From a virus, in the IMG/VR virus record IMGVR_UViG_3300006059_000005, positions 1 to 42,213 of that record: a stretch of 42,213 nucleotides of DNA. One strand, given 5' to 3'. The notes beneath the pieces are model-generated. The model was not told the origin of the DNA and ran no database searches. It worked only from the letters and a program-made list of their open reading frames with translations. Numbering within the stretch: the first letter of the stretch is position 1; each line of letters starts with the position of its first letter. The position numbers and the translations under genes were made by a program. Shown piece after piece: positions 1 to 42,213 of the stretch.

Positions 1-466
1 CTAGTCTTGCCTCTAGCCAATCATCCACCGCAATTTCCGCGCCTTCTAACTTGAACAAATACATATCAGAAATTGTTTGAATTGACTCTCTTTGCGCATC
101 GCTTTTAGCGAATTTAATTACGCCATATTCGTCGTCGGTGAGTAACCAAACTGCAAACTTTGGCCAGACCAAAGAAAGATCCGCGCCAATTGGAATTGCT
201 TCTAAAAATCTGCGGGGCCATGTTTTTGACAAATCATTCGGCAAGCCTTCAAAAATCCCATCCTCTAGGAGTGCGATAATTTGTGGAATGCCAAGCTCGG
301 TCTCATAGTCTGAATGTTTGGCGCCATGAAGAGTACATCCAACGGCACAGCCCTTGCCGCCTTTCCAATAACCATATCCTTGGATAATCTCGTCGGCTAT
401 TTCATGGGCCTTTACCCGATTAAGATATTTATTTTTAACCGCAGATTGATCGTGAAACGCTTTCAT
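1..466 (-). CDS. Conserved phage protein of unknown function (N-terminal part; frame continues at right end of window)
   Basis: Reads leftward from an ATG at 466 and is still open at base 1. Across the junction with base 42213 it stays in frame for 20 more codons to a TAA at 42152-42154, giving 175 residues. The N-terminal part has a Gly/Cys-rich motif, GYWKGGKGCAVGC, at about residues 32-44, then an ELGIP stretch and WPKFAVWLL. From memory this is a widespread phage and prophage protein with no assigned role. The ATG overlaps the stop of the 38-residue gene upstream (ATGA) and follows an AAGGAAAA ribosome site. Function unknown. Confidence 0.85.
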   Translation of the reverse strand, partial: MKAFHDQSAVKNKYLNRVKAHEIADEIIQGYGYWKGGKGCAVGCTLHGAKHSDYETELGIPQIIALLEDGIFEGLPNDLSKTWPRRFLEAIPIGADLSLVWPKFAVWLLTDDEYGVIKFAKSDAQRESIQTISDMYLFKLEGAEIAVDDWLEARL

Positions 467-579
467 TTGTTTTCCTTTTTATATTCGGGTGAAGTAGATG
501 AACTTGCCGCAAGGCTAGTGAGACCGTAGCGCATAAATTTGGCGATCCACCGTGCTTCCCTGCGGCAAGGATAATTCAT
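463..579 (-). CDS. Very small basic protein (38 aa), unknown
   Basis: A 38-codon frame that fills the gap between its two neighbours exactly. Its ATG overlaps the stop of the 66-residue gene (ATGA), and its own TGA overlaps the ATG of the next gene. It starts MNYPCRREARW and ends in a Ser/Lys-rich tail, with no recognised domain. The DNA also contains a 9-bp inverted repeat (CTTGCCGCA arms at 503-511 and 561-569), so a structural RNA role cannot be excluded. Support is mainly the perfect four-base overlaps on both sides, which match the rest of the operon. Confidence 0.55.
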   Translation of the reverse strand: MNYPCRREARWIAKFMRYGLTSLAASSSTSPEYKKENK

Positions 580-776
580 TTCATCGCTCCCGCTTTAGAC
601 TTCACGCCTTCACTAAATCCACGGTCATAGCCCTGTTGCCAGCCGGAGCAAGTGCCTTTGCAAGGATGATCGAAAGTCGGCTGGCGAGGCTGATCTTTTT
701 TTGGTTTATCAAATAGACATTTCGGACACGGCTCATTCTCATGACGCCAACCGTGTGGCCCGCAGGTGAAGCTCAT
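576..776 (-). CDS. Small Cys/His-rich protein (66 aa), probable zinc binder
   Basis: I chose the ATG at 776 because a GGAGG lies 7 bases upstream; an upstream extension would run through the preceding gene. The protein opens MSFTCGPHGWRH and continues with PCPKC, so Cys5, His8/His12 and the CPKC pair could make a zinc site. A second Cys pair (HPCKGTC) follows near residue 40. The C-terminal part is polar. The ATG overlaps the TGA of the membrane protein gene upstream. The zinc idea rests on residue pattern only; function unknown. Confidence 0.75.
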   Translation of the reverse strand: MSFTCGPHGWRHENEPCPKCLFDKPKKDQPRQPTFDHPCKGTCSGWQQGYDRGFSEGVKSKAGAMK

Positions 777-961
777 CCCCCGAGCCTCCATAGCAAAATA
801 GAGGTAGATATTACACAGTAAATTGCGCGCCGCCCGACAATCTGCGCGCAGCGGTCCGGCTGAATCTGCCACACAACAGAAGGCGTCCAAAAGATGCCAG
901 CCATGAGGCTAAACCAGCACCAAACGTTGACGCAATTTAGGAAAATGTCGAGGGGTTTCAA
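773..961 (-). CDS. Small membrane protein (62 aa), TTG start
   Basis: Starts at TTG (959-961) placed 4 bases after GGAGG and overlapping the TGA of the preceding gene. The product has one clear hydrophobic span (about residues 12-33, rich in Trp) and a second short one near residues 48-58. Size, membrane character and position beside two other membrane proteins would fit a holin/antiholin or another envelope function, but the gene is in the early operon, not the late lysis block. No family recognised. Confidence 0.6.
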   Translation of the reverse strand: MKPLDIFLNCVNVWCWFSLMAGIFWTPSVVWQIQPDRCAQIVGRRAIYCVISTSILLWRLGG

Positions 962-1137
962 TCGACCTCCGCCAAGGCCATAAATCCATGCAGCGCTATT
1001 TCAATGCTCGCGGTGACTGCACTGGCCACCACTAATGGATGCCATTCGTTATATTGCAGGTAAAATCCGAGGGCCGTCGCGAGAGATCCAATGGTCACTC
1101 CATGCAATAAAATGAGTAGCTTTTTTACCCATTTCAC
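958..1137 (-). CDS. Two-helix membrane protein (59 aa), GTG start, holin-like
   Basis: GTG at 1135-1137 overlaps the stop of the upstream gene (GTGA) and has GGGAG 4 bases upstream; its TGA overlaps the next TTG start. It begins MKWVKKLLILLHGV, with a hydrophobic span at residues 6-28, a polar turn (QYNEWHP) and a second span at residues 35-53. Short, basic N-terminus and two helices are typical of small holins and phage inner-membrane proteins. The family is not identified, so holin is only a possibility. Confidence 0.7.
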   Translation of the reverse strand: MKWVKKLLILLHGVTIGSLATALGFYLQYNEWHPLVVASAVTASIEIALHGFMALAEVD

Positions 1138-1619
1138 TGACTGAGCTCCCGCACCTGTTTCTTCACCTTTTCAACAATCGCCGCGCGCGTTTTGTCCTCT
1201 ATTTGTTTTGGCGGGGCCTTTGCCTCGCGGTAAAGGACATTTATTTGTAGCGGTTTTTCCTGGGTGAGCGTCACTTTCGTTTCAGTCTTTGTCGGTGGCG
1301 ATGGACGATGCTGATTTTGTAACTTCATTTCAACCCATTCCGTGCGCTCTTTGAATTTTTGCTGGTCGCTCAATCCTTGCGAGATTAGATTCGTCAGGCG
1401 CTTGAGCTCGCTAAGAGATTTTTCGTCCCTTATCGTAAGCTGGTTTTGAACGTCGCTCTTAAGCGTCGCTAGCGAGGAGTCCATCGCCTTTATATGACTT
1501 AAGGCCTGATCCGCTTTGCGCTCGGCCTCGGAAGCTTGCTTGTTCTCGGAGTTGGCAAACCAAAACGCCGCGACTAGGAACAAGATAAATGCGGCGATGA
1601 AGAAAATTAGCGATGACAT
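1134..1619 (-). CDS. Membrane-anchored coiled-coil protein (161 aa), spanin-like topology
   Basis: The ATG at 1619 is preferred because GGGGAG sits 5 bases upstream; an in-frame ATG at 1637 directly abuts the previous stop but lacks a good ribosome site. A strong hydrophobic segment (residues 3-23, SLIFFIAAFILFLVAAFWF) is followed by a long polar region rich in Glu, Lys, Gln and Leu that should form a coiled coil (about 25-105). A Pro/Thr-rich linker and a basic tail close the protein. N-terminal anchor plus coiled coil resembles inner-membrane spanins, but the gene is far from the lysis cassette, so the assignment is tentative. Confidence 0.75.
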   Translation of the reverse strand: MSSLIFFIAAFILFLVAAFWFANSENKQASEAERKADQALSHIKAMDSSLATLKSDVQNQLTIRDEKSLSELKRLTNLISQGLSDQQKFKERTEWVEMKLQNQHRPSPPTKTETKVTLTQEKPLQINVLYREAKAPPKQIEDKTRAAIVEKVKKQVRELSQ

Positions 1620-1637
1620 GAAGGCTCCCCGTTTCAT

Positions 1638-1865
1638 TTAGATAAACAACTTCTTTGGCTTGATGGCCTCGTGGCAATCGCCAAAGCCCTTGGCGTAAGC
1701 CGTGGCTAAGGCGCGGCCTATGATTTTTCTCACCGCATCGCGGAATGGTTCGTTATTATCCATTTCTTCGCACGCAGTGCACAGTTGATCCGTAAATTCT
1801 TTTTGGCGCTCGTTTGCGAAGCCGTTGCAAAGTGTGTGCATTCGCTTTAGTTCGTCTTTGTTCAT
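1638..1865 (-). CDS. Small hypothetical protein (75 aa)
   Basis: The ATG at 1865 overlaps the TGA of the gene upstream (ATGA) and has GGGAG 8 bases upstream. A helical, charged protein beginning MNKDELKRMHTLC, with four cysteines (C13, C29, C32, C64) and a C-terminal amphipathic helix. The CTAC pair could bind metal, but no family is recognised. Membership of the leftward operon is clear from the spacing; function unknown. Confidence 0.7.
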   Translation of the reverse strand: MNKDELKRMHTLCNGFANERQKEFTDQLCTACEEMDNNEPFRDAVRKIIGRALATAYAKGFGDCHEAIKPKKLFI

Positions 1866-2092
1866 CGCTTGACTCCCGTAATTGCTACCACTTTTTTGCT
1901 GCGCTCGACTTGATCGGCCAGAAGTAGACGCAGAGATTTATTTTCCTCTATTAAGGACATGATTCTAAGTTTTAAGTCTGAGATCGTACACTCGCGCATG
2001 TCGGTGTGATCATCGACGCAAATAGGGCAAATCCTAGCTTGGATATTTATTGTTGGCTCGAAATCAACATCGTGAATGCCGCTATTGTTCAT
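1862..2092 (-). CDS. Small protein with CPIC motif and leucine-rich coiled coil (76 aa); first gene of leftward operon
   Basis: Start at 2092 is chosen over the longer frame because a GGGGTAAGG ribosome site precedes it and the longer form would run into the terminator hairpin. A CPIC motif (residues 22-25) with His29 and Cys35 nearby suggests a small zinc site. Residues 37-65 (LKLRIMSLIEENKSLRLLL) look like a short leucine-zipper coiled coil, so a dimeric DNA-binding or adaptor protein is possible. It is the first gene after the intergenic region and so probably among the earliest expressed. Confidence 0.7.
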   Translation of the reverse strand: MNNSGIHDVDFEPTINIQARICPICVDDHTDMRECTISDLKLRIMSLIEENKSLRLLLADQVERSKKVVAITGVKR

Positions 2093-2111
2093 CCTTACCC
2101 CGTGTCTTTTT

Positions 2112-2140
2112 GGTGTATGGTTAATTGAATTGGTTTGCAA
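2112..2140 (-). promoter_or_regulatory. Weak candidate promoter for the leftward operon
   Basis: On the minus strand TTGCAA (2135-2140) is followed after 17 bases by TACACC (2112-2117). The -10 is poor (3 of 6). It lies right after the terminator hairpin at 2141-2184 and about 20 bases before the first gene of the operon, so a promoter is expected here. The same -35 hexamer occurs in the better candidate at 37290-37318. Confidence 0.35.
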
Positions 2141-2184
2141 GATAAAAATTGGGGCCTGCAACGGGATGAATCGCTCAGGCCCCC
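2141..2184 (-). terminator. Intrinsic terminator (leftward)
   Basis: Read leftward, GGGGCCTG (2176-2183) pairs perfectly with CAGGCCCC (2151-2158) across a 17-base loop, and the stem is followed by AATTTTTATC (2141-2150). It has the form of a Rho-independent terminator. No protein gene ends here on the minus strand, so it should end a non-coding transcript coming from about 2338. Confidence 0.65.
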
Positions 2185-2338
2185 AAACTCACGTTTGTCC
2201 GGCACGGGTTAGGCCCGGAAGTTTATTTGTAGCGTATCGCGGTGTGCGGTGGAAGGATTAAAAATCCTGGCCCATAGGTCAACCATGACCTTGAACCCCC
2301 GTCCGTAGTAGACAGACCAGGATGCGTCATCGACGCCC
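2143..2338 (-). ncRNA. Candidate structured small RNA (about 196 nt)
   Basis: The interval is bounded by a promoter-like pair (2345-2373) and an intrinsic terminator (2141-2184), both leftward, and holds no convincing protein gene. The RNA would contain GCGUC-GAU-GACGC, a long-range 7-bp pairing AUCCUGG/CCAGGAU enclosing a CUGUC/GACGG hairpin and the hairpin AGGUCA-UGGU-UGACCU, then CGGG-CCUAA-CCCG and CAAAC-GUGA-GUUUG with a GNRA-type tetraloop, then the terminator stem. No known family is recognised. Most of these stems are symmetric, so the orientation rests on the terminator U tract and the promoter. Confidence 0.5.
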
Positions 2339-2344
2339 GTCTAT

Positions 2345-2373
2345 AGTTTATTGACCGGATTGATTTTGGGCAA
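2345..2373 (-). promoter_or_regulatory. Candidate promoter for the structured small RNA
   Basis: On the minus strand TTGCCC (2368-2373) and TAAACT (2345-2350) are separated by exactly 17 bases, a reasonable sigma70-type pair. Transcription would start near 2338, at the foot of the first hairpin of the RNA candidate. It overlaps the leader of the rightward primase gene, so the two could interfere. Confidence 0.4.
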
Positions 2374-2380
2374 GTACGGT
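2351..2380 (+). promoter_or_regulatory. Weak candidate promoter for the primase-helicase gene
   Basis: TTGACC (2351-2356) is followed after 18 bases by TACGGT (2375-2380). The -35 is good and the -10 poor. It lies just upstream of the chosen start at 2402 and overlaps the opposing candidate promoter, so the leader would be very short. No better rightward promoter is visible between 2184 and 2402. Confidence 0.25.
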
Positions 2381-2401
2381 AAAAGGTTCACGGGGGATGA
2401 T

Positions 2402-4411
2402 ATGGGGATTTTTTCTGATCATGTCCGCAGATATTTTGAATTTGGCTTAACTACCATTCCATGTCGCGACAAGCGGCCGGTGTTAGGTCGCAATTGGGAG
2501 CGCTGGTGTGATGAGCCGATCACCGCTGCGAATGTCGATGACTGGGAAAGGCGCTTTCCTGACGTTAACCAAATCGGACTCCCCGCTGGCAAATCAACCG
2601 GGCTCGTTCACTTCGATTTCGATTACAAATTTGATGAGCGCAAGTGTACGATTTCTGAAGCCGAGTTTCGCAAAGATTTGAAGGTTATCGAGCGCTCTAT
2701 TCTAGCGCTGTTACCGGCTTCCCAGTCAGGCAAGGTCGGCGGCAAAGGCTGGACGAAAATTTTTAAACTCCACGGCGATATGTCTAATGTTCAATGCGAC
2801 CGCCATGGACTTCGTTTGTTTGATTTCTTGGCCAAACACAAACAGACCATTATTCCCCCTAGTTTTTATTCCGACGATAAAACTTACCGGTGGCTCGGCG
2901 ATCCAATCGAGGAAGTTTATAAGGATTTGCCGGTAATCACGATGGATATCATCGAGGAAATCCGTCTGGTTTGTGGGTCAACTTCGGGTTTTGACTTTAC
3001 AGCTTCGGGAAGGCATGGCCTACTGTTTAAATGGCTACTCGACTGCGTTCGGATCGAACCGGACAACCGCAAATTGGCTGGCAAATTATGGGAGCGCGAC
3101 AAGCGCACCAATATTGCCTCGCCGTATCTAACTGACCCCAAACATTTTAGTTCGCGCGATCCGGAAGTGAATGCTGTGAAGTGGATCGAGCGCGTTCGTA
3201 AATTTGTGGGTGAGGTTAAAGTTGGGGCGGTGTCGTCGTATGGCTGGGATTACTTTTTTGAGAATAGTTTTTCTGAGTGTCGGAAGGACATTATTTCTAA
3301 AAAAGTATTTTTTAGGAAGTCTGTGGGGAGTGAATGGGAGCTCATGGACGGAGTTGAGGGAGTTTTGCGGTCCTACGCTGGGAGTCGCGGTTTGTTTCCG
3401 GCTCGGACTGTTGATGAATTGGAGCGGTGGAGTTTTGAAAAAAGCGATTGTGATTTTCTCTGTGATTTGCCTGTATGGGACGGCGTTGATCGCGTTGGCG
3501 CTTTTGGCAGGAGTGTTCACTCTGATGTATTTACTGGCGACGAGGTCGCTGACATTTTTCGCCATTGGGGCGCTGGGATTTTCAGGCGCGTTCGCTCGGC
3601 TGATATCCAGAACAGGTGCGTCATTCTTAAGGGTCCACAGGGCATTGGCAAAGACTATTTGGTCAGGGCTATGCTTCGTGACTTCAAGCCGTATTACGAG
3701 TCGACAACAATGCCGGGGACTCAAAAGGACGCCCTTGAGATAGTCGCTCGCTTGCTGGTCGTCCATATCGAGGAGTTTGACCAGACCAAGAATATGGACG
3801 TGGCGTTTCTTAAATCACTGATCACCCAGCCTTCGGCATTTTTCCGAGAGTCATATGGGGCGGCGCCTTCGCAACGCGTTACTAGGCCGTCGTTTATTTC
3901 CACCGCCAATGTCGATGACATTTTGCGGGACCCGACCGGAAACCGGCGGTTTATCGTGGTGCCGGTTACTAAGGTTGATTGGACCTATCCGCTTGATCAG
4001 TCCATACAGGTTTTGGCTCAATGGCGGGCTTACTGTGAGCGCGGGGAGTGGACTGGGCTATCTGTGGAGCTCGAAGAGAAAATTAAGGCGATTGTCGATG
4101 ACTTTACGCCTGATGATCTCAGCGTCAGCATTATGCAGATGTACCGCGTTATATTCCGCCAAAAAATTGTGGGAAATGTGATCGGACATTTGGGCGGTGA
4201 AGAGATGATTGGCGCACTTTCTGAGATCGCAAAAGCCATGCAATGCGGAATTCGCAAAGTGCAGAGTACGATGAAGGGAGCCGGAGTGTGTCATCGTACA
4301 TCGAGTGGTATTAGGTACTTTGCGTCAAAGGATGACTGTGAGCGTTACCGCGCTGGTAATGAGAAGTCTAAAAAAATGGACAAGAAAACCGCCGCTGATG
4401 TAGCATTGTAG
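2402..4411 (+). CDS. Bifunctional primase-polymerase / VirE-family helicase (669 aa)
   Basis: N-terminal Prim-Pol domain (residues 1 to about 175): the catalytic DFD at residues 72-74, a GKGWTKIF stretch and IIPPSFYSDDKTYRWLG, which fits the third PrimPol motif. C-terminal VirE/D5-type ATPase (about 340-560): Walker A GPQGIGKD (411-418), Walker B VVHIEEFD (453-460), sensor ISTAN and arginine motif TGNRRF (512-517). It should synthesise primers and unwind DNA at the phage origin; no replicative polymerase gene is present, so host polymerase is probably recruited. A TTG at 2351 would add 17 residues, but ATG 2402 has a GGGGG site 5-6 bases upstream. The candidate origin lies directly downstream. 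Confidence 0.92.
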   Translation: MGIFSDHVRRYFEFGLTTIPCRDKRPVLGRNWERWCDEPITAANVDDWERRFPDVNQIGLPAGKSTGLVHFDFDYKFDERKCTISEAEFRKDLKVIERSILALLPASQSGKVGGKGWTKIFKLHGDMSNVQCDRHGLRLFDFLAKHKQTIIPPSFYSDDKTYRWLGDPIEEVYKDLPVITMDIIEEIRLVCGSTSGFDFTASGRHGLLFKWLLDCVRIEPDNRKLAGKLWERDKRTNIASPYLTDPKHFSSRDPEVNAVKWIERVRKFVGEVKVGAVSSYGWDYFFENSFSECRKDIISKKVFFRKSVGSEWELMDGVEGVLRSYAGSRGLFPARTVDELERWSFEKSDCDFLCDLPVWDGVDRVGAFGRSVHSDVFTGDEVADIFRHWGAGIFRRVRSADIQNRCVILKGPQGIGKDYLVRAMLRDFKPYYESTTMPGTQKDALEIVARLLVVHIEEFDQTKNMDVAFLKSLITQPSAFFRESYGAAPSQRVTRPSFISTANVDDILRDPTGNRRFIVVPVTKVDWTYPLDQSIQVLAQWRAYCERGEWTGLSVELEEKIKAIVDDFTPDDLSVSIMQMYRVIFRQKIVGNVIGHLGGEEMIGALSEIAKAMQCGIRKVQSTMKGAGVCHRTSSGIRYFASKDDCERYRAGNEKSKKMDKKTAADVAL

Positions 4412-4451
4412 TTTTTATGTCGCCATGCGGTAAGTATTCGTTACTAAGATT

Positions 4452-4595
4452 GAATGTAAGATGAATGTAGGAATGTAGGATATTTAAGAAGAATTTTCTA
4501 AATTTTATTTTTTTCTCTTTTTCTTCTTTTAAAGGCAAAAACGTTTAAAATTTAAAATGTTGAAAAAGATCCTACATACCCTACATCTCCTACAT
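4452..4595. repeat. Inverted TGTAGG iterons flanking an AT-rich tract: candidate replication origin
   Basis: Three copies of GAATGTA(A/G)G lie at 4452, 4463 and 4471 on the plus strand, and three copies of CCTACAT (the same word inverted) at 4571, 4580 and 4589. Between them about 85 bases are almost pure A/T, including a pyrimidine-rich stretch (about 4499-4530) and TTTAAAATTTAAAA. Iterons, an easily melted tract and the adjacent primase-helicase gene fit an origin. The repeats could instead be operators for the gene at 4619. Confidence 0.55.
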
Positions 4596-4618
4596 TGACA
4601 CTGCGTCATGAGGTTTTG

Positions 4619-4960
4619 ATGAAACGCGTAAAAGTTGAGAAAACGGTGGAACAAATCAAGATCGAGCGGCTCATTAACGCGCATGGTAAATTGTATTCTG
4701 AGCTCGCAGAAAATGAGTGCATTATTATGCGGCTCGAAGGCCAACTTGAAGTGGCGCAGAGACGCGGTGATGCACCAGACAGAATCAAACCACGGGTGAT
4801 CAATGCACTATTGATGAAATGCGGCGAAATCCGAACTTCCATGGAGACCACGGTTAAGGCCATCGAGCGTCTCACTGGCACCCAGGCTCCGGAATTTGCG
4901 GTCCCAGTCCATGAAGAGCGAGACGTCACTCCTATTCAACAATGCTTCCTACTGACATGA
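4619..4960 (+). CDS. Small helical protein (113 aa), unknown
   Basis: ATG 4619 is preferred over an upstream TTG at 4595 because GAGG lies 5 bases before it; the TTG would fall inside the last iteron. The sequence is charged and helical, with a probable coiled coil at residues 5-40, and ends KAIERLTGTQAPEF followed by an acidic tail. The end of the helix resembles small terminase-like and DNA-binding phage proteins, but a better TerS candidate is next to TerL. Its place beside the iterons suggests an accessory replication role (inference). Confidence 0.75.
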   Translation: MKRVKVEKTVEQIKIERLINAHGKLYSELAENECIIMRLEGQLEVAQRRGDAPDRIKPRVINALLMKCGEIRTSMETTVKAIERLTGTQAPEFAVPVHEERDVTPIQQCFLLT

Positions 4961-5167
4961 CCACACGTTCCAAACGTGTGAAAAGGGTCCGCAATTTATG
5001 AGTTGGACCGCGGCCTCGAACAGTCCGTAATACGCGGCCGGGAGCTTGGTCGGATGCCCGCATGCACACACGGTGAGGATGTAAATTGCGTTGAGGATTG
5101 CGAAAAGGACTAGGCTACCGCGCGTGAATCGCCGAATATAGGACCATGGCTGATAAGAAACCAGCAC
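4949..5167 (-). CDS. Possible small membrane protein (72 aa), GTG start
   Basis: The minus frame here reads like a real protein in its last 60 residues: a basic RRFTRG stretch, a clear membrane helix (SLVLFAILNAIYILTVCACG) and a compact Cys/Trp-rich tail. The only usable start is a GTG at 5165-5167 with no visible ribosome site; further upstream the frame is antisense to other genes. It would overlap the start of the rightward gene at 5146 by 22 bases. One of the two is probably wrong, or they are divergent with overlapping 5' ends. Confidence 0.35.
   Translation of the reverse strand: MLVSYQPWSYIRRFTRGSLVLFAILNAIYILTVCACGHPTKLPAAYYGLFEAAVQLINCGPFSHVWNVWSCQ
4962..4980. repeat. Perfect 8-bp inverted repeat after the replication gene
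   Basis: CACACGTT and AACGTGTG are separated by CCA. The hairpin begins 2 bases after the stop at 4960. There is no T-run on the plus side, so it is not a standard terminator; it could stabilise the mRNA end, act as an operator, or end transcription weakly in both directions. Confidence 0.5.
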
Positions 5168-5436
5168 CCGGTATTTGGGACCGCGTTCTACAATCTCTCT
5201 CTCAACCGCTCTATGGCTCGGCCCAGAATGACTCTGAGGCTTCGCAAAACCTTGAGTCGCATCTAAACCCCGCGCCGTCCTCGACGAGCTCTGGCGCGTC
5301 TCAGGTTTACATGGCAAAACAGCGTGCGGCTGACGCCGCGTTTCGCCGGCGGTATAGCACTCCGCCACCGCCGCCAGCCGATGACTCGCCGGTCGATGCG
5401 AACGGCTATTCGCGCTATTCCGGCTCAGGCTCTTAG
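5146..5436 (+). CDS. Small hydrophilic protein with Pro/Ser-rich C-terminus (96 aa)
   Basis: ATG 5146 is the first start after an in-frame TGA at 5125. The protein starts MADKKPAPGIWDRVLQSL, followed by Ser/Asn-rich sequence, a basic helix (AKQRAADAAFRRRY), a Pro tract and a Ser/Gly/Tyr end. Such composition is common in small phage virion or accessory proteins. AGGA lies only 2 bases before the ATG. It is isolated between leftward blocks, so it may have its own promoter or be read from the primase transcript. Function unknown. Confidence 0.55.
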   Translation: MADKKPAPGIWDRVLQSLSQPLYGSAQNDSEASQNLESHLNPAPSSTSSGASQVYMAKQRAADAAFRRRYSTPPPPPADDSPVDANGYSRYSGSGS

Positions 5437-5439
5437 CGC

Positions 5440-5727
5440 TCATCGGATATTCCCCCTGCCTTCGGTGGCCCGGTAAATCAAATCTTTGGCGCGCTCCCAG
5501 ACGACATGCTGTTGAGAATTGAGGTTCCCGAGTGTCCCACACAAGATCCACATTTCCGAGAGCATGTCGACTAGCTCTGGCGCCGCTGCGATGAGACCCG
5601 CGTCTGCGGCGTTGGCTTTTGGCACCAGCGCGACTGTCATGTCGAGTGGCTTGCTGTCAGCGGCCCTAATTCTTAGGTGCTGTGGGTCGGCCTCATCAAT
5701 TACCCACGGTCCTTTGGTGTAGCTCAT
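5440..5727 (-). CDS. Conserved small phage protein of unknown function (95 aa)
   Basis: Begins MSYTKGPWVIDEADP and contains ANAADAGLIAAAPELVDML, a pattern I recognise from many phage and prophage proteins (YTxGPW near the start, NAxLIAAAPELLEAL in the middle), none with an assigned function. The start overlaps the stop of the lipoprotein gene upstream by 4 bases. It is the last gene of the leftward accessory block and faces the rightward gene ending at 5436. Confidence 0.85.
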   Translation of the reverse strand: MSYTKGPWVIDEADPQHLRIRAADSKPLDMTVALVPKANAADAGLIAAAPELVDMLSEMWILCGTLGNLNSQQHVVWERAKDLIYRATEGRGNIR

Positions 5728-6353
5728 TCGCTCACCAATTCAAACGGCCCGTTGATCGTTAGCGGATCGCTCGCGTCAAAAGCGGTCGCGGCGATCTCCG
5801 TGACATGCGTCACGGTGCCAAGCGATGCTGAGCACGCGCCCGACTGATACTGCGACTGCGCGCTCACGGTGTTGGCGTAGCCCACGATTCTCAGCGCTTG
5901 AACGCTGTTGTCCGGCCACGCTTGGCTATTTGCCATCACTTTATTCTTGAGCACCACGTCCGGCGGCACGGTATAGGCGTGACCAGTGCAGTTAGGCCCG
6001 TCGAAATAGGTACGCGTGACGGCAGTAATGGTCCCATTCGCGTCGTAACTCAAAATATTATGGCTCGTCGTATTGAGCACAATCTGCGTCGCGGTGAACG
6101 TGCCGATGTAAAGCAGATTTTCCATGCTGTAGCCGTTAATGTCTTTTATGTGGACCGCAGGGCGCCCCATCGTGGCCTGACTTCCGTCGGAGCACTGGAC
6201 TTGGGCTTTGCCCTCGGAGTCTTTACTCGCTGAGCACCCTTGCGCCTTAAGCATACTAGTCGGCGGTGCTGTCACAGGCGCGGATGCCTCGGAGCCGATC
6301 TCTTTACAACCGGTTAGCGCGACTAAACCAATTATGTATATTGCGTGTCTCAT
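5724..6353 (-). CDS. Predicted lipoprotein (209 aa)
   Basis: ATG 6353 has GGGAG 6 bases upstream and shares one base with the previous stop (TAATG); a longer frame exists but would run through the preceding gene. The N-terminus is a lipoprotein signal: short basic MRH, hydrophobic AIYIIGLVA and lipobox LTGC, with Cys at about residue 16. The mature part has several Cys (possible disulphides) and predicted beta structure, with no named domain. It should be attached to a membrane of the host envelope. As a virus-encoded lipoprotein beside a recombinase it may be a cargo gene, e.g. for superinfection exclusion (inference). Confidence 0.8.
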   Translation of the reverse strand: MRHAIYIIGLVALTGCKEIGSEASAPVTAPPTSMLKAQGCSASKDSEGKAQVQCSDGSQATMGRPAVHIKDINGYSMENLLYIGTFTATQIVLNTTSHNILSYDANGTITAVTRTYFDGPNCTGHAYTVPPDVVLKNKVMANSQAWPDNSVQALRIVGYANTVSAQSQYQSGACSASLGTVTHVTEIAATAFDASDPLTINGPFELVSE

Positions 6354-6670
6354 TAGTGACTCCCGAAGCATTGGCGTATTTGTTGGAGTCTGCCATCGAC
6401 GCCCCATGAATTAGTCATCGCGCAATCTGTGCGGTTGTCCGGCGTCCCGTCCGCGTAATAAAAACCCGTGCGACTTGGCTCGAGGCCCGCACCATTTGAC
6501 GATGCGCCAGCAACGCCATTGTTTACATTGACTACAACCGGTGGCGCTGATTGCACCATTACCGGCGGTCTATCGGCGAGCTTTAGCGCGAGTTCGCGGT
6601 CCAGCGTCGTCGTCTCGTGCGCGCAAGCTGACAATGCCAGCGTGGCCAGTACAAATAAAATCCGTTTCAT
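6353..6670 (-). CDS. Predicted lipoprotein (105 aa)
   Basis: ATG 6670 lies 6 bases after GGGAGG; an ATG at 6676 is too close to that site. The N-terminus MKRILFVLATLALSAC is a textbook lipoprotein signal with lipobox LSAC (Cys16). The mature part contains a Pro/Val/Asn-rich stretch and a tail with two Cys. It resembles short phage lipoproteins often called Rz1-like or exclusion proteins, but no family is certain. The next lipoprotein gene overlaps its stop by one base, so the two are probably made together. Confidence 0.8.
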   Translation of the reverse strand: MKRILFVLATLALSACAHETTTLDRELALKLADRPPVMVQSAPPVVVNVNNGVAGASSNGAGLEPSRTGFYYADGTPDNRTDCAMTNSWGVDGRLQQIRQCFGSH

Positions 6671-6687
6671 TTTCATCCTCCCGTTAT

Positions 6688-6705
6688 GCGCGGCTCGCGC
6701 CGCGC
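6688..6705. repeat. GC-rich perfect hairpin before the lipoprotein genes
   Basis: GCGCGGC and GCCGCGC flank a TCGC loop, giving a very stable hairpin about 18 bases upstream of the lipoprotein start. On the minus strand an A/T-rich run lies before, not after, the stem, so it is not an intrinsic terminator for the recombinase gene. It may control translation or be a protein site; it could also be part of attP, which cannot be tested here. Confidence 0.45.
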
Positions 6706-6752
6706 GGTTAAAAAACAAACAAGAATCATTTAGGGCGCGCGCGTGGTTAGTC

Positions 6753-7265
6753 TCATCGCACCCTCATCAACTTCCTAAACTCGCTCGCATTGTAAACCCG
6801 ATCCGCGTAAACCATTGTCGACGTTATCGACTTGTGGCCTAACGCGTATTTCACGAATCGAATATCACGCGTGCGCTCGTAAGCCCGAATCGCGAACGTA
6901 TGCCTCAGCGAGTGAAACGGCTTGTTCGCGGGCTTGTACAGGTTCCATATTTCGACAAGCCGTGGATACGATATCGGAAACGGCTTTGCCGGACTCACGG
7001 CTTTGAGCCGCGCGAGCGCGGTGCGGACTAACTTTGGCACCACGCACTCGCGATCATTGCCACCTTTTACCGACCTAAGCCATACAGTCCCCGTCGCTTC
7101 ATTAATGTCGCGCCAGTCAAGGGCCAATAGTTCACTCGCGCGCGCACCGGTATGAAGAGCCGTGAGTATCATGGCAGTGTCCCGCGCGTGGTCCGCGATA
7201 GACCGTTCGAGGTTCGCCTCAAGCGCCGCGCGCTCTTCAGGTGATAAAAATTTACGGCTGTCCAT
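6753..7265 (-). CDS. int: Minimal tyrosine recombinase / integrase (170 aa)
   Basis: Catalytic-domain-only tyrosine recombinase. The whole active site is visible: Arg42 in TGARASEL, Lys67 in SVKGGN, His118-x-x-Arg121 in HSLRH, His144 in LGHKS and the nucleophile Tyr153 in TMVYAD. At 170 residues it lacks the usual N-terminal arm-binding and core-binding domains, like FimB/FimE-sized enzymes. It should cut and rejoin DNA for integration, dimer resolution or inversion. The ATG overlaps the preceding gene by 14 bases. No attP core could be recognised nearby without a host sequence. Confidence 0.9.
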   Translation of the reverse strand: MDSRKFLSPEERAALEANLERSIADHARDTAMILTALHTGARASELLALDWRDINEATGTVWLRSVKGGNDRECVVPKLVRTALARLKAVSPAKPFPISYPRLVEIWNLYKPANKPFHSLRHTFAIRAYERTRDIRFVKYALGHKSITSTMVYADRVYNASEFRKLMRVR

Positions 7266-7476
7266 TGATCACCGTCTCAAGTATGAGGTTCACCCACGCC
7301 TCGAACGCCTCGACCGGCATCTTGGGTGTTTGCGGGAGCTCGGCATAGTGATCGGAGTCGACGCGGATTATCACCCGGCACTCAATGAGCGCCTTGAGAA
7401 CCGCGTCGCCGGTGAGGCCATGGCGACGACCCCATCGGTGATATAGGTTTGAGATTGGGCGCACTCGGGGTTTCAC
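7252..7476 (-). CDS. Small hypothetical protein upstream of the integrase (74 aa), GTG start
   Basis: GTG at 7474-7476 shares a base with the TAG of the upstream gene and follows GGTGGG at 4 bases; a GTG at 7488 would add four residues but has a worse site. It begins with a basic stretch (KPRVRPISNLYHRWGRRHG) that could bind DNA, then a compact alpha/beta part. Its stop lies inside the integrase gene. Size and position would fit an excisionase or integrase partner, although no excisionase motif is recognised. Confidence 0.65.
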   Translation of the reverse strand: MKPRVRPISNLYHRWGRRHGLTGDAVLKALIECRVIIRVDSDHYAELPQTPKMPVEAFEAWVNLILETVINGQP

Positions 7477-7904
7477 TAGTCCCACCACACCCTAAACATA
7501 CTATGTTTAGGACAGAATAGAACCTCGTCCGCGAGTGATCTAAAAGCGGTGTCTCGACTAAGCCATATATTATGCTTAGGTCTGATGTAGACGCATACCG
7601 AGGACTCTCGCGCGACATAGTAGTCGGCATCGTCGCCGAATGTCTCAATGATTTTCACTAGTGAAACCGCCGGATCGAACCCGTTATACCCGTCGGGGAC
7701 AGCGCTCGACATAAGTTTGGTTAATTCAGTCGCCGTCAACGCGTGTTTGCAAAAATAGTTTAGGTTGCGTGGGCCTTTGTGGTGATTGCAGTCCGAATAG
7801 GCCGCGAGAACCTCATCGACGATTGCGAGTTTGATGCCGACTTTTGCTCGGTGAGCGGCTCTACACGGCCCGTCGGAGTAAACCGGTCCATTAGAGTTAC
7901 TCAT
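7476..7904 (-). CDS. Hypothetical protein (142 aa)
   Basis: ATG 7904 overlaps the stop of the upstream gene by 8 bases. The protein begins with a polar stretch, then GPCRAAHRAKVG, a His/Cys-containing middle (DCNHHKGPRNLNYFC) and a C-terminal part ending FCPKHSMFRVWWD. Several Cys and His residues leave metal binding possible, but the spacing does not match HNH or another family I know. It belongs to the recombinase block. Confidence 0.7.
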   Translation of the reverse strand: MSNSNGPVYSDGPCRAAHRAKVGIKLAIVDEVLAAYSDCNHHKGPRNLNYFCKHALTATELTKLMSSAVPDGYNGFDPAVSLVKIIETFGDDADYYVARESSVCVYIRPKHNIWLSRDTAFRSLADEVLFCPKHSMFRVWWD

Positions 7905-8388
7905 TGTCCACCGCCTTAATAGCGCGCTCTATTTTTTTGAGAATCTGAATCTGTTCACGCTTAGGACATGATTCAGCCCAATCTTTAGAGCGGAATTGAC
8001 GGGCAACGCATGCCTTTAGTTTTTTGAGAATTAGCGTCTCGGTCTCGGCGCTAATATAAGTAACGCCGTCCTGAATAGCCTCGGCCTCGAACATCTCGGC
8101 ACCGGTGGGTGATTCAAAGTCATAGGCATCGACGCCGACGTCGTGAATGATCCAAGGTTGCGGGTACCCGCAAATCATTGCTTTAGGGCCCTTGTCGAAT
8201 CGCAAACTCACGTTGCACGACTCGCCATTGACTTCGAGATAACAGTGGACGCTCGTCGCGCCTCGCATGATCACCGAGAGAGTTGAGGCCTTAAGCGGTT
8301 TGATTTTCAGCGCGCGTGATTCCTTTGCGGAAACGATTTTGATGCCGAGCTCGGCGGCGGTATTAAATAGGTCTTGTTTACGGCTCAC
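7897..8388 (-). CDS. Hypothetical protein (163 aa), first gene of the recombinase block, GTG start
   Basis: GTG 8386-8388 sits 6 bases after a full AAGGAG, which decides the start. A mixed alpha/beta protein with a basic N-terminus (MSRKQDLFNTAAELGIKIV), an acidic middle and a Lys-rich C-terminal helix (KKLKACVARQFRSKDW). No family recognised. It is the first gene after the 421-base intergenic region and probably expressed from the promoter at 8474-8502; a 5-bp hairpin (8407-8421) lies just upstream of the ribosome site and could tune translation. Confidence 0.7.
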   Translation of the reverse strand: MSRKQDLFNTAAELGIKIVSAKESRALKIKPLKASTLSVIMRGATSVHCYLEVNGESCNVSLRFDKGPKAMICGYPQPWIIHDVGVDAYDFESPTGAEMFEAEAIQDGVTYISAETETLILKKLKACVARQFRSKDWAESCPKREQIQILKKIERAIKAVDNE

Positions 8389-8473
8389 TGTTCACTCCTT
8401 AGTTAGGCTCGAGGTACGAGCGGTTAGTTAATTAAGTATCGACGCGATGCACAAAAAACTCAAGGGCAAAAGT

Positions 8474-8502
8474 AAACTAATTTGATTATTTTTTGAGGTC
8501 AA
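8474..8502 (-). promoter_or_regulatory. Candidate promoter for the recombinase/lipoprotein block
   Basis: Leftward TTGACC (8497-8502), 17 bases, then TAGTTT (8474-8479). It would start a transcript near 8467 with a leader of about 80 bases before the GTG at 8388. The leader holds the hairpin GCTCG-AGGTA-CGAGC at 8407-8421 next to the Shine-Dalgarno site. Confidence 0.45.
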
Positions 8503-8809
8503 CCGGATTGAATCGGCGTCTATATATATGGTTTAGACACCTCGCGTAAGCGAGCCGGCGCGCGCTCGCGAACCAGAGGTTCTCTATAAAACCTATGGTA
8601 TCAACTCATTGAATTGATTATAGAATACTAGACATGACTTTGGCCGGCCCAAGAATCGGACCCCGTTCTCAATTTGAATCGTATAATTTTCACGGGGGGT
8701 ATGGGGTCTCGTCGACCCCGAGACCGATTCACCCGCCCCTCAAAAAAATAAAAAAATCAAGCCTATCAACCGATTGATAACGCAGCGTATTCCATATCAA
8801 ATCGAATGT
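8503..8809. promoter_or_regulatory. Divergent intergenic control region with clustered hairpins
   Basis: No gene is visible. Three adjoining inverted repeats fill 8541-8582: CTCGC-GTAA-GCGAG, GCGAGC-8 nt-GCTCGC (sharing GCGAG with the first, so the two are mutually exclusive) and GAACC-AGA-GGTTC. A further stem GGTCTCG-7 nt-CGAGACC lies at 8705-8725. A TATAAT stands at 8682-8687 facing the late genes, but without a good -35. This is where the late-operon promoter must lie; an unusual or activator-dependent promoter is likely. The A-rich run at about 8741-8758 is not followed by a clear ribosome site. Confidence 0.5.
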
Positions 8810-9394
8810 ATGCACGCTCTTAAAATCCCAGAACCCCTATCGCCTATTGAGCTTTTGGACGGCGAGCTCCGCCGGGCGGCGGAAGCCGTGCCGCCAGAAA
8901 TAACGTCCATGACCGAGCTTGAGCTTTATGAGACTGGAAAAATCCGGCAAATGGACTATTTTTTGCGGAAAAACCTGTGGAAATCGGTGGAAATCGCGCA
9001 AAAAGCGGGGAAACCCAGCATTATTTCCGCGACAGTTTACCAGGGCGTATGCACGGTTCAAAATTTCCATAGCAAGGTGCTGACCAATCCACTTCGGGTC
9101 GCATTTCTTTTACTCCAGCCGGGCACGGCCCAGGAGGCCATCGAGGAGGCCGCAAATTTTGGTTTGCTCCGCCTTCGCGAAAAAGTAATGACCATGGCGA
9201 TCAACGAAAAAACGGTTGGCGCTTATGTGAGGGCGCTCGAATTTCTCGCCGACCGGGCGTGGGGTCCAGTCGTCCACCGAATCGAAGCAAAGCATGCGCA
9301 CATGGACATGAACAAACCCGTGGTCCATGATCCGGCCGCGGCCCTTGAGGCCCCAATTCGCGATGTCACAAATAATAATAAATCCGACTCCTGA
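8810..9394 (+). CDS. terS: Probable terminase small subunit (194 aa)
   Basis: Directly upstream of and overlapping the terminase ATPase gene, the usual TerS position. Helical protein with a central segment KVLTNPLRVAFLLLQPGTAQEAIEEAANFGLLRLREKV and a C-terminal part ADRAWGPVVHRIEAKH, resembling TerS-type phage proteins I know that share an LTNPxRxAFxL/LREK pattern. It should recognise phage DNA and deliver it to TerL. The start is uncertain: ATG 8810 and an upstream TTG at 8774 both lack a good ribosome site. An N-terminal helix-turn-helix is plausible but not certain. Confidence 0.7.
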   Translation: MHALKIPEPLSPIELLDGELRRAAEAVPPEITSMTELELYETGKIRQMDYFLRKNLWKSVEIAQKAGKPSIISATVYQGVCTVQNFHSKVLTNPLRVAFLLLQPGTAQEAIEEAANFGLLRLREKVMTMAINEKTVGAYVRALEFLADRAWGPVVHRIEAKHAHMDMNKPVVHDPAAALEAPIRDVTNNNKSDS

Positions 9395-10901
9395 AGACCT
9401 CGAGGAAGCCCGTCGATGCCTCCCGCATATCGCGGGCTTCCCGTGGTATGCGTGGGCAAAAGAATTTTACGATTCAACAAACAAAGCTTGTTTTCTCTGC
9501 GCCGCGAACCAAGTTTCAAAATCCTCAACGCAAATAAGAAAAGCCATCAAGTGGGCCACGACGCCGGGCCTATGGAAAACCTTGTGGCCCAACCTCATGC
9601 CAGGCCAAATCCCAAATCAGTTTTGGTATTTTTACCCCACGGGACCAGTATGGCAGGCGGAGTTTGAAACGAAATGGGTACCCGATTTCCTCCCGAGGGA
9701 TCAGTACAAGAAATCAGGCCCGCACGGTTGGCGTCCACAGTACGATTCAAAAAAGGAAATCAAAAAGATTGAGTTTAACTCCGGCATAAATATTTACGCC
9801 AAGGCATACTCACAAAAAATCAAAGACCTCCAGTCCGGCTCAGTCTACGCAATGTTTCTAGACGAGGAGCCGCCGGCGGATTTCATGCCGGAGCTCCAGG
9901 CGAGACTAAGGGCCACACACGGTTATATGTCCGCGGTATTCACCGCAACGCTCGGTCAAGAATATTGGCGCCGAGTGATGGAGCCAAAAACAGTCGACGA
10001 GGAGATTTACAAAAACGCGCTCAAGCTCACGGTCAGCCTTTACGACTCCCAATATTATGTCGACGGCACACCAAGCCGCTGGACAACCGAGCGTATTGAT
10101 CAAGTCATAAACGAATGCCCAACCGACGCCGATATCCAGCGCCGGGTGTTTGGAAGGTTCGTCAAATCCTCCGGCTTAAAATTTCAATCCTTCGACATTC
10201 ACCGAAACACAATCGAAGCCTTCCCGATCCCAAAACTCTGGGCGATTTTCTCAGCCGTGGATCCAGGCACCGGCGGCGCCGAGGGCCATCCGGCCGCGAT
10301 GTTATTCTGCGCAGTCCGCCCCGATTACAAATTCGGAATAATTTTCCGCGCACGAAGAATGGACGGCATCGCCACGGCATCCCCGGATATTCTAAAGGAG
10401 TACAGAAATCAAAAAGGCCCGCTCCTAGTCCAGCGTCAGATTTACGATTACAAGGATAAAGATTTCTTCCTAGTCGCCGAGCAACAGGGCGAGAGTTTCG
10501 AAAAGGCCGACAAATCCCGCGACGCCGGCGTCGGTCTCCTAAACAGCTTATTCAAAAACGGCATGCTCACAATACAACGCGGTGATCCAGAACTAAATAA
10601 GTTGATAGTCGAGCTCTCATCACTTGCGGAAAACGAGGACAAGCGCAAAGCTAAGGACGATTTGGCGGATTGCGCCAGGTACATGGCAATGGCGGTACCG
10701 TGGGATTTCAGTGACTTAAAAAATCAGGAGGATCCCTCAAAGTATGACGACAAGCCGCCCGACAAAAGGTCAGCCGAGCAAATCTCAATCGACGAAATCC
10801 GCCAAAGCCGCCGCGACTTTACGCTCAACAAAGACACCGAGTCAGCCGATGACTTCGAGTATTGGAACGGACTTGCAGGGACCGGAAATGACGACTTCTG
10901 A
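9363..10901 (+). CDS. terL: Terminase large subunit (512 aa)
   Basis: ATPase-nuclease of the DNA packaging motor. Walker A-like loop CAANQVSKSST with Lys53, Walker B MFLDEEPP with Asp167 and Glu168, and a C-terminal RNase H-type nuclease with acidic residues in AVDPGTGG (Asp300), VAEQQ (Glu373) and DDLADCARY (about Asp433/436). The Walker A has Ser-Lys-Ser where Gly-Lys-Ser is usual. ATG 9363 is preferred to ATG 9327, which lies deeper in the upstream gene; neither has a strong ribosome site. Length fits TerL proteins of podoviruses with circularly permuted genomes, so headful packaging is possible. Confidence 0.92.
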   Translation: MSQIIINPTPEDLEEARRCLPHIAGFPWYAWAKEFYDSTNKACFLCAANQVSKSSTQIRKAIKWATTPGLWKTLWPNLMPGQIPNQFWYFYPTGPVWQAEFETKWVPDFLPRDQYKKSGPHGWRPQYDSKKEIKKIEFNSGINIYAKAYSQKIKDLQSGSVYAMFLDEEPPADFMPELQARLRATHGYMSAVFTATLGQEYWRRVMEPKTVDEEIYKNALKLTVSLYDSQYYVDGTPSRWTTERIDQVINECPTDADIQRRVFGRFVKSSGLKFQSFDIHRNTIEAFPIPKLWAIFSAVDPGTGGAEGHPAAMLFCAVRPDYKFGIIFRARRMDGIATASPDILKEYRNQKGPLLVQRQIYDYKDKDFFLVAEQQGESFEKADKSRDAGVGLLNSLFKNGMLTIQRGDPELNKLIVELSSLAENEDKRKAKDDLADCARYMAMAVPWDFSDLKNQEDPSKYDDKPPDKRSAEQISIDEIRQSRRDFTLNKDTESADDFEYWNGLAGTGNDDF

Positions 10902-11226
10902 TATCAAAAACGTTGAAAAAGTCATGAAACTCGCCAAAAAATATGGTGCCAGTCAAATCAAAATCGGTAACATTGAAGTAGTATTTAGCGAACTAGAACA
11001 AACTGCGCCTGGACCAGCGTTAAAAGTGTCCAAAAAGAGAATCGCCGAATTAGCTCAGCACGCGATTGATCAAAATGATTTTGATGAGTCAAAAGACGTG
11101 CTCTCGACGCTACACTTAGAGGACCCAAAAGCCTTTGAGCAAGCGTTGATCGAAAACGAGTTAGCATCCGGCGATGATCCGAGCGAGGCGCGACTTGAAG
11201 AAACACACAATCTCCCAGTTACTTGA
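10888..11226 (+). CDS. Small hypothetical protein between terminase and portal (112 aa)
   Basis: ATG 10888 overlaps the end of the terminase gene by 14 bases with AGGGACC upstream; a longer frame from 10744 would be antisense-like and overlap TerL widely. The N-terminus DIKNVEKVMKLAKKYGASQIKIGNIEVVF matches a short conserved segment I have seen in small proteins at this locus in other phages. The C-terminal half is acidic. It could be an accessory of packaging or portal assembly; function unknown. Confidence 0.7.
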   Translation: MTTSDIKNVEKVMKLAKKYGASQIKIGNIEVVFSELEQTAPGPALKVSKKRIAELAQHAIDQNDFDESKDVLSTLHLEDPKAFEQALIENELASGDDPSEARLEETHNLPVT

Positions 11227-13372
11227 AATGTACAAGGAGGGCGAGCAAGTCGACGAGGACGTGTTCGCCGAGCAAAGATCAAATATCCTCCTCGTCTCAG
11301 GCAATCACTTCAACAGAAAAGTCAGTCAATACTGGAACCGGATCCGTGAAAACCGCTCTCTCTCAAACGAGCAAAAGCTCCGAATAACAAAAAACCATAT
11401 TTACCGCGTCTCAAAGATTAGGAAAAACTTAATCCTCACGCACTCTCCCGGAGTCCGCATCCTGCCGGCAAACGAAAGTGAGCTCGCTGACCAAAAGTCG
11501 GCCGAGCTCAACCAAGCGGTGTGGGAGTTTGGCAAACGCCAGCAAAATATGCGGCTTAAGACCCAGCAATTTGTCGCGGACTATTTCGATATCGGTGAGG
11601 TCGGCGCAAAAGTTTGGTGGAACCCCGAGGGCGGAAATTTTAAAGGCTATGGTCAGGCCACACACCCAGAAACCCAAGAGCCAATGTTTGAGGACGATGG
11701 GTCCATGATGGCCGACACCGATAATCCGATATTTGAGGGCGCGCTCGAGATCGAGAGATTTTTCGCGTTCAACATGATCCGTGATCCAAATGCAAAAACG
11801 ATGGATTCTAGTCCCTACATCACCTTAAGAAAAATGACTAGGCTTAAAGACTTAAGAGCCATGATCCCCGAGGACGACGACCGTCAAAAGATGCTTGTCG
11901 ACGGCAAAGATGAAACCTTCATGGTGTTTGATGAGAACAAGCAGGGGTACAAAAAAGAAAAGCATATTCTCACCTACCGCGAGACTTATTTCAGGCCGTG
12001 TGCGCAATACCCGCTTGGTTATTATTACCATTGGGTTGAATCAGGCATCTTATGGGATGGCGAGCTCCCCTTCGGTCTGTTCCCAATCGTTTATGAAGGC
12101 CACGACGAGGTGCCAACACAAGCCCGGCACCGCTCGCCTATTAAACAACTTAGGCCCTATCAAATTGAAATTAATCGCGCGGCTAGTGCCCAAGCGGAGC
12201 AATCGGCAACAAGTGGTCAAGACAAACTCATCCTCCAGGCCGGAGGCAAGCTTACACCTGGTGAAATGCTACCCGGAGTCCGCGCCTATCACATAACCGG
12301 ACGTGACCCAACGGTTCTCGAGGGCCGAACGGGCGAGCAATGGACGCCATACATCATGGCCAACATAAACGAGCTTTATAGAGCCGCACTTCTTGACGAG
12401 GAGGCACTTGAAAAACCACAAACGGGCGATGCGTGGTCGCAATTGTTCACCTCCATGCGACAAAAAAAGAAATTTGTCATGGACGCAGAAAAATTTGAGG
12501 GATTTCTTGGCCGAGTGGCGAATTTGTATCTTGACCTTGCACGAAATTACTTCCCGGATGATATCCTTATCCCGGCGATTGGAAAGTCTGAAATTATCAA
12601 CATCGCCGAATTCAGATCCACCGAAAAAAACGCATACAGGATAAAAGCCGAGCCAATGTCCGACGATCTTGAGTCGACCATGGGTAAAATCCTCTCGATC
12701 AACCATGTCCTTCAGTATAATTCGGCCCAACTTGAGCGCGAGGATGTTGGAAAACTGATCAGGCTCCTTCCGTTCACTAATGAGGAAAAGTCATTCGAGG
12801 ATTTCACGCTCGATTATGACCGCGCGACAAATATGATTCTAGCACTCGACCGCGGTGAGGCGCCAACTCCGCTTCAGACCGATAAGGGGCCGTACATGAT
12901 CAAACGGTTATCGAATCGCACGGCCATGTCTGACTACAGCTTCCTTCACCCGCAAATAAAGCAAAATTATCAATCCATGATCCAGCTTTATGAGCAAATG
13001 GAAGCGCAAAAAGCCAGACAACTAAAGGCGATGGAGGCCGATTTTATTCCAAACGATGGGCCACAAATCAAGGTCGCGTGGTACATCAAAGACCCGACAA
13101 ACCCAGATCGCTCAATTCAGGCCACACTCCCCGCCAACGCCATCAATTGGCTCGTTGAGCGGCTCAAAGATCAGCAAGGCCTAAGTGACGAGGCCCAAAG
13201 CCTTAACTCCGGCGCCCAAAGCCAAATCGCACAAATGTACTTGAATCAGGGCCAGCAAGCACAGCGCCCTCAGCCGCCACCAAATATGCAACGTCAACAA
13301 TTACCAGGTCCAACGCCTAAACAACAATTGATGAGCAATGTTGTCGGCGGGCCTACAAATAGGGGGTTCTAA
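11174..13372 (+). CDS. Portal protein (732 aa)
   Basis: Forms the dodecameric portal at the DNA-entry vertex. Evidence is position (between terminase and scaffold/coat), size typical of podovirus portals, an N-terminal helix ending in DVFAEQRSN, the conserved middle segment RHRSPIKQLRPYQIEINRA (about residues 316-334), and a Gln/Pro-rich disordered C-terminus. The start at 11174 lies inside the upstream gene; an ATG at 11228 is 2 bases after that gene's stop. Neither has a ribosome site, but the helix QLLEMYKEGEQVDED runs across the second ATG, favouring the longer form. Confidence 0.88.
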   Translation: MIRARRDLKKHTISQLLEMYKEGEQVDEDVFAEQRSNILLVSGNHFNRKVSQYWNRIRENRSLSNEQKLRITKNHIYRVSKIRKNLILTHSPGVRILPANESELADQKSAELNQAVWEFGKRQQNMRLKTQQFVADYFDIGEVGAKVWWNPEGGNFKGYGQATHPETQEPMFEDDGSMMADTDNPIFEGALEIERFFAFNMIRDPNAKTMDSSPYITLRKMTRLKDLRAMIPEDDDRQKMLVDGKDETFMVFDENKQGYKKEKHILTYRETYFRPCAQYPLGYYYHWVESGILWDGELPFGLFPIVYEGHDEVPTQARHRSPIKQLRPYQIEINRAASAQAEQSATSGQDKLILQAGGKLTPGEMLPGVRAYHITGRDPTVLEGRTGEQWTPYIMANINELYRAALLDEEALEKPQTGDAWSQLFTSMRQKKKFVMDAEKFEGFLGRVANLYLDLARNYFPDDILIPAIGKSEIINIAEFRSTEKNAYRIKAEPMSDDLESTMGKILSINHVLQYNSAQLEREDVGKLIRLLPFTNEEKSFEDFTLDYDRATNMILALDRGEAPTPLQTDKGPYMIKRLSNRTAMSDYSFLHPQIKQNYQSMIQLYEQMEAQKARQLKAMEADFIPNDGPQIKVAWYIKDPTNPDRSIQATLPANAINWLVERLKDQQGLSDEAQSLNSGAQSQIAQMYLNQGQQAQRPQPPPNMQRQQLPGPTPKQQLMSNVVGGPTNRGF

Positions 13373-14412
13373 TGAGCGTCGAACAAACGCCATCCGGCCC
13401 AGCACCGGGCGAGGGCGCAATAAACGCCTCCGCGAATGCTGAAGCTCCTGCGGCATCGGCCGCGGACACAACAGAAACCGCGGGGGCCACTGTTGACCCA
13501 AAGGACCACAAGGCGGTCTCGGATTTAGCGAGAGCCGCCCACGGCGCGGCCCAAGCGGCGGGCGTAGTCACCGAGGATGGCAAGCCCGCATACACGCCAA
13601 ATTACAAATACAAAGCGGCGCTCCAAGAAAAGGAGCTCGATAAATTTTGGCACCCGCTGATTAAGGACGCGGATTCTGAGAAAAAAGTAAAAGAGCTTTT
13701 TTCCAAAGTCGACGCGTTTGATTTTGTCGCCGACCGCAGGAAAACCGCCGAGCAACAGCTTCAAAGCATCAACAATGATTACCAGGCAGTGCGAAGCACC
13801 GTTGAGCGCTTTAACGAATCGGTGAAGGGAAATGACCTCACCTCAGCGTTTAGAATTGCGAATATCCCCAAGGAAGCGATTTTTAGATGGACTCAGCAAC
13901 AGCTTGAGCTCATGGATATGCCGCCTCAGCAACGTCAGCAATTCGAGCAAGCTGAGAACGCCAGATTAGAAAAAATGGATTTGGACCAAAGATACCAGCA
14001 TTTGCAAACTCAGTACGAAACTCAAGCGACCCAGACCAGGGTCATGCAGCTTGATTTTCAACTTTCAAAACCGGAAGTCGCGAGCTTTGCGAATGCGTGG
14101 GATCAGAATTCGGGACAGCCCGGAGCTTTTAAACAATTTGTCATCGAGGAAGCAAAGAAAGTTTTCTACGACACGAATCAAGACATTTCCGCCGAACAAG
14201 CGGTTGCACATGTCATGAGTCGTTTTGGAAAATTTTTGAACGTGGCGCCGCAAGCCCCCACGCTCCCGTCAACCGCGGGCTCTCCAGGACAAAATGCAAA
14301 GCCGGTTATTCCGAACGTAACGGGTAAGGCCGTCTCCCCGATCAAGAAGGTGGCAACGGATTTAAAGTCACTCAGAGAGGTTGCGAAGGCAAGAATCGCT
14401 GAGCTTGGCTAA
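13372..14412 (+). CDS. Probable capsid scaffolding protein (346 aa)
   Basis: Lies between portal and coat genes and shares one base with the portal stop (TAATG). Highly charged and helical: a disordered Ala/Pro/Thr-rich N-terminus (1-50), a long helical middle rich in Gln, Glu and Lys (about 80-235), and a basic C-terminal helix (KKVATDLKSLREVAKARIAEL) of the kind that binds coat protein in P22-like scaffolds. No protease domain is seen, so the scaffold may leave intact. The assignment rests on position and composition. Confidence 0.75.
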   Translation: MSVEQTPSGPAPGEGAINASANAEAPAASAADTTETAGATVDPKDHKAVSDLARAAHGAAQAAGVVTEDGKPAYTPNYKYKAALQEKELDKFWHPLIKDADSEKKVKELFSKVDAFDFVADRRKTAEQQLQSINNDYQAVRSTVERFNESVKGNDLTSAFRIANIPKEAIFRWTQQQLELMDMPPQQRQQFEQAENARLEKMDLDQRYQHLQTQYETQATQTRVMQLDFQLSKPEVASFANAWDQNSGQPGAFKQFVIEEAKKVFYDTNQDISAEQAVAHVMSRFGKFLNVAPQAPTLPSTAGSPGQNAKPVIPNVTGKAVSPIKKVATDLKSLREVAKARIAELG

Positions 14413-14432
14413 AACTTTTGGAGATTTGAAAA

Positions 14433-15719
14433 ATGGGAACTAATAGGGATTTTAGTTCAATGCTCAATGAGTATTTGAGCATTGACCTCCTCAAAGAGGA
14501 GTTAATCAAGCGGGATTACGTCCTGCAAAAAGTGGATCGGGATGACGGATGGAAGTCCGGTACAATCCCGGTGCCGTTCGAAGGTCAACACGCTTCCGCC
14601 GTGAGCTTTGGCTCTCTGACGGACACCACAAACATCGCGAAATATAAATACGTTCGCGGTCAGTTGACTAGCTACCGGGAGGCGTGGGGCTCACTCCAAT
14701 TCAATCATCGTGACTTGATGGAGCATGATGGAAAGATCAACGAAAAATCTTTCCTGAAAATCTTGCCCGGCCAAGTTGATGACTTCGTGACCTACATGAA
14801 AATGGTCATCGCGGTCAACATGCTAGGTGGCCCTGGATTTGCGACGCTCACTGTGAGCGGCACAAGCGGCGGTGTGATTGAAGTTGACCGCGTGGATCGC
14901 TTCACGATTGATCAAGAAGTTCACTTGATCGACGGCAATACGGCTGAGGGCACTTATTACGTCATCGCCATTGACGTAAACGGTGGAACCTTGGGCGAGG
15001 GTGCGGTCACTCTAAGCGCATCGCGCGGTGGCGCTGCGGCTGACGTTTCGGCGTACACCACTACGCAAGCGGCGTACTGTTTACACCCAGGAGCCTCGAC
15101 CGATAGCTTCACGAGCTTGGAAACCCAACTCTTGAGCGCGGCCAATGGCGGATCCGCCACAATTTTCGGTCAATCGAAAACGGCGTATCCATACCTCCAG
15201 GCGATTCAGTATCCCGGCACGAGCATGTCGGCAACGAACGTGCTATCCACCCTGTTCTCGGCGTATGCCAAACGGCAAAAACACGCGAAATCAGGAAAAT
15301 TGCCTGAAGTGCTGATGAGTTATAAGCATTTCGGATCAGTGTTGACGGCCCTTGAAAACGGCGGCGGGACAAACCCCGGCGTTCCGTATAAAGGTGCCTA
15401 CAACGTGGTACCTGGATCTCGCGAAGTCTCGGTGTTTGGTTGGCAAAAGGTGACGATTGGATCCGTGTCGGGTGAGCTCCTGACTCTGGTCGCAATCCAA
15501 GAGAAATCTGATTCGACAATCATGTTTCTCGATTGGGACTCAATCACCCTTTACACCAACGGTTTCCTCCAACGGCGTACTGCGCCCGATGGCCTCCAAT
15601 ACTACCAAGTCCGTGCGACCTCCGGTTTCACGTACATCCTGGATCATGTATTGGCCGGCGATATCGTGTGTAAAGCTCCGTGGAAAAACCTTATCATTTA
15701 CGGAATTCCGAACTACTAA
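14433..15719 (+). CDS. Major capsid protein (428 aa)
   Basis: First long globular gene after the scaffold, preceded by GGAG at 9 bases and followed by a strong terminator at 15729-15756, an arrangement usual for the most abundant phage protein. Codon use and length fit an HK97-fold coat. Features include an N-terminal helix (LSIDLLKEELIKRDYVLQKV), an inserted Gly/Thr/Ala-rich beta region (about 135-220) and an aromatic C-terminal strand region. I do not recognise a close family, so the call depends on context. Confidence 0.82.
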   Translation: MGTNRDFSSMLNEYLSIDLLKEELIKRDYVLQKVDRDDGWKSGTIPVPFEGQHASAVSFGSLTDTTNIAKYKYVRGQLTSYREAWGSLQFNHRDLMEHDGKINEKSFLKILPGQVDDFVTYMKMVIAVNMLGGPGFATLTVSGTSGGVIEVDRVDRFTIDQEVHLIDGNTAEGTYYVIAIDVNGGTLGEGAVTLSASRGGAAADVSAYTTTQAAYCLHPGASTDSFTSLETQLLSAANGGSATIFGQSKTAYPYLQAIQYPGTSMSATNVLSTLFSAYAKRQKHAKSGKLPEVLMSYKHFGSVLTALENGGGTNPGVPYKGAYNVVPGSREVSVFGWQKVTIGSVSGELLTLVAIQEKSDSTIMFLDWDSITLYTNGFLQRRTAPDGLQYYQVRATSGFTYILDHVLAGDIVCKAPWKNLIIYGIPNY

Positions 15720-15728
15720 GGAATTTAG

Positions 15729-15756
15729 CCGGCGCTCTGACGGGCGCCGGATTTTT
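15729..15756 (+). terminator. Intrinsic terminator after the capsid gene
   Basis: CCGGCGC (15729-15735) pairs with GCGCCGG (15744-15750) over an 8-base loop and is followed by ATTTTTC. It begins 9 bases after the coat stop. It probably works as a partial terminator that raises capsid over downstream mRNA. The next gene starts 12 bases later behind a GGAGGG site. Confidence 0.8.
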
Positions 15757-15767
15757 CTCGGAGGGCA

Positions 15768-16517
15768 ATGTTAGACCTCATCCTCAAAGATATTTCGGAC
15801 CCGCATATCCGGGAAAACTTCAATCGTCTCAAAAACTTTTTGGGCTCTCAGGATATTTTCAATGGCAATTTTGAGCTATTTGACGTCACAATTACTCAAA
15901 AAACCGCAAAATTTAAATTACTGCATGGACTCACTTTCATTCCTGCGGATATTATCTCACTCTCGTCGTCCGGTGACGCCAATTTTTATTTTAGATTTCA
16001 AGAATTTGATTCGCAAGCTATCTACATCACAACCGATGGCCCCGTAAGGCTCAGGTTTTTAGCCGGCAAACTCTCAACGCCCACCTCATCACAGGCGCAA
16101 GATTTAAAAGCGCCGTATCCATTTGTCGCGCCAGGTGACATTGTGGGCCCAAGCTCACCAGGATTTGTTTATGCCGCAGTCGGTGCGCAAGGCCCCGGTT
16201 TTTGGTTAACCTCAGAGGGCATTCCATCAAACGTGGTTGGCGTCCCGGTCTTATTCGGCGACGCTGTTGTGGTTCAAGCTGCGGTCGGTACTACGGTCGA
16301 GGCAAATTACACGATTGGTATTTTTCAGCATCAGGGACAAGGCATTGGGCTCACGAGCCTTGGCACTTTTCCAATCACAGTTGGCGGAAACAAACGAATC
16401 TCAGTTGATTTTCCCGTCATTTATCCGGCCACTAACGTACAGCTTGCGTGTCAGTTAACGGCGGGCAACACTAATAATTTGAAGGTGTCGCTCATCGTTA
16501 AAGGAACGGCAGTATGA
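15768..16517 (+). CDS. Virion-associated protein (249 aa), unknown
   Basis: First gene after the capsid terminator, with GGAGGG upstream. A helical N-terminus (MLDLILKDISDPHIRENFNRLKNFL) could be a docking helix; the rest is Gly/Val/Ser-rich beta sequence. This resembles head-decoration or neck-fibre proteins, in which a short helix anchors a beta domain (inference). Its stop overlaps the start of the next gene by 4 bases. Confidence 0.65.
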   Translation: MLDLILKDISDPHIRENFNRLKNFLGSQDIFNGNFELFDVTITQKTAKFKLLHGLTFIPADIISLSSSGDANFYFRFQEFDSQAIYITTDGPVRLRFLAGKLSTPTSSQAQDLKAPYPFVAPGDIVGPSSPGFVYAAVGAQGPGFWLTSEGIPSNVVGVPVLFGDAVVVQAAVGTTVEANYTIGIFQHQGQGIGLTSLGTFPITVGGNKRISVDFPVIYPATNVQLACQLTAGNTNNLKVSLIVKGTAV

Positions 16518-17095
16518 GTAAAATCCTAATAAATGACGGTGCCTCTACCGTTTTGATTAACGATTGTGGCGTCGCGGTTTTGCCGACCGAAAGTTACACG
16601 ATACCGCCGACCAATTATCCGCTCTTTGCCGCAAGCTCTGACGTAATCAAAGCGATTGCTGACGCAACACTAACGCTCAATGACGGCTCCGAGGACGTAA
16701 CCGTAGTTTCTGACGCGGTCGATATAATTAAGGGTTGGTCGCCGCAAACGACAACGACAATCGTTTCCAATCCTCCCTTTTTTTTTGATTATGCTGGCGT
16801 TCCTAGTGGTCCAGGTCCGACAACATTGATTTCGTTTACTAATACCGGATCCACCGCGATGGATTTAAATCGCCTTGAATTTGGATGCCGCCAGGACGCA
16901 ACGCTTCAAGTCCAGCAAAACGGAAATGTTATTGGCACATGCAAAACCGGTGTTGCCCATCCTAAAGACAATTTCGTGTGGTATCCCGCAAGACAAGCCG
17001 CGCCAGGAGATTTAATTGAGGTTATACTAACGAAGTGGACAGGAAGTCCCGATGTAGATGTTGCCGCCCATTTGATGGGCTCAACTGAAACATAA
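16514..17095 (+). CDS. Virion-associated beta-rich protein (193 aa)
   Basis: ATG overlaps the previous stop (ATGA). Begins MSKILINDGASTVLINDCGV, then mainly short beta strands and loops with many Thr, Asp and Pro; ends LIEVILTKWTGSPDVDVAAHLMG. No family recognised. Its place in a run of four beta-rich genes suggests a surface decoration or adsorption module. Confidence 0.6.
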   Translation: MSKILINDGASTVLINDCGVAVLPTESYTIPPTNYPLFAASSDVIKAIADATLTLNDGSEDVTVVSDAVDIIKGWSPQTTTTIVSNPPFFFDYAGVPSGPGPTTLISFTNTGSTAMDLNRLEFGCRQDATLQVQQNGNVIGTCKTGVAHPKDNFVWYPARQAAPGDLIEVILTKWTGSPDVDVAAHLMGSTET

Positions 17096-17114
17096 ATAAA
17101 AGGAGTTAATTTTT

Positions 17115-17822
17115 ATGAGCGATGTACGCACAAGTTTTCCAACGACTGAGGACAGCTCACAAAATGGTGTGCCGCTAAGATCAGTACAGCAAGGCGATTC
17201 AGTCGCCACAAAAGCGGGCCAGCTTGCTTTTGCGTTTCAGGACAATTCCAATAACGCGATTGCAGCACCCGTCAAAACTGCGGGCCAAGCGGTTGGTAAT
17301 GCGGTGCCAGTGCTCCCCGCGAGCGATGGAACTAACGGACAATTCTTGCCCCTTCGCGCGGCAGGAGTTGTTCCGCCTACAGTTGGCTCGCTTCCCGTCA
17401 TGGCCTTTCTTGATGCAAGCGGTAATCTCGTTTTTCCACAGTTAAATGCCGCTGGCCAAATTCCTGTTACAAGCGACGTCGTGTCGAATGATTTGTCAAA
17501 TCAAGGCGTCAATCTCACAGGCTCGGCCACTGAGGTCACGATTGCAACGATCACGCTCACCGCTTCAAAAACCTATCGCAGGCTCGAGGCCGTGGTTTCT
17601 TGTTTTCGCGATGCGATCTACACCATTTATCAAAACAACAACGGCACTTTGACGGCGCTCGCTTATGTCCTTTGCGGTCCCGGGCAATTTAGCGTTGATT
17701 TTAAAATGGAAGGGTTGACGTTTACGGCTGGGGCGACTGGCACTCAACAGCTTTTGCTCAAGGCTCTTAACCAAGATGCGCTCTCGGCTTTGAGAGGCAC
17801 AATCGCAATTGCTCAGCAATAA
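17115..17822 (+). CDS. Virion-associated protein (235 aa)
   Basis: AGGAGTT lies upstream of ATG 17115. The N-terminal half is low-complexity Ala/Gly/Val/Pro sequence with short phrases such as DGTNGQFLPLRAAG and DASGNLVFPQLNAAG; the C-terminal half (about 120-235) looks like a compact jelly-roll-type beta domain. Related phrases recur in the following gene, so the pair may have arisen by module sharing. Probable capsid fibre or decoration protein; no firm family. Confidence 0.6.
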   Translation: MSDVRTSFPTTEDSSQNGVPLRSVQQGDSVATKAGQLAFAFQDNSNNAIAAPVKTAGQAVGNAVPVLPASDGTNGQFLPLRAAGVVPPTVGSLPVMAFLDASGNLVFPQLNAAGQIPVTSDVVSNDLSNQGVNLTGSATEVTIATITLTASKTYRRLEAVVSCFRDAIYTIYQNNNGTLTALAYVLCGPGQFSVDFKMEGLTFTAGATGTQQLLLKALNQDALSALRGTIAIAQQ

Positions 17823-17837
17823 TTAGGAGGTCGATTA

Positions 17838-18818
17838 GTGAAACCCTACATTTTATTTTCTCTCCTCATTGTAGGGCTTCACGTTTTCGCGACTGATGCT
17901 CCTTGGAACTTTACATCACAAACGATTAACACCGGTAATGGCACTGCGGCTAATTCACAGCGCGTGACCCTGGCCTCAGATTCTACCGGCCAAGTCACCG
18001 CCAATGCCGGAACTAATCTCAACACGTCGTTATTAGCGCTTCAATCAGGCGCTAACACGATGCTTGACCGGACGGGGTCTGGTACTATCTCAGCGCTCAA
18101 TGGCGCGGTGACTGCGACTACAAATGGAGCGGCTGCCGTTTCTTTCAATGTCACGGGCACGTGGGTTGCTACTTTAACCTTGCAGGCAACGGTTGACGGG
18201 ACGAATTGGGCAACGGTTACCGGTAGCGTGCTCAATATCGACACGACAACGCAATCTGTTGCCAACAATCAGTTGATCAATATTGCCAGCGGAGGGTTCT
18301 CGCAAGTTAGGCTTATAGCCACCGCTTACACCTCTGGCACCGCATCAATCGCATGGGACGCTAGCGCAGGGAGCAATTCGCAGCAAGTTTTTAGTAGCGT
18401 AGCGGCCTCGTTTCAAACAACCGCGCGTCTTAATGATGGATCTGGTAACGCCATTTCTGAGGGCCAGCAAACCATGGCAGCATCTTTGCCAATGGTCATA
18501 GCCTCCAATCAAACTGCGTTTCCAGTCAACGTAGCCACCGCTGCCACGGGAGGTTGGACCTATAAACATATCACCGGCGCCGCGACCACAGTGGTCAAGT
18601 CGGGCGCGGGCACACTCGGCGTTCTATGCATCAACAACGGTATCACGGCGACCTACACCATTGATGACAATACATCAGCGGCAGCGCCCACTATTGGCGT
18701 CTTATCCAATGCGACAACTCAACAATTAGGATGCATTCAATACAATATGGCAATGACCACTGGTATCACAATAGTCTCAACCGGAGCGGGCACTGATTTG
18801 ACAGTTGGCTTCAAATAG
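17838..18818 (+). CDS. Secreted-looking beta-rich virion protein (326 aa), GTG start
   Basis: GTG 17838 follows a full AGGAGG at 7 bases. Unlike its neighbours it starts with a Sec-type signal peptide: MKPYILFSLLIVGLHVFA, with likely cleavage before TDAPW. The mature part is Thr/Ser/Ala-rich beta sequence with the phrases SQRVTLASDSTGQV and MAASLPMVIASNQTAFPV, which I know from other phage structural proteins. A cleavable signal on a virion-type protein is unexpected; see findings. Confidence 0.7.
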   Translation: MKPYILFSLLIVGLHVFATDAPWNFTSQTINTGNGTAANSQRVTLASDSTGQVTANAGTNLNTSLLALQSGANTMLDRTGSGTISALNGAVTATTNGAAAVSFNVTGTWVATLTLQATVDGTNWATVTGSVLNIDTTTQSVANNQLINIASGGFSQVRLIATAYTSGTASIAWDASAGSNSQQVFSSVAASFQTTARLNDGSGNAISEGQQTMAASLPMVIASNQTAFPVNVATAATGGWTYKHITGAATTVVKSGAGTLGVLCINNGITATYTIDDNTSAAAPTIGVLSNATTQQLGCIQYNMAMTTGITIVSTGAGTDLTVGFK

Positions 18819-18827
18819 GGGAACGCG

Positions 18828-19268
18828 ATGTTAAGATTTTATAGAAATAGCGCGACAACCGATGGTTCAACTGGCCAAGTCATTTTATCTATGCAAATCC
18901 CCGGAACATTTGTGACAACTGACGTGACCCAGCCAACTTGGGCAGGCCGCAATATTTTAAAAGCGCAGGGCTGGTTTGGAAATCCAACGGCGGGTGATTT
19001 AATCACTAATTTTCAGCTTGTCGACGTGGACAATCTTTTGGGCTTTGGCGCGAATACGGTTCTCTCGACATGGTCAGAGGACGCTGTCCCCGACGGTAAC
19101 AAAGGCCTCTGGATCCCGCCCTCTGATGGCCACTGCATTATAATTCCGCCAAGTCACTTAGAGGCCAGGGTTCCATGCGGCATGTACATTCAAATTCTAG
19201 CGCAAAAGGCCACGAACGTTGTGGACACCTTTTATGCCAACATCGAATGGGACGACTTCATAACATGA
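18828..19268 (+). CDS. Virion-associated protein (146 aa)
   Basis: GGGGAACGCG precedes ATG 18828. Small beta-rich protein starting MLRFYRNSATTDGSTGQVILSMQIPG and ending in an aromatic/acidic strand (FYANIEWDDF). It completes the decoration/fibre run and its stop overlaps the next start (ATGA). Function unknown. Confidence 0.65.
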   Translation: MLRFYRNSATTDGSTGQVILSMQIPGTFVTTDVTQPTWAGRNILKAQGWFGNPTAGDLITNFQLVDVDNLLGFGANTVLSTWSEDAVPDGNKGLWIPPSDGHCIIIPPSHLEARVPCGMYIQILAQKATNVVDTFYANIEWDDFIT

Positions 19269-19537
19269 CCCAATACCTCTACAACATGTTTTTCGCGATT
19301 GACCAATTTGCCTCAACCGTTTTAGGCGGCGATCCCGACGACACAATTTCCGAGCGCCTAGGACGGGCGTATTTAGCCAAACCTGGACCAGTGGTGAAGG
19401 CCGCGAAATGGACGGTCGATCTCTTGGCCTTGACTCTCGTTGGACAAAAAAATCATTGCATCAGTTCACTGGATGGCAAATCGGGAGTGAAAGAGCTTTG
19501 GAATTGGGGAGGCGTAAGGACGCCAAAAATTGAATGA
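19265..19537 (+). CDS. Conserved small phage protein (90 aa), unknown
   Basis: The correct start is ATG 19265, overlapping the previous stop; the longer frame is an artefact. The segment FAIDQFASTVLGGDPDDTISERLGRA matches a pattern I recognise from many small phage proteins (IDQxxNxxLGGxPDETLSxRxxR) that sit near tail or lysis genes and have no proven role. A hydrophobic stretch (WTVDLLALTLVG) follows, so membrane contact is possible. Confidence 0.8.
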   Translation: MTQYLYNMFFAIDQFASTVLGGDPDDTISERLGRAYLAKPGPVVKAAKWTVDLLALTLVGQKNHCISSLDGKSGVKELWNWGGVRTPKIE

Positions 19538-19604
19538 TAAACGCTTGGATTTGGCAATATAAAAGGATTTAATTTAAGATGAAACTAATATTTGAGGTGA
19601 AATC

Positions 19605-19844
19605 ATGACCACGGGATCAGATATTCAGGCCGATGAATTGCTCCAGGCCCTGGGCCAAGAAATCGTCAAGGTCTATCAGGTTTTTGATGGATCAAGCCGC
19701 GTGATCACCAGATATGAAGCGGTCGCGAATGCACTCAATAATCAGGTTTGTTTGCGCACTGATTTTTCTTACACAGGTGCCAACACTCAGCCGACTGCGA
19801 TGAAAGAATACTTGGACGTTTGGTCGTCATCTTACGACTTTTAA
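19605..19844 (+). CDS. Small hypothetical protein (79 aa)
   Basis: TTGAGGTGAAATC precedes ATG 19605. Helical N-terminus (IQADELLQALGQEIVKVYQVF) and a polar C-terminal half ending SSSYDF. The leader 19538-19604 contains a nine-codon frame (MKLIFEVKS) ending on this start; it is too short to judge. Located just before the fibre genes, so possibly a fibre assembly or attachment factor (inference). Confidence 0.6.
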   Translation: MTTGSDIQADELLQALGQEIVKVYQVFDGSSRVITRYEAVANALNNQVCLRTDFSYTGANTQPTAMKEYLDVWSSSYDF

Positions 19845-19854
19845 GGAGTAGCCA

Positions 19855-21975
19855 ATGGGTTTGTTTGATAGACGATTTGACGGAACGATTGCCTCGCCAT
19901 TTGGCGGATCCTCTGGAGGCGGCGGTGGAAGTGGCGCGAATTTATTCTTAAGCAATCTTTCGTCGCCGACCGCAATCAATCAAAATTTGATTTCAGCTAC
20001 GAACGGCTCCGTGACCATTTATTCAAATTTTCCAGGAAACGGCGTTACCACGAGTGACTTAAATCATTCAACCGTGCAAATCGCGGCGCCATTTACGCCC
20101 GGCATCAGCGCCGCAGTATTGACGGCTTCGTTCGGTACTCAGTCCGCCCCAGCAAGTATGGTCGGCAATCTTTTCGCTAATATTTTCGCCGATAACAGTG
20201 GCTCGCCAGGGACATTGCTTGGCACGTCCAATGCTTTAAATTCGAGCACTGTAACACCTGGTGCCACGCAAGTGAATTTTACCTTTGGTACGCCGGTCTC
20301 GTTAACTAGTGGAACCCCATATTGGGTAGGCCTTTCCACCGATATGACCTATCATGGTAGCGCTAATTTTCTAGATTTTGTTCAAGGCGCTGGCGGCGCT
20401 ACTCCTAACATTGCTTATTACAACACTATGTGGAATAGCGCCCCGACTTCGCTCGCAGTACAAGTTTTTGGCGGAGGGTCAAGAAATAGTATTCAGTTCG
20501 GCCTTATTGAATCTGTCAACAGCGGTTTCAAATTTCCCGATGGGTCGATTCAGCTTACGGCGGCGACAGGTGGCGTAGTGCCCCTATCCGGCATCACGGC
20601 GGCGACGTCATCGCCTACCGCGATTGATAGCTTAAATTTCCTGCAACAATGGAATTGGAGCACGCTCACCTCGGGTCCAGCACTTACGCTCGCTACGGCA
20701 AATCCTGGCTTTACCGGGACGCTCTTTCAGCTTACCGCAAGCAACGCCAGCAATACTGGCACAGTGCTCGGCATTAGCGCCTCTGGTGCCACGAGCGTTG
20801 GTCTAGCATTATCTAGATCGGTCACAACCGGCACGAATGGTTTTGCAACAATCACCGACGCATCGACAGCGGGGGCCACTGGTCTTGCGATTTCCATGAC
20901 CGGTGCCACGGGCGCTCAAATCGGCGCCAACGTCATTATGACGTCAAATACTTTAGCTGCCACTGGCCTCAAAGTGACGATGAACGGCGCCTCACAGGCG
21001 ACGCTCGGTATTGACGTCAGCAACGTCTCGACAGCGGGCGGCGGCTCGACTTTCGGCATTAGATCGCAAATGACCAATGGCTCTGCCAATGGTGCGCTCT
21101 TTGCGATTCAGGGCAAAGTTTCCAACACTCACTCAGGCAGCGTGGCTGGGGATTTCTCGCTCACAAGCGCGACAGCAACCGGTACCGCAGTCAATGCCAC
21201 GCATGCGGGCACTTCGGGTAGCGCGATAGTCGCCACCGTTAATCACGGCGCAACTGGATTAAATATCATCAGTTCCAGCACCGCGAGTAACGACGGCATT
21301 CAAATATCAATGACCGGCGCAACGGGCGCTCAACAATGTATTTATGCCTCCAATGCATCAAATACCGCAGGGGCGAACGGCATTTATCTAACCATGACTG
21401 GGTCAAGCGCCGCGTATAAAACGCTTCAGATCAGCCATTCGAGCTCGGCAGGATTTCCGTATTATTCATCGACCGGATCCGGCTCGGCCATTCGCACGCA
21501 TGTAATGATGTCAAATACCGTGTCGACGATCGGCAACGGAACACAGATTGCCTTTGCGGTCAGTGCGCCGTCAGTTGACACAATCGTTGCGAGCATTGCG
21601 GGTATTGCGACGAACGTCTCTTCAGCCGCCGGCGCCCTCCTATTTATGACGGCAACGGGCGGTGCGGCCCCCGTTGAAAATATGCGCCTCGCCTCTGATG
21701 GATCGCTCTTGTTTCCGTACACGATCAGCGGTGGCACAGGTGCCCAGACAATCAACCACATTTCTGGCACAGTGAATTTTGCGGGCGCTGCGACCTCGCT
21801 GGTCGTGACCAATAGCCTCGTCTCGACAAGTAGTATTGTCTTTGCTGTCATCAGGACGGCGGATGCGACAGCGCAATTAATGAATGTTGTGCCGGCCGCT
21901 GGCTCTTTCACCATTAATATGTCGGTAGCGCCGACGGGGACAACATCGGTAGGATTTTTTGTAATTAATAAATAA
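19855..21975 (+). CDS. Tail fibre protein (706 aa)
   Basis: Gly/Ser/Thr/Ala-rich protein of typical fibre composition. N-terminus MGLFDRRFDG and a glycine linker (SGGGGGSG), then a beta-sandwich (about 35-220) with GSPGTLLGTSNAL and GTPYWVGLSTD that resembles the choice-of-anchor-R type domain. A long repetitive region (about 240-590) contains ISMTGATGAQ twice, followed by a C-terminal domain with VENMRLASDGSLLFPY and a final beta module (FAGAATSLVVTN to SVGFFVINK). It should bind the host surface. AAGGAG precedes the ATG. Confidence 0.82.
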   Translation: MGLFDRRFDGTIASPFGGSSGGGGGSGANLFLSNLSSPTAINQNLISATNGSVTIYSNFPGNGVTTSDLNHSTVQIAAPFTPGISAAVLTASFGTQSAPASMVGNLFANIFADNSGSPGTLLGTSNALNSSTVTPGATQVNFTFGTPVSLTSGTPYWVGLSTDMTYHGSANFLDFVQGAGGATPNIAYYNTMWNSAPTSLAVQVFGGGSRNSIQFGLIESVNSGFKFPDGSIQLTAATGGVVPLSGITAATSSPTAIDSLNFLQQWNWSTLTSGPALTLATANPGFTGTLFQLTASNASNTGTVLGISASGATSVGLALSRSVTTGTNGFATITDASTAGATGLAISMTGATGAQIGANVIMTSNTLAATGLKVTMNGASQATLGIDVSNVSTAGGGSTFGIRSQMTNGSANGALFAIQGKVSNTHSGSVAGDFSLTSATATGTAVNATHAGTSGSAIVATVNHGATGLNIISSSTASNDGIQISMTGATGAQQCIYASNASNTAGANGIYLTMTGSSAAYKTLQISHSSSAGFPYYSSTGSGSAIRTHVMMSNTVSTIGNGTQIAFAVSAPSVDTIVASIAGIATNVSSAAGALLFMTATGGAAPVENMRLASDGSLLFPYTISGGTGAQTINHISGTVNFAGAATSLVVTNSLVSTSSIVFAVIRTADATAQLMNVVPAAGSFTINMSVAPTGTTSVGFFVINK

Positions 21976-22006
21976 GGTGCGCCACCCGGCGTTTAAAGGG
22001 GAGTGA

Positions 22007-23278
22007 ATGAAAATCTTAGGTCAATTAGAGCTCGCGTGCCTAGAGCAATTGGCGAGCGATCCATCTGTCAATACCGCTGGCCGCATTTGGATGAATACGA
22101 CTTTTGGCCAAACCATGCTCGACAACGGCGTAAACAAACGAGCTCTTCTCAGGAACGATGAAAAGTGTTACATCGGACAAGCCACGCTCGGAGGCGGCCT
22201 TAATATTCGCCTGCATCGCGGATCTCCGGCCCTTTTGCAGTTGGTCATAGATGACGACACCACGCCCGATGGAACTGTCTCAAATGCCCTGGCCATTTTA
22301 TCGACGCGCATTGAGGGCTATGCATCCACCTCTAAGCCTGCCACCGGCAACATAGGACGATTAATCTATCTCACTGACACTGAAACTTTGTCCCTGGATC
22401 AGGGCGGTCAATTCATTGACCTTCTCTCATCGTTTCTATTTCAAACAAAAGGTGATTTGATAATTGGGACTCCTCAAGCGGGAAATCGCTTGCCAGTCGG
22501 CGGTGACAACACCGTTTTGACGGCCGATTCAACGCAGACGCTTGGTGTGCGCTGGGCTTCACCAGGCGTTGCACCGACTTCGCTTCATTCCTCAGCCTTC
22601 ACTGCGGCGGTCGGGGCCGGCCTTTACCGCGTTACCAATAGCGGCGGAAATTATGTGGTCACACTGCCCACGGCGGTTGATGGCGAAAAGCTCGCCTTTT
22701 TAAGAGCGGATAGCAATTTTACCACAAATAGCAAAGTGATAACGATTAACGGGTTCAATCTCTGTTTTGCCAATACACTTCTCACCCTTCGCGGTGTTGG
22801 GGCGAGTTGGATTACCGAGTCGTATAATCAACAAGTCTATTGGCAAAGCTCCAGCCTCGCGCAGTCAGCCTTCACCGATTATAATGTCACCGGTGGTTGG
22901 TCTGGTATCGGCACGGTCGACATTTACAAAAGACATATCCACGACACGATTGAAGTCAAAGGCTCAATGAACGCCGCCACTTGGGCAAATTCGCCAGCGA
23001 CCATTGCGGACAATTTTAATACACCAAACATCAGCATCACAGATCGTTTAAAAGTCCCGCTCGGCCATTGGTGGTCGAGCACTCCGACCTCATCGCCGCC
23101 AGCCGCCTACGATTCAAATAACTTAAATGGATTTATTTATTGGGACCAGGTCGACGGTCAGTTTCATTTCGCGCAAGCCGGAGCAAGTGGCGTAGCAGTG
23201 CCAGCAAACGCGCTATCTATTGGCGGTAACGGCGGAACTTTACATTTTGCATTTAGCTATCCAGTGAACGGATATTGA
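22007..23278 (+). CDS. Second tail fibre / receptor-binding protein (423 aa)
   Basis: AGGGGAGTGA precedes ATG 22007. N-terminal head-proximal part with a short helix (GQLELACLEQLASD), then TKGDLIIGTPQAGNRLPVGG followed by NTVLTADSTQTLGVRW (about 145-185), a linker phrase widely seen in phage fibres. The C-terminal half is beta-rich with many Trp, Tyr and Asn and probably carries receptor contacts. Its stop overlaps the start of the peptidase gene. Confidence 0.78.
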   Translation: MKILGQLELACLEQLASDPSVNTAGRIWMNTTFGQTMLDNGVNKRALLRNDEKCYIGQATLGGGLNIRLHRGSPALLQLVIDDDTTPDGTVSNALAILSTRIEGYASTSKPATGNIGRLIYLTDTETLSLDQGGQFIDLLSSFLFQTKGDLIIGTPQAGNRLPVGGDNTVLTADSTQTLGVRWASPGVAPTSLHSSAFTAAVGAGLYRVTNSGGNYVVTLPTAVDGEKLAFLRADSNFTTNSKVITINGFNLCFANTLLTLRGVGASWITESYNQQVYWQSSSLAQSAFTDYNVTGGWSGIGTVDIYKRHIHDTIEVKGSMNAATWANSPATIADNFNTPNISITDRLKVPLGHWWSSTPTSSPPAAYDSNNLNGFIYWDQVDGQFHFAQAGASGVAVPANALSIGGNGGTLHFAFSYPVNGY

Positions 23279-23718
23279 TGAAAACGCTCATTGCTTACGC
23301 CATGCAGTTTATCGGAGTGCCCTACAAATGGGGCGGCTCCACTCATGACGGGATTGATTGCTCAGGTCTAGTCCATGAGCTCATGCTATCGATTGGTATG
23401 GTGCCGCCAGAGGGCGACCGCACCGCGCAATCACTTTATGAGTTTTTCTCAAAAGGGCTAGCCCAGCCCACTAATAATCCAACGGCGGGCGCATTGGTAT
23501 TTTACGGCCAAAGCCTTAAAGCGATTTCTCACGTGGCCTTCATGATTGACCAAACTAGAATGATTGAGGCTGGCGGAGGCGGTCACCTCACGATCACACG
23601 TGCCGATGCCGAAAGAGATTTGGCTTTTGTGCGCATCAGACCATATACCAGGCGCAAAGATTTGCTTGTCATGTTGATGCCAAATTATCCGACATGGATG
23701 GGACCGAGTGGAAGCTGA
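23278..23718 (+). CDS. NlpC/P60-family cell-wall peptidase (146 aa), endolysin candidate
   Basis: Cysteine peptidase fold: catalytic Cys28 in KWGGSTHDGIDCSGLV, His85 in ISHVAFMI and a third polar residue probably His103 in GGGGHLTI. These enzymes cut peptide bonds in the peptidoglycan stem, usually D-Glu-gamma-diamino acid. No signal peptide or wall-binding domain, so release would need a holin, and small membrane proteins follow directly. The ATG overlaps the fibre stop; a TTG one codon upstream is less likely. Confidence 0.88.
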   Translation: MKTLIAYAMQFIGVPYKWGGSTHDGIDCSGLVHELMLSIGMVPPEGDRTAQSLYEFFSKGLAQPTNNPTAGALVFYGQSLKAISHVAFMIDQTRMIEAGGGGHLTITRADAERDLAFVRIRPYTRRKDLLVMLMPNYPTWMGPSGS

Positions 23719-23971
23719 CGTTTTGGTGAAAGTCATTTGGAGCATTCTAGCCGCCATCGGCGTCACTGGGCTTGGCCTTTTGTCCATTGGCGTGAAGCGC
23801 CTCATTTCTGTGACCTTTGAAAACACGGTTCAAATCCGCATTCTCAACGAGAAAATTGCCGATATTATTAAAGGACAGTTGAAAGTTGAAAAAATTGAGC
23901 GCGATTTGAACGAGGCCCATAACCGCATTCGGCATATGGAACCTCAGAAATATAACCGCAATGGGGGATGA
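23708..23971 (+). CDS. Membrane protein with coiled coil (87 aa), holin or spanin candidate, GTG start
   Basis: GTG 23708 overlaps the peptidase gene by 11 bases. One membrane helix (about residues 8-30, KVIWSILAAIGVTGLGLLSIG) is followed by a predicted coiled coil (ILNEKIADIIKGQLKVEKIERDLNEAHNRIRHME). This layout recalls XhlA-type hemolysin/holin partners and class III holins. Its location straight after the peptidase strongly suggests a lysis role; the exact type is open. Confidence 0.7.
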   Translation: MEADVLVKVIWSILAAIGVTGLGLLSIGVKRLISVTFENTVQIRILNEKIADIIKGQLKVEKIERDLNEAHNRIRHMEPQKYNRNGG

Positions 23972-23972
23972 A

Positions 23973-24434
23973 ATGAACGCCGCAAATACGATTGCCGTGA
24001 TACTTTGTGCGCTATTTACGATGTGCCTCTGGGGACAATCCCCAGATCCAATGTCAATTCCGCCCCCTCCGCCACCGGCGGCCGCGACCTCACAACCCGT
24101 GGTTGCTCCCGATCCGCACGCGCTTCCTGAATGGCTCGCAAAAGCCATCGACACCGTTGAGGAAGTTCCAATCGTTGGGCCATATGTATCGACAGCCATG
24201 AAATGGGTTGGTCTTGTGGCGGCTGTAATGACTACTGTTGTCACTGGGCTTTTAGGGTTAATCCTAGGCCTCTCATCCATTTTAAAACTTGCAAAGCTCG
24301 AGACATGGGCCGCGAGCCTTCAGGCGCTCACAAATGGTCCAGTGATGTATTGGCTCAAATTTTTCTCGATGTACAATGCGGCAAAGCCAACGGCAGTGGT
24401 CGCAGCAACATCGGAGGGCGCCAAAAGCGCTTGA
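23973..24434 (+). CDS. Membrane protein with proline-rich linker (153 aa), lysis cassette
   Basis: ATG 23973 is 5 bases after GGGGG; an upstream ATG at 23961 has no ribosome site. N-terminal hydrophobic segment (NTIAVILCALFTMCLW) that may be a signal, then a Pro/Ala tract, then a strong membrane span (about residues 68-98, WVGLVAAVMTTVVTGLLGLILGLSSIL) and an amphipathic tail. Possible holin or envelope-spanning partner of the peptidase; family not recognised. Confidence 0.65.
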   Translation: MNAANTIAVILCALFTMCLWGQSPDPMSIPPPPPPAAATSQPVVAPDPHALPEWLAKAIDTVEEVPIVGPYVSTAMKWVGLVAAVMTTVVTGLLGLILGLSSILKLAKLETWAASLQALTNGPVMYWLKFFSMYNAAKPTAVVAATSEGAKSA

Positions 24435-24435
24435 T

Positions 24436-24627
24436 TTGTCATGGCTCGCACTTGGATTTGGGATTGGATATGCGGACGGCCAGGAGGGTAAGGCCGCAGC
24501 GGAAAAAGAAACGGTGTTGGCCGAGCTAAAGGCCAAGGAAGCGGAAAATGCTCAACGTGTGTCTCAAGATAATGCTGGCAAGTCTGATGGGGATATCGTC
24601 AAGGATATCTTACGCCGCCAGCCCTGA
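24436..24627 (+). CDS. Small membrane/coiled-coil protein (63 aa), TTG start, Rz-like
   Basis: The open frame continues the cassette from a TTG at 24436, 2 bases after the previous stop. Short hydrophobic segment SWLALGFGIGYADG, then a charged Ala/Lys/Glu helix (AAAEKETVLAELKAKEAENAQ). Together with the frame-shifted overlapping gene at 24548, which has a signal peptide, it resembles an Rz/Rz1 nested pair. The start is weak because no good Shine-Dalgarno is close. Confidence 0.5.
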   Translation: MSWLALGFGIGYADGQEGKAAAEKETVLAELKAKEAENAQRVSQDNAGKSDGDIVKDILRRQP

Positions 24628-24880
24628 TGAGGTAGGGTCCATGCTCAAGGCCGAGCAAAATCCGGCGGGATACTTATGTTTCAATCACGATGAGGTCGGG
24701 ACTCTCGCCAAATTTAAAATCGCTTGCGATCTTAAGGCCAAAGATTTTACATCGCTACAGGAATCTTTTAAAACGTGCATGGATGCGCCCGCGGTGCCAG
24801 ATTTTTTTTCCTCCCGGATTGTGCTAGTCAGTGTCGTCACCGCGGCTTTAGTCACCGGTTTTCTTTTAGGAAGGAAGTAA
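24548..24880 (+). CDS. Exported protein with C-terminal membrane anchor (110 aa), overlapping gene
   Basis: ATG 24548 is 6 bases after AAGGAAG and lies inside the previous gene in another frame (80-base overlap). Signal peptide MLNVCLKIMLASLMGISSRI with cleavage likely after SYA23. The mature part has four Cys, and a C-terminal membrane helix (91-108, IVLVSVVTAALVTGFLLG) ends in a basic RK. It should sit in the periplasm attached by its tail. The nested layout suggests envelope disruption at lysis (inference). Confidence 0.7.
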   Translation: MLNVCLKIMLASLMGISSRISYAASPDEVGSMLKAEQNPAGYLCFNHDEVGTLAKFKIACDLKAKDFTSLQESFKTCMDAPAVPDFFSSRIVLVSVVTAALVTGFLLGRK

Positions 24881-24887
24881 AAAGGCA

Positions 24888-25274
24888 ATGCATACCCTTA
24901 CTTATGGTCAACAAATCCCAGACACAGGCGACTCAGGGGTTCCATTATTCGCGGCCCTCGAAGCCAATTTCACCCGGACCGATGGTCACTCGCACAACGG
25001 GATTGATTCAGCCCTATTAAGCGCGCAGTCATTTCAGGGCATCGCGGACACAATCTTAGCCGCGAATTGGGCGACCTACGTCGGTGGCCCCGTTGGGCAT
25101 TACCGTCAATTGGTGACGATGCACACAGGATTTTTATTCGACACATCTAAGATTGGTTTTAGGACCACGGACGGTAAATATATTTACCCAACTGTGGAGC
25201 GCGTTTCCAATACGACCTATTATTTGTACACCATAGACAACACTTCAAATCTATTGGCAGTTTATGGCGGCTAG
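24888..25274 (+). CDS. Tail-associated protein (128 aa)
   Basis: GGAAGTAAAAAGGCA precedes ATG 24888. Beta-rich protein with TDGHSHNGIDSALLSAQSF (a Gly/His phrase common in fibre and tail proteins) and a C-terminal strand region ending LLAVYGG. The stop lies within the next, nozzle-like gene. Likely a small tail-hub or fibre-adaptor protein; family uncertain. Confidence 0.65.
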   Translation: MHTLTYGQQIPDTGDSGVPLFAALEANFTRTDGHSHNGIDSALLSAQSFQGIADTILAANWATYVGGPVGHYRQLVTMHTGFLFDTSKIGFRTTDGKYIYPTVERVSNTTYYLYTIDNTSNLLAVYGG

Positions 25275-27531
25275 CACTCAAAGCCCCTATGAGATTAACG
25301 ATTTTTCGGGCGGCATGACCGATCAGGTGTTTGAGCAAGTCCTTAATCGTCATGCGCTCCTCGATAATTTCCTGATCAATGAGGACAAAAAGCCCTACAT
25401 GCGGCCGGGCTCAGTCATCGATGATACGGCTAATGGTGAAGCACCTTCTGGCGCGAGGATTTCAGCGCTCATTAATTACGCCAATAGCGATAAGCTCTTT
25501 TATCAGTCACTCCGCTATATTTATTTCCGCGATCCAAGTGTGTTTCAAGAGCTCATGGGGCCAACCGGTAACTCGGCTTATTCAACCGGTACGCCAAACG
25601 CGGTGCCAAGCTTTGCTCAGTGGAACCGTCATCTTTACACGACCAATGATCAATACGCGCGTCCGATGAAAATTTTCAAAGATGGCTCTGGCAATTACCA
25701 AATCCGGAGCTCTGGACTACCCGCCTTGGCAACGCCTCCGGTAGTGACGGCCGGCGCGGCTGACACTCAAAATTTTCTTTATGCATTTTTATTCCGCGTC
25801 GATTACCAGGTCTTTAATCTTAATTATGAGACCATAGGCCCGGTGACTGAAGTGGGGGTTAGCAATACAGCGGCACCTGACGTCACGCCGATTGCGATTT
25901 CTGGCATCCCAGTACTGGCTAACGGTATGAGTGACAATTGGGACGTAGCCAATGTTTTTGTTGATATTTACCGCACCGTCAACGATGGGACATTTTTCCA
26001 AAAAGTGGGCTCGGTACCTAACGGCACGACGACATTCACCGATAACGTGTCAGATATCACGCTGGAAAATACTGGCATCCCACTCTACACAAATGACGGC
26101 ACCGTAGACTATGACCCTCCGCCTTTGCATAAATACGTTCACGTCGTAAATAATACTGCATATTATGCAGGAATACAGGACCTCGACGGTGAGTCGCCTT
26201 ACAAGATTCGGCAAAGCGTACCGGGCGTTCCGGACACGGCTCCTTTGGATTTCGAGGTTTCAGTCGACGATGAACTTCAGGGGATGAACAGCGTCAACTA
26301 TATGCCCATCGCTCTGTGCAAAAAATATATTTACCGTATTGATCAATCCTTTGATCAATTCGGTCGCGGCAACATGATCCCGACTAGGATTTCAGACACC
26401 GCCGGGTGCATTGCAAATAATTCTTGTGTGCAGGCTGAAATGGGCCTTTTTTGGCTCGGTAATGAGGGCGTGTGGTGGACCGATGGGTATCAAACGATGA
26501 AAATATCTGGCGGCAACAACGATTTTTACAAATCAATTATCGCCAACACGACTCAATTGAATCGCTGCACTGGAAGGTTTTATGAAAAAGAGCGACTCGT
26601 TATTTGGACTATCCAGCGCAACGCCGACAGCAAGGATAACGATTCTTTTTTAGTGCTCCATTTAAAATTCGGCGTCAGTGCCGCGTCGACATTCACCACA
26701 TGGAGTGGCGCGAGTTTTCGTCCATCGGCAATTGAGATTTTTAACAAGCAAATCTATCGCGGCGATATTCAGGCCTACACTTTTAAGCATGACTCGAGTT
26801 ACACGAGCGATCGCAAAATCAATCTTTACCTCAATCCGGTTAACTGGACGCCAGAGACTATAATTTGGACCATTCAGACGATTCACTATAATTTCGGTGG
26901 CACCTTTTTTAGAAAGATGCCGACACGCGTTTTACTGACCGCCAAAAATCAAGGTAACACCTCGATTCAAATCACCGCGATCAACGATGACGGTAGGGCC
27001 TCCAGGCAGTGTAAACAAATTAGGGTGAGAGGCGACTTTGTTTGGGACGCCGATGATTTTGTGTGGCGCGTTTCGCCCTTTGTATGGCGAGGGTCTGGAC
27101 TCATTGAACAATGGCGCAGATTCCCAGCGAAGCCGCTTAGACTCTCATATCTTCAGTTGGTGATCACCAACGCATATTCCGACATTACAAATTCGGATAC
27201 GCTAGGGCAGGCCGCATTTGACGCTACTGCCAAAACCGCTACTCTGAGCGGTACCAATTACTGGCCCATTTACTCGGTTGATTATTATCTCTATTCTGAC
27301 GCTGACAATTATCAAACCGGGTATTTGGTCGACGCCCTTAATTCAGCCGGCGTAGTCCATCTTTTCGATCCGCTCAATACTTTGCCATCGGGAACCCACA
27401 AATGGGTCATGCGCGGATACAAGAAAGACGAATCTCTCTATTTGCTTGGATTTAATATCCACTGGTCAAATGTCAGTCAGTCGCAACAGGCTTACAATTC
27501 ATCGGCCGCGAGCACGGGGGAAAATGCGTAA
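25264..27531 (+). CDS. Tail nozzle / tail tubular protein B-like (755 aa)
   Basis: Long beta-rich protein with the opening EINDFSGGMTDQVFEQVLNRHALLDNFLINEDKKPYMRPG, the usual start of podovirus nozzle (T7 gp12/P22 gp10-like) proteins: a net of short strands with DNFxxxxxGxxxxRPG. Many aromatic and Asp/Asn residues follow, in keeping with a beta-propeller. It would form the distal tail tube under the adaptor. Overlaps the preceding gene by 11 bases and is followed by the adaptor gene. No tape measure is encoded, in line with a short tail. Confidence 0.82.
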   Translation: MAASTQSPYEINDFSGGMTDQVFEQVLNRHALLDNFLINEDKKPYMRPGSVIDDTANGEAPSGARISALINYANSDKLFYQSLRYIYFRDPSVFQELMGPTGNSAYSTGTPNAVPSFAQWNRHLYTTNDQYARPMKIFKDGSGNYQIRSSGLPALATPPVVTAGAADTQNFLYAFLFRVDYQVFNLNYETIGPVTEVGVSNTAAPDVTPIAISGIPVLANGMSDNWDVANVFVDIYRTVNDGTFFQKVGSVPNGTTTFTDNVSDITLENTGIPLYTNDGTVDYDPPPLHKYVHVVNNTAYYAGIQDLDGESPYKIRQSVPGVPDTAPLDFEVSVDDELQGMNSVNYMPIALCKKYIYRIDQSFDQFGRGNMIPTRISDTAGCIANNSCVQAEMGLFWLGNEGVWWTDGYQTMKISGGNNDFYKSIIANTTQLNRCTGRFYEKERLVIWTIQRNADSKDNDSFLVLHLKFGVSAASTFTTWSGASFRPSAIEIFNKQIYRGDIQAYTFKHDSSYTSDRKINLYLNPVNWTPETIIWTIQTIHYNFGGTFFRKMPTRVLLTAKNQGNTSIQITAINDDGRASRQCKQIRVRGDFVWDADDFVWRVSPFVWRGSGLIEQWRRFPAKPLRLSYLQLVITNAYSDITNSDTLGQAAFDATAKTATLSGTNYWPIYSVDYYLYSDADNYQTGYLVDALNSAGVVHLFDPLNTLPSGTHKWVMRGYKKDESLYLLGFNIHWSNVSQSQQAYNSSAASTGENA

Positions 27532-27583
27532 ACTCCTAGCCAAACATAACCTACGGGGTTTATTCTTAAGGCGGGGGGCTTAA
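27524..27583 (+). CDS. Possible micro-ORF (19 aa) between nozzle and adaptor genes
   Basis: ATG 27524 follows GGGGGAAA, overlaps the nozzle stop, and the 19 codons (MRKLLAKHNLRGLFLRRGA) end in TAATG on the adaptor start. Very basic. It may be a translational coupler rather than a functional peptide. Confidence 0.35.
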   Translation: MRKLLAKHNLRGLFLRRGA

Positions 27584-28290
27584 TGTTTCAGACCTTTGGT
27601 CAACTCAATGCTCAGCTTGAAATGGAAATGGACCTTGAGGACGAAACATTTGTCCAGCCGGCCGAGCTCATTGGTTATTGGAACCATGCGGTTGCTCAGG
27701 CCGAGGCGCATATTATTACGCTTGGCCTTCGCGATAAATACTTTTTGACGAGATTTGCATTTGGTACAGTGCTTGGTCAGGAGGCGTATCCGCTTCCGAC
27801 CAATATGTATGCGAACAAAATCAAAAAGATTATTTACCAAAATGGCGCGACCTTTTACACGCTGAGGCCTCTCGACTCAAAGGACATGTTTGAAAACTAC
27901 ACGTATTTGAACGTGTTTTCGACGACTGATTATTACCGCTATTTCATCGAGCATGATGTACCCGGAACGCAAAATATTATCATTGTGCCGGCCGCGCGTG
28001 AGACCACAGTTGGCAACGTTGTGACCATTTGGTACCCACGGCGTGCGAATAGATATGTGGCTACCGACGGCAGCGACATTTGCGATTTACCAGATATTTG
28101 CTATGAGTTTTTGAATATGCGCGTAAGAGAGCTTTGCTACGCAAAAGAAACCCATATCAATGCGCCGGCGGCCAAGGCCGACCGAGAAGAAAAAGAAATG
28201 TTGATGCAATCCGTTTTATCGGGTCAGGTGGACGATAGTGAAATGTCCATTCTTGAAACCGATTTGTCCGTTTACCAGGAGTCAAGCTAG
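27583..28290 (+). CDS. Head-tail adaptor protein, SU10-adaptor-like (235 aa)
   Basis: The N-terminus ELxxEMDLEDETFVQPAELIGYWNHAVAQAEA is characteristic of phage adaptor proteins of the SU10 type that sit under the portal and connect it to the nozzle. The middle has short strands with YPLPTNMYANKIKKIIYQNG, and there is a helical C-terminus. A GGGGGGCTT ribosome site precedes the ATG, which overlaps the micro-ORF stop; the stop overlaps the next GTG. Confidence 0.8.
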   Translation: MFQTFGQLNAQLEMEMDLEDETFVQPAELIGYWNHAVAQAEAHIITLGLRDKYFLTRFAFGTVLGQEAYPLPTNMYANKIKKIIYQNGATFYTLRPLDSKDMFENYTYLNVFSTTDYYRYFIEHDVPGTQNIIIVPAARETTVGNVVTIWYPRRANRYVATDGSDICDLPDICYEFLNMRVRELCYAKETHINAPAAKADREEKEMLMQSVLSGQVDDSEMSILETDLSVYQESS

Positions 28291-29030
28291 TGGGTGATAT
28301 ATTCGGCGGTGCAATTGGAAGTCCGGCTATACCTCCGCCTCCCCCTCCGGATCCGGCGATTGCGGCTAATAAGAATTGGTGGGCACAACAGTCGCAAATC
28401 CCCGGCATGGTTATGCCGCCACAATCCACTTTTGAGGAGCAAGCCGGCGTCCAGCCGGGCGGCTATCAAGGAATTGTTGACCCGACAACGGGACAGCTTT
28501 TATCGCAATATACGCTGAATCAATTCCAGCCGGGCAGCGCATCGAGCATGTTACGAAGCGAGGCCGAGAGTACGGGGCCGACCGATTGGGCACAGGCGCA
28601 GACCGCGCAAGAGCAAGCGCAAGAAAAAACCGCTATGGGTAACGCTGGTCTCCAGTCGCAAACAGCGAACGACGAGGCCCAGGCCCAATTAGCTCGCAAT
28701 GGAGGCATAAGTTCGGGCGCTAGGACTTCTCTCGCGAGGAGCTCGGCGAGGGATGCGCTTAATGCTAACCAAGGCGTTGCCAACACTGGAATGCAGGCTC
28801 GGCTAGGGATCACCGCCAATGACATGGGCCTAAAACAACAGCTTTTAGGCGCGACGGCAGGCGTGGAGCAAAATCAAAATTCGACCAACCTGTCAAACGT
28901 ACTCCAAAATATGCAGGGGCAAAACTTGTTCAATACGAACCGCTACAATCAGCAAATGGCGGGATGGGGCGCTCAGCAATCGGCCAATGCTACGCGCGCG
29001 GCCGGAGCGAGTAGCGGAGGTAAAAAGTGA
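28290..29030 (+). CDS. Probable internal virion / ejection protein (246 aa), GTG start
   Basis: GTG 28290 overlaps the adaptor stop. Low-complexity protein: Gly/Pro-rich N-terminus, a long helical Ala/Gln/Asn-rich middle (about 95-235) and a basic Ser/Gly tail. Composition and position at the head of the ejection block resemble small podovirus internal proteins that leave the virion with the DNA. No specific family. Confidence 0.65.
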   Translation: MGDIFGGAIGSPAIPPPPPPDPAIAANKNWWAQQSQIPGMVMPPQSTFEEQAGVQPGGYQGIVDPTTGQLLSQYTLNQFQPGSASSMLRSEAESTGPTDWAQAQTAQEQAQEKTAMGNAGLQSQTANDEAQAQLARNGGISSGARTSLARSSARDALNANQGVANTGMQARLGITANDMGLKQQLLGATAGVEQNQNSTNLSNVLQNMQGQNLFNTNRYNQQMAGWGAQQSANATRAAGASSGGKK

Positions 29031-29449
29031 GCGGGGCGCTGAGACTTGAACAATTAAATCCAGGAGATTGGCGCCAGATTTCCGCCAATGCACACTGGGC
29101 CTCATTCGGGAGACCTCGCTCGCCGGATTTTGATCGCATTGATTACTCGCTTTTCGTTCATGATGGCGCCAGGCCTTGTGCCTATGCGACGCTCATCGAA
29201 ATTGATCAGGAGTCGGTTTATATGCAGCACGGGGGGGCGTTTCCTGGCACCTCCAAAACAACGCTTACCATGCGCTCTTACATCATGATGACCAATTGGT
29301 TAAAAGAGCGCTACAAGACGATTTCGACTCAAATCTCCAATCTCAATATTCCCATGCTCAAAATGGCAATGGCGGTTGGATTTGTGATTTCCGGGACCGA
29401 ACTAAACGAGGGGGAACTTTTTTTAAAGATGTTATGGAAAAAGACATAA
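29027..29449 (+). CDS. GNAT-fold acetyltransferase-like phage protein (140 aa)
   Basis: Typical GNAT elements: RPCAYATLIEID (beta 4), VYMQHGGAFPGTSKT (beta 4/helix 3 region with a pyrophosphate-like loop) and NIPMLKMAMAVGFVISGT (helix 4/beta 6). Such proteins often sit among ejection genes of podoviruses. Whether it acetylates anything is unknown; the acceptor site could be degenerate. GTG start at 29027 overlaps the previous stop. Confidence 0.7.
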   Translation: MSGALRLEQLNPGDWRQISANAHWASFGRPRSPDFDRIDYSLFVHDGARPCAYATLIEIDQESVYMQHGGAFPGTSKTTLTMRSYIMMTNWLKERYKTISTQISNLNIPMLKMAMAVGFVISGTELNEGELFLKMLWKKT

Positions 29450-29898
29450 TCGGAGCGCAAAACTTTTTCACGAGTAAGCATCCAACGGCTAAGGCCGAGC
29501 TCCGCAAACAAATTGCGGCTCTTGAGGAATTTGCACTCAAACAACCTCAATTGGCGATTGAGATCACGCACCATTTTTCAAAAAGTGTTTACGCGCGTGA
29601 AATGTTTATGCCGGCCGGATCTATTGTCATTGGGAAAATCCATCGTCATAAAAATTTAAATATCATCAGCCAAGGCGACGTCTCTTTTATCTCCGTCGAT
29701 GGCGTGATGCGCGTTAGCGCCCCCTTTACCTTTGTCGCGAGCCCCGGCGTCAAGCGCGTAATTCGGGCGCACAAGGATACGATTTGGACAACGATTCATG
29801 GAACTGGGCTCACTGATTTGGCCGAAATTGAAAAAGAATTTATCGCAAATGATTATAGCGAAATCGCCGAGGACGAGGGGGACAAATGTCGTGGGTAG
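29434..29898 (+). CDS. Cupin-like phage protein (154 aa)
   Basis: ATG 29434 is used; a longer in-frame extension overlaps the GNAT gene fully and is rejected. The segment REMFMPAGSIVIGKIHRHKNLNIISQGDVSFISVDG plus the later IRAHKDTIWTTIHGT forms a cupin double-stranded beta barrel, with His residues in KIHRHKN and TTIHGT that may bind metal. Similar proteins follow GNAT-like genes in other phages; role unknown, possibly virion maturation. Confidence 0.8.
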   Translation: MEKDIIGAQNFFTSKHPTAKAELRKQIAALEEFALKQPQLAIEITHHFSKSVYAREMFMPAGSIVIGKIHRHKNLNIISQGDVSFISVDGVMRVSAPFTFVASPGVKRVIRAHKDTIWTTIHGTGLTDLAEIEKEFIANDYSEIAEDEGDKCRG

Positions 29899-30308
29899 CC
29901 GCCGCAATTGCGGGTAGTGCAGTTTTAGGAGCCGTGCAAGGTCAGCAACAGCGCCAAGCGCAACAGCGTGCGAATCAGCAAAGCGCTGATATTTCGGCCG
30001 CACAAATGCAGTACTCGCCGTGGACTAAGATCGCACCACAAACTGCGCAAGTGACGCCAGTGACCGGATCTATGCTTGGCGGCGCTGAAAAGGGTGCTCT
30101 CACCGGGGCGATGTACGCCGATGCGATTAATAAAGCGACTGGAAGCGGTGATCTTGAAAAAGAGTTTGATAAGATGCCGACCAATAATGCGCCAGTTCCC
30201 CCAATGGGGGCCGGCGATATGCCGCCAACTGATCCCTGGGGGCAACAGGTGCCACAAAATCCGTATGTCAATCAAACCATGATGAGGCGTCCGTACAATC
30301 TTGCGTAG
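29886..30308 (+). CDS. Probable internal virion protein (140 aa)
   Basis: ATG 29886 overlaps the end of the cupin gene. Hydrophobic start (MSWVAAAIAGSAVLGAVQG) that looks like a membrane-inserting helix, then a Gln-rich helix and a Pro/Gly-rich tail. This is a common form for small podovirus ejection proteins (gp14-like) that enter the host membrane. Called by composition and neighbours. Confidence 0.65.
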   Translation: MSWVAAAIAGSAVLGAVQGQQQRQAQQRANQQSADISAAQMQYSPWTKIAPQTAQVTPVTGSMLGGAEKGALTGAMYADAINKATGSGDLEKEFDKMPTNNAPVPPMGAGDMPPTDPWGQQVPQNPYVNQTMMRRPYNLA

Positions 30309-30317
30309 AGGGTAACG

Positions 30318-31688
30318 ATGGATTTTAACATTTGGAAAATGCTGAGCACTCAGGGGAACCAGACCAATCCCTTAGTGCTAAATCAAATGGCTGATCAAGG
30401 CGCTGGTGATCAGCAATGGCATGCGCCAATGCTTCCGCCGCAAATGCCGGACCAGGCGCCTCCAATTCCGCCCATTACGCCGGTGAACAATACTCTGCCG
30501 CCGCAATCCACAATGCCGACGAGTGGCGCGCCCCTTGGTACTACGCCGCAAGAAACAAGGCCGGCTGGTCCGCCTCCGACATTTCAACGGCAAGACTCGC
30601 CCAATATGGATTATGCGCAAATGCTCCTGCGCCTCAAGGGACAGCCCATCAACCAAGACGAGCGCGATGAGCGCGCCAATGCGGAGCGCACCTATTCCGC
30701 AATGATGAGTAAGCAACAGGCCGATGTAGACCGCTTGCGTGAGTTATCTCAGCAATATGCGGACAAACCTGATCGCTTTGATTTCAGGCCGGCCGCGGCC
30801 TTTGTTGACAGCATGAACCCAGGTTCAAATTTTTCCAAAGCGGCTGAGGAAATGGCGCCTGAAAGCGCGGAAGCCAAACTCGCCAAGCAAGAAGAAATGC
30901 AAAAGACGATCACTGCGGCACAGGCCGGGATCACTAAGGACCAGTACGATTACATCAAGACGAAACTCCAGCAAATGGGATACGATGCGAGCCGCATGAC
31001 CAAGCGTGATGTTGCTACACTCGCGGCCGCAGGCAAACTTGCTGGTGTCGAGGCGACTCAGCAAGGCACGCAAGCCCGCATCGCGCAAACCGCGGCCACG
31101 CAAGGCGCCCGCATTGATCAGGCCAATCAGCGCATTAGCAATAATCTAGATAAGGAAGCTCGCGGCACGGTCAATAACGACCCGATGCTGAAAATTTACG
31201 GACCGCGGCTTGAGGGCGCGGCCAAAATTGGCGAGCTCATTCAGTCAGCACGCGAGGGTAAGGTCGTGAGCAATCAGGCGCTATTAGGCCAAATCAATGC
31301 TGAGGTCGCAAGACTTGAAACCGGTTCTCAATCACCAGGCCTTGGACAGGGTGAAAAAACTGAGATCAATGACAATTTAGCTCAGCTTCACGCGATGGCC
31401 GACGCGGTTACCGGAAATCCAACCGACGCTGTTCGTCCTGAGATTTTAAACACGCAAGATAAAATGGTTAAGGAACTGTCAGGCTCCTATATGCGCGGCG
31501 TGGACTCGCGGATGGACTTTTTAAGATCCGGGATGAAGCCCCAGCAACAAAACATTGTTGACCAAAAACATGAATCGATAAAGTCGACATACGCACCTCG
31601 GTTCGGTGGATGGAACGGGATTGAACAGACCAAGGTGTGGAATGGTAAAACGTATAAAATGGAAGGCGACCACTGGGTCGAGCAATAA
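30318..31688 (+). CDS. Probable internal virion / ejection protein (456 aa)
   Basis: Starts with an unstructured Pro/Gln/Met-rich part (1-110), followed by long alpha helices rich in Gln, Ala, Arg and Glu (about 115-290) and a compact C-terminal part ending WNGKTYKMEGDHWVEQ. No enzyme motif such as lytic transglycosylase is seen. It probably forms part of the conduit for DNA ejection, with the genes on both sides. Confidence 0.68.
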   Translation: MDFNIWKMLSTQGNQTNPLVLNQMADQGAGDQQWHAPMLPPQMPDQAPPIPPITPVNNTLPPQSTMPTSGAPLGTTPQETRPAGPPPTFQRQDSPNMDYAQMLLRLKGQPINQDERDERANAERTYSAMMSKQQADVDRLRELSQQYADKPDRFDFRPAAAFVDSMNPGSNFSKAAEEMAPESAEAKLAKQEEMQKTITAAQAGITKDQYDYIKTKLQQMGYDASRMTKRDVATLAAAGKLAGVEATQQGTQARIAQTAATQGARIDQANQRISNNLDKEARGTVNNDPMLKIYGPRLEGAAKIGELIQSAREGKVVSNQALLGQINAEVARLETGSQSPGLGQGEKTEINDNLAQLHAMADAVTGNPTDAVRPEILNTQDKMVKELSGSYMRGVDSRMDFLRSGMKPQQQNIVDQKHESIKSTYAPRFGGWNGIEQTKVWNGKTYKMEGDHWVEQ

Positions 31689-33428
31689 ATGGCTGAGAAA
31701 TTTCCAGTAGGACAAGCGCCGTGGGAAACCGGTGGCGCGCCAAAAGAAAAATCTGCATTCCGTGTCGGCCAAGCGCCGTGGGATCAGCCGCAAGCCGCGC
31801 CTGCACCGAGCGCGCCGCCCGCGGATCCGAATAGCGGTGCCGAGGCGACGCTCGAGGGATTTGGCCAGGGAGGGACTTTTGGCTATCTCCCCAACCTCCA
31901 AGCCCGCCTTGCTCAAATGGGAAACGCTGTATTGCCTGAATCAATGGGCGGCGGCGGCGACGAATCATACGAGGATTTGAAAAAAGCATTCCAACGCCGC
32001 GATCTTGCGCTGAAGTCAGCGCATCCAATCGCATCGGTCGCTGGCAATGTCGGCGGGGCCGTAATGAGCGCGCCAGCCGGAGGCATGCTTATCAAAGGGG
32101 CCGGCGCTGCAATGAAGGGCGCGCAAGCGATGCGCGCGGCCGGCGAGGCCGCACCTTTAGTCGGTGAACTCCTCGATGCGCCCGCGGCACTACTTCCAGG
32201 GGCCGCGGGAACCGCCGCGCCAGGAGTCGCATCCGTCGCTCAGCCGGTGTCGACATTGGCAAAGGTCGGAAAAGCTGCGGCGACTGGCGCGGGATATGGC
32301 GCTATTGAAAATCCCGAAATGGAAGCCGACCCCAATGATCCGTACGGCGAGCTCAAAGCGCGACTGAGCAATGCGGCTTTGGGCGGCATTACCGGAGGTG
32401 TTACCGAGGGCGTTTTGTCCGGAGTCAGTAACCGACTCGCCAAAGCTGGCCAGCGCTATTCCGATAAAGCGGTCGTTAAACAAATCGGCGCCAATGCTGG
32501 GCAAATCAAACAAATTTTGAAAAAAGACGAGATACCAAAAATCGGGAATTTCCTTGAGGACAATGGACTCATGGGAGTTGGCACTTCGCTCGACGACGTG
32601 GCCGAGAAGTCTGGCGACATTTTAAAAACTGATGGGCCAAAGATCGGTAAGCTCTACGATGAGGCCCAGCAAGTTTCAAATATCATCGCCACGCGAGGCG
32701 GACCTGACGCAAAAGCCGTCGCCGTTTCAGGCCCGGCGCTTGCCGATCAAATCATGGCCTCAGTGACGAGTGACGTTAAAGCTCATCCAGACCGCAATTT
32801 GGTGACCAAAACCATTAGCGACGCGCTCGAACCCTTGCGCGATATGGGTGAAAATGCCAACATCAAAGACCTCCACGATTTTCGCAAAGGGCTCGATGAA
32901 AACATCAACTGGACGCAAGCGAGTAAAGAGCGAGACGCCATCCAGCGCGCCTACGTCAAAGCGCGCGACATGGTGTCACGGACGACGCAAGATACTATTG
33001 ACCGCTTGGATAACGCCGTATCCGGATCCGCACCAGCCGCCGGTGTACTGGATAAATTAAAAGCGCTCAATCAGCGATTTTCGACCGCATCGACAGTGAA
33101 CACGATCGCTCAGCAAGGCGTTGGCCGCGAGACCGCCAAAGCGTTCATGGGCCATGGGGTAATCGGTGGCGGCGCAGGCCTTGGGGCCGCGATGCTTGAT
33201 TATCAACACCATGGTAATCCGCTGCGCGCGGCGGCGGTGGGTCTAGGGACGGCGGCGGCCGTCACTGGTGCTAGAAAATTTGGGACGCCGGTCGGATACT
33301 ACGGCGGCCAAATGGTGAATCAATTGGGAAGGGCTGGGCAAGCCGTTGCCAATAATCCAGCCATGGTCGGAGCCGGCGCGGCTTCACCGTGGGCCAACAT
33401 GAATATGAGGGATCAATATGGGCGGTGA
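31689..33428 (+). CDS. Probable internal virion / ejection protein (579 aa)
   Basis: ATG 31689 directly abuts the previous stop. The N-terminus carries a repeated VGQAPW motif (residues 7-12 and 26-31) in a Pro/Ala-rich linker, a pattern found in large phage internal proteins. The middle is Ala/Gly-rich with membrane-like stretches (VAGNVGGAVMSAPAGGMLIKGAGAA), then long helices and a final hydrophobic region. It could insert in the host envelope during ejection. No peptidoglycan-cutting domain seen. Confidence 0.7.
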   Translation: MAEKFPVGQAPWETGGAPKEKSAFRVGQAPWDQPQAAPAPSAPPADPNSGAEATLEGFGQGGTFGYLPNLQARLAQMGNAVLPESMGGGGDESYEDLKKAFQRRDLALKSAHPIASVAGNVGGAVMSAPAGGMLIKGAGAAMKGAQAMRAAGEAAPLVGELLDAPAALLPGAAGTAAPGVASVAQPVSTLAKVGKAAATGAGYGAIENPEMEADPNDPYGELKARLSNAALGGITGGVTEGVLSGVSNRLAKAGQRYSDKAVVKQIGANAGQIKQILKKDEIPKIGNFLEDNGLMGVGTSLDDVAEKSGDILKTDGPKIGKLYDEAQQVSNIIATRGGPDAKAVAVSGPALADQIMASVTSDVKAHPDRNLVTKTISDALEPLRDMGENANIKDLHDFRKGLDENINWTQASKERDAIQRAYVKARDMVSRTTQDTIDRLDNAVSGSAPAAGVLDKLKALNQRFSTASTVNTIAQQGVGRETAKAFMGHGVIGGGAGLGAAMLDYQHHGNPLRAAAVGLGTAAAVTGARKFGTPVGYYGGQMVNQLGRAGQAVANNPAMVGAGAASPWANMNMRDQYGR

Positions 33429-33633
33429 CGGAGGCGGCGGTGCTGGCGGAGGAATAGGCGGCGGCGCGATGAGCGGGGGGCCCGGTGGACAAACCGGAGC
33501 CGATGGCGCACCAGTCGATACGCATGGAACCGCTCGTGATTTTGGAAACATGCTTAACGCTTACAAGGGCGGTCGAGTGAAGCGGCCAAAAGGTCGATTT
33601 TCGCCGTGGACCGCAATGAAGGGGGACCGATGA
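33418..33633 (+). CDS. Small glycine-rich protein (71 aa)
   Basis: ATG 33418 overlaps the previous gene. The first 30 residues are almost all Gly with Ala, Met and Ser; the rest is basic (NAYKGGRVKRPKGRFSPW). The SPW ending recurs in the neighbouring genes (ASPWAN before, SSPWTK after), suggesting related short tails. Likely a small virion component; unknown. Confidence 0.6.
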   Translation: MGGDGGGGAGGGIGGGAMSGGPGGQTGADGAPVDTHGTARDFGNMLNAYKGGRVKRPKGRFSPWTAMKGDR

Positions 33634-33863
33634 AAAACTGGATCGCTGGCGCCGTACAGCATCCTGGAGCGCTTCACCAGGAGTTGGGCATTCCACAAGG
33701 GCAAAAGATCCCGCAAGATATCTTGGCCCAGGCCGCGCAATCTGGCGGCAAACTCGGCCAACGGGCGCGTTTCGCGGAAAACATGCGAGGTCTTTCGAGC
33801 CCATGGACTAAGATGGGCAGTGGCGGAAATGGAAATAGCAACAATTCAAGTGGAGGGTATTGA
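33630..33863 (+). CDS. Conserved small phage protein with a GALH-ELGIPQGQKIP motif (77 aa)
   Basis: ATG 33630 overlaps the previous stop and has GGGGGA upstream. The core HPGALHQELGIPQGQKIP followed by LAQAAQSGGKLGQRARFAENMR matches a small family I recognise from many tailed phages, often near the end of the virion genes, with no known role. Ends in an Asn/Ser/Gly tail. Confidence 0.8.
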   Translation: MKNWIAGAVQHPGALHQELGIPQGQKIPQDILAQAAQSGGKLGQRARFAENMRGLSSPWTKMGSGGNGNSNNSSGGY

Positions 33864-33865
33864 AA

Positions 33866-34183
33866 ATGAAAGTCATGATCGAGGGCCAACCGGCCAATCC
33901 AGAGGGTGAGTCGGCAGAAGAAGAGCGCAAAGAAAAGCCAACCGTGCATGAGCTCGATATGCATCATCGAACCTTGGTTGACGCCGAGGAAATTCGCAAT
34001 GATCCGCATATTATGAAGCATCTTGTGCCGCATATGCAGAAAAAAGCCACCGCACTCAAGATGGCCATGAATAAGAGCCCAGCGGGCTCGGCAATGGCTA
34101 TGCCGGATGACGATACCGGTAAGCAAGCCGACAAGATCACGTCGGTTGATGGACTTCGGAAAAAATACAAATCAATGGCTTAA
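33866..34183 (+). CDS. Acidic/basic small protein (105 aa), last gene of the late operon
   Basis: ATG 33866 is 8 bases after GGAGGG; a TTG at 33860 is less likely. The sequence is polar with a helical middle (NDPHIMKHLVPHMQKKATALKMAMNK) rich in His, Lys and Met, and ends DGLRKKYKSMA. No family is recognised. The frame stays open after the TAA for 48 codons; see findings. Confidence 0.7.
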   Translation: MKVMIEGQPANPEGESAEEERKEKPTVHELDMHHRTLVDAEEIRNDPHIMKHLVPHMQKKATALKMAMNKSPAGSAMAMPDDDTGKQADKITSVDGLRKKYKSMA

Positions 34184-34219
34184 GGCTTTGAGGGACGCTT
34201 CGCCGAAAGGCACTCTCCT

Positions 34220-34330
34220 GTGCAGGCTAAAACTGGTCGCAATCCTGCCAGGTGTCCGGGATGCCATGATCCCAAGGATGGCCAAGGGGGCACTGGGGCG
34301 CCCCTCATTTTTCAAGACCCGAATGTCTAG
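34220..34330 (+). CDS. Possible small CPGC protein (36 aa), GTG start
   Basis: GTG 34220 after AAAGG at 9 bases. The frame reads MQAKTGRNPARCPGCH followed by a polar Gly-rich tail, which looks protein-like and has one Cys pair. It is in the same frame as the preceding gene, so the product could alternatively arise by stop readthrough. Overlaps the minus-strand gene end by 26 bases. Low certainty. Confidence 0.35.
   Translation: MQAKTGRNPARCPGCHDPKDGQGGTGAPLIFQDPNV
34285..34312 (+). terminator. Candidate terminator of the late operon
   Basis: AGGGG pairs with CCCCT (34301-34305) around a loop that itself contains the palindrome GGGGCGCCCC (34295-34304), and CATTTTTC follows. It lies where the late operon meets the opposing recombination operon. 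The stem is short and the site may fall in the small frame above, so the call is tentative. Confidence 0.35.
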
Positions 34331-34448
34331 CGCACCGCTGACAGTAGTAGGTCTTAATGGGTTGCTTTAGTAGGTTATTGGAACATACGTAAAGCTTCAC
34401 CTTTATCGTCGAATCACAGATTTTACAGCGGGGCTTTAGTAATTTCAC
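34305..34448 (-). CDS. Small zinc-ribbon-like protein (47 aa), GTG start
   Basis: GTG 34446-34448 overlaps the TGA of the upstream gene (GTGA), so translation is probably coupled; the longer frame is antisense to that gene. Two Cys pairs, CKIC (9-12) and CQRC (36-39), at the spacing of a small treble-clef or zinc ribbon, between basic stretches. Last gene of the recombination operon; function unknown. Confidence 0.7.
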   Translation of the reverse strand: MKLLKPRCKICDSTIKVKLYVCSNNLLKQPIKTYYCQRCARHSGLEK

Positions 34449-34891
34449 CGGCTGACGGATGCGAGCGGATTTTCGAGCGGGAGGAGGAGCGGCTCGAGAT
34501 TGATCATGTCCTCTGGAGTTAATTCCCTGGACGGATCGTTCGAGCGCTTTGAAAACTCCGCGCAATGCTCGGCCAACACCTTAACATCAATTTTATCTCG
34601 ACGGGCCAATTCAAATTCATGCTCATCGAGTTTTTTGACCTCGTCATTAAACTGTTCACGTTTAGTTTTATCAATGAGGTATTCCCCTGGCATTTCGGGA
34701 TTGGGCTTGCCAAATTTCTTGACAAGCCCATCGAATGTTTCGTTGCAAAGGGCATGTTGCTTTTGAATATCGCGACCGAGTAGCGACATTTTAAGCCCTA
34801 ATTCAAAGCCCATCGGAGTCTTGACCATTTTATCGAGCGACTCTTTAAAGGCCATGCTTCGCAAATTCGCCCATTTTAATTTGATTGCCAT
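34445..34891 (-). CDS. Hypothetical helical protein (148 aa) of the recombination operon
   Basis: AAGGAGGACAAGAAA precedes ATG 34891. Begins MAIKLKWANLRSMAFKESLDKMVKTPM; helical and charged throughout, with a Pro-containing middle (KPNPEMPGEYLIDKTKREQF). It resembles small replication-associated phage proteins of similar length found near SSB genes, but I cannot name a family. A role in recombination or replication is inferred from position. Confidence 0.7.
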   Translation of the reverse strand: MAIKLKWANLRSMAFKESLDKMVKTPMGFELGLKMSLLGRDIQKQHALCNETFDGLVKKFGKPNPEMPGEYLIDKTKREQFNDEVKKLDEHEFELARRDKIDVKVLAEHCAEFSKRSNDPSRELTPEDMINLEPLLLPLENPLASVSR

Positions 34892-34904
34892 TTTCTTGTC
34901 CTCC

Positions 34905-35306
34905 TTAAAAGGGAATTTCTTCAGTAGAATCGGCGCTAACGTTATTGTGATTTGCTTCCACTTCCGGTTGCGATTTGCCCTCGCCTAAGAATTGGACGTT
35001 GTGGGCAACAATTTCAGTCTTGTATTTCTTTTGACCGGACTCATCCTCCCATGAGCGAGTCTGGAGCTCACCTTCAATAAATACCTGACGTCCCTTAGCG
35101 AGATATTTGCCAGAAATTTCAGCGAGCTTTTTGAAGGCAACAATGTTGTGCCATTCGGTTTTCTCTTTTTTCTCTCCGCCTTCATCCTTCCAGGACTTGG
35201 ACGTGGCAACAGAAAAATTGCAGATAGTGAGGCCGCCACTAGTTGTCTTAAGCTCTGGGTCCCGGCCCAGGCGCCCGATCAGCATCACCTTGTTGACTCC
35301 CGACAT
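34905..35306 (-). CDS. ssb: Single-stranded DNA-binding protein (133 aa)
   Basis: OB-fold SSB: VNKVMLIGRLGRDPELKTT, then FSVATSKSWKDE, EWHNIVAFKKLAEISGKYLAKGRQVFIEGELQTRSW and the acidic tail ending EEIPF, which mimics the bacterial DDIPF tip that recruits host repair and replication proteins. ATG 35306 has GGGGG 6 bases upstream; an ATG two codons earlier is less well placed. The start lies 59 bases inside the preceding gene. Confidence 0.95.
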   Translation of the reverse strand: MSGVNKVMLIGRLGRDPELKTTSGGLTICNFSVATSKSWKDEGGEKKEKTEWHNIVAFKKLAEISGKYLAKGRQVFIEGELQTRSWEDESGQKKYKTEIVAHNVQFLGEGKSQPEVEANHNNVSADSTEEIPF

Positions 35307-36012
35307 ACTCATCCCCCGTATTTTGTAGGCACCAATTTCTTATTTGGAGCCCAGTTTGTTCCGTAATCATGAATGGCGCTTTGCCTTGAAATAAGCTCGT
35401 GTTGTCCTTACTGGCCTTGGCGAGGTTACCCTCCTGATCAAGGTCAAGCTGGACAATCCACTTGTACTCAGTATCCTCGCGCGCAATATCTTTCACGCCC
35501 ACGCGCTTTGGCACTTGCTTGCCCTTATCGTCTTTTTCTAGGATGTAATCGGTTTTCTTTTTCACCGTGCAAATGATATGGATCGGTGATTGAAGTATGC
35601 GGTTAAAAACCGCGTCGTGCCGAGGTGTCACCTTTTTCCAACCGGTGAATGTATTTTTGGTCACTTCGGACACCTCTGAGTGAATATCGAGCGCTCCACC
35701 AATGCCCGCCCACTCATCGCTAATCGAATCAAGAATAAGGCACTTGAGTCCCGCTTTTTCGGCAGCGCCAATCACTTCGATAAATTTCTCAGGGCTAAAC
35801 GGCGGTGGAATTTCGAGCACTTTAAATTTACCCATTTGCCGCATATAGCATTGTGCCCGGCCAGCCTCGGTTTGTCCGACCCCCACTTTACTCATGTCAC
35901 CGATCAATCCCTTGGCGATCTTGAGGGCGCCAAGAGTTTTGCCAGCACCGGATTTCCCAGCGAGCGCCATTTTCATTCTTACGTCAGCATTTGATGCGTC
36001 TTTAAACTCCAA
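35248..36012 (-). CDS. Sak4-like RecA-fold ATPase (254 aa), TTG start
   Basis: Walker A GKSGAGKT (19-26) near the N-terminus, Walker B CLILDSISDEW (91-101) and later THxxF-like and GKAPFMITEQTG segments match the phage AAA/Sak4 group, which anneals single strands with its SSB. TTG 36010-36012 with GGAAGG 8 bases upstream gives MEFKDASNADVRMKMALAGKSG, the usual spacing to Walker A; the longer frame is antisense-like. Neighbours, an exonuclease and SSB, support recombination. Confidence 0.85.
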   Translation of the reverse strand: MEFKDASNADVRMKMALAGKSGAGKTLGALKIAKGLIGDMSKVGVGQTEAGRAQCYMRQMGKFKVLEIPPPFSPEKFIEVIGAAEKAGLKCLILDSISDEWAGIGGALDIHSEVSEVTKNTFTGWKKVTPRHDAVFNRILQSPIHIICTVKKKTDYILEKDDKGKQVPKRVGVKDIAREDTEYKWIVQLDLDQEGNLAKASKDNTSLFQGKAPFMITEQTGLQIRNWCLQNTGDEYVGSQQGDADRAPGPGPRA

Positions 36013-36358
36013 GTGGCCGCCCTTCCATTTGCTTATTGGCCACGTGCTCCGAACGAATAAAGCCTGCGAACAATATGCAATAATTTGCAAGATCAATCAG
36101 CGTATCGGCCACGCTTTCGTCTTTGACCTGGAGTTGGCCATTGGCAATATAGGCACCGATTCTTGAGAGTTTGTCAGACATGCGCGTAATGAAACCAATT
36201 TCCACTACACCCGGTGTAGCGACTAAGTGCCCGACCTGACGGAAGTTGGCAAACGGGTCAGCGCTCGCGCCAGTGTAATCGGCATTTTTCTTAGTGGTGA
36301 TATCCATCATGACCTGACACATTTTTTGGTGGAACTCCATGTACTCTTTTTTAGTCAT
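36002..36358 (-). CDS. DUF1599 / nucleotide-modification-associated (Nmad1-like) protein (118 aa)
   Basis: The pattern KNADYTGASADPFANFRQV, then GFITRMSDKLSRI and KDESVADTLIDLANYCILFAGF, is that of the DUF1599 family, related by helical fold to MazG-like nucleotide enzymes. Conserved Asp/Glu residues in DYTG, SDK and DESV may bind metal and nucleotide. Such proteins occur with nucleotide-modification systems, so base modification or pool control is possible; no partner enzyme is seen. A GGAGGCCGCG site precedes the ATG, which overlaps the exonuclease stop. Confidence 0.85.
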   Translation of the reverse strand: MTKKEYMEFHQKMCQVMMDITTKKNADYTGASADPFANFRQVGHLVATPGVVEIGFITRMSDKLSRIGAYIANGQLQVKDESVADTLIDLANYCILFAGFIRSEHVANKQMEGRPLGV

Positions 36359-37262
36359 CGCGGCCTCCGGCCATTTGTGGACGCATAGCCCAGGGAGGAG
36401 GATTGATTTTAGGCCGCATGCCCTCGGGAAAATATCCTGGCCATTTGTCGCCCTTAATACCGTTTTCTAGTTTCGTCACCGCGTCCATCCATTTCATGTG
36501 ACCCGTTTCCCAACAACCAATGTCTACGTCATAATCTTGGACTTCATAATCGCGACCATTGACAGAATCGGTTTCGGCAGCGATGAAAATCGCAGGCAAG
36601 TTATCTATGCCCATGGCCTGAATGGCTTGCCTGTAATGGCAGAGCGAAAGGTCATAGTTGAGTTTGTGAAGCTGCCGTGAGAAATCATCGGCCTTCGCGC
36701 TCCTCATGGTCTTAAGCTCAAGCCAATAGCTGTCATGAATGCCATCAATTTTTGCCCTGAAATTTAACTCCGAAAATTTACATGTCCAAAAAATTGAAGC
36801 TTCCTTGACCGCTGGCTCGATGAGTTTGCCGTATTTCATCATGATTGCCGATTTTATTTGATTTGCCTCAATGAGCATTTCGCGGCTGATTGCCTGTTTG
36901 CCGGCGTTCTCAGTGAGTAGACGCTGTTTTTCGGCCTTCCCTTCATTGGTGCGGAAGTTTAAATCCGGCATAATGAAAAATTCTTTTTCATATTCATTCG
37001 GCGTGAGCGTCAGGGTATGAACCAGGCTTCCCAACATCATATCCTCGGAGGGCTTTTTGGGTTCCGGCCGATGTTTGCCCAAATAGTATTGATGAAAATG
37101 CGCCGGCGATTTATCAAATAAATATTTGAGATTTGTGCTCGACCAATAAGAGTCAAGTGCGTGGTAGTCAGAATTGGAAAGATTTTGGCACGCGCCCTTA
37201 AAAGCTCCGACCTTAGCCCCGGAACGAAACCCGGGGTCGGAAGCATCAATCATTTTAAACAT
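36351..37262 (-). CDS. RecE-like PD-(D/E)XK exonuclease (303 aa)
   Basis: N-terminal LSNSDYHALDSYWSSTNLKYLFDKSPAHFHQYY and GSLVHTLTLTP (His82) are typical of the RecE/exonuclease VIII group. The active site follows: Glu155, Asp173 in KIDGI and Glu182-x-Lys184 in LELKT. It would digest 5' ends to expose single strands for the Sak4-like protein and SSB. ATG 37262 has GGGGG 4 bases upstream and lies just after the promoter at 37290-37318. C-terminus Pro/Met-rich. Confidence 0.88.
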   Translation of the reverse strand: MFKMIDASDPGFRSGAKVGAFKGACQNLSNSDYHALDSYWSSTNLKYLFDKSPAHFHQYYLGKHRPEPKKPSEDMMLGSLVHTLTLTPNEYEKEFFIMPDLNFRTNEGKAEKQRLLTENAGKQAISREMLIEANQIKSAIMMKYGKLIEPAVKEASIFWTCKFSELNFRAKIDGIHDSYWLELKTMRSAKADDFSRQLHKLNYDLSLCHYRQAIQAMGIDNLPAIFIAAETDSVNGRDYEVQDYDVDIGCWETGHMKWMDAVTKLENGIKGDKWPGYFPEGMRPKINPPPWAMRPQMAGGRDD

Positions 37263-37289
37263 TCATCCCCCGTTTGGCCTTGAGAAAAA

Positions 37290-37318
37290 ACCATATCCAC
37301 GTAGCATTTATATTGCAA
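37290..37318 (-). promoter_or_regulatory. Candidate promoter of the recombination operon
   Basis: Leftward TTGCAA (37313-37318), 17 bases, TATGGT (37290-37295). Transcription would start near 37283, about 20 bases before the exonuclease ATG. The -35 hexamer overlaps the start codon of the divergent nuclease gene, so the two genes are likely to affect each other's expression. Confidence 0.55.
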
Positions 37319-37851
37319 TGTCAAAAGAGTCGACGCGCGCTGCGCTTAACCGTTTTTATCAACATCAACTCGATGAAGCGGCGCCTAAAGAAAAACGGGC
37401 TCCGAACAAAGAGCCGGAAAAGGCCGTGGAAAAGGCATGCCTTGTGTTAATGCGGGGCTGGGGATGGACTGTTGCGATCTATGAAGCCAAGGCGCGGTGG
37501 AATAGCGCGGCCGAGAGGTTTACTTCGCAGGGCATGAAATTTGGCACCTGCGATTGCATGGGCAACACTGCGGAAGGCATTGCCGTGGCCGTGGAGTTTA
37601 AGGCCCCGGGCAGGCTTGGAAGCTTTAACTCGGAGGCAAGGTTTTTACAGCGCCAGTTCATCGTCGATAAAGTGAACTCGAACGCGTTCGCCTGCGTCGT
37701 TGATTCGGCGGAGCGGCTTGAAATTATTAAAACCCGGTGGGAGGACTTGAGAAAGCTAGGGTTAGGACCTGCGCGTGATTACCTGCTATCCATGCTCCCC
37801 CAAAAGCGCGATTCTGGCCTTAAGCAAGAAAGGCTCTTTGACGATGAGTGA
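37318..37851 (+). CDS. VRR-NUC-type nuclease (177 aa)
   Basis: Small PD-(D/E)XK enzyme of the VRR-NUC kind: Glu37 in KEPEKAVEKA, Asp79 in TCDCMG, Glu93-x-Lys95 in AVEFKAPG and Gln in LQRQFIVDKV. In phages these act as Holliday-junction or flap nucleases in replication/recombination. ATG 37318 is chosen although its ribosome site is poor; the longer frame from 37174 is antisense to the exonuclease start. Reads away from the recombination operon. Confidence 0.85.
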   Translation: MSKESTRAALNRFYQHQLDEAAPKEKRAPNKEPEKAVEKACLVLMRGWGWTVAIYEAKARWNSAAERFTSQGMKFGTCDCMGNTAEGIAVAVEFKAPGRLGSFNSEARFLQRQFIVDKVNSNAFACVVDSAERLEIIKTRWEDLRKLGLGPARDYLLSMLPQKRDSGLKQERLFDDE

Positions 37852-38038
37852 GTGGCAATCCTATGAGATCTTTGACTTCCGACCGCGAAGGATGATTACG
37901 CTCCAACGTGTGATCGTAGCCCTAGGCTTCGCGGCGGGGGTCACCTTTTGTAGCTCAACGGCAAAGCCTAAACCGCTCCCGGAATTATGTTACCTTGTGC
38001 AGGGCAAGGTCTACTGCGCGAAGCCCACGCATAAATAA
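37844..38038 (+). CDS. Small single-span membrane protein (64 aa)
   Basis: ATG 37844 overlaps the stop of the nuclease gene. N-terminal polar/basic part (EIFDFRPRRMITL), one hydrophobic segment (RVIVALGFAAGVTFCSS) and a short Cys-containing exterior (LCYLVQGKVYCAKP). No lipobox consensus. Its stop directly abuts the stop of the opposing XRE gene. Function unknown. Confidence 0.6.
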   Translation: MSEWQSYEIFDFRPRRMITLQRVIVALGFAAGVTFCSSTAKPKPLPELCYLVQGKVYCAKPTHK

Positions 38039-38278
38039 TTACTCAGCGCGCTTTTCTAATTTTGATAAATGATCTTTGTTTATTGCCCTAATCAAGGTGG
38101 ATTTTGGCAGCTTCAGCGCTTGCGCCAACGCCTTGATTTTATCGGCTGGGCATGAGCATTGCCCGTTTTCCAAGCGAGAGATAAAAACCGCCGTTGAATT
38201 TAATTTCTCGGCAATGAAACCTTGCGAAATCCCAAGCTGTTCACGTCTTGTCTTAATTAATTTACTCGTCACCGTCAT
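38039..38278 (-). CDS. XRE/Cro-family HTH regulator (79 aa)
   Basis: Classic HTH_XRE: SKLIKTRREQLGISQGFIAEKLNSTAVFISRLENGQ (residues 5-40), with the recognition helix around STAVFISRLENG. AAAGGGG precedes ATG 38278. Single domain, so a Cro-type repressor or antitoxin-like regulator. It is the last gene of the long leftward operon, downstream of the promoter with a G9 tract, and could control that promoter or the lysis/lysogeny choice. Confidence 0.88.
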   Translation of the reverse strand: MTVTSKLIKTRREQLGISQGFIAEKLNSTAVFISRLENGQCSCPADKIKALAQALKLPKSTLIRAINKDHLSKLEKRAE

Positions 38279-38435
38279 CAGTTTCCCCTTTAAACCATTT
38301 CGGGAAACTTTTTCTTAACACTCGCTCGACAGCCTTGTCATATTGAATCTCTGCGCCATTAAAATATTCCGGCAGGAGATTGATCACTCGCGGGTCCATT
38401 TTTTGCCTCGGGCTCAAGCGCAGATAGGCCACCAT
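38262..38435 (-). CDS. Small basic/acidic protein (57 aa) upstream of the XRE regulator
   Basis: ATG 38435 follows an in-frame TGA and has only a weak ribosome site. The protein MVAYLRLSPRQKMDPRVINL then has a helical part (YDKAVERVLRKSFPKWFKG) and an acidic end. It overlaps the regulator start by 17 bases, so it may couple its translation. The protein reads naturally but matches no family I know; a toxin-like role next to an XRE gene is conceivable without evidence. Confidence 0.6.
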   Translation of the reverse strand: MVAYLRLSPRQKMDPRVINLLPEYFNGAEIQYDKAVERVLRKSFPKWFKGETDDGDE

Positions 38436-38470
38436 GTCATTGGCTCATCGTCACTATATGGTTTTTTCAT
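38414..38470 (-). CDS. Possible leader peptide (18 aa)
   Basis: ATG 38470 follows GGGAG at 6 bases, the best ribosome site in this leader, and encodes MKKPYSDDEPMTWWPICA. It overlaps the start of the 57-residue gene in another frame. It may be a regulatory leader, or a remnant if a frameshift has separated it from the next frame. Confidence 0.3.
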   Translation of the reverse strand: MKKPYSDDEPMTWWPICA

Positions 38471-38490
38471 TCATCACTCCCGTTTTGACC

Positions 38491-38520
38491 GTATTAACAG
38501 GGGGGGGGTACTGAATGCAA
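38491..38520 (-). promoter_or_regulatory. Candidate promoter with G9/C9 spacer tract
   Basis: Leftward TTGCAT (38515-38520), 18 bases, TAATAC (38491-38496), with TGT just upstream giving an extended -10. The spacer contains nine consecutive G on the plus strand (38500-38508). It would drive the leader, the 57-residue gene and the XRE regulator. Changes in tract length would alter -35/-10 spacing. Confidence 0.5.
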
Positions 38521-38533
38521 TAACTAAATTGAT

Positions 38534-38719
38534 TTATTTAATAGTTTTGATTTTTTTGACCATTTTGACGGACTTTACTTTGCCTGGTCCGTGGCTCACT
38601 CGATCGGGAATGTTTTTTGGCGTCTCGCTATTCCATTCATCGAATTGGGCCTGGGTCCATTTGCCCTGTTTTACTTGATCGGCGCCCCAAGCACGCTGTT
38701 TTTGGGATTTAAATGGCAT
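38534..38719 (-). CDS. Small basic phage protein (61 aa)
   Basis: ATG 38719 is 6 bases after a perfect GGAGG; the longer frame overlaps the zinc-ribbon gene and is rejected. Begins MPFKSQKQRAWGADQV, like the PFKSxAQxR start of small phage proteins often found in accessory regions, then WTQAQFDEWNSETP and a Lys/Val-rich tail. Possibly a nucleic-acid binder; unknown. Confidence 0.78.
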   Translation of the reverse strand: MPFKSQKQRAWGADQVKQGKWTQAQFDEWNSETPKNIPDRVSHGPGKVKSVKMVKKIKTIK

Positions 38720-38882
38720 CTTTGGCCTCCATTTCCCATTCCCAACCGCAGCGATCGCACATAAGGGCGATGCTCTCGTCCTTGCCAATCCAGTCCATTT
38801 GCATCCAGCCGCACTTCGGGCATTCCGGCTCGCTGGTGAATTTTGGCAATGGCTCTATGTCGTCAATTTTGGTATCTGTCAT
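38709..38882 (-). CDS. Zinc-ribbon protein (57 aa)
   Basis: ATG 38882 with GGGAG 8 bases upstream. Two Cys pairs in the right order, CPKCGW (25-30) and CDRCGW (45-50), form a typical zinc ribbon with Trp after each pair. Acidic N-terminus. Overlaps the next gene by 11 bases. Such proteins can bind RNA polymerase or nucleic acid; the actual target is unknown. Confidence 0.75.
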   Translation of the reverse strand: MTDTKIDDIEPLPKFTSEPECPKCGWMQMDWIGKDESIALMCDRCGWEWEMEAKDAI

Positions 38883-38897
38883 TTTAAAAGCTCCCAG

Positions 38898-39056
38898 TTA
38901 AGAATCTTTGAATTTAGATCCGCAAGTCGGGCATTTGCGAAGCTTAAGCGCTTGAGCCAACGCGGCTTCGAATATTTCAACAATTTTGAATCCGGCCTTT
39001 TGGGCCTTTTCAACTAATTCAGGGTCAATTCGAAAAGATTTGTTGGGCTTTTTCAT
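38898..39056 (-). CDS. Small protein with ribbon-helix-helix-like part and CPTC pair (52 aa)
   Basis: ATG 39056 lies within the upstream gene. Basic start and the phrase RIDPELVEKAQKAGFKIVEIFEAALAQALK, similar to the beta-helix-helix of CcdA-like/RHH DNA binders, ending in KCPTCGSKF. A single Cys pair could dimerise through zinc. Probable DNA-binding protein; no partner toxin next to it. Ribosome site weak, so translation may be coupled. Confidence 0.62.
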   Translation of the reverse strand: MKKPNKSFRIDPELVEKAQKAGFKIVEIFEAALAQALKLRKCPTCGSKFKDS

Positions 39057-39225
39057 TTAATAGTCTTTCGATGCGGGTTGGATTTTGTTTACAAATTCCG
39101 GATAGAGTGTCCCAGTTTTTAAAACCCAGATTGTGAGCAATGCGCTCATAACTTTTACTTAATCGGTCCCCGTGCTTTTTATGTAATTCATGGGCCATTG
39201 CTTTGAGTTTATCACGTGTATCCAT
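39025..39225 (-). CDS. Small helical protein (66 aa) downstream of the structured leader
   Basis: AAGGA precedes ATG 39225 by 4 bases. The segment DKLKAMAHELHKKHGDRLSKSYERIAHNLGFKNWDTLSGI resembles a short helical domain I know from plasmid and mobile-element proteins (helix ending in GFxNWxTL, sometimes next to a glyoxalase-like domain). The only gene directly after the structured leader, so it may be controlled by it. Function unknown. Confidence 0.72.
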   Translation of the reverse strand: MDTRDKLKAMAHELHKKHGDRLSKSYERIAHNLGFKNWDTLSGICKQNPTRIERLLNEKAQQIFSN

Positions 39226-39361
39226 ATCGTCCTTAAAATAGGTCGGCGGTTGCCACCCGCCAGACTCTGCCCCGCCATAAGGTGTTACCTAGTGGCGAAG
39301 CTGGCCCATTCCGAAGCGGTATATTGCTGGCACTCGAAGTGCCTATCAGAACAGTGTCCCT
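39226..39361 (-). ncRNA. Structured 5' leader or small RNA candidate
   Basis: About 135 bases with no plausible gene between a strong promoter and the gene at 39225. Read leftward it contains GGCACU-UCG-AGUGCC (39329-39343), CCG-CUU-CGG (39311-39319), a composite stem with GCCA/UGGC outside AGGU-AAC-ACCU (39274-39296) and GGCGG/CCGCC (39245-39261) just before the ribosome site. Serial UUC-loop hairpins look like an evolved structure; a riboswitch, ribosomal-type autoregulatory leader or separate small RNA are possible. Confidence 0.45.
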
Positions 39362-39367
39362 AAAATG

Positions 39368-39397
39368 AGTATTGCACAATGCATTACATTATGTCAA
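39368..39397 (-). promoter_or_regulatory. Promoter with consensus -35
   Basis: Leftward TTGACA (39392-39397) is a perfect -35; 18 bases on is AATACT (39368-39373, 4 of 6). It begins 2 bases after the stop of the gene at 39400 and would give a leader of about 135 bases. The best sigma70-type -35 in the window. Confidence 0.6.
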
Positions 39398-39399
39398 GT

Positions 39400-39648
39400 T
39401 CATTTCTGAGATTCCGTCATGGAATCGGATTTTTTACTCATCTCAATCGCCCGCTCTTTGTTCCTTAGGAATTTGTGCTCAGTCGTCAATCGCGCCAATA
39501 GCTTGCCAAGAGCGTCCGGGTCGGGTGCCGTCCAACGACGGTGAGCCGATGGGATGCCGCCGGTCGATGGGGTCCTAGACCAATCCGATTCCCAAACTAA
39601 AAAGCCCTCGTCACATTCCAAAATTTCAACGTGGAACTTCCACTCCAT
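39400..39648 (-). CDS. Small hypothetical protein (82 aa)
   Basis: GGAG lies 6 bases before ATG 39648, inside the end of the preceding zinc-ribbon gene. Starts MEWKFHVEILECDEGFLVWESDW with beta-strand character, a Pro/Arg middle and a Lys/Ser tail. No family recognised. Last gene before the internal promoter. Confidence 0.7.
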   Translation of the reverse strand: MEWKFHVEILECDEGFLVWESDWSRTPSTGGIPSAHRRWTAPDPDALGKLLARLTTEHKFLRNKERAIEMSKKSDSMTESQK

Positions 39649-39649
39649 T

Positions 39650-39766
39650 TCACTCTCCAGATTCTTGTCGGGAAGCTGGACGCTTCGTTTTACACAAACG
39701 GCAAATTGATCCTGAGGGATTTCTAGCGCCGCAACGGGGGCAATCCCAAACGTCGATCATACTCAT
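39650..39766 (-). CDS. Tiny zinc-ribbon protein (38 aa)
   Basis: ATG 39766 overlaps the stop of the upstream gene (ATGA) and has GGTGAGAA before it. Sequence MSMIDVWDCPRCGARNPSG then ICRLCKTKRP gives two Cys pairs separated by nine residues, as in RanBP2-type or half zinc-ribbon modules. Basic C-terminus. Its end contains the Shine-Dalgarno site of the next gene. Confidence 0.7.
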   Translation of the reverse strand: MSMIDVWDCPRCGARNPSGSICRLCKTKRPASRQESGE

Positions 39767-40029
39767 TTCTCACCAGATCCTATCGTGGCATCTGTAATTT
39801 TGACTTCAATTTCTGGATGCAGGCAATGTGCTTGCCCATTTTTATCAAAGTGAATTTCAAACTTGGTCGGCTTCAATGCCCTGGCTTTGGCTAACAGGTC
39901 GCCAAGGAAGTGCTCAATTGCGGTCATATGCCGGGCAGTCACGGTATCGCCCAACTTTAGGTCTTTGAGCCACATGGCGCATTCAAACGCCTTCATTTGC
40001 GGAGTCATCACGAAACATCGGTCACTCAT
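39763..40029 (-). CDS. Small hypothetical protein (88 aa)
   Basis: GGAAGATGAAAA precedes ATG 40029, which overlaps the upstream stop. Begins MSDRCFVMTPQMKAFECAMWLKD; alpha/beta, with FEIHFDKNGQAHCLHPEIEVKI near the end, a possible small beta domain with His/Cys. No family known. The C-terminal GSGEK resembles the tails of neighbouring genes. Confidence 0.7.
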   Translation of the reverse strand: MSDRCFVMTPQMKAFECAMWLKDLKLGDTVTARHMTAIEHFLGDLLAKARALKPTKFEIHFDKNGQAHCLHPEIEVKITDATIGSGEK

Positions 40030-40301
40030 TTTTCATCTTCCTCTTCAGAATCTATGCGCAGCGGACTGCCTGCAAATAGATGATAACAGCGTTTGACGAC
40101 CTTATCTCGCGTCGCTATAGATTGAGCCGCCGCAAGCTGTCTACAAACCATTTGTAAGTTTTTAATGTCATTTAGGGCGCGCTCAAAGACTTCTTCTTCA
40201 ACCACCAAAACATCGCGTTTTGCTCGACCAGTTTTGACCATGGCAATCTCGCCATCTAAATCGTCAATCCATATTTCCCAGTGGCCCGTCTCGTATTTCA
40301 T
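40026..40301 (-). CDS. Small hypothetical protein (91 aa)
   Basis: ATG 40301 overlaps the preceding TGA and follows GGGGAATCTAA. N-terminal beta hairpin (KYETGHWEIWIDDLDGEIAMVKT), then helices (EVFERALNDIKNLQMVCRQLAAAQ) and a very acidic tail (DSEEEDEK). An acidic C-terminus may bind SSB-like or DNA-binding partners; function unknown. Confidence 0.7.
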   Translation of the reverse strand: MKYETGHWEIWIDDLDGEIAMVKTGRAKRDVLVVEEEVFERALNDIKNLQMVCRQLAAAQSIATRDKVVKRCYHLFAGSPLRIDSEEEDEK

Positions 40302-40480
40302 TTAGATTCCCCAGTAGAATATTGGGGCGGCTTAGCCTTCAATTTCTTGATGCACGCCTCGGCATACCAGAGAAGTATTTCCAGTTGGGAAATTTTCTCC
40401 TCATTCGTGAACGGCCCGGTAACAATCCTGGACATTACTTCATTGGCCACACATCGCATTTCATTGCATGGAGTGCTCAT
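40298..40480 (-). CDS. Small hypothetical protein (60 aa)
   Basis: ATG 40480 overlaps the previous stop, after GGAAAA. Mostly helical (NEEKISQLEILLWYAEACIKKLK), ending PPQYSTGESK. The QYSTGESK tail is nearly the same as the ends of the next two genes upstream. No family recognised. Confidence 0.65.
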   Translation of the reverse strand: MSTPCNEMRCVANEVMSRIVTGPFTNEEKISQLEILLWYAEACIKKLKAKPPQYSTGESK

Positions 40481-40845
40481 TTTCCAGATTCTCCCTTAGA
40501 ATATTGCGACAGTGCTCTTTGTGCCGCCGCAGTCATTTCAGCCTCTAATTCGGTCGAGCATATTTCCGGGTCCTTAGCAATTGCTTCCAAAGCCTCAACC
40601 AGAATCGCTGCGCGGGCGTCATCATCCATTGATTTCTTGTTCCAATACTCACGGACCTCATTCGCTTCAGCCCGCGCCTCATCCCTCTCGCGGATCGCGG
40701 TCTCATAGGCGGAGTACTCGATCATACGGACCTTTTCGTAAGCCGTAATGTTGAGCGGGCAAGTTTCTCGCGAGGCGCTGGCCGACGTTCTCCACTTATT
40801 ATAGGCTTCGGTCTCTAGCGCAACTTCAACCTCTCTCGGTTTCAT
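40477..40845 (-). CDS. Coiled-coil protein (122 aa), paralogue of the neighbouring gene
   Basis: Shares with the 155-residue protein next to it the core IEYSAYETAIRERD (here from about residue 42) and the ending LVEALEAIAKDPEI ... RALSQYSKGESGK. Mainly coiled coil with a basic middle. The core phrase VIEYxAYxxxxxERD is common in phage proteins of unknown role. ATG 40845 overlaps the previous stop (ATGA) behind GGTGAGAA. Confidence 0.75.
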   Translation of the reverse strand: MKPREVEVALETEAYNKWRTSASASRETCPLNITAYEKVRMIEYSAYETAIRERDEARAEANEVREYWNKKSMDDDARAAILVEALEAIAKDPEICSTELEAEMTAAAQRALSQYSKGESGK

Positions 40846-41309
40846 TTCTCACCTACGTCTTTAGAATATTCAGCGAGAGCTTCTTTAGCGCGCTCGATGC
40901 TGAATTGATGTTTTGACACCTTCACGTCTTCACATAACTCCTCACCAAATCTAACCATATTTTTCAAAGCCTCCACCAGCTTCGCGGAGCGGGTGCGCTC
41001 GGCTGCGGCGTCGTTAAGCGCCGATGTAACAGCCGCCGATAATTCAACCCTCAATCCCTGCTTGATAGTTTCACATGCTGCCCGCGCCTCAGTGAGTTCT
41101 TTATCCAAGCAAGCCACTTGATACTTGAATCCATCCCGCTCCCGGATGGCGGTCTCGTAGGCTAAGTATTCGATAACGTGGATCGCATCGCAGTCATGAA
41201 TTTCACCGGGCTCACCTAGCAAGGCTCGATTAGACCCTTGCTCGCGCTCAATCCACCACTCTTTCGGCTTACCCATAATTTCATGCCTGCGCATTTCTGA
41301 TTTACTCAA
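40842..41309 (-). CDS. Coiled-coil protein (155 aa), paralogue of the neighbouring gene, TTG start
   Basis: TTG 41307-41309 sits 6 bases after AGGAG, which decides the start over the internal ATGs. The N-terminal 45 residues (KPKEWWIEREQGSNRALLGEPGEIHDCDAIHVIEY) look like a small conserved phage domain; then come IEYLAYETAIRERD, a long coiled coil and LVEALKNMV ... EALAEYSKDVGEK. It pairs with the 122-residue neighbour as a tandem duplicate. Confidence 0.78.
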   Translation of the reverse strand: MSKSEMRRHEIMGKPKEWWIEREQGSNRALLGEPGEIHDCDAIHVIEYLAYETAIRERDGFKYQVACLDKELTEARAACETIKQGLRVELSAAVTSALNDAAAERTRSAKLVEALKNMVRFGEELCEDVKVSKHQFSIERAKEALAEYSKDVGEK

Positions 41310-41321
41310 GACTCTCTCCTA

Positions 41322-41429
41322 TTAGCTACGTTTGTCGAATACTCCGCACATTGCCAAAATGAACAAGAACAATAGTCCGATCCAAAACATATCGTGCCAA
41401 TTTTTGGCTAGAAAATCAGCGAAGGTCAT
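41322..41429 (-). CDS. Tiny membrane protein (35 aa)
   Basis: ATG 41429 lies inside the end of the upstream gene (14-base overlap). Sequence MTFADFLAKNWHDMFWIG, then LLFLFILAMCGVFDKRS: one membrane helix and a short basic end. Such micro-proteins are common in phages as envelope or enzyme modulators. Good reading frame and neat fit between genes, but no strong ribosome site. Confidence 0.6.
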   Translation of the reverse strand: MTFADFLAKNWHDMFWIGLLFLFILAMCGVFDKRS

Positions 41430-41643
41430 TTCGATACTCGTTGGGAATCTGTCCCCTCTGAAAACCAAACTTTTCAGTTATGAAATACTTCTCCGATGAC
41501 AACCCCCATTCCATCATTGCAGCAATGGCCTTGTCCTCGCACTCGAATTGCGTAGCCTCTCTGGCCGCATCCGAGGTCGTAGAACTATTTATAACAAATG
41601 CGAACTGATCAACCGGGTGACGTTTTACAATTATCCAGCTCAT
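41416..41643 (-). CDS. Small hypothetical protein (75 aa)
   Basis: ATG 41643 overlaps the stop of the upstream gene; GGAGAAAG lies about 9 bases before. Sequence begins MSWIIVKRHPVDQFAFVINSS, then DAAREATQFECEDKAIAAMMEWGL and FGFQRGQIPNE. Alpha/beta mix; no family recognised. Confidence 0.7.
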   Translation of the reverse strand: MSWIIVKRHPVDQFAFVINSSTTSDAAREATQFECEDKAIAAMMEWGLSSEKYFITEKFGFQRGQIPNEYRNDLR

Positions 41644-41804
41644 GTAGATTCTTTCTCCGAATCTGTTCTTATTAAGTCCGGATCACTGGCGCATATTTTA
41701 TGCAAGATTCTTTCATGCCCATCGCGCATCGCTTTGACGAATGTATTACCGCGCAATTGTCGTCCACAATGCCAGCATAGTCTAAACAGTCGTCGCTTTT
41801 TCAT
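41640..41804 (-). CDS. Small basic Cys-rich protein (54 aa)
   Basis: ATG 41804 overlaps the stop of the upstream gene behind GGAGTCTAA. Begins MKKRRLFRLCWHCGRQLRG, with C10, C13, a His pair (H30, H35) and C38, enough for a small zinc site. Basic N-terminus and acidic C-terminus. A nucleic-acid-binding zinc protein is a reasonable guess. Confidence 0.68.
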   Translation of the reverse strand: MKKRRLFRLCWHCGRQLRGNTFVKAMRDGHERILHKICASDPDLIRTDSEKEST

Positions 41805-42151
41805 TTAGACTCCTGCTTGGAATCGAGCGGCGTTTCACAAGGTCTTCCCCCTGTCGCATTCACGACAAGCGCTTGTTCTTCTGTCCGCTTTAATTTCTTT
41901 CCCCCATCGTGACATGGCATGGCTTCTGTGCGCCCATCTTTGAACAATAGTTCAATGGTCGGCGTTGCCCAAGAACTGCCACAAATGCCAGCGATTCCTT
42001 TTAGGGTGTCTAGATCTTTCGTAAACTCGCCGTTTTCCCATATAGTTTCAGACGTCCATCCCCAATCCTCATGCATTCCCAATGACGCGGATTGAAGATT
42101 TTGAGAGGCATTAATAATTTCCTTTGCTCTTTTAAAGTCGTATTTAGGCAT
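41801..42151 (-). CDS. Small hypothetical protein (116 aa)
   Basis: ATG 42151 directly follows the TAA of the gene that crosses the window ends, with GGAAAGGAAAAG as ribosome site. Residues 30-60 (WGWTSETIWENGEF) and later TIELLFKDGRTEAMPC give a beta-rich middle. No family recognised. Confidence 0.75.
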   Translation of the reverse strand: MPKYDFKRAKEIINASQNLQSASLGMHEDWGWTSETIWENGEFTKDLDTLKGIAGICGSSWATPTIELLFKDGRTEAMPCHDGGKKLKRTEEQALVVNATGGRPCETPLDSKQESK

Positions 42152-42213
42152 TTACTTTTCCTTTCCACATTCTTGATCGGTATCCCTCAAAAGTTCCAAT
42201 AACTTTTCAGACT
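42152..42213 (-). CDS. C-terminal 20 codons of the conserved phage protein that begins at 466
   Basis: Read leftward from base 42213 in the frame that enters from base 1, the sequence gives ESEKLLELLRDTDQECGKEK and then TAA at 42152-42154. The tail is plausible as a helix end, contains the Shine-Dalgarno site of the next gene and abuts its ATG. This is the main evidence that the window is a closed circle or a circularly permuted genome. Confidence 0.8.
   Translation of the reverse strand, partial: SEKLLELLRDTDQECGKEK

Follow-up and report, generated by a model that had tools for sequence, protein, structure and literature searches.

A predicted structured RNA at the head of a phage early operon, with its promoter interleaved with that of the primase gene

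The window, a 42,213-bp IMG/VR virus record (IMGVR_UViG_3300006059_000005, positions 1 to 42,213), carries a structured non-coding element on its minus strand, in the divergent region between a leftward early operon and a primase-helicase gene. The element is real, and two related phages have a structured non-coding counterpart, in agreement with the original prediction of a phage non-coding RNA in this control region, which is right in outline. What is new, judging from the predicted signals, is that all three phages interleave the promoter of the RNA with that of the rightward primase gene, and that the RNA heads a leftward operon of ~10 kb. The RNA is likely to regulate early genes of the phage. 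What the sequence itself shows comprises promoter-like sites and their interleaving, the fold, the terminator, synteny and conservation across three phages. The features of the region are:

1862 to 2092, minus strand: 76-aa gene that opens the leftward early operon, with GGGGTAAGG in front of it; no family match
2143 to 2338, minus strand: structured non-coding RNA, ~196 nt, its 5′ end (~7 nt past the -10 box) and its 3′ end (in the T run) both inferred from the sequence
2143 to 2183, minus strand: predicted intrinsic terminator, 8-bp stem GGGGCCUG/CAGGCCCC with 4 inner bp, followed by AATTTTTA
2184 to 2197, minus strand: hairpin H4, CAAAC-GUGA-GUUUG, abutting both H3 and the terminator
2198 to 2219, minus strand: hairpin H3, UCCGGGC-CUAACCC-GUGCCGGA
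2220 to 2258, minus strand: linker, largely unpaired
2276 to 2317, minus strand: 5′ domain, with hairpins GUCUGU/ACGGAC (2317-2301) and AGGUCA-UGGU-UGACCU (2291-2276)
2345 to 2373, minus strand: putative leftward promoter TTGCCC-17-TAAACT, -35 at 2373-2368 and -10 at 2350-2345
2351 to 2380, plus strand: putative promoter of the primase gene (rightward), TTGACC-18-TACGGT, interlocked with the leftward promoter
2402 to 4411, plus strand: divergent primase-helicase gene (Prim-Pol and VapE-like domains)

The minus-strand fold of the element (-79.2 kcal/mol) has a z-score of -3.35 against dinucleotide shuffles, with 1 of 200 shuffles as good. In a genome-wide scan of 200-nt segments on both strands, with a regression-based correction for composition, the minus-strand segment that begins at 2151 takes rank 6 among 1682. 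The AGGUCA-UGGU-UGACCU hairpin and the GUGA tetraloop hairpin, both named in the original prediction, form with pair probabilities above 0.92 and 0.96, respectively, and the proposed GC-rich stem before the T run (2183-2151) with a probability above 0.99. A 7-bp long-range pairing had also been proposed. The two segments, AUCCUGG and CCAGGAU, are indeed complementary, but the helix has a probability of ~0 and forcing it costs 5 kcal/mol. A plain consensus scanner at default thresholds lists neither the promoter nor the terminator; the single-sequence evidence is therefore moderate, and the case for the element is carried by comparative evidence. The strongest fold outlier of the scan (ranks 1 and 2) lies elsewhere, at 4401-4650 (minus), where the primase gene ends and immediately beyond.

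The relatives, G001 (44,552 bp, primase 58% identical) and G002 (42,897 bp, primase 43% identical), were reached in IMG/VR via the portal protein and the primase. Rightward structural genes, leftward early genes and a divergent primase are arranged in the same order in all three phages. The leftward early genes, which include those for SSB, an AAA ATPase and a PDDEXK-like nuclease, form an operon of ~10 kb starting at the RNA and running down to SSB and its neighbours (25.9 to 15.3 kb in G001), the leftmost genes being poorly conserved. This extent is read from G001 and G002, whose contigs are unbroken there; the contig ends of the window cut the operon. At the nucleotide level no named phage matches the window. 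The presumed terminase and portal, named from position and size after PHROGs gave no match, had no tblastn hit in 50,697 phage records. For most of the large structural genes (9327-33428 in the window) PHROGs likewise gave no match. By these searches, the phages appear to belong to a group without a named member in that collection.

Directly upstream of the primase, G001 and G002 each have a non-coding stretch of equal length with a minus-strand fold and a terminator at its end. The fold z-scores against shuffles are -3.35 in the window, -4.82 in G001 and -3.85 in G002; in the genome-wide scans the copies of G001 and G002 come 6th of 1776 and only 46th of 1708, respectively. Two further regions, G001:40701-40950 and G002:27501-27800, are strong fold outliers on both strands. 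The element folds better on the minus than on the plus strand in all three phages (-76.7, -70.2 and -60.9 vs -70.5, -55.6 and -41.2 for the window, G001 and G002), with 5, 8 and 10 G-U pairs on the minus strand and a T run confined to it, which argues for an RNA made from this strand and not a DNA hairpin element. No tRNA or tmRNA was detected. The longest ORF inside the RNA has 35 aa, and a coding explanation was rejected since the ORFs at this place are short, different in each of the three phages and without good ribosome sites.

Most stem bases differ among the three phages, yet the hairpin-hairpin-terminator arrangement of the 3′ end is kept. In each phage H3, with a C-rich loop, is followed by an abutting H4 and, after 0-6 nt, by the terminator. 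The H3 loop reads CUAACCC in the window and UAACCC in G001, with a partial likeness in G002 (UUCCC). Short collinear words are common to pairs of phages, namely CTACGGACGG in the window and G002, TGTCTTTTG in the linkers of G001 and G002, and CTAACCCG in the window and G001. The 5′ domains differ among the three phages; that of the window contains CUACGGACGG, which G002 has at an almost equal distance from the promoter.

We built a covariance model from the 3′ domains of G001 and G002 alone, on an alignment registered by hand with N placeholders. Run unfiltered on both strands of the window, the model has its best match at 2142-2217 (minus), with 17.0 bits and an E-value of 0.042; the second-best match reaches 8.7 bits, and the best in a control of 93 kb from other phages of the group 13.6 bits. 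A genome search with default filters missed the window copy. Covariation is present in the alignment fitted by the model, where 58 of 59 cells are paired (98%) and 15 of the 22 pairs are changed on both sides, counts that are overstated and to some extent circular, as the hairpins had been folded one by one before they were aligned. The position of the model match is fairer and stronger evidence than these counts. A descriptor of the hairpin-hairpin-terminator plan gave 22 matches in 1.64 Mb of phage DNA (redundancy included), the G001 and G002 elements among them. Taken over its three members, the RNA appears to have kept its structure through an almost complete turnover of its sequence.

The original prediction could not assign the RNA to a known family, and Rfam 15 agrees, with no match in the window at the gathering threshold, none at E ≤ 10 in 2080-2420, and noise only on the elements of G001 and G002. 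As far as Rfam goes, the element is an undescribed RNA family, of a familiar kind (a phage early-leader RNA or sRNA). 6S RNA (RF00013), which has a long closing stem and a large central bubble, was rejected, as its model has no match at E ≤ 10 and the fold here is a row of separate hairpins. CsrA sponges of the CsrB/RsmZ type have many GGA motifs in hairpin loops; a CsrA sponge or site was rejected as well, with GGA occurring 3, 1 and 1 times and the sole common ACGGA paired in the window and exposed in G001 and G002.

Scans of IMG/VR with the primase, the portal, the terminase and two RNA patterns found G001 and G002 only, four of the five matches of the first RNA pattern being due to chance. 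Scans of GTDB genomes gave no relative, and RNA models run on 33 and 24 related records gave no further copy. The record G030 (= L018) has the same primase type with only ~100 bp upstream of it and is without the element, whose range seems limited to a part of the sub-group that has this primase. Another record, L016 (primase 43% identical), shows a different hairpin-hairpin-terminator in the corresponding divergent region (L016:3780-3900, minus), with a 12-bp terminator stem and without a 5′ domain; it gives no covariance-model match and has a poor overall fold (z -1.35).

The leftward promoter-like pair named in the original prediction is found on the minus strand and is conserved in the three phages as TTGCCC-17-TAAACT, TTGTGA-17-TAAACT and TTGTAA-17-TAAGCT, with both the -10 word GTCAATAARCT and the spacing kept. 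The pattern TTG-N15-GTCAATAARCT occurs once per genome in the window, G001 and G002, at the same place, and is absent from G030. Opposed to it in all three phages is a putative rightward promoter (TTGACC-18-TACGGT, TTGACT-18-TACGGT and TTGACT-18-TAGTTT), conserved as TTGACY-18-TANNNT. The two are interleaved, the rightward -35 abutting the leftward -10 and the rightward -10 sitting 1 bp from the leftward -35. These two predicted, overlaid and opposite promoters explain the conserved word RGTCAATAARCT: TAARCT, the left -10, directly adjoins the complement of TTGACY, the right -35. Scored with an approximate sigma-70 matrix, the left promoter of the window ranks 61 of 84,374 positions; over the three phages the left promoters rank 61, 66 and 760 and the right ones 110, 102 and 230 among ~85,000 positions.

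The word TCAATCCGGTYRA occurs exactly at 2351-2363 and 8499-8511 (minus), both in divergent promoter regions, and also at 26831-26843 (plus); with up to 2 mismatches there are 13 copies vs 4.1 expected. At 8499 it has TCAA-N5-TTGA symmetry and is a candidate operator. The surrounding 8389-8773, which separates leftward genes (4949-8388) from the rightward terminase operon, is another divergent control region. It holds a leftward promoter-like TTGACC-17-TAGTTT, and its minus strand, too, has a strong fold (segment at 8551, rank 11 of 1682).

The reading we prefer, to which we give an even chance, is that of an early regulatory RNA with its own terminator, an attenuating leader or sRNA that would set the expression of the early operon. 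Transcription itself, attenuation or read-through, promoter exclusion and any target are what we infer from the sequence features. The early leftward promoter would give rise to the folded ~196-nt RNA, ending at its own intrinsic terminator ahead of the ~10-kb operon. Most transcripts would stop there and yield a stable small RNA, while a minority would read through into the early operon, so that the RNA would act as a regulatory leader or sRNA for early gene expression. The RNA may be a discrete stand-alone sRNA or the terminated leader of the following operon; the sequence data fit both. With the promoters interlocked, one polymerase at a time would use the region, and the output of the RNA and the early operon would therefore be inverse to that of the primase. 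With so compact a promoter pair, the phage would have to choose between early operon and primase. The simplest terminator/antiterminator attenuator was rejected: in a crude test, an upstream antiterminator partner for the 5′ arm of the terminator was not above shuffles in the three phages, 88, 33 and 114 of 200 shuffles doing as well. A bolder version, which we consider doubtful, is a new phage RNA family acting on transcription, in which a structured early leader, tied to the primase promoter by the interleaving, would gate polymerase at the head of the operon by an undescribed mechanism (antitermination or sRNA-driven attenuation).

A stand-alone, trans-acting sRNA that pairs with a host or phage target or binds a protein of either, with the operon transcribed from its own promoter past the terminator, is a possible alternative, somewhat unlikely on present evidence. 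The RNA has a complete promoter and terminator of its own, and in all three phages a weaker promoter-like TTGCAA/TTGCCT lies 3-5 nt beyond the terminator, so the operon may have independent transcription. G001 and G002 expose an ACGGAY loop and have the linker word TGTCTTTTG in common; against this, ACGGAC is paired in the predicted fold of the window and the linker sequences differ. No target was found, and in a crude duplex test pairing of the RNA with the downstream 130 nt, including the ribosome-binding site, did not exceed shuffles in any of the three phages.

Processive antitermination of the put type is improbable. The put RNA of phage HK022 consists of two adjacent stem-loops in the early-operon leader, ahead of a terminator, and putL and putR lie near the start of both early transcripts. 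By the same principle, the abutting H3 and H4 would modify their own polymerase to pass this and later terminators. In all three phages, two abutting hairpins of conserved structure do immediately precede the terminator, within the leader of a long early operon. In contrast to put, the window has one copy and none for the rightward transcript, and the hairpins lie ~120-150 nt from the start.

Still less probable is a simple insulating terminator, with incidental upstream hairpins, that keeps leftward transcription low. The terminator is the most stable part of the RNA and the 5′ domains differ among the three phages, as this explanation would have it, but H3 and H4 are conserved with changed bases, a common loop and collinear common words, and such a terminator would have no use for a conserved promoter of its own. 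A DNA element, for instance an origin of replication next to the primase, in which the inverted repeats would act in single- or double-stranded DNA, is very improbable: the region adjoins the primase gene and has inverted repeats, but in all three phages the G-U pairs and the T run are on one strand only, the strand with the conserved promoter.

An early regulatory RNA that terminates at the head of an operon has parallels in other phages. In phage P4, the untranslated leader of the replication operon (seqA / CI RNA / seqC) exerts control by transcription termination, the CI RNA pairing with seqA and seqC to terminate, which is used for lysogeny (PMC4825925). The present RNA would likewise be an untranslated leader of a phage operon, with predicted termination at its end; unlike in P4, no complementary seqA/seqC-like elements were seen among the downstream and terminator pairings examined. 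IsrK of the Salmonella prophage Gifsy-1 has its own promoter and a Rho-independent terminator. Some of its transcripts continue past the terminator, so that a short sRNA and an mRNA isoform are both made, and IsrK activates translation of the downstream ORF by trans pairing (PMC4825925). At the level of sequence, the element described here has the same combination of own promoter, terminator and downstream genes in the same direction. It differs from IsrK in phage type and position and in a pairing with the downstream message that, in the crude test, does not exceed shuffles; its read-through is a prediction. The covariance model and the exact elements (H3, H4, terminator and promoter pair) are now given. 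By analogy, IsrK would be the nearest documented precedent, and structured RNAs at phage early promoters (IsrK, P4 CI and put) have each revealed a separate route of transcription control.
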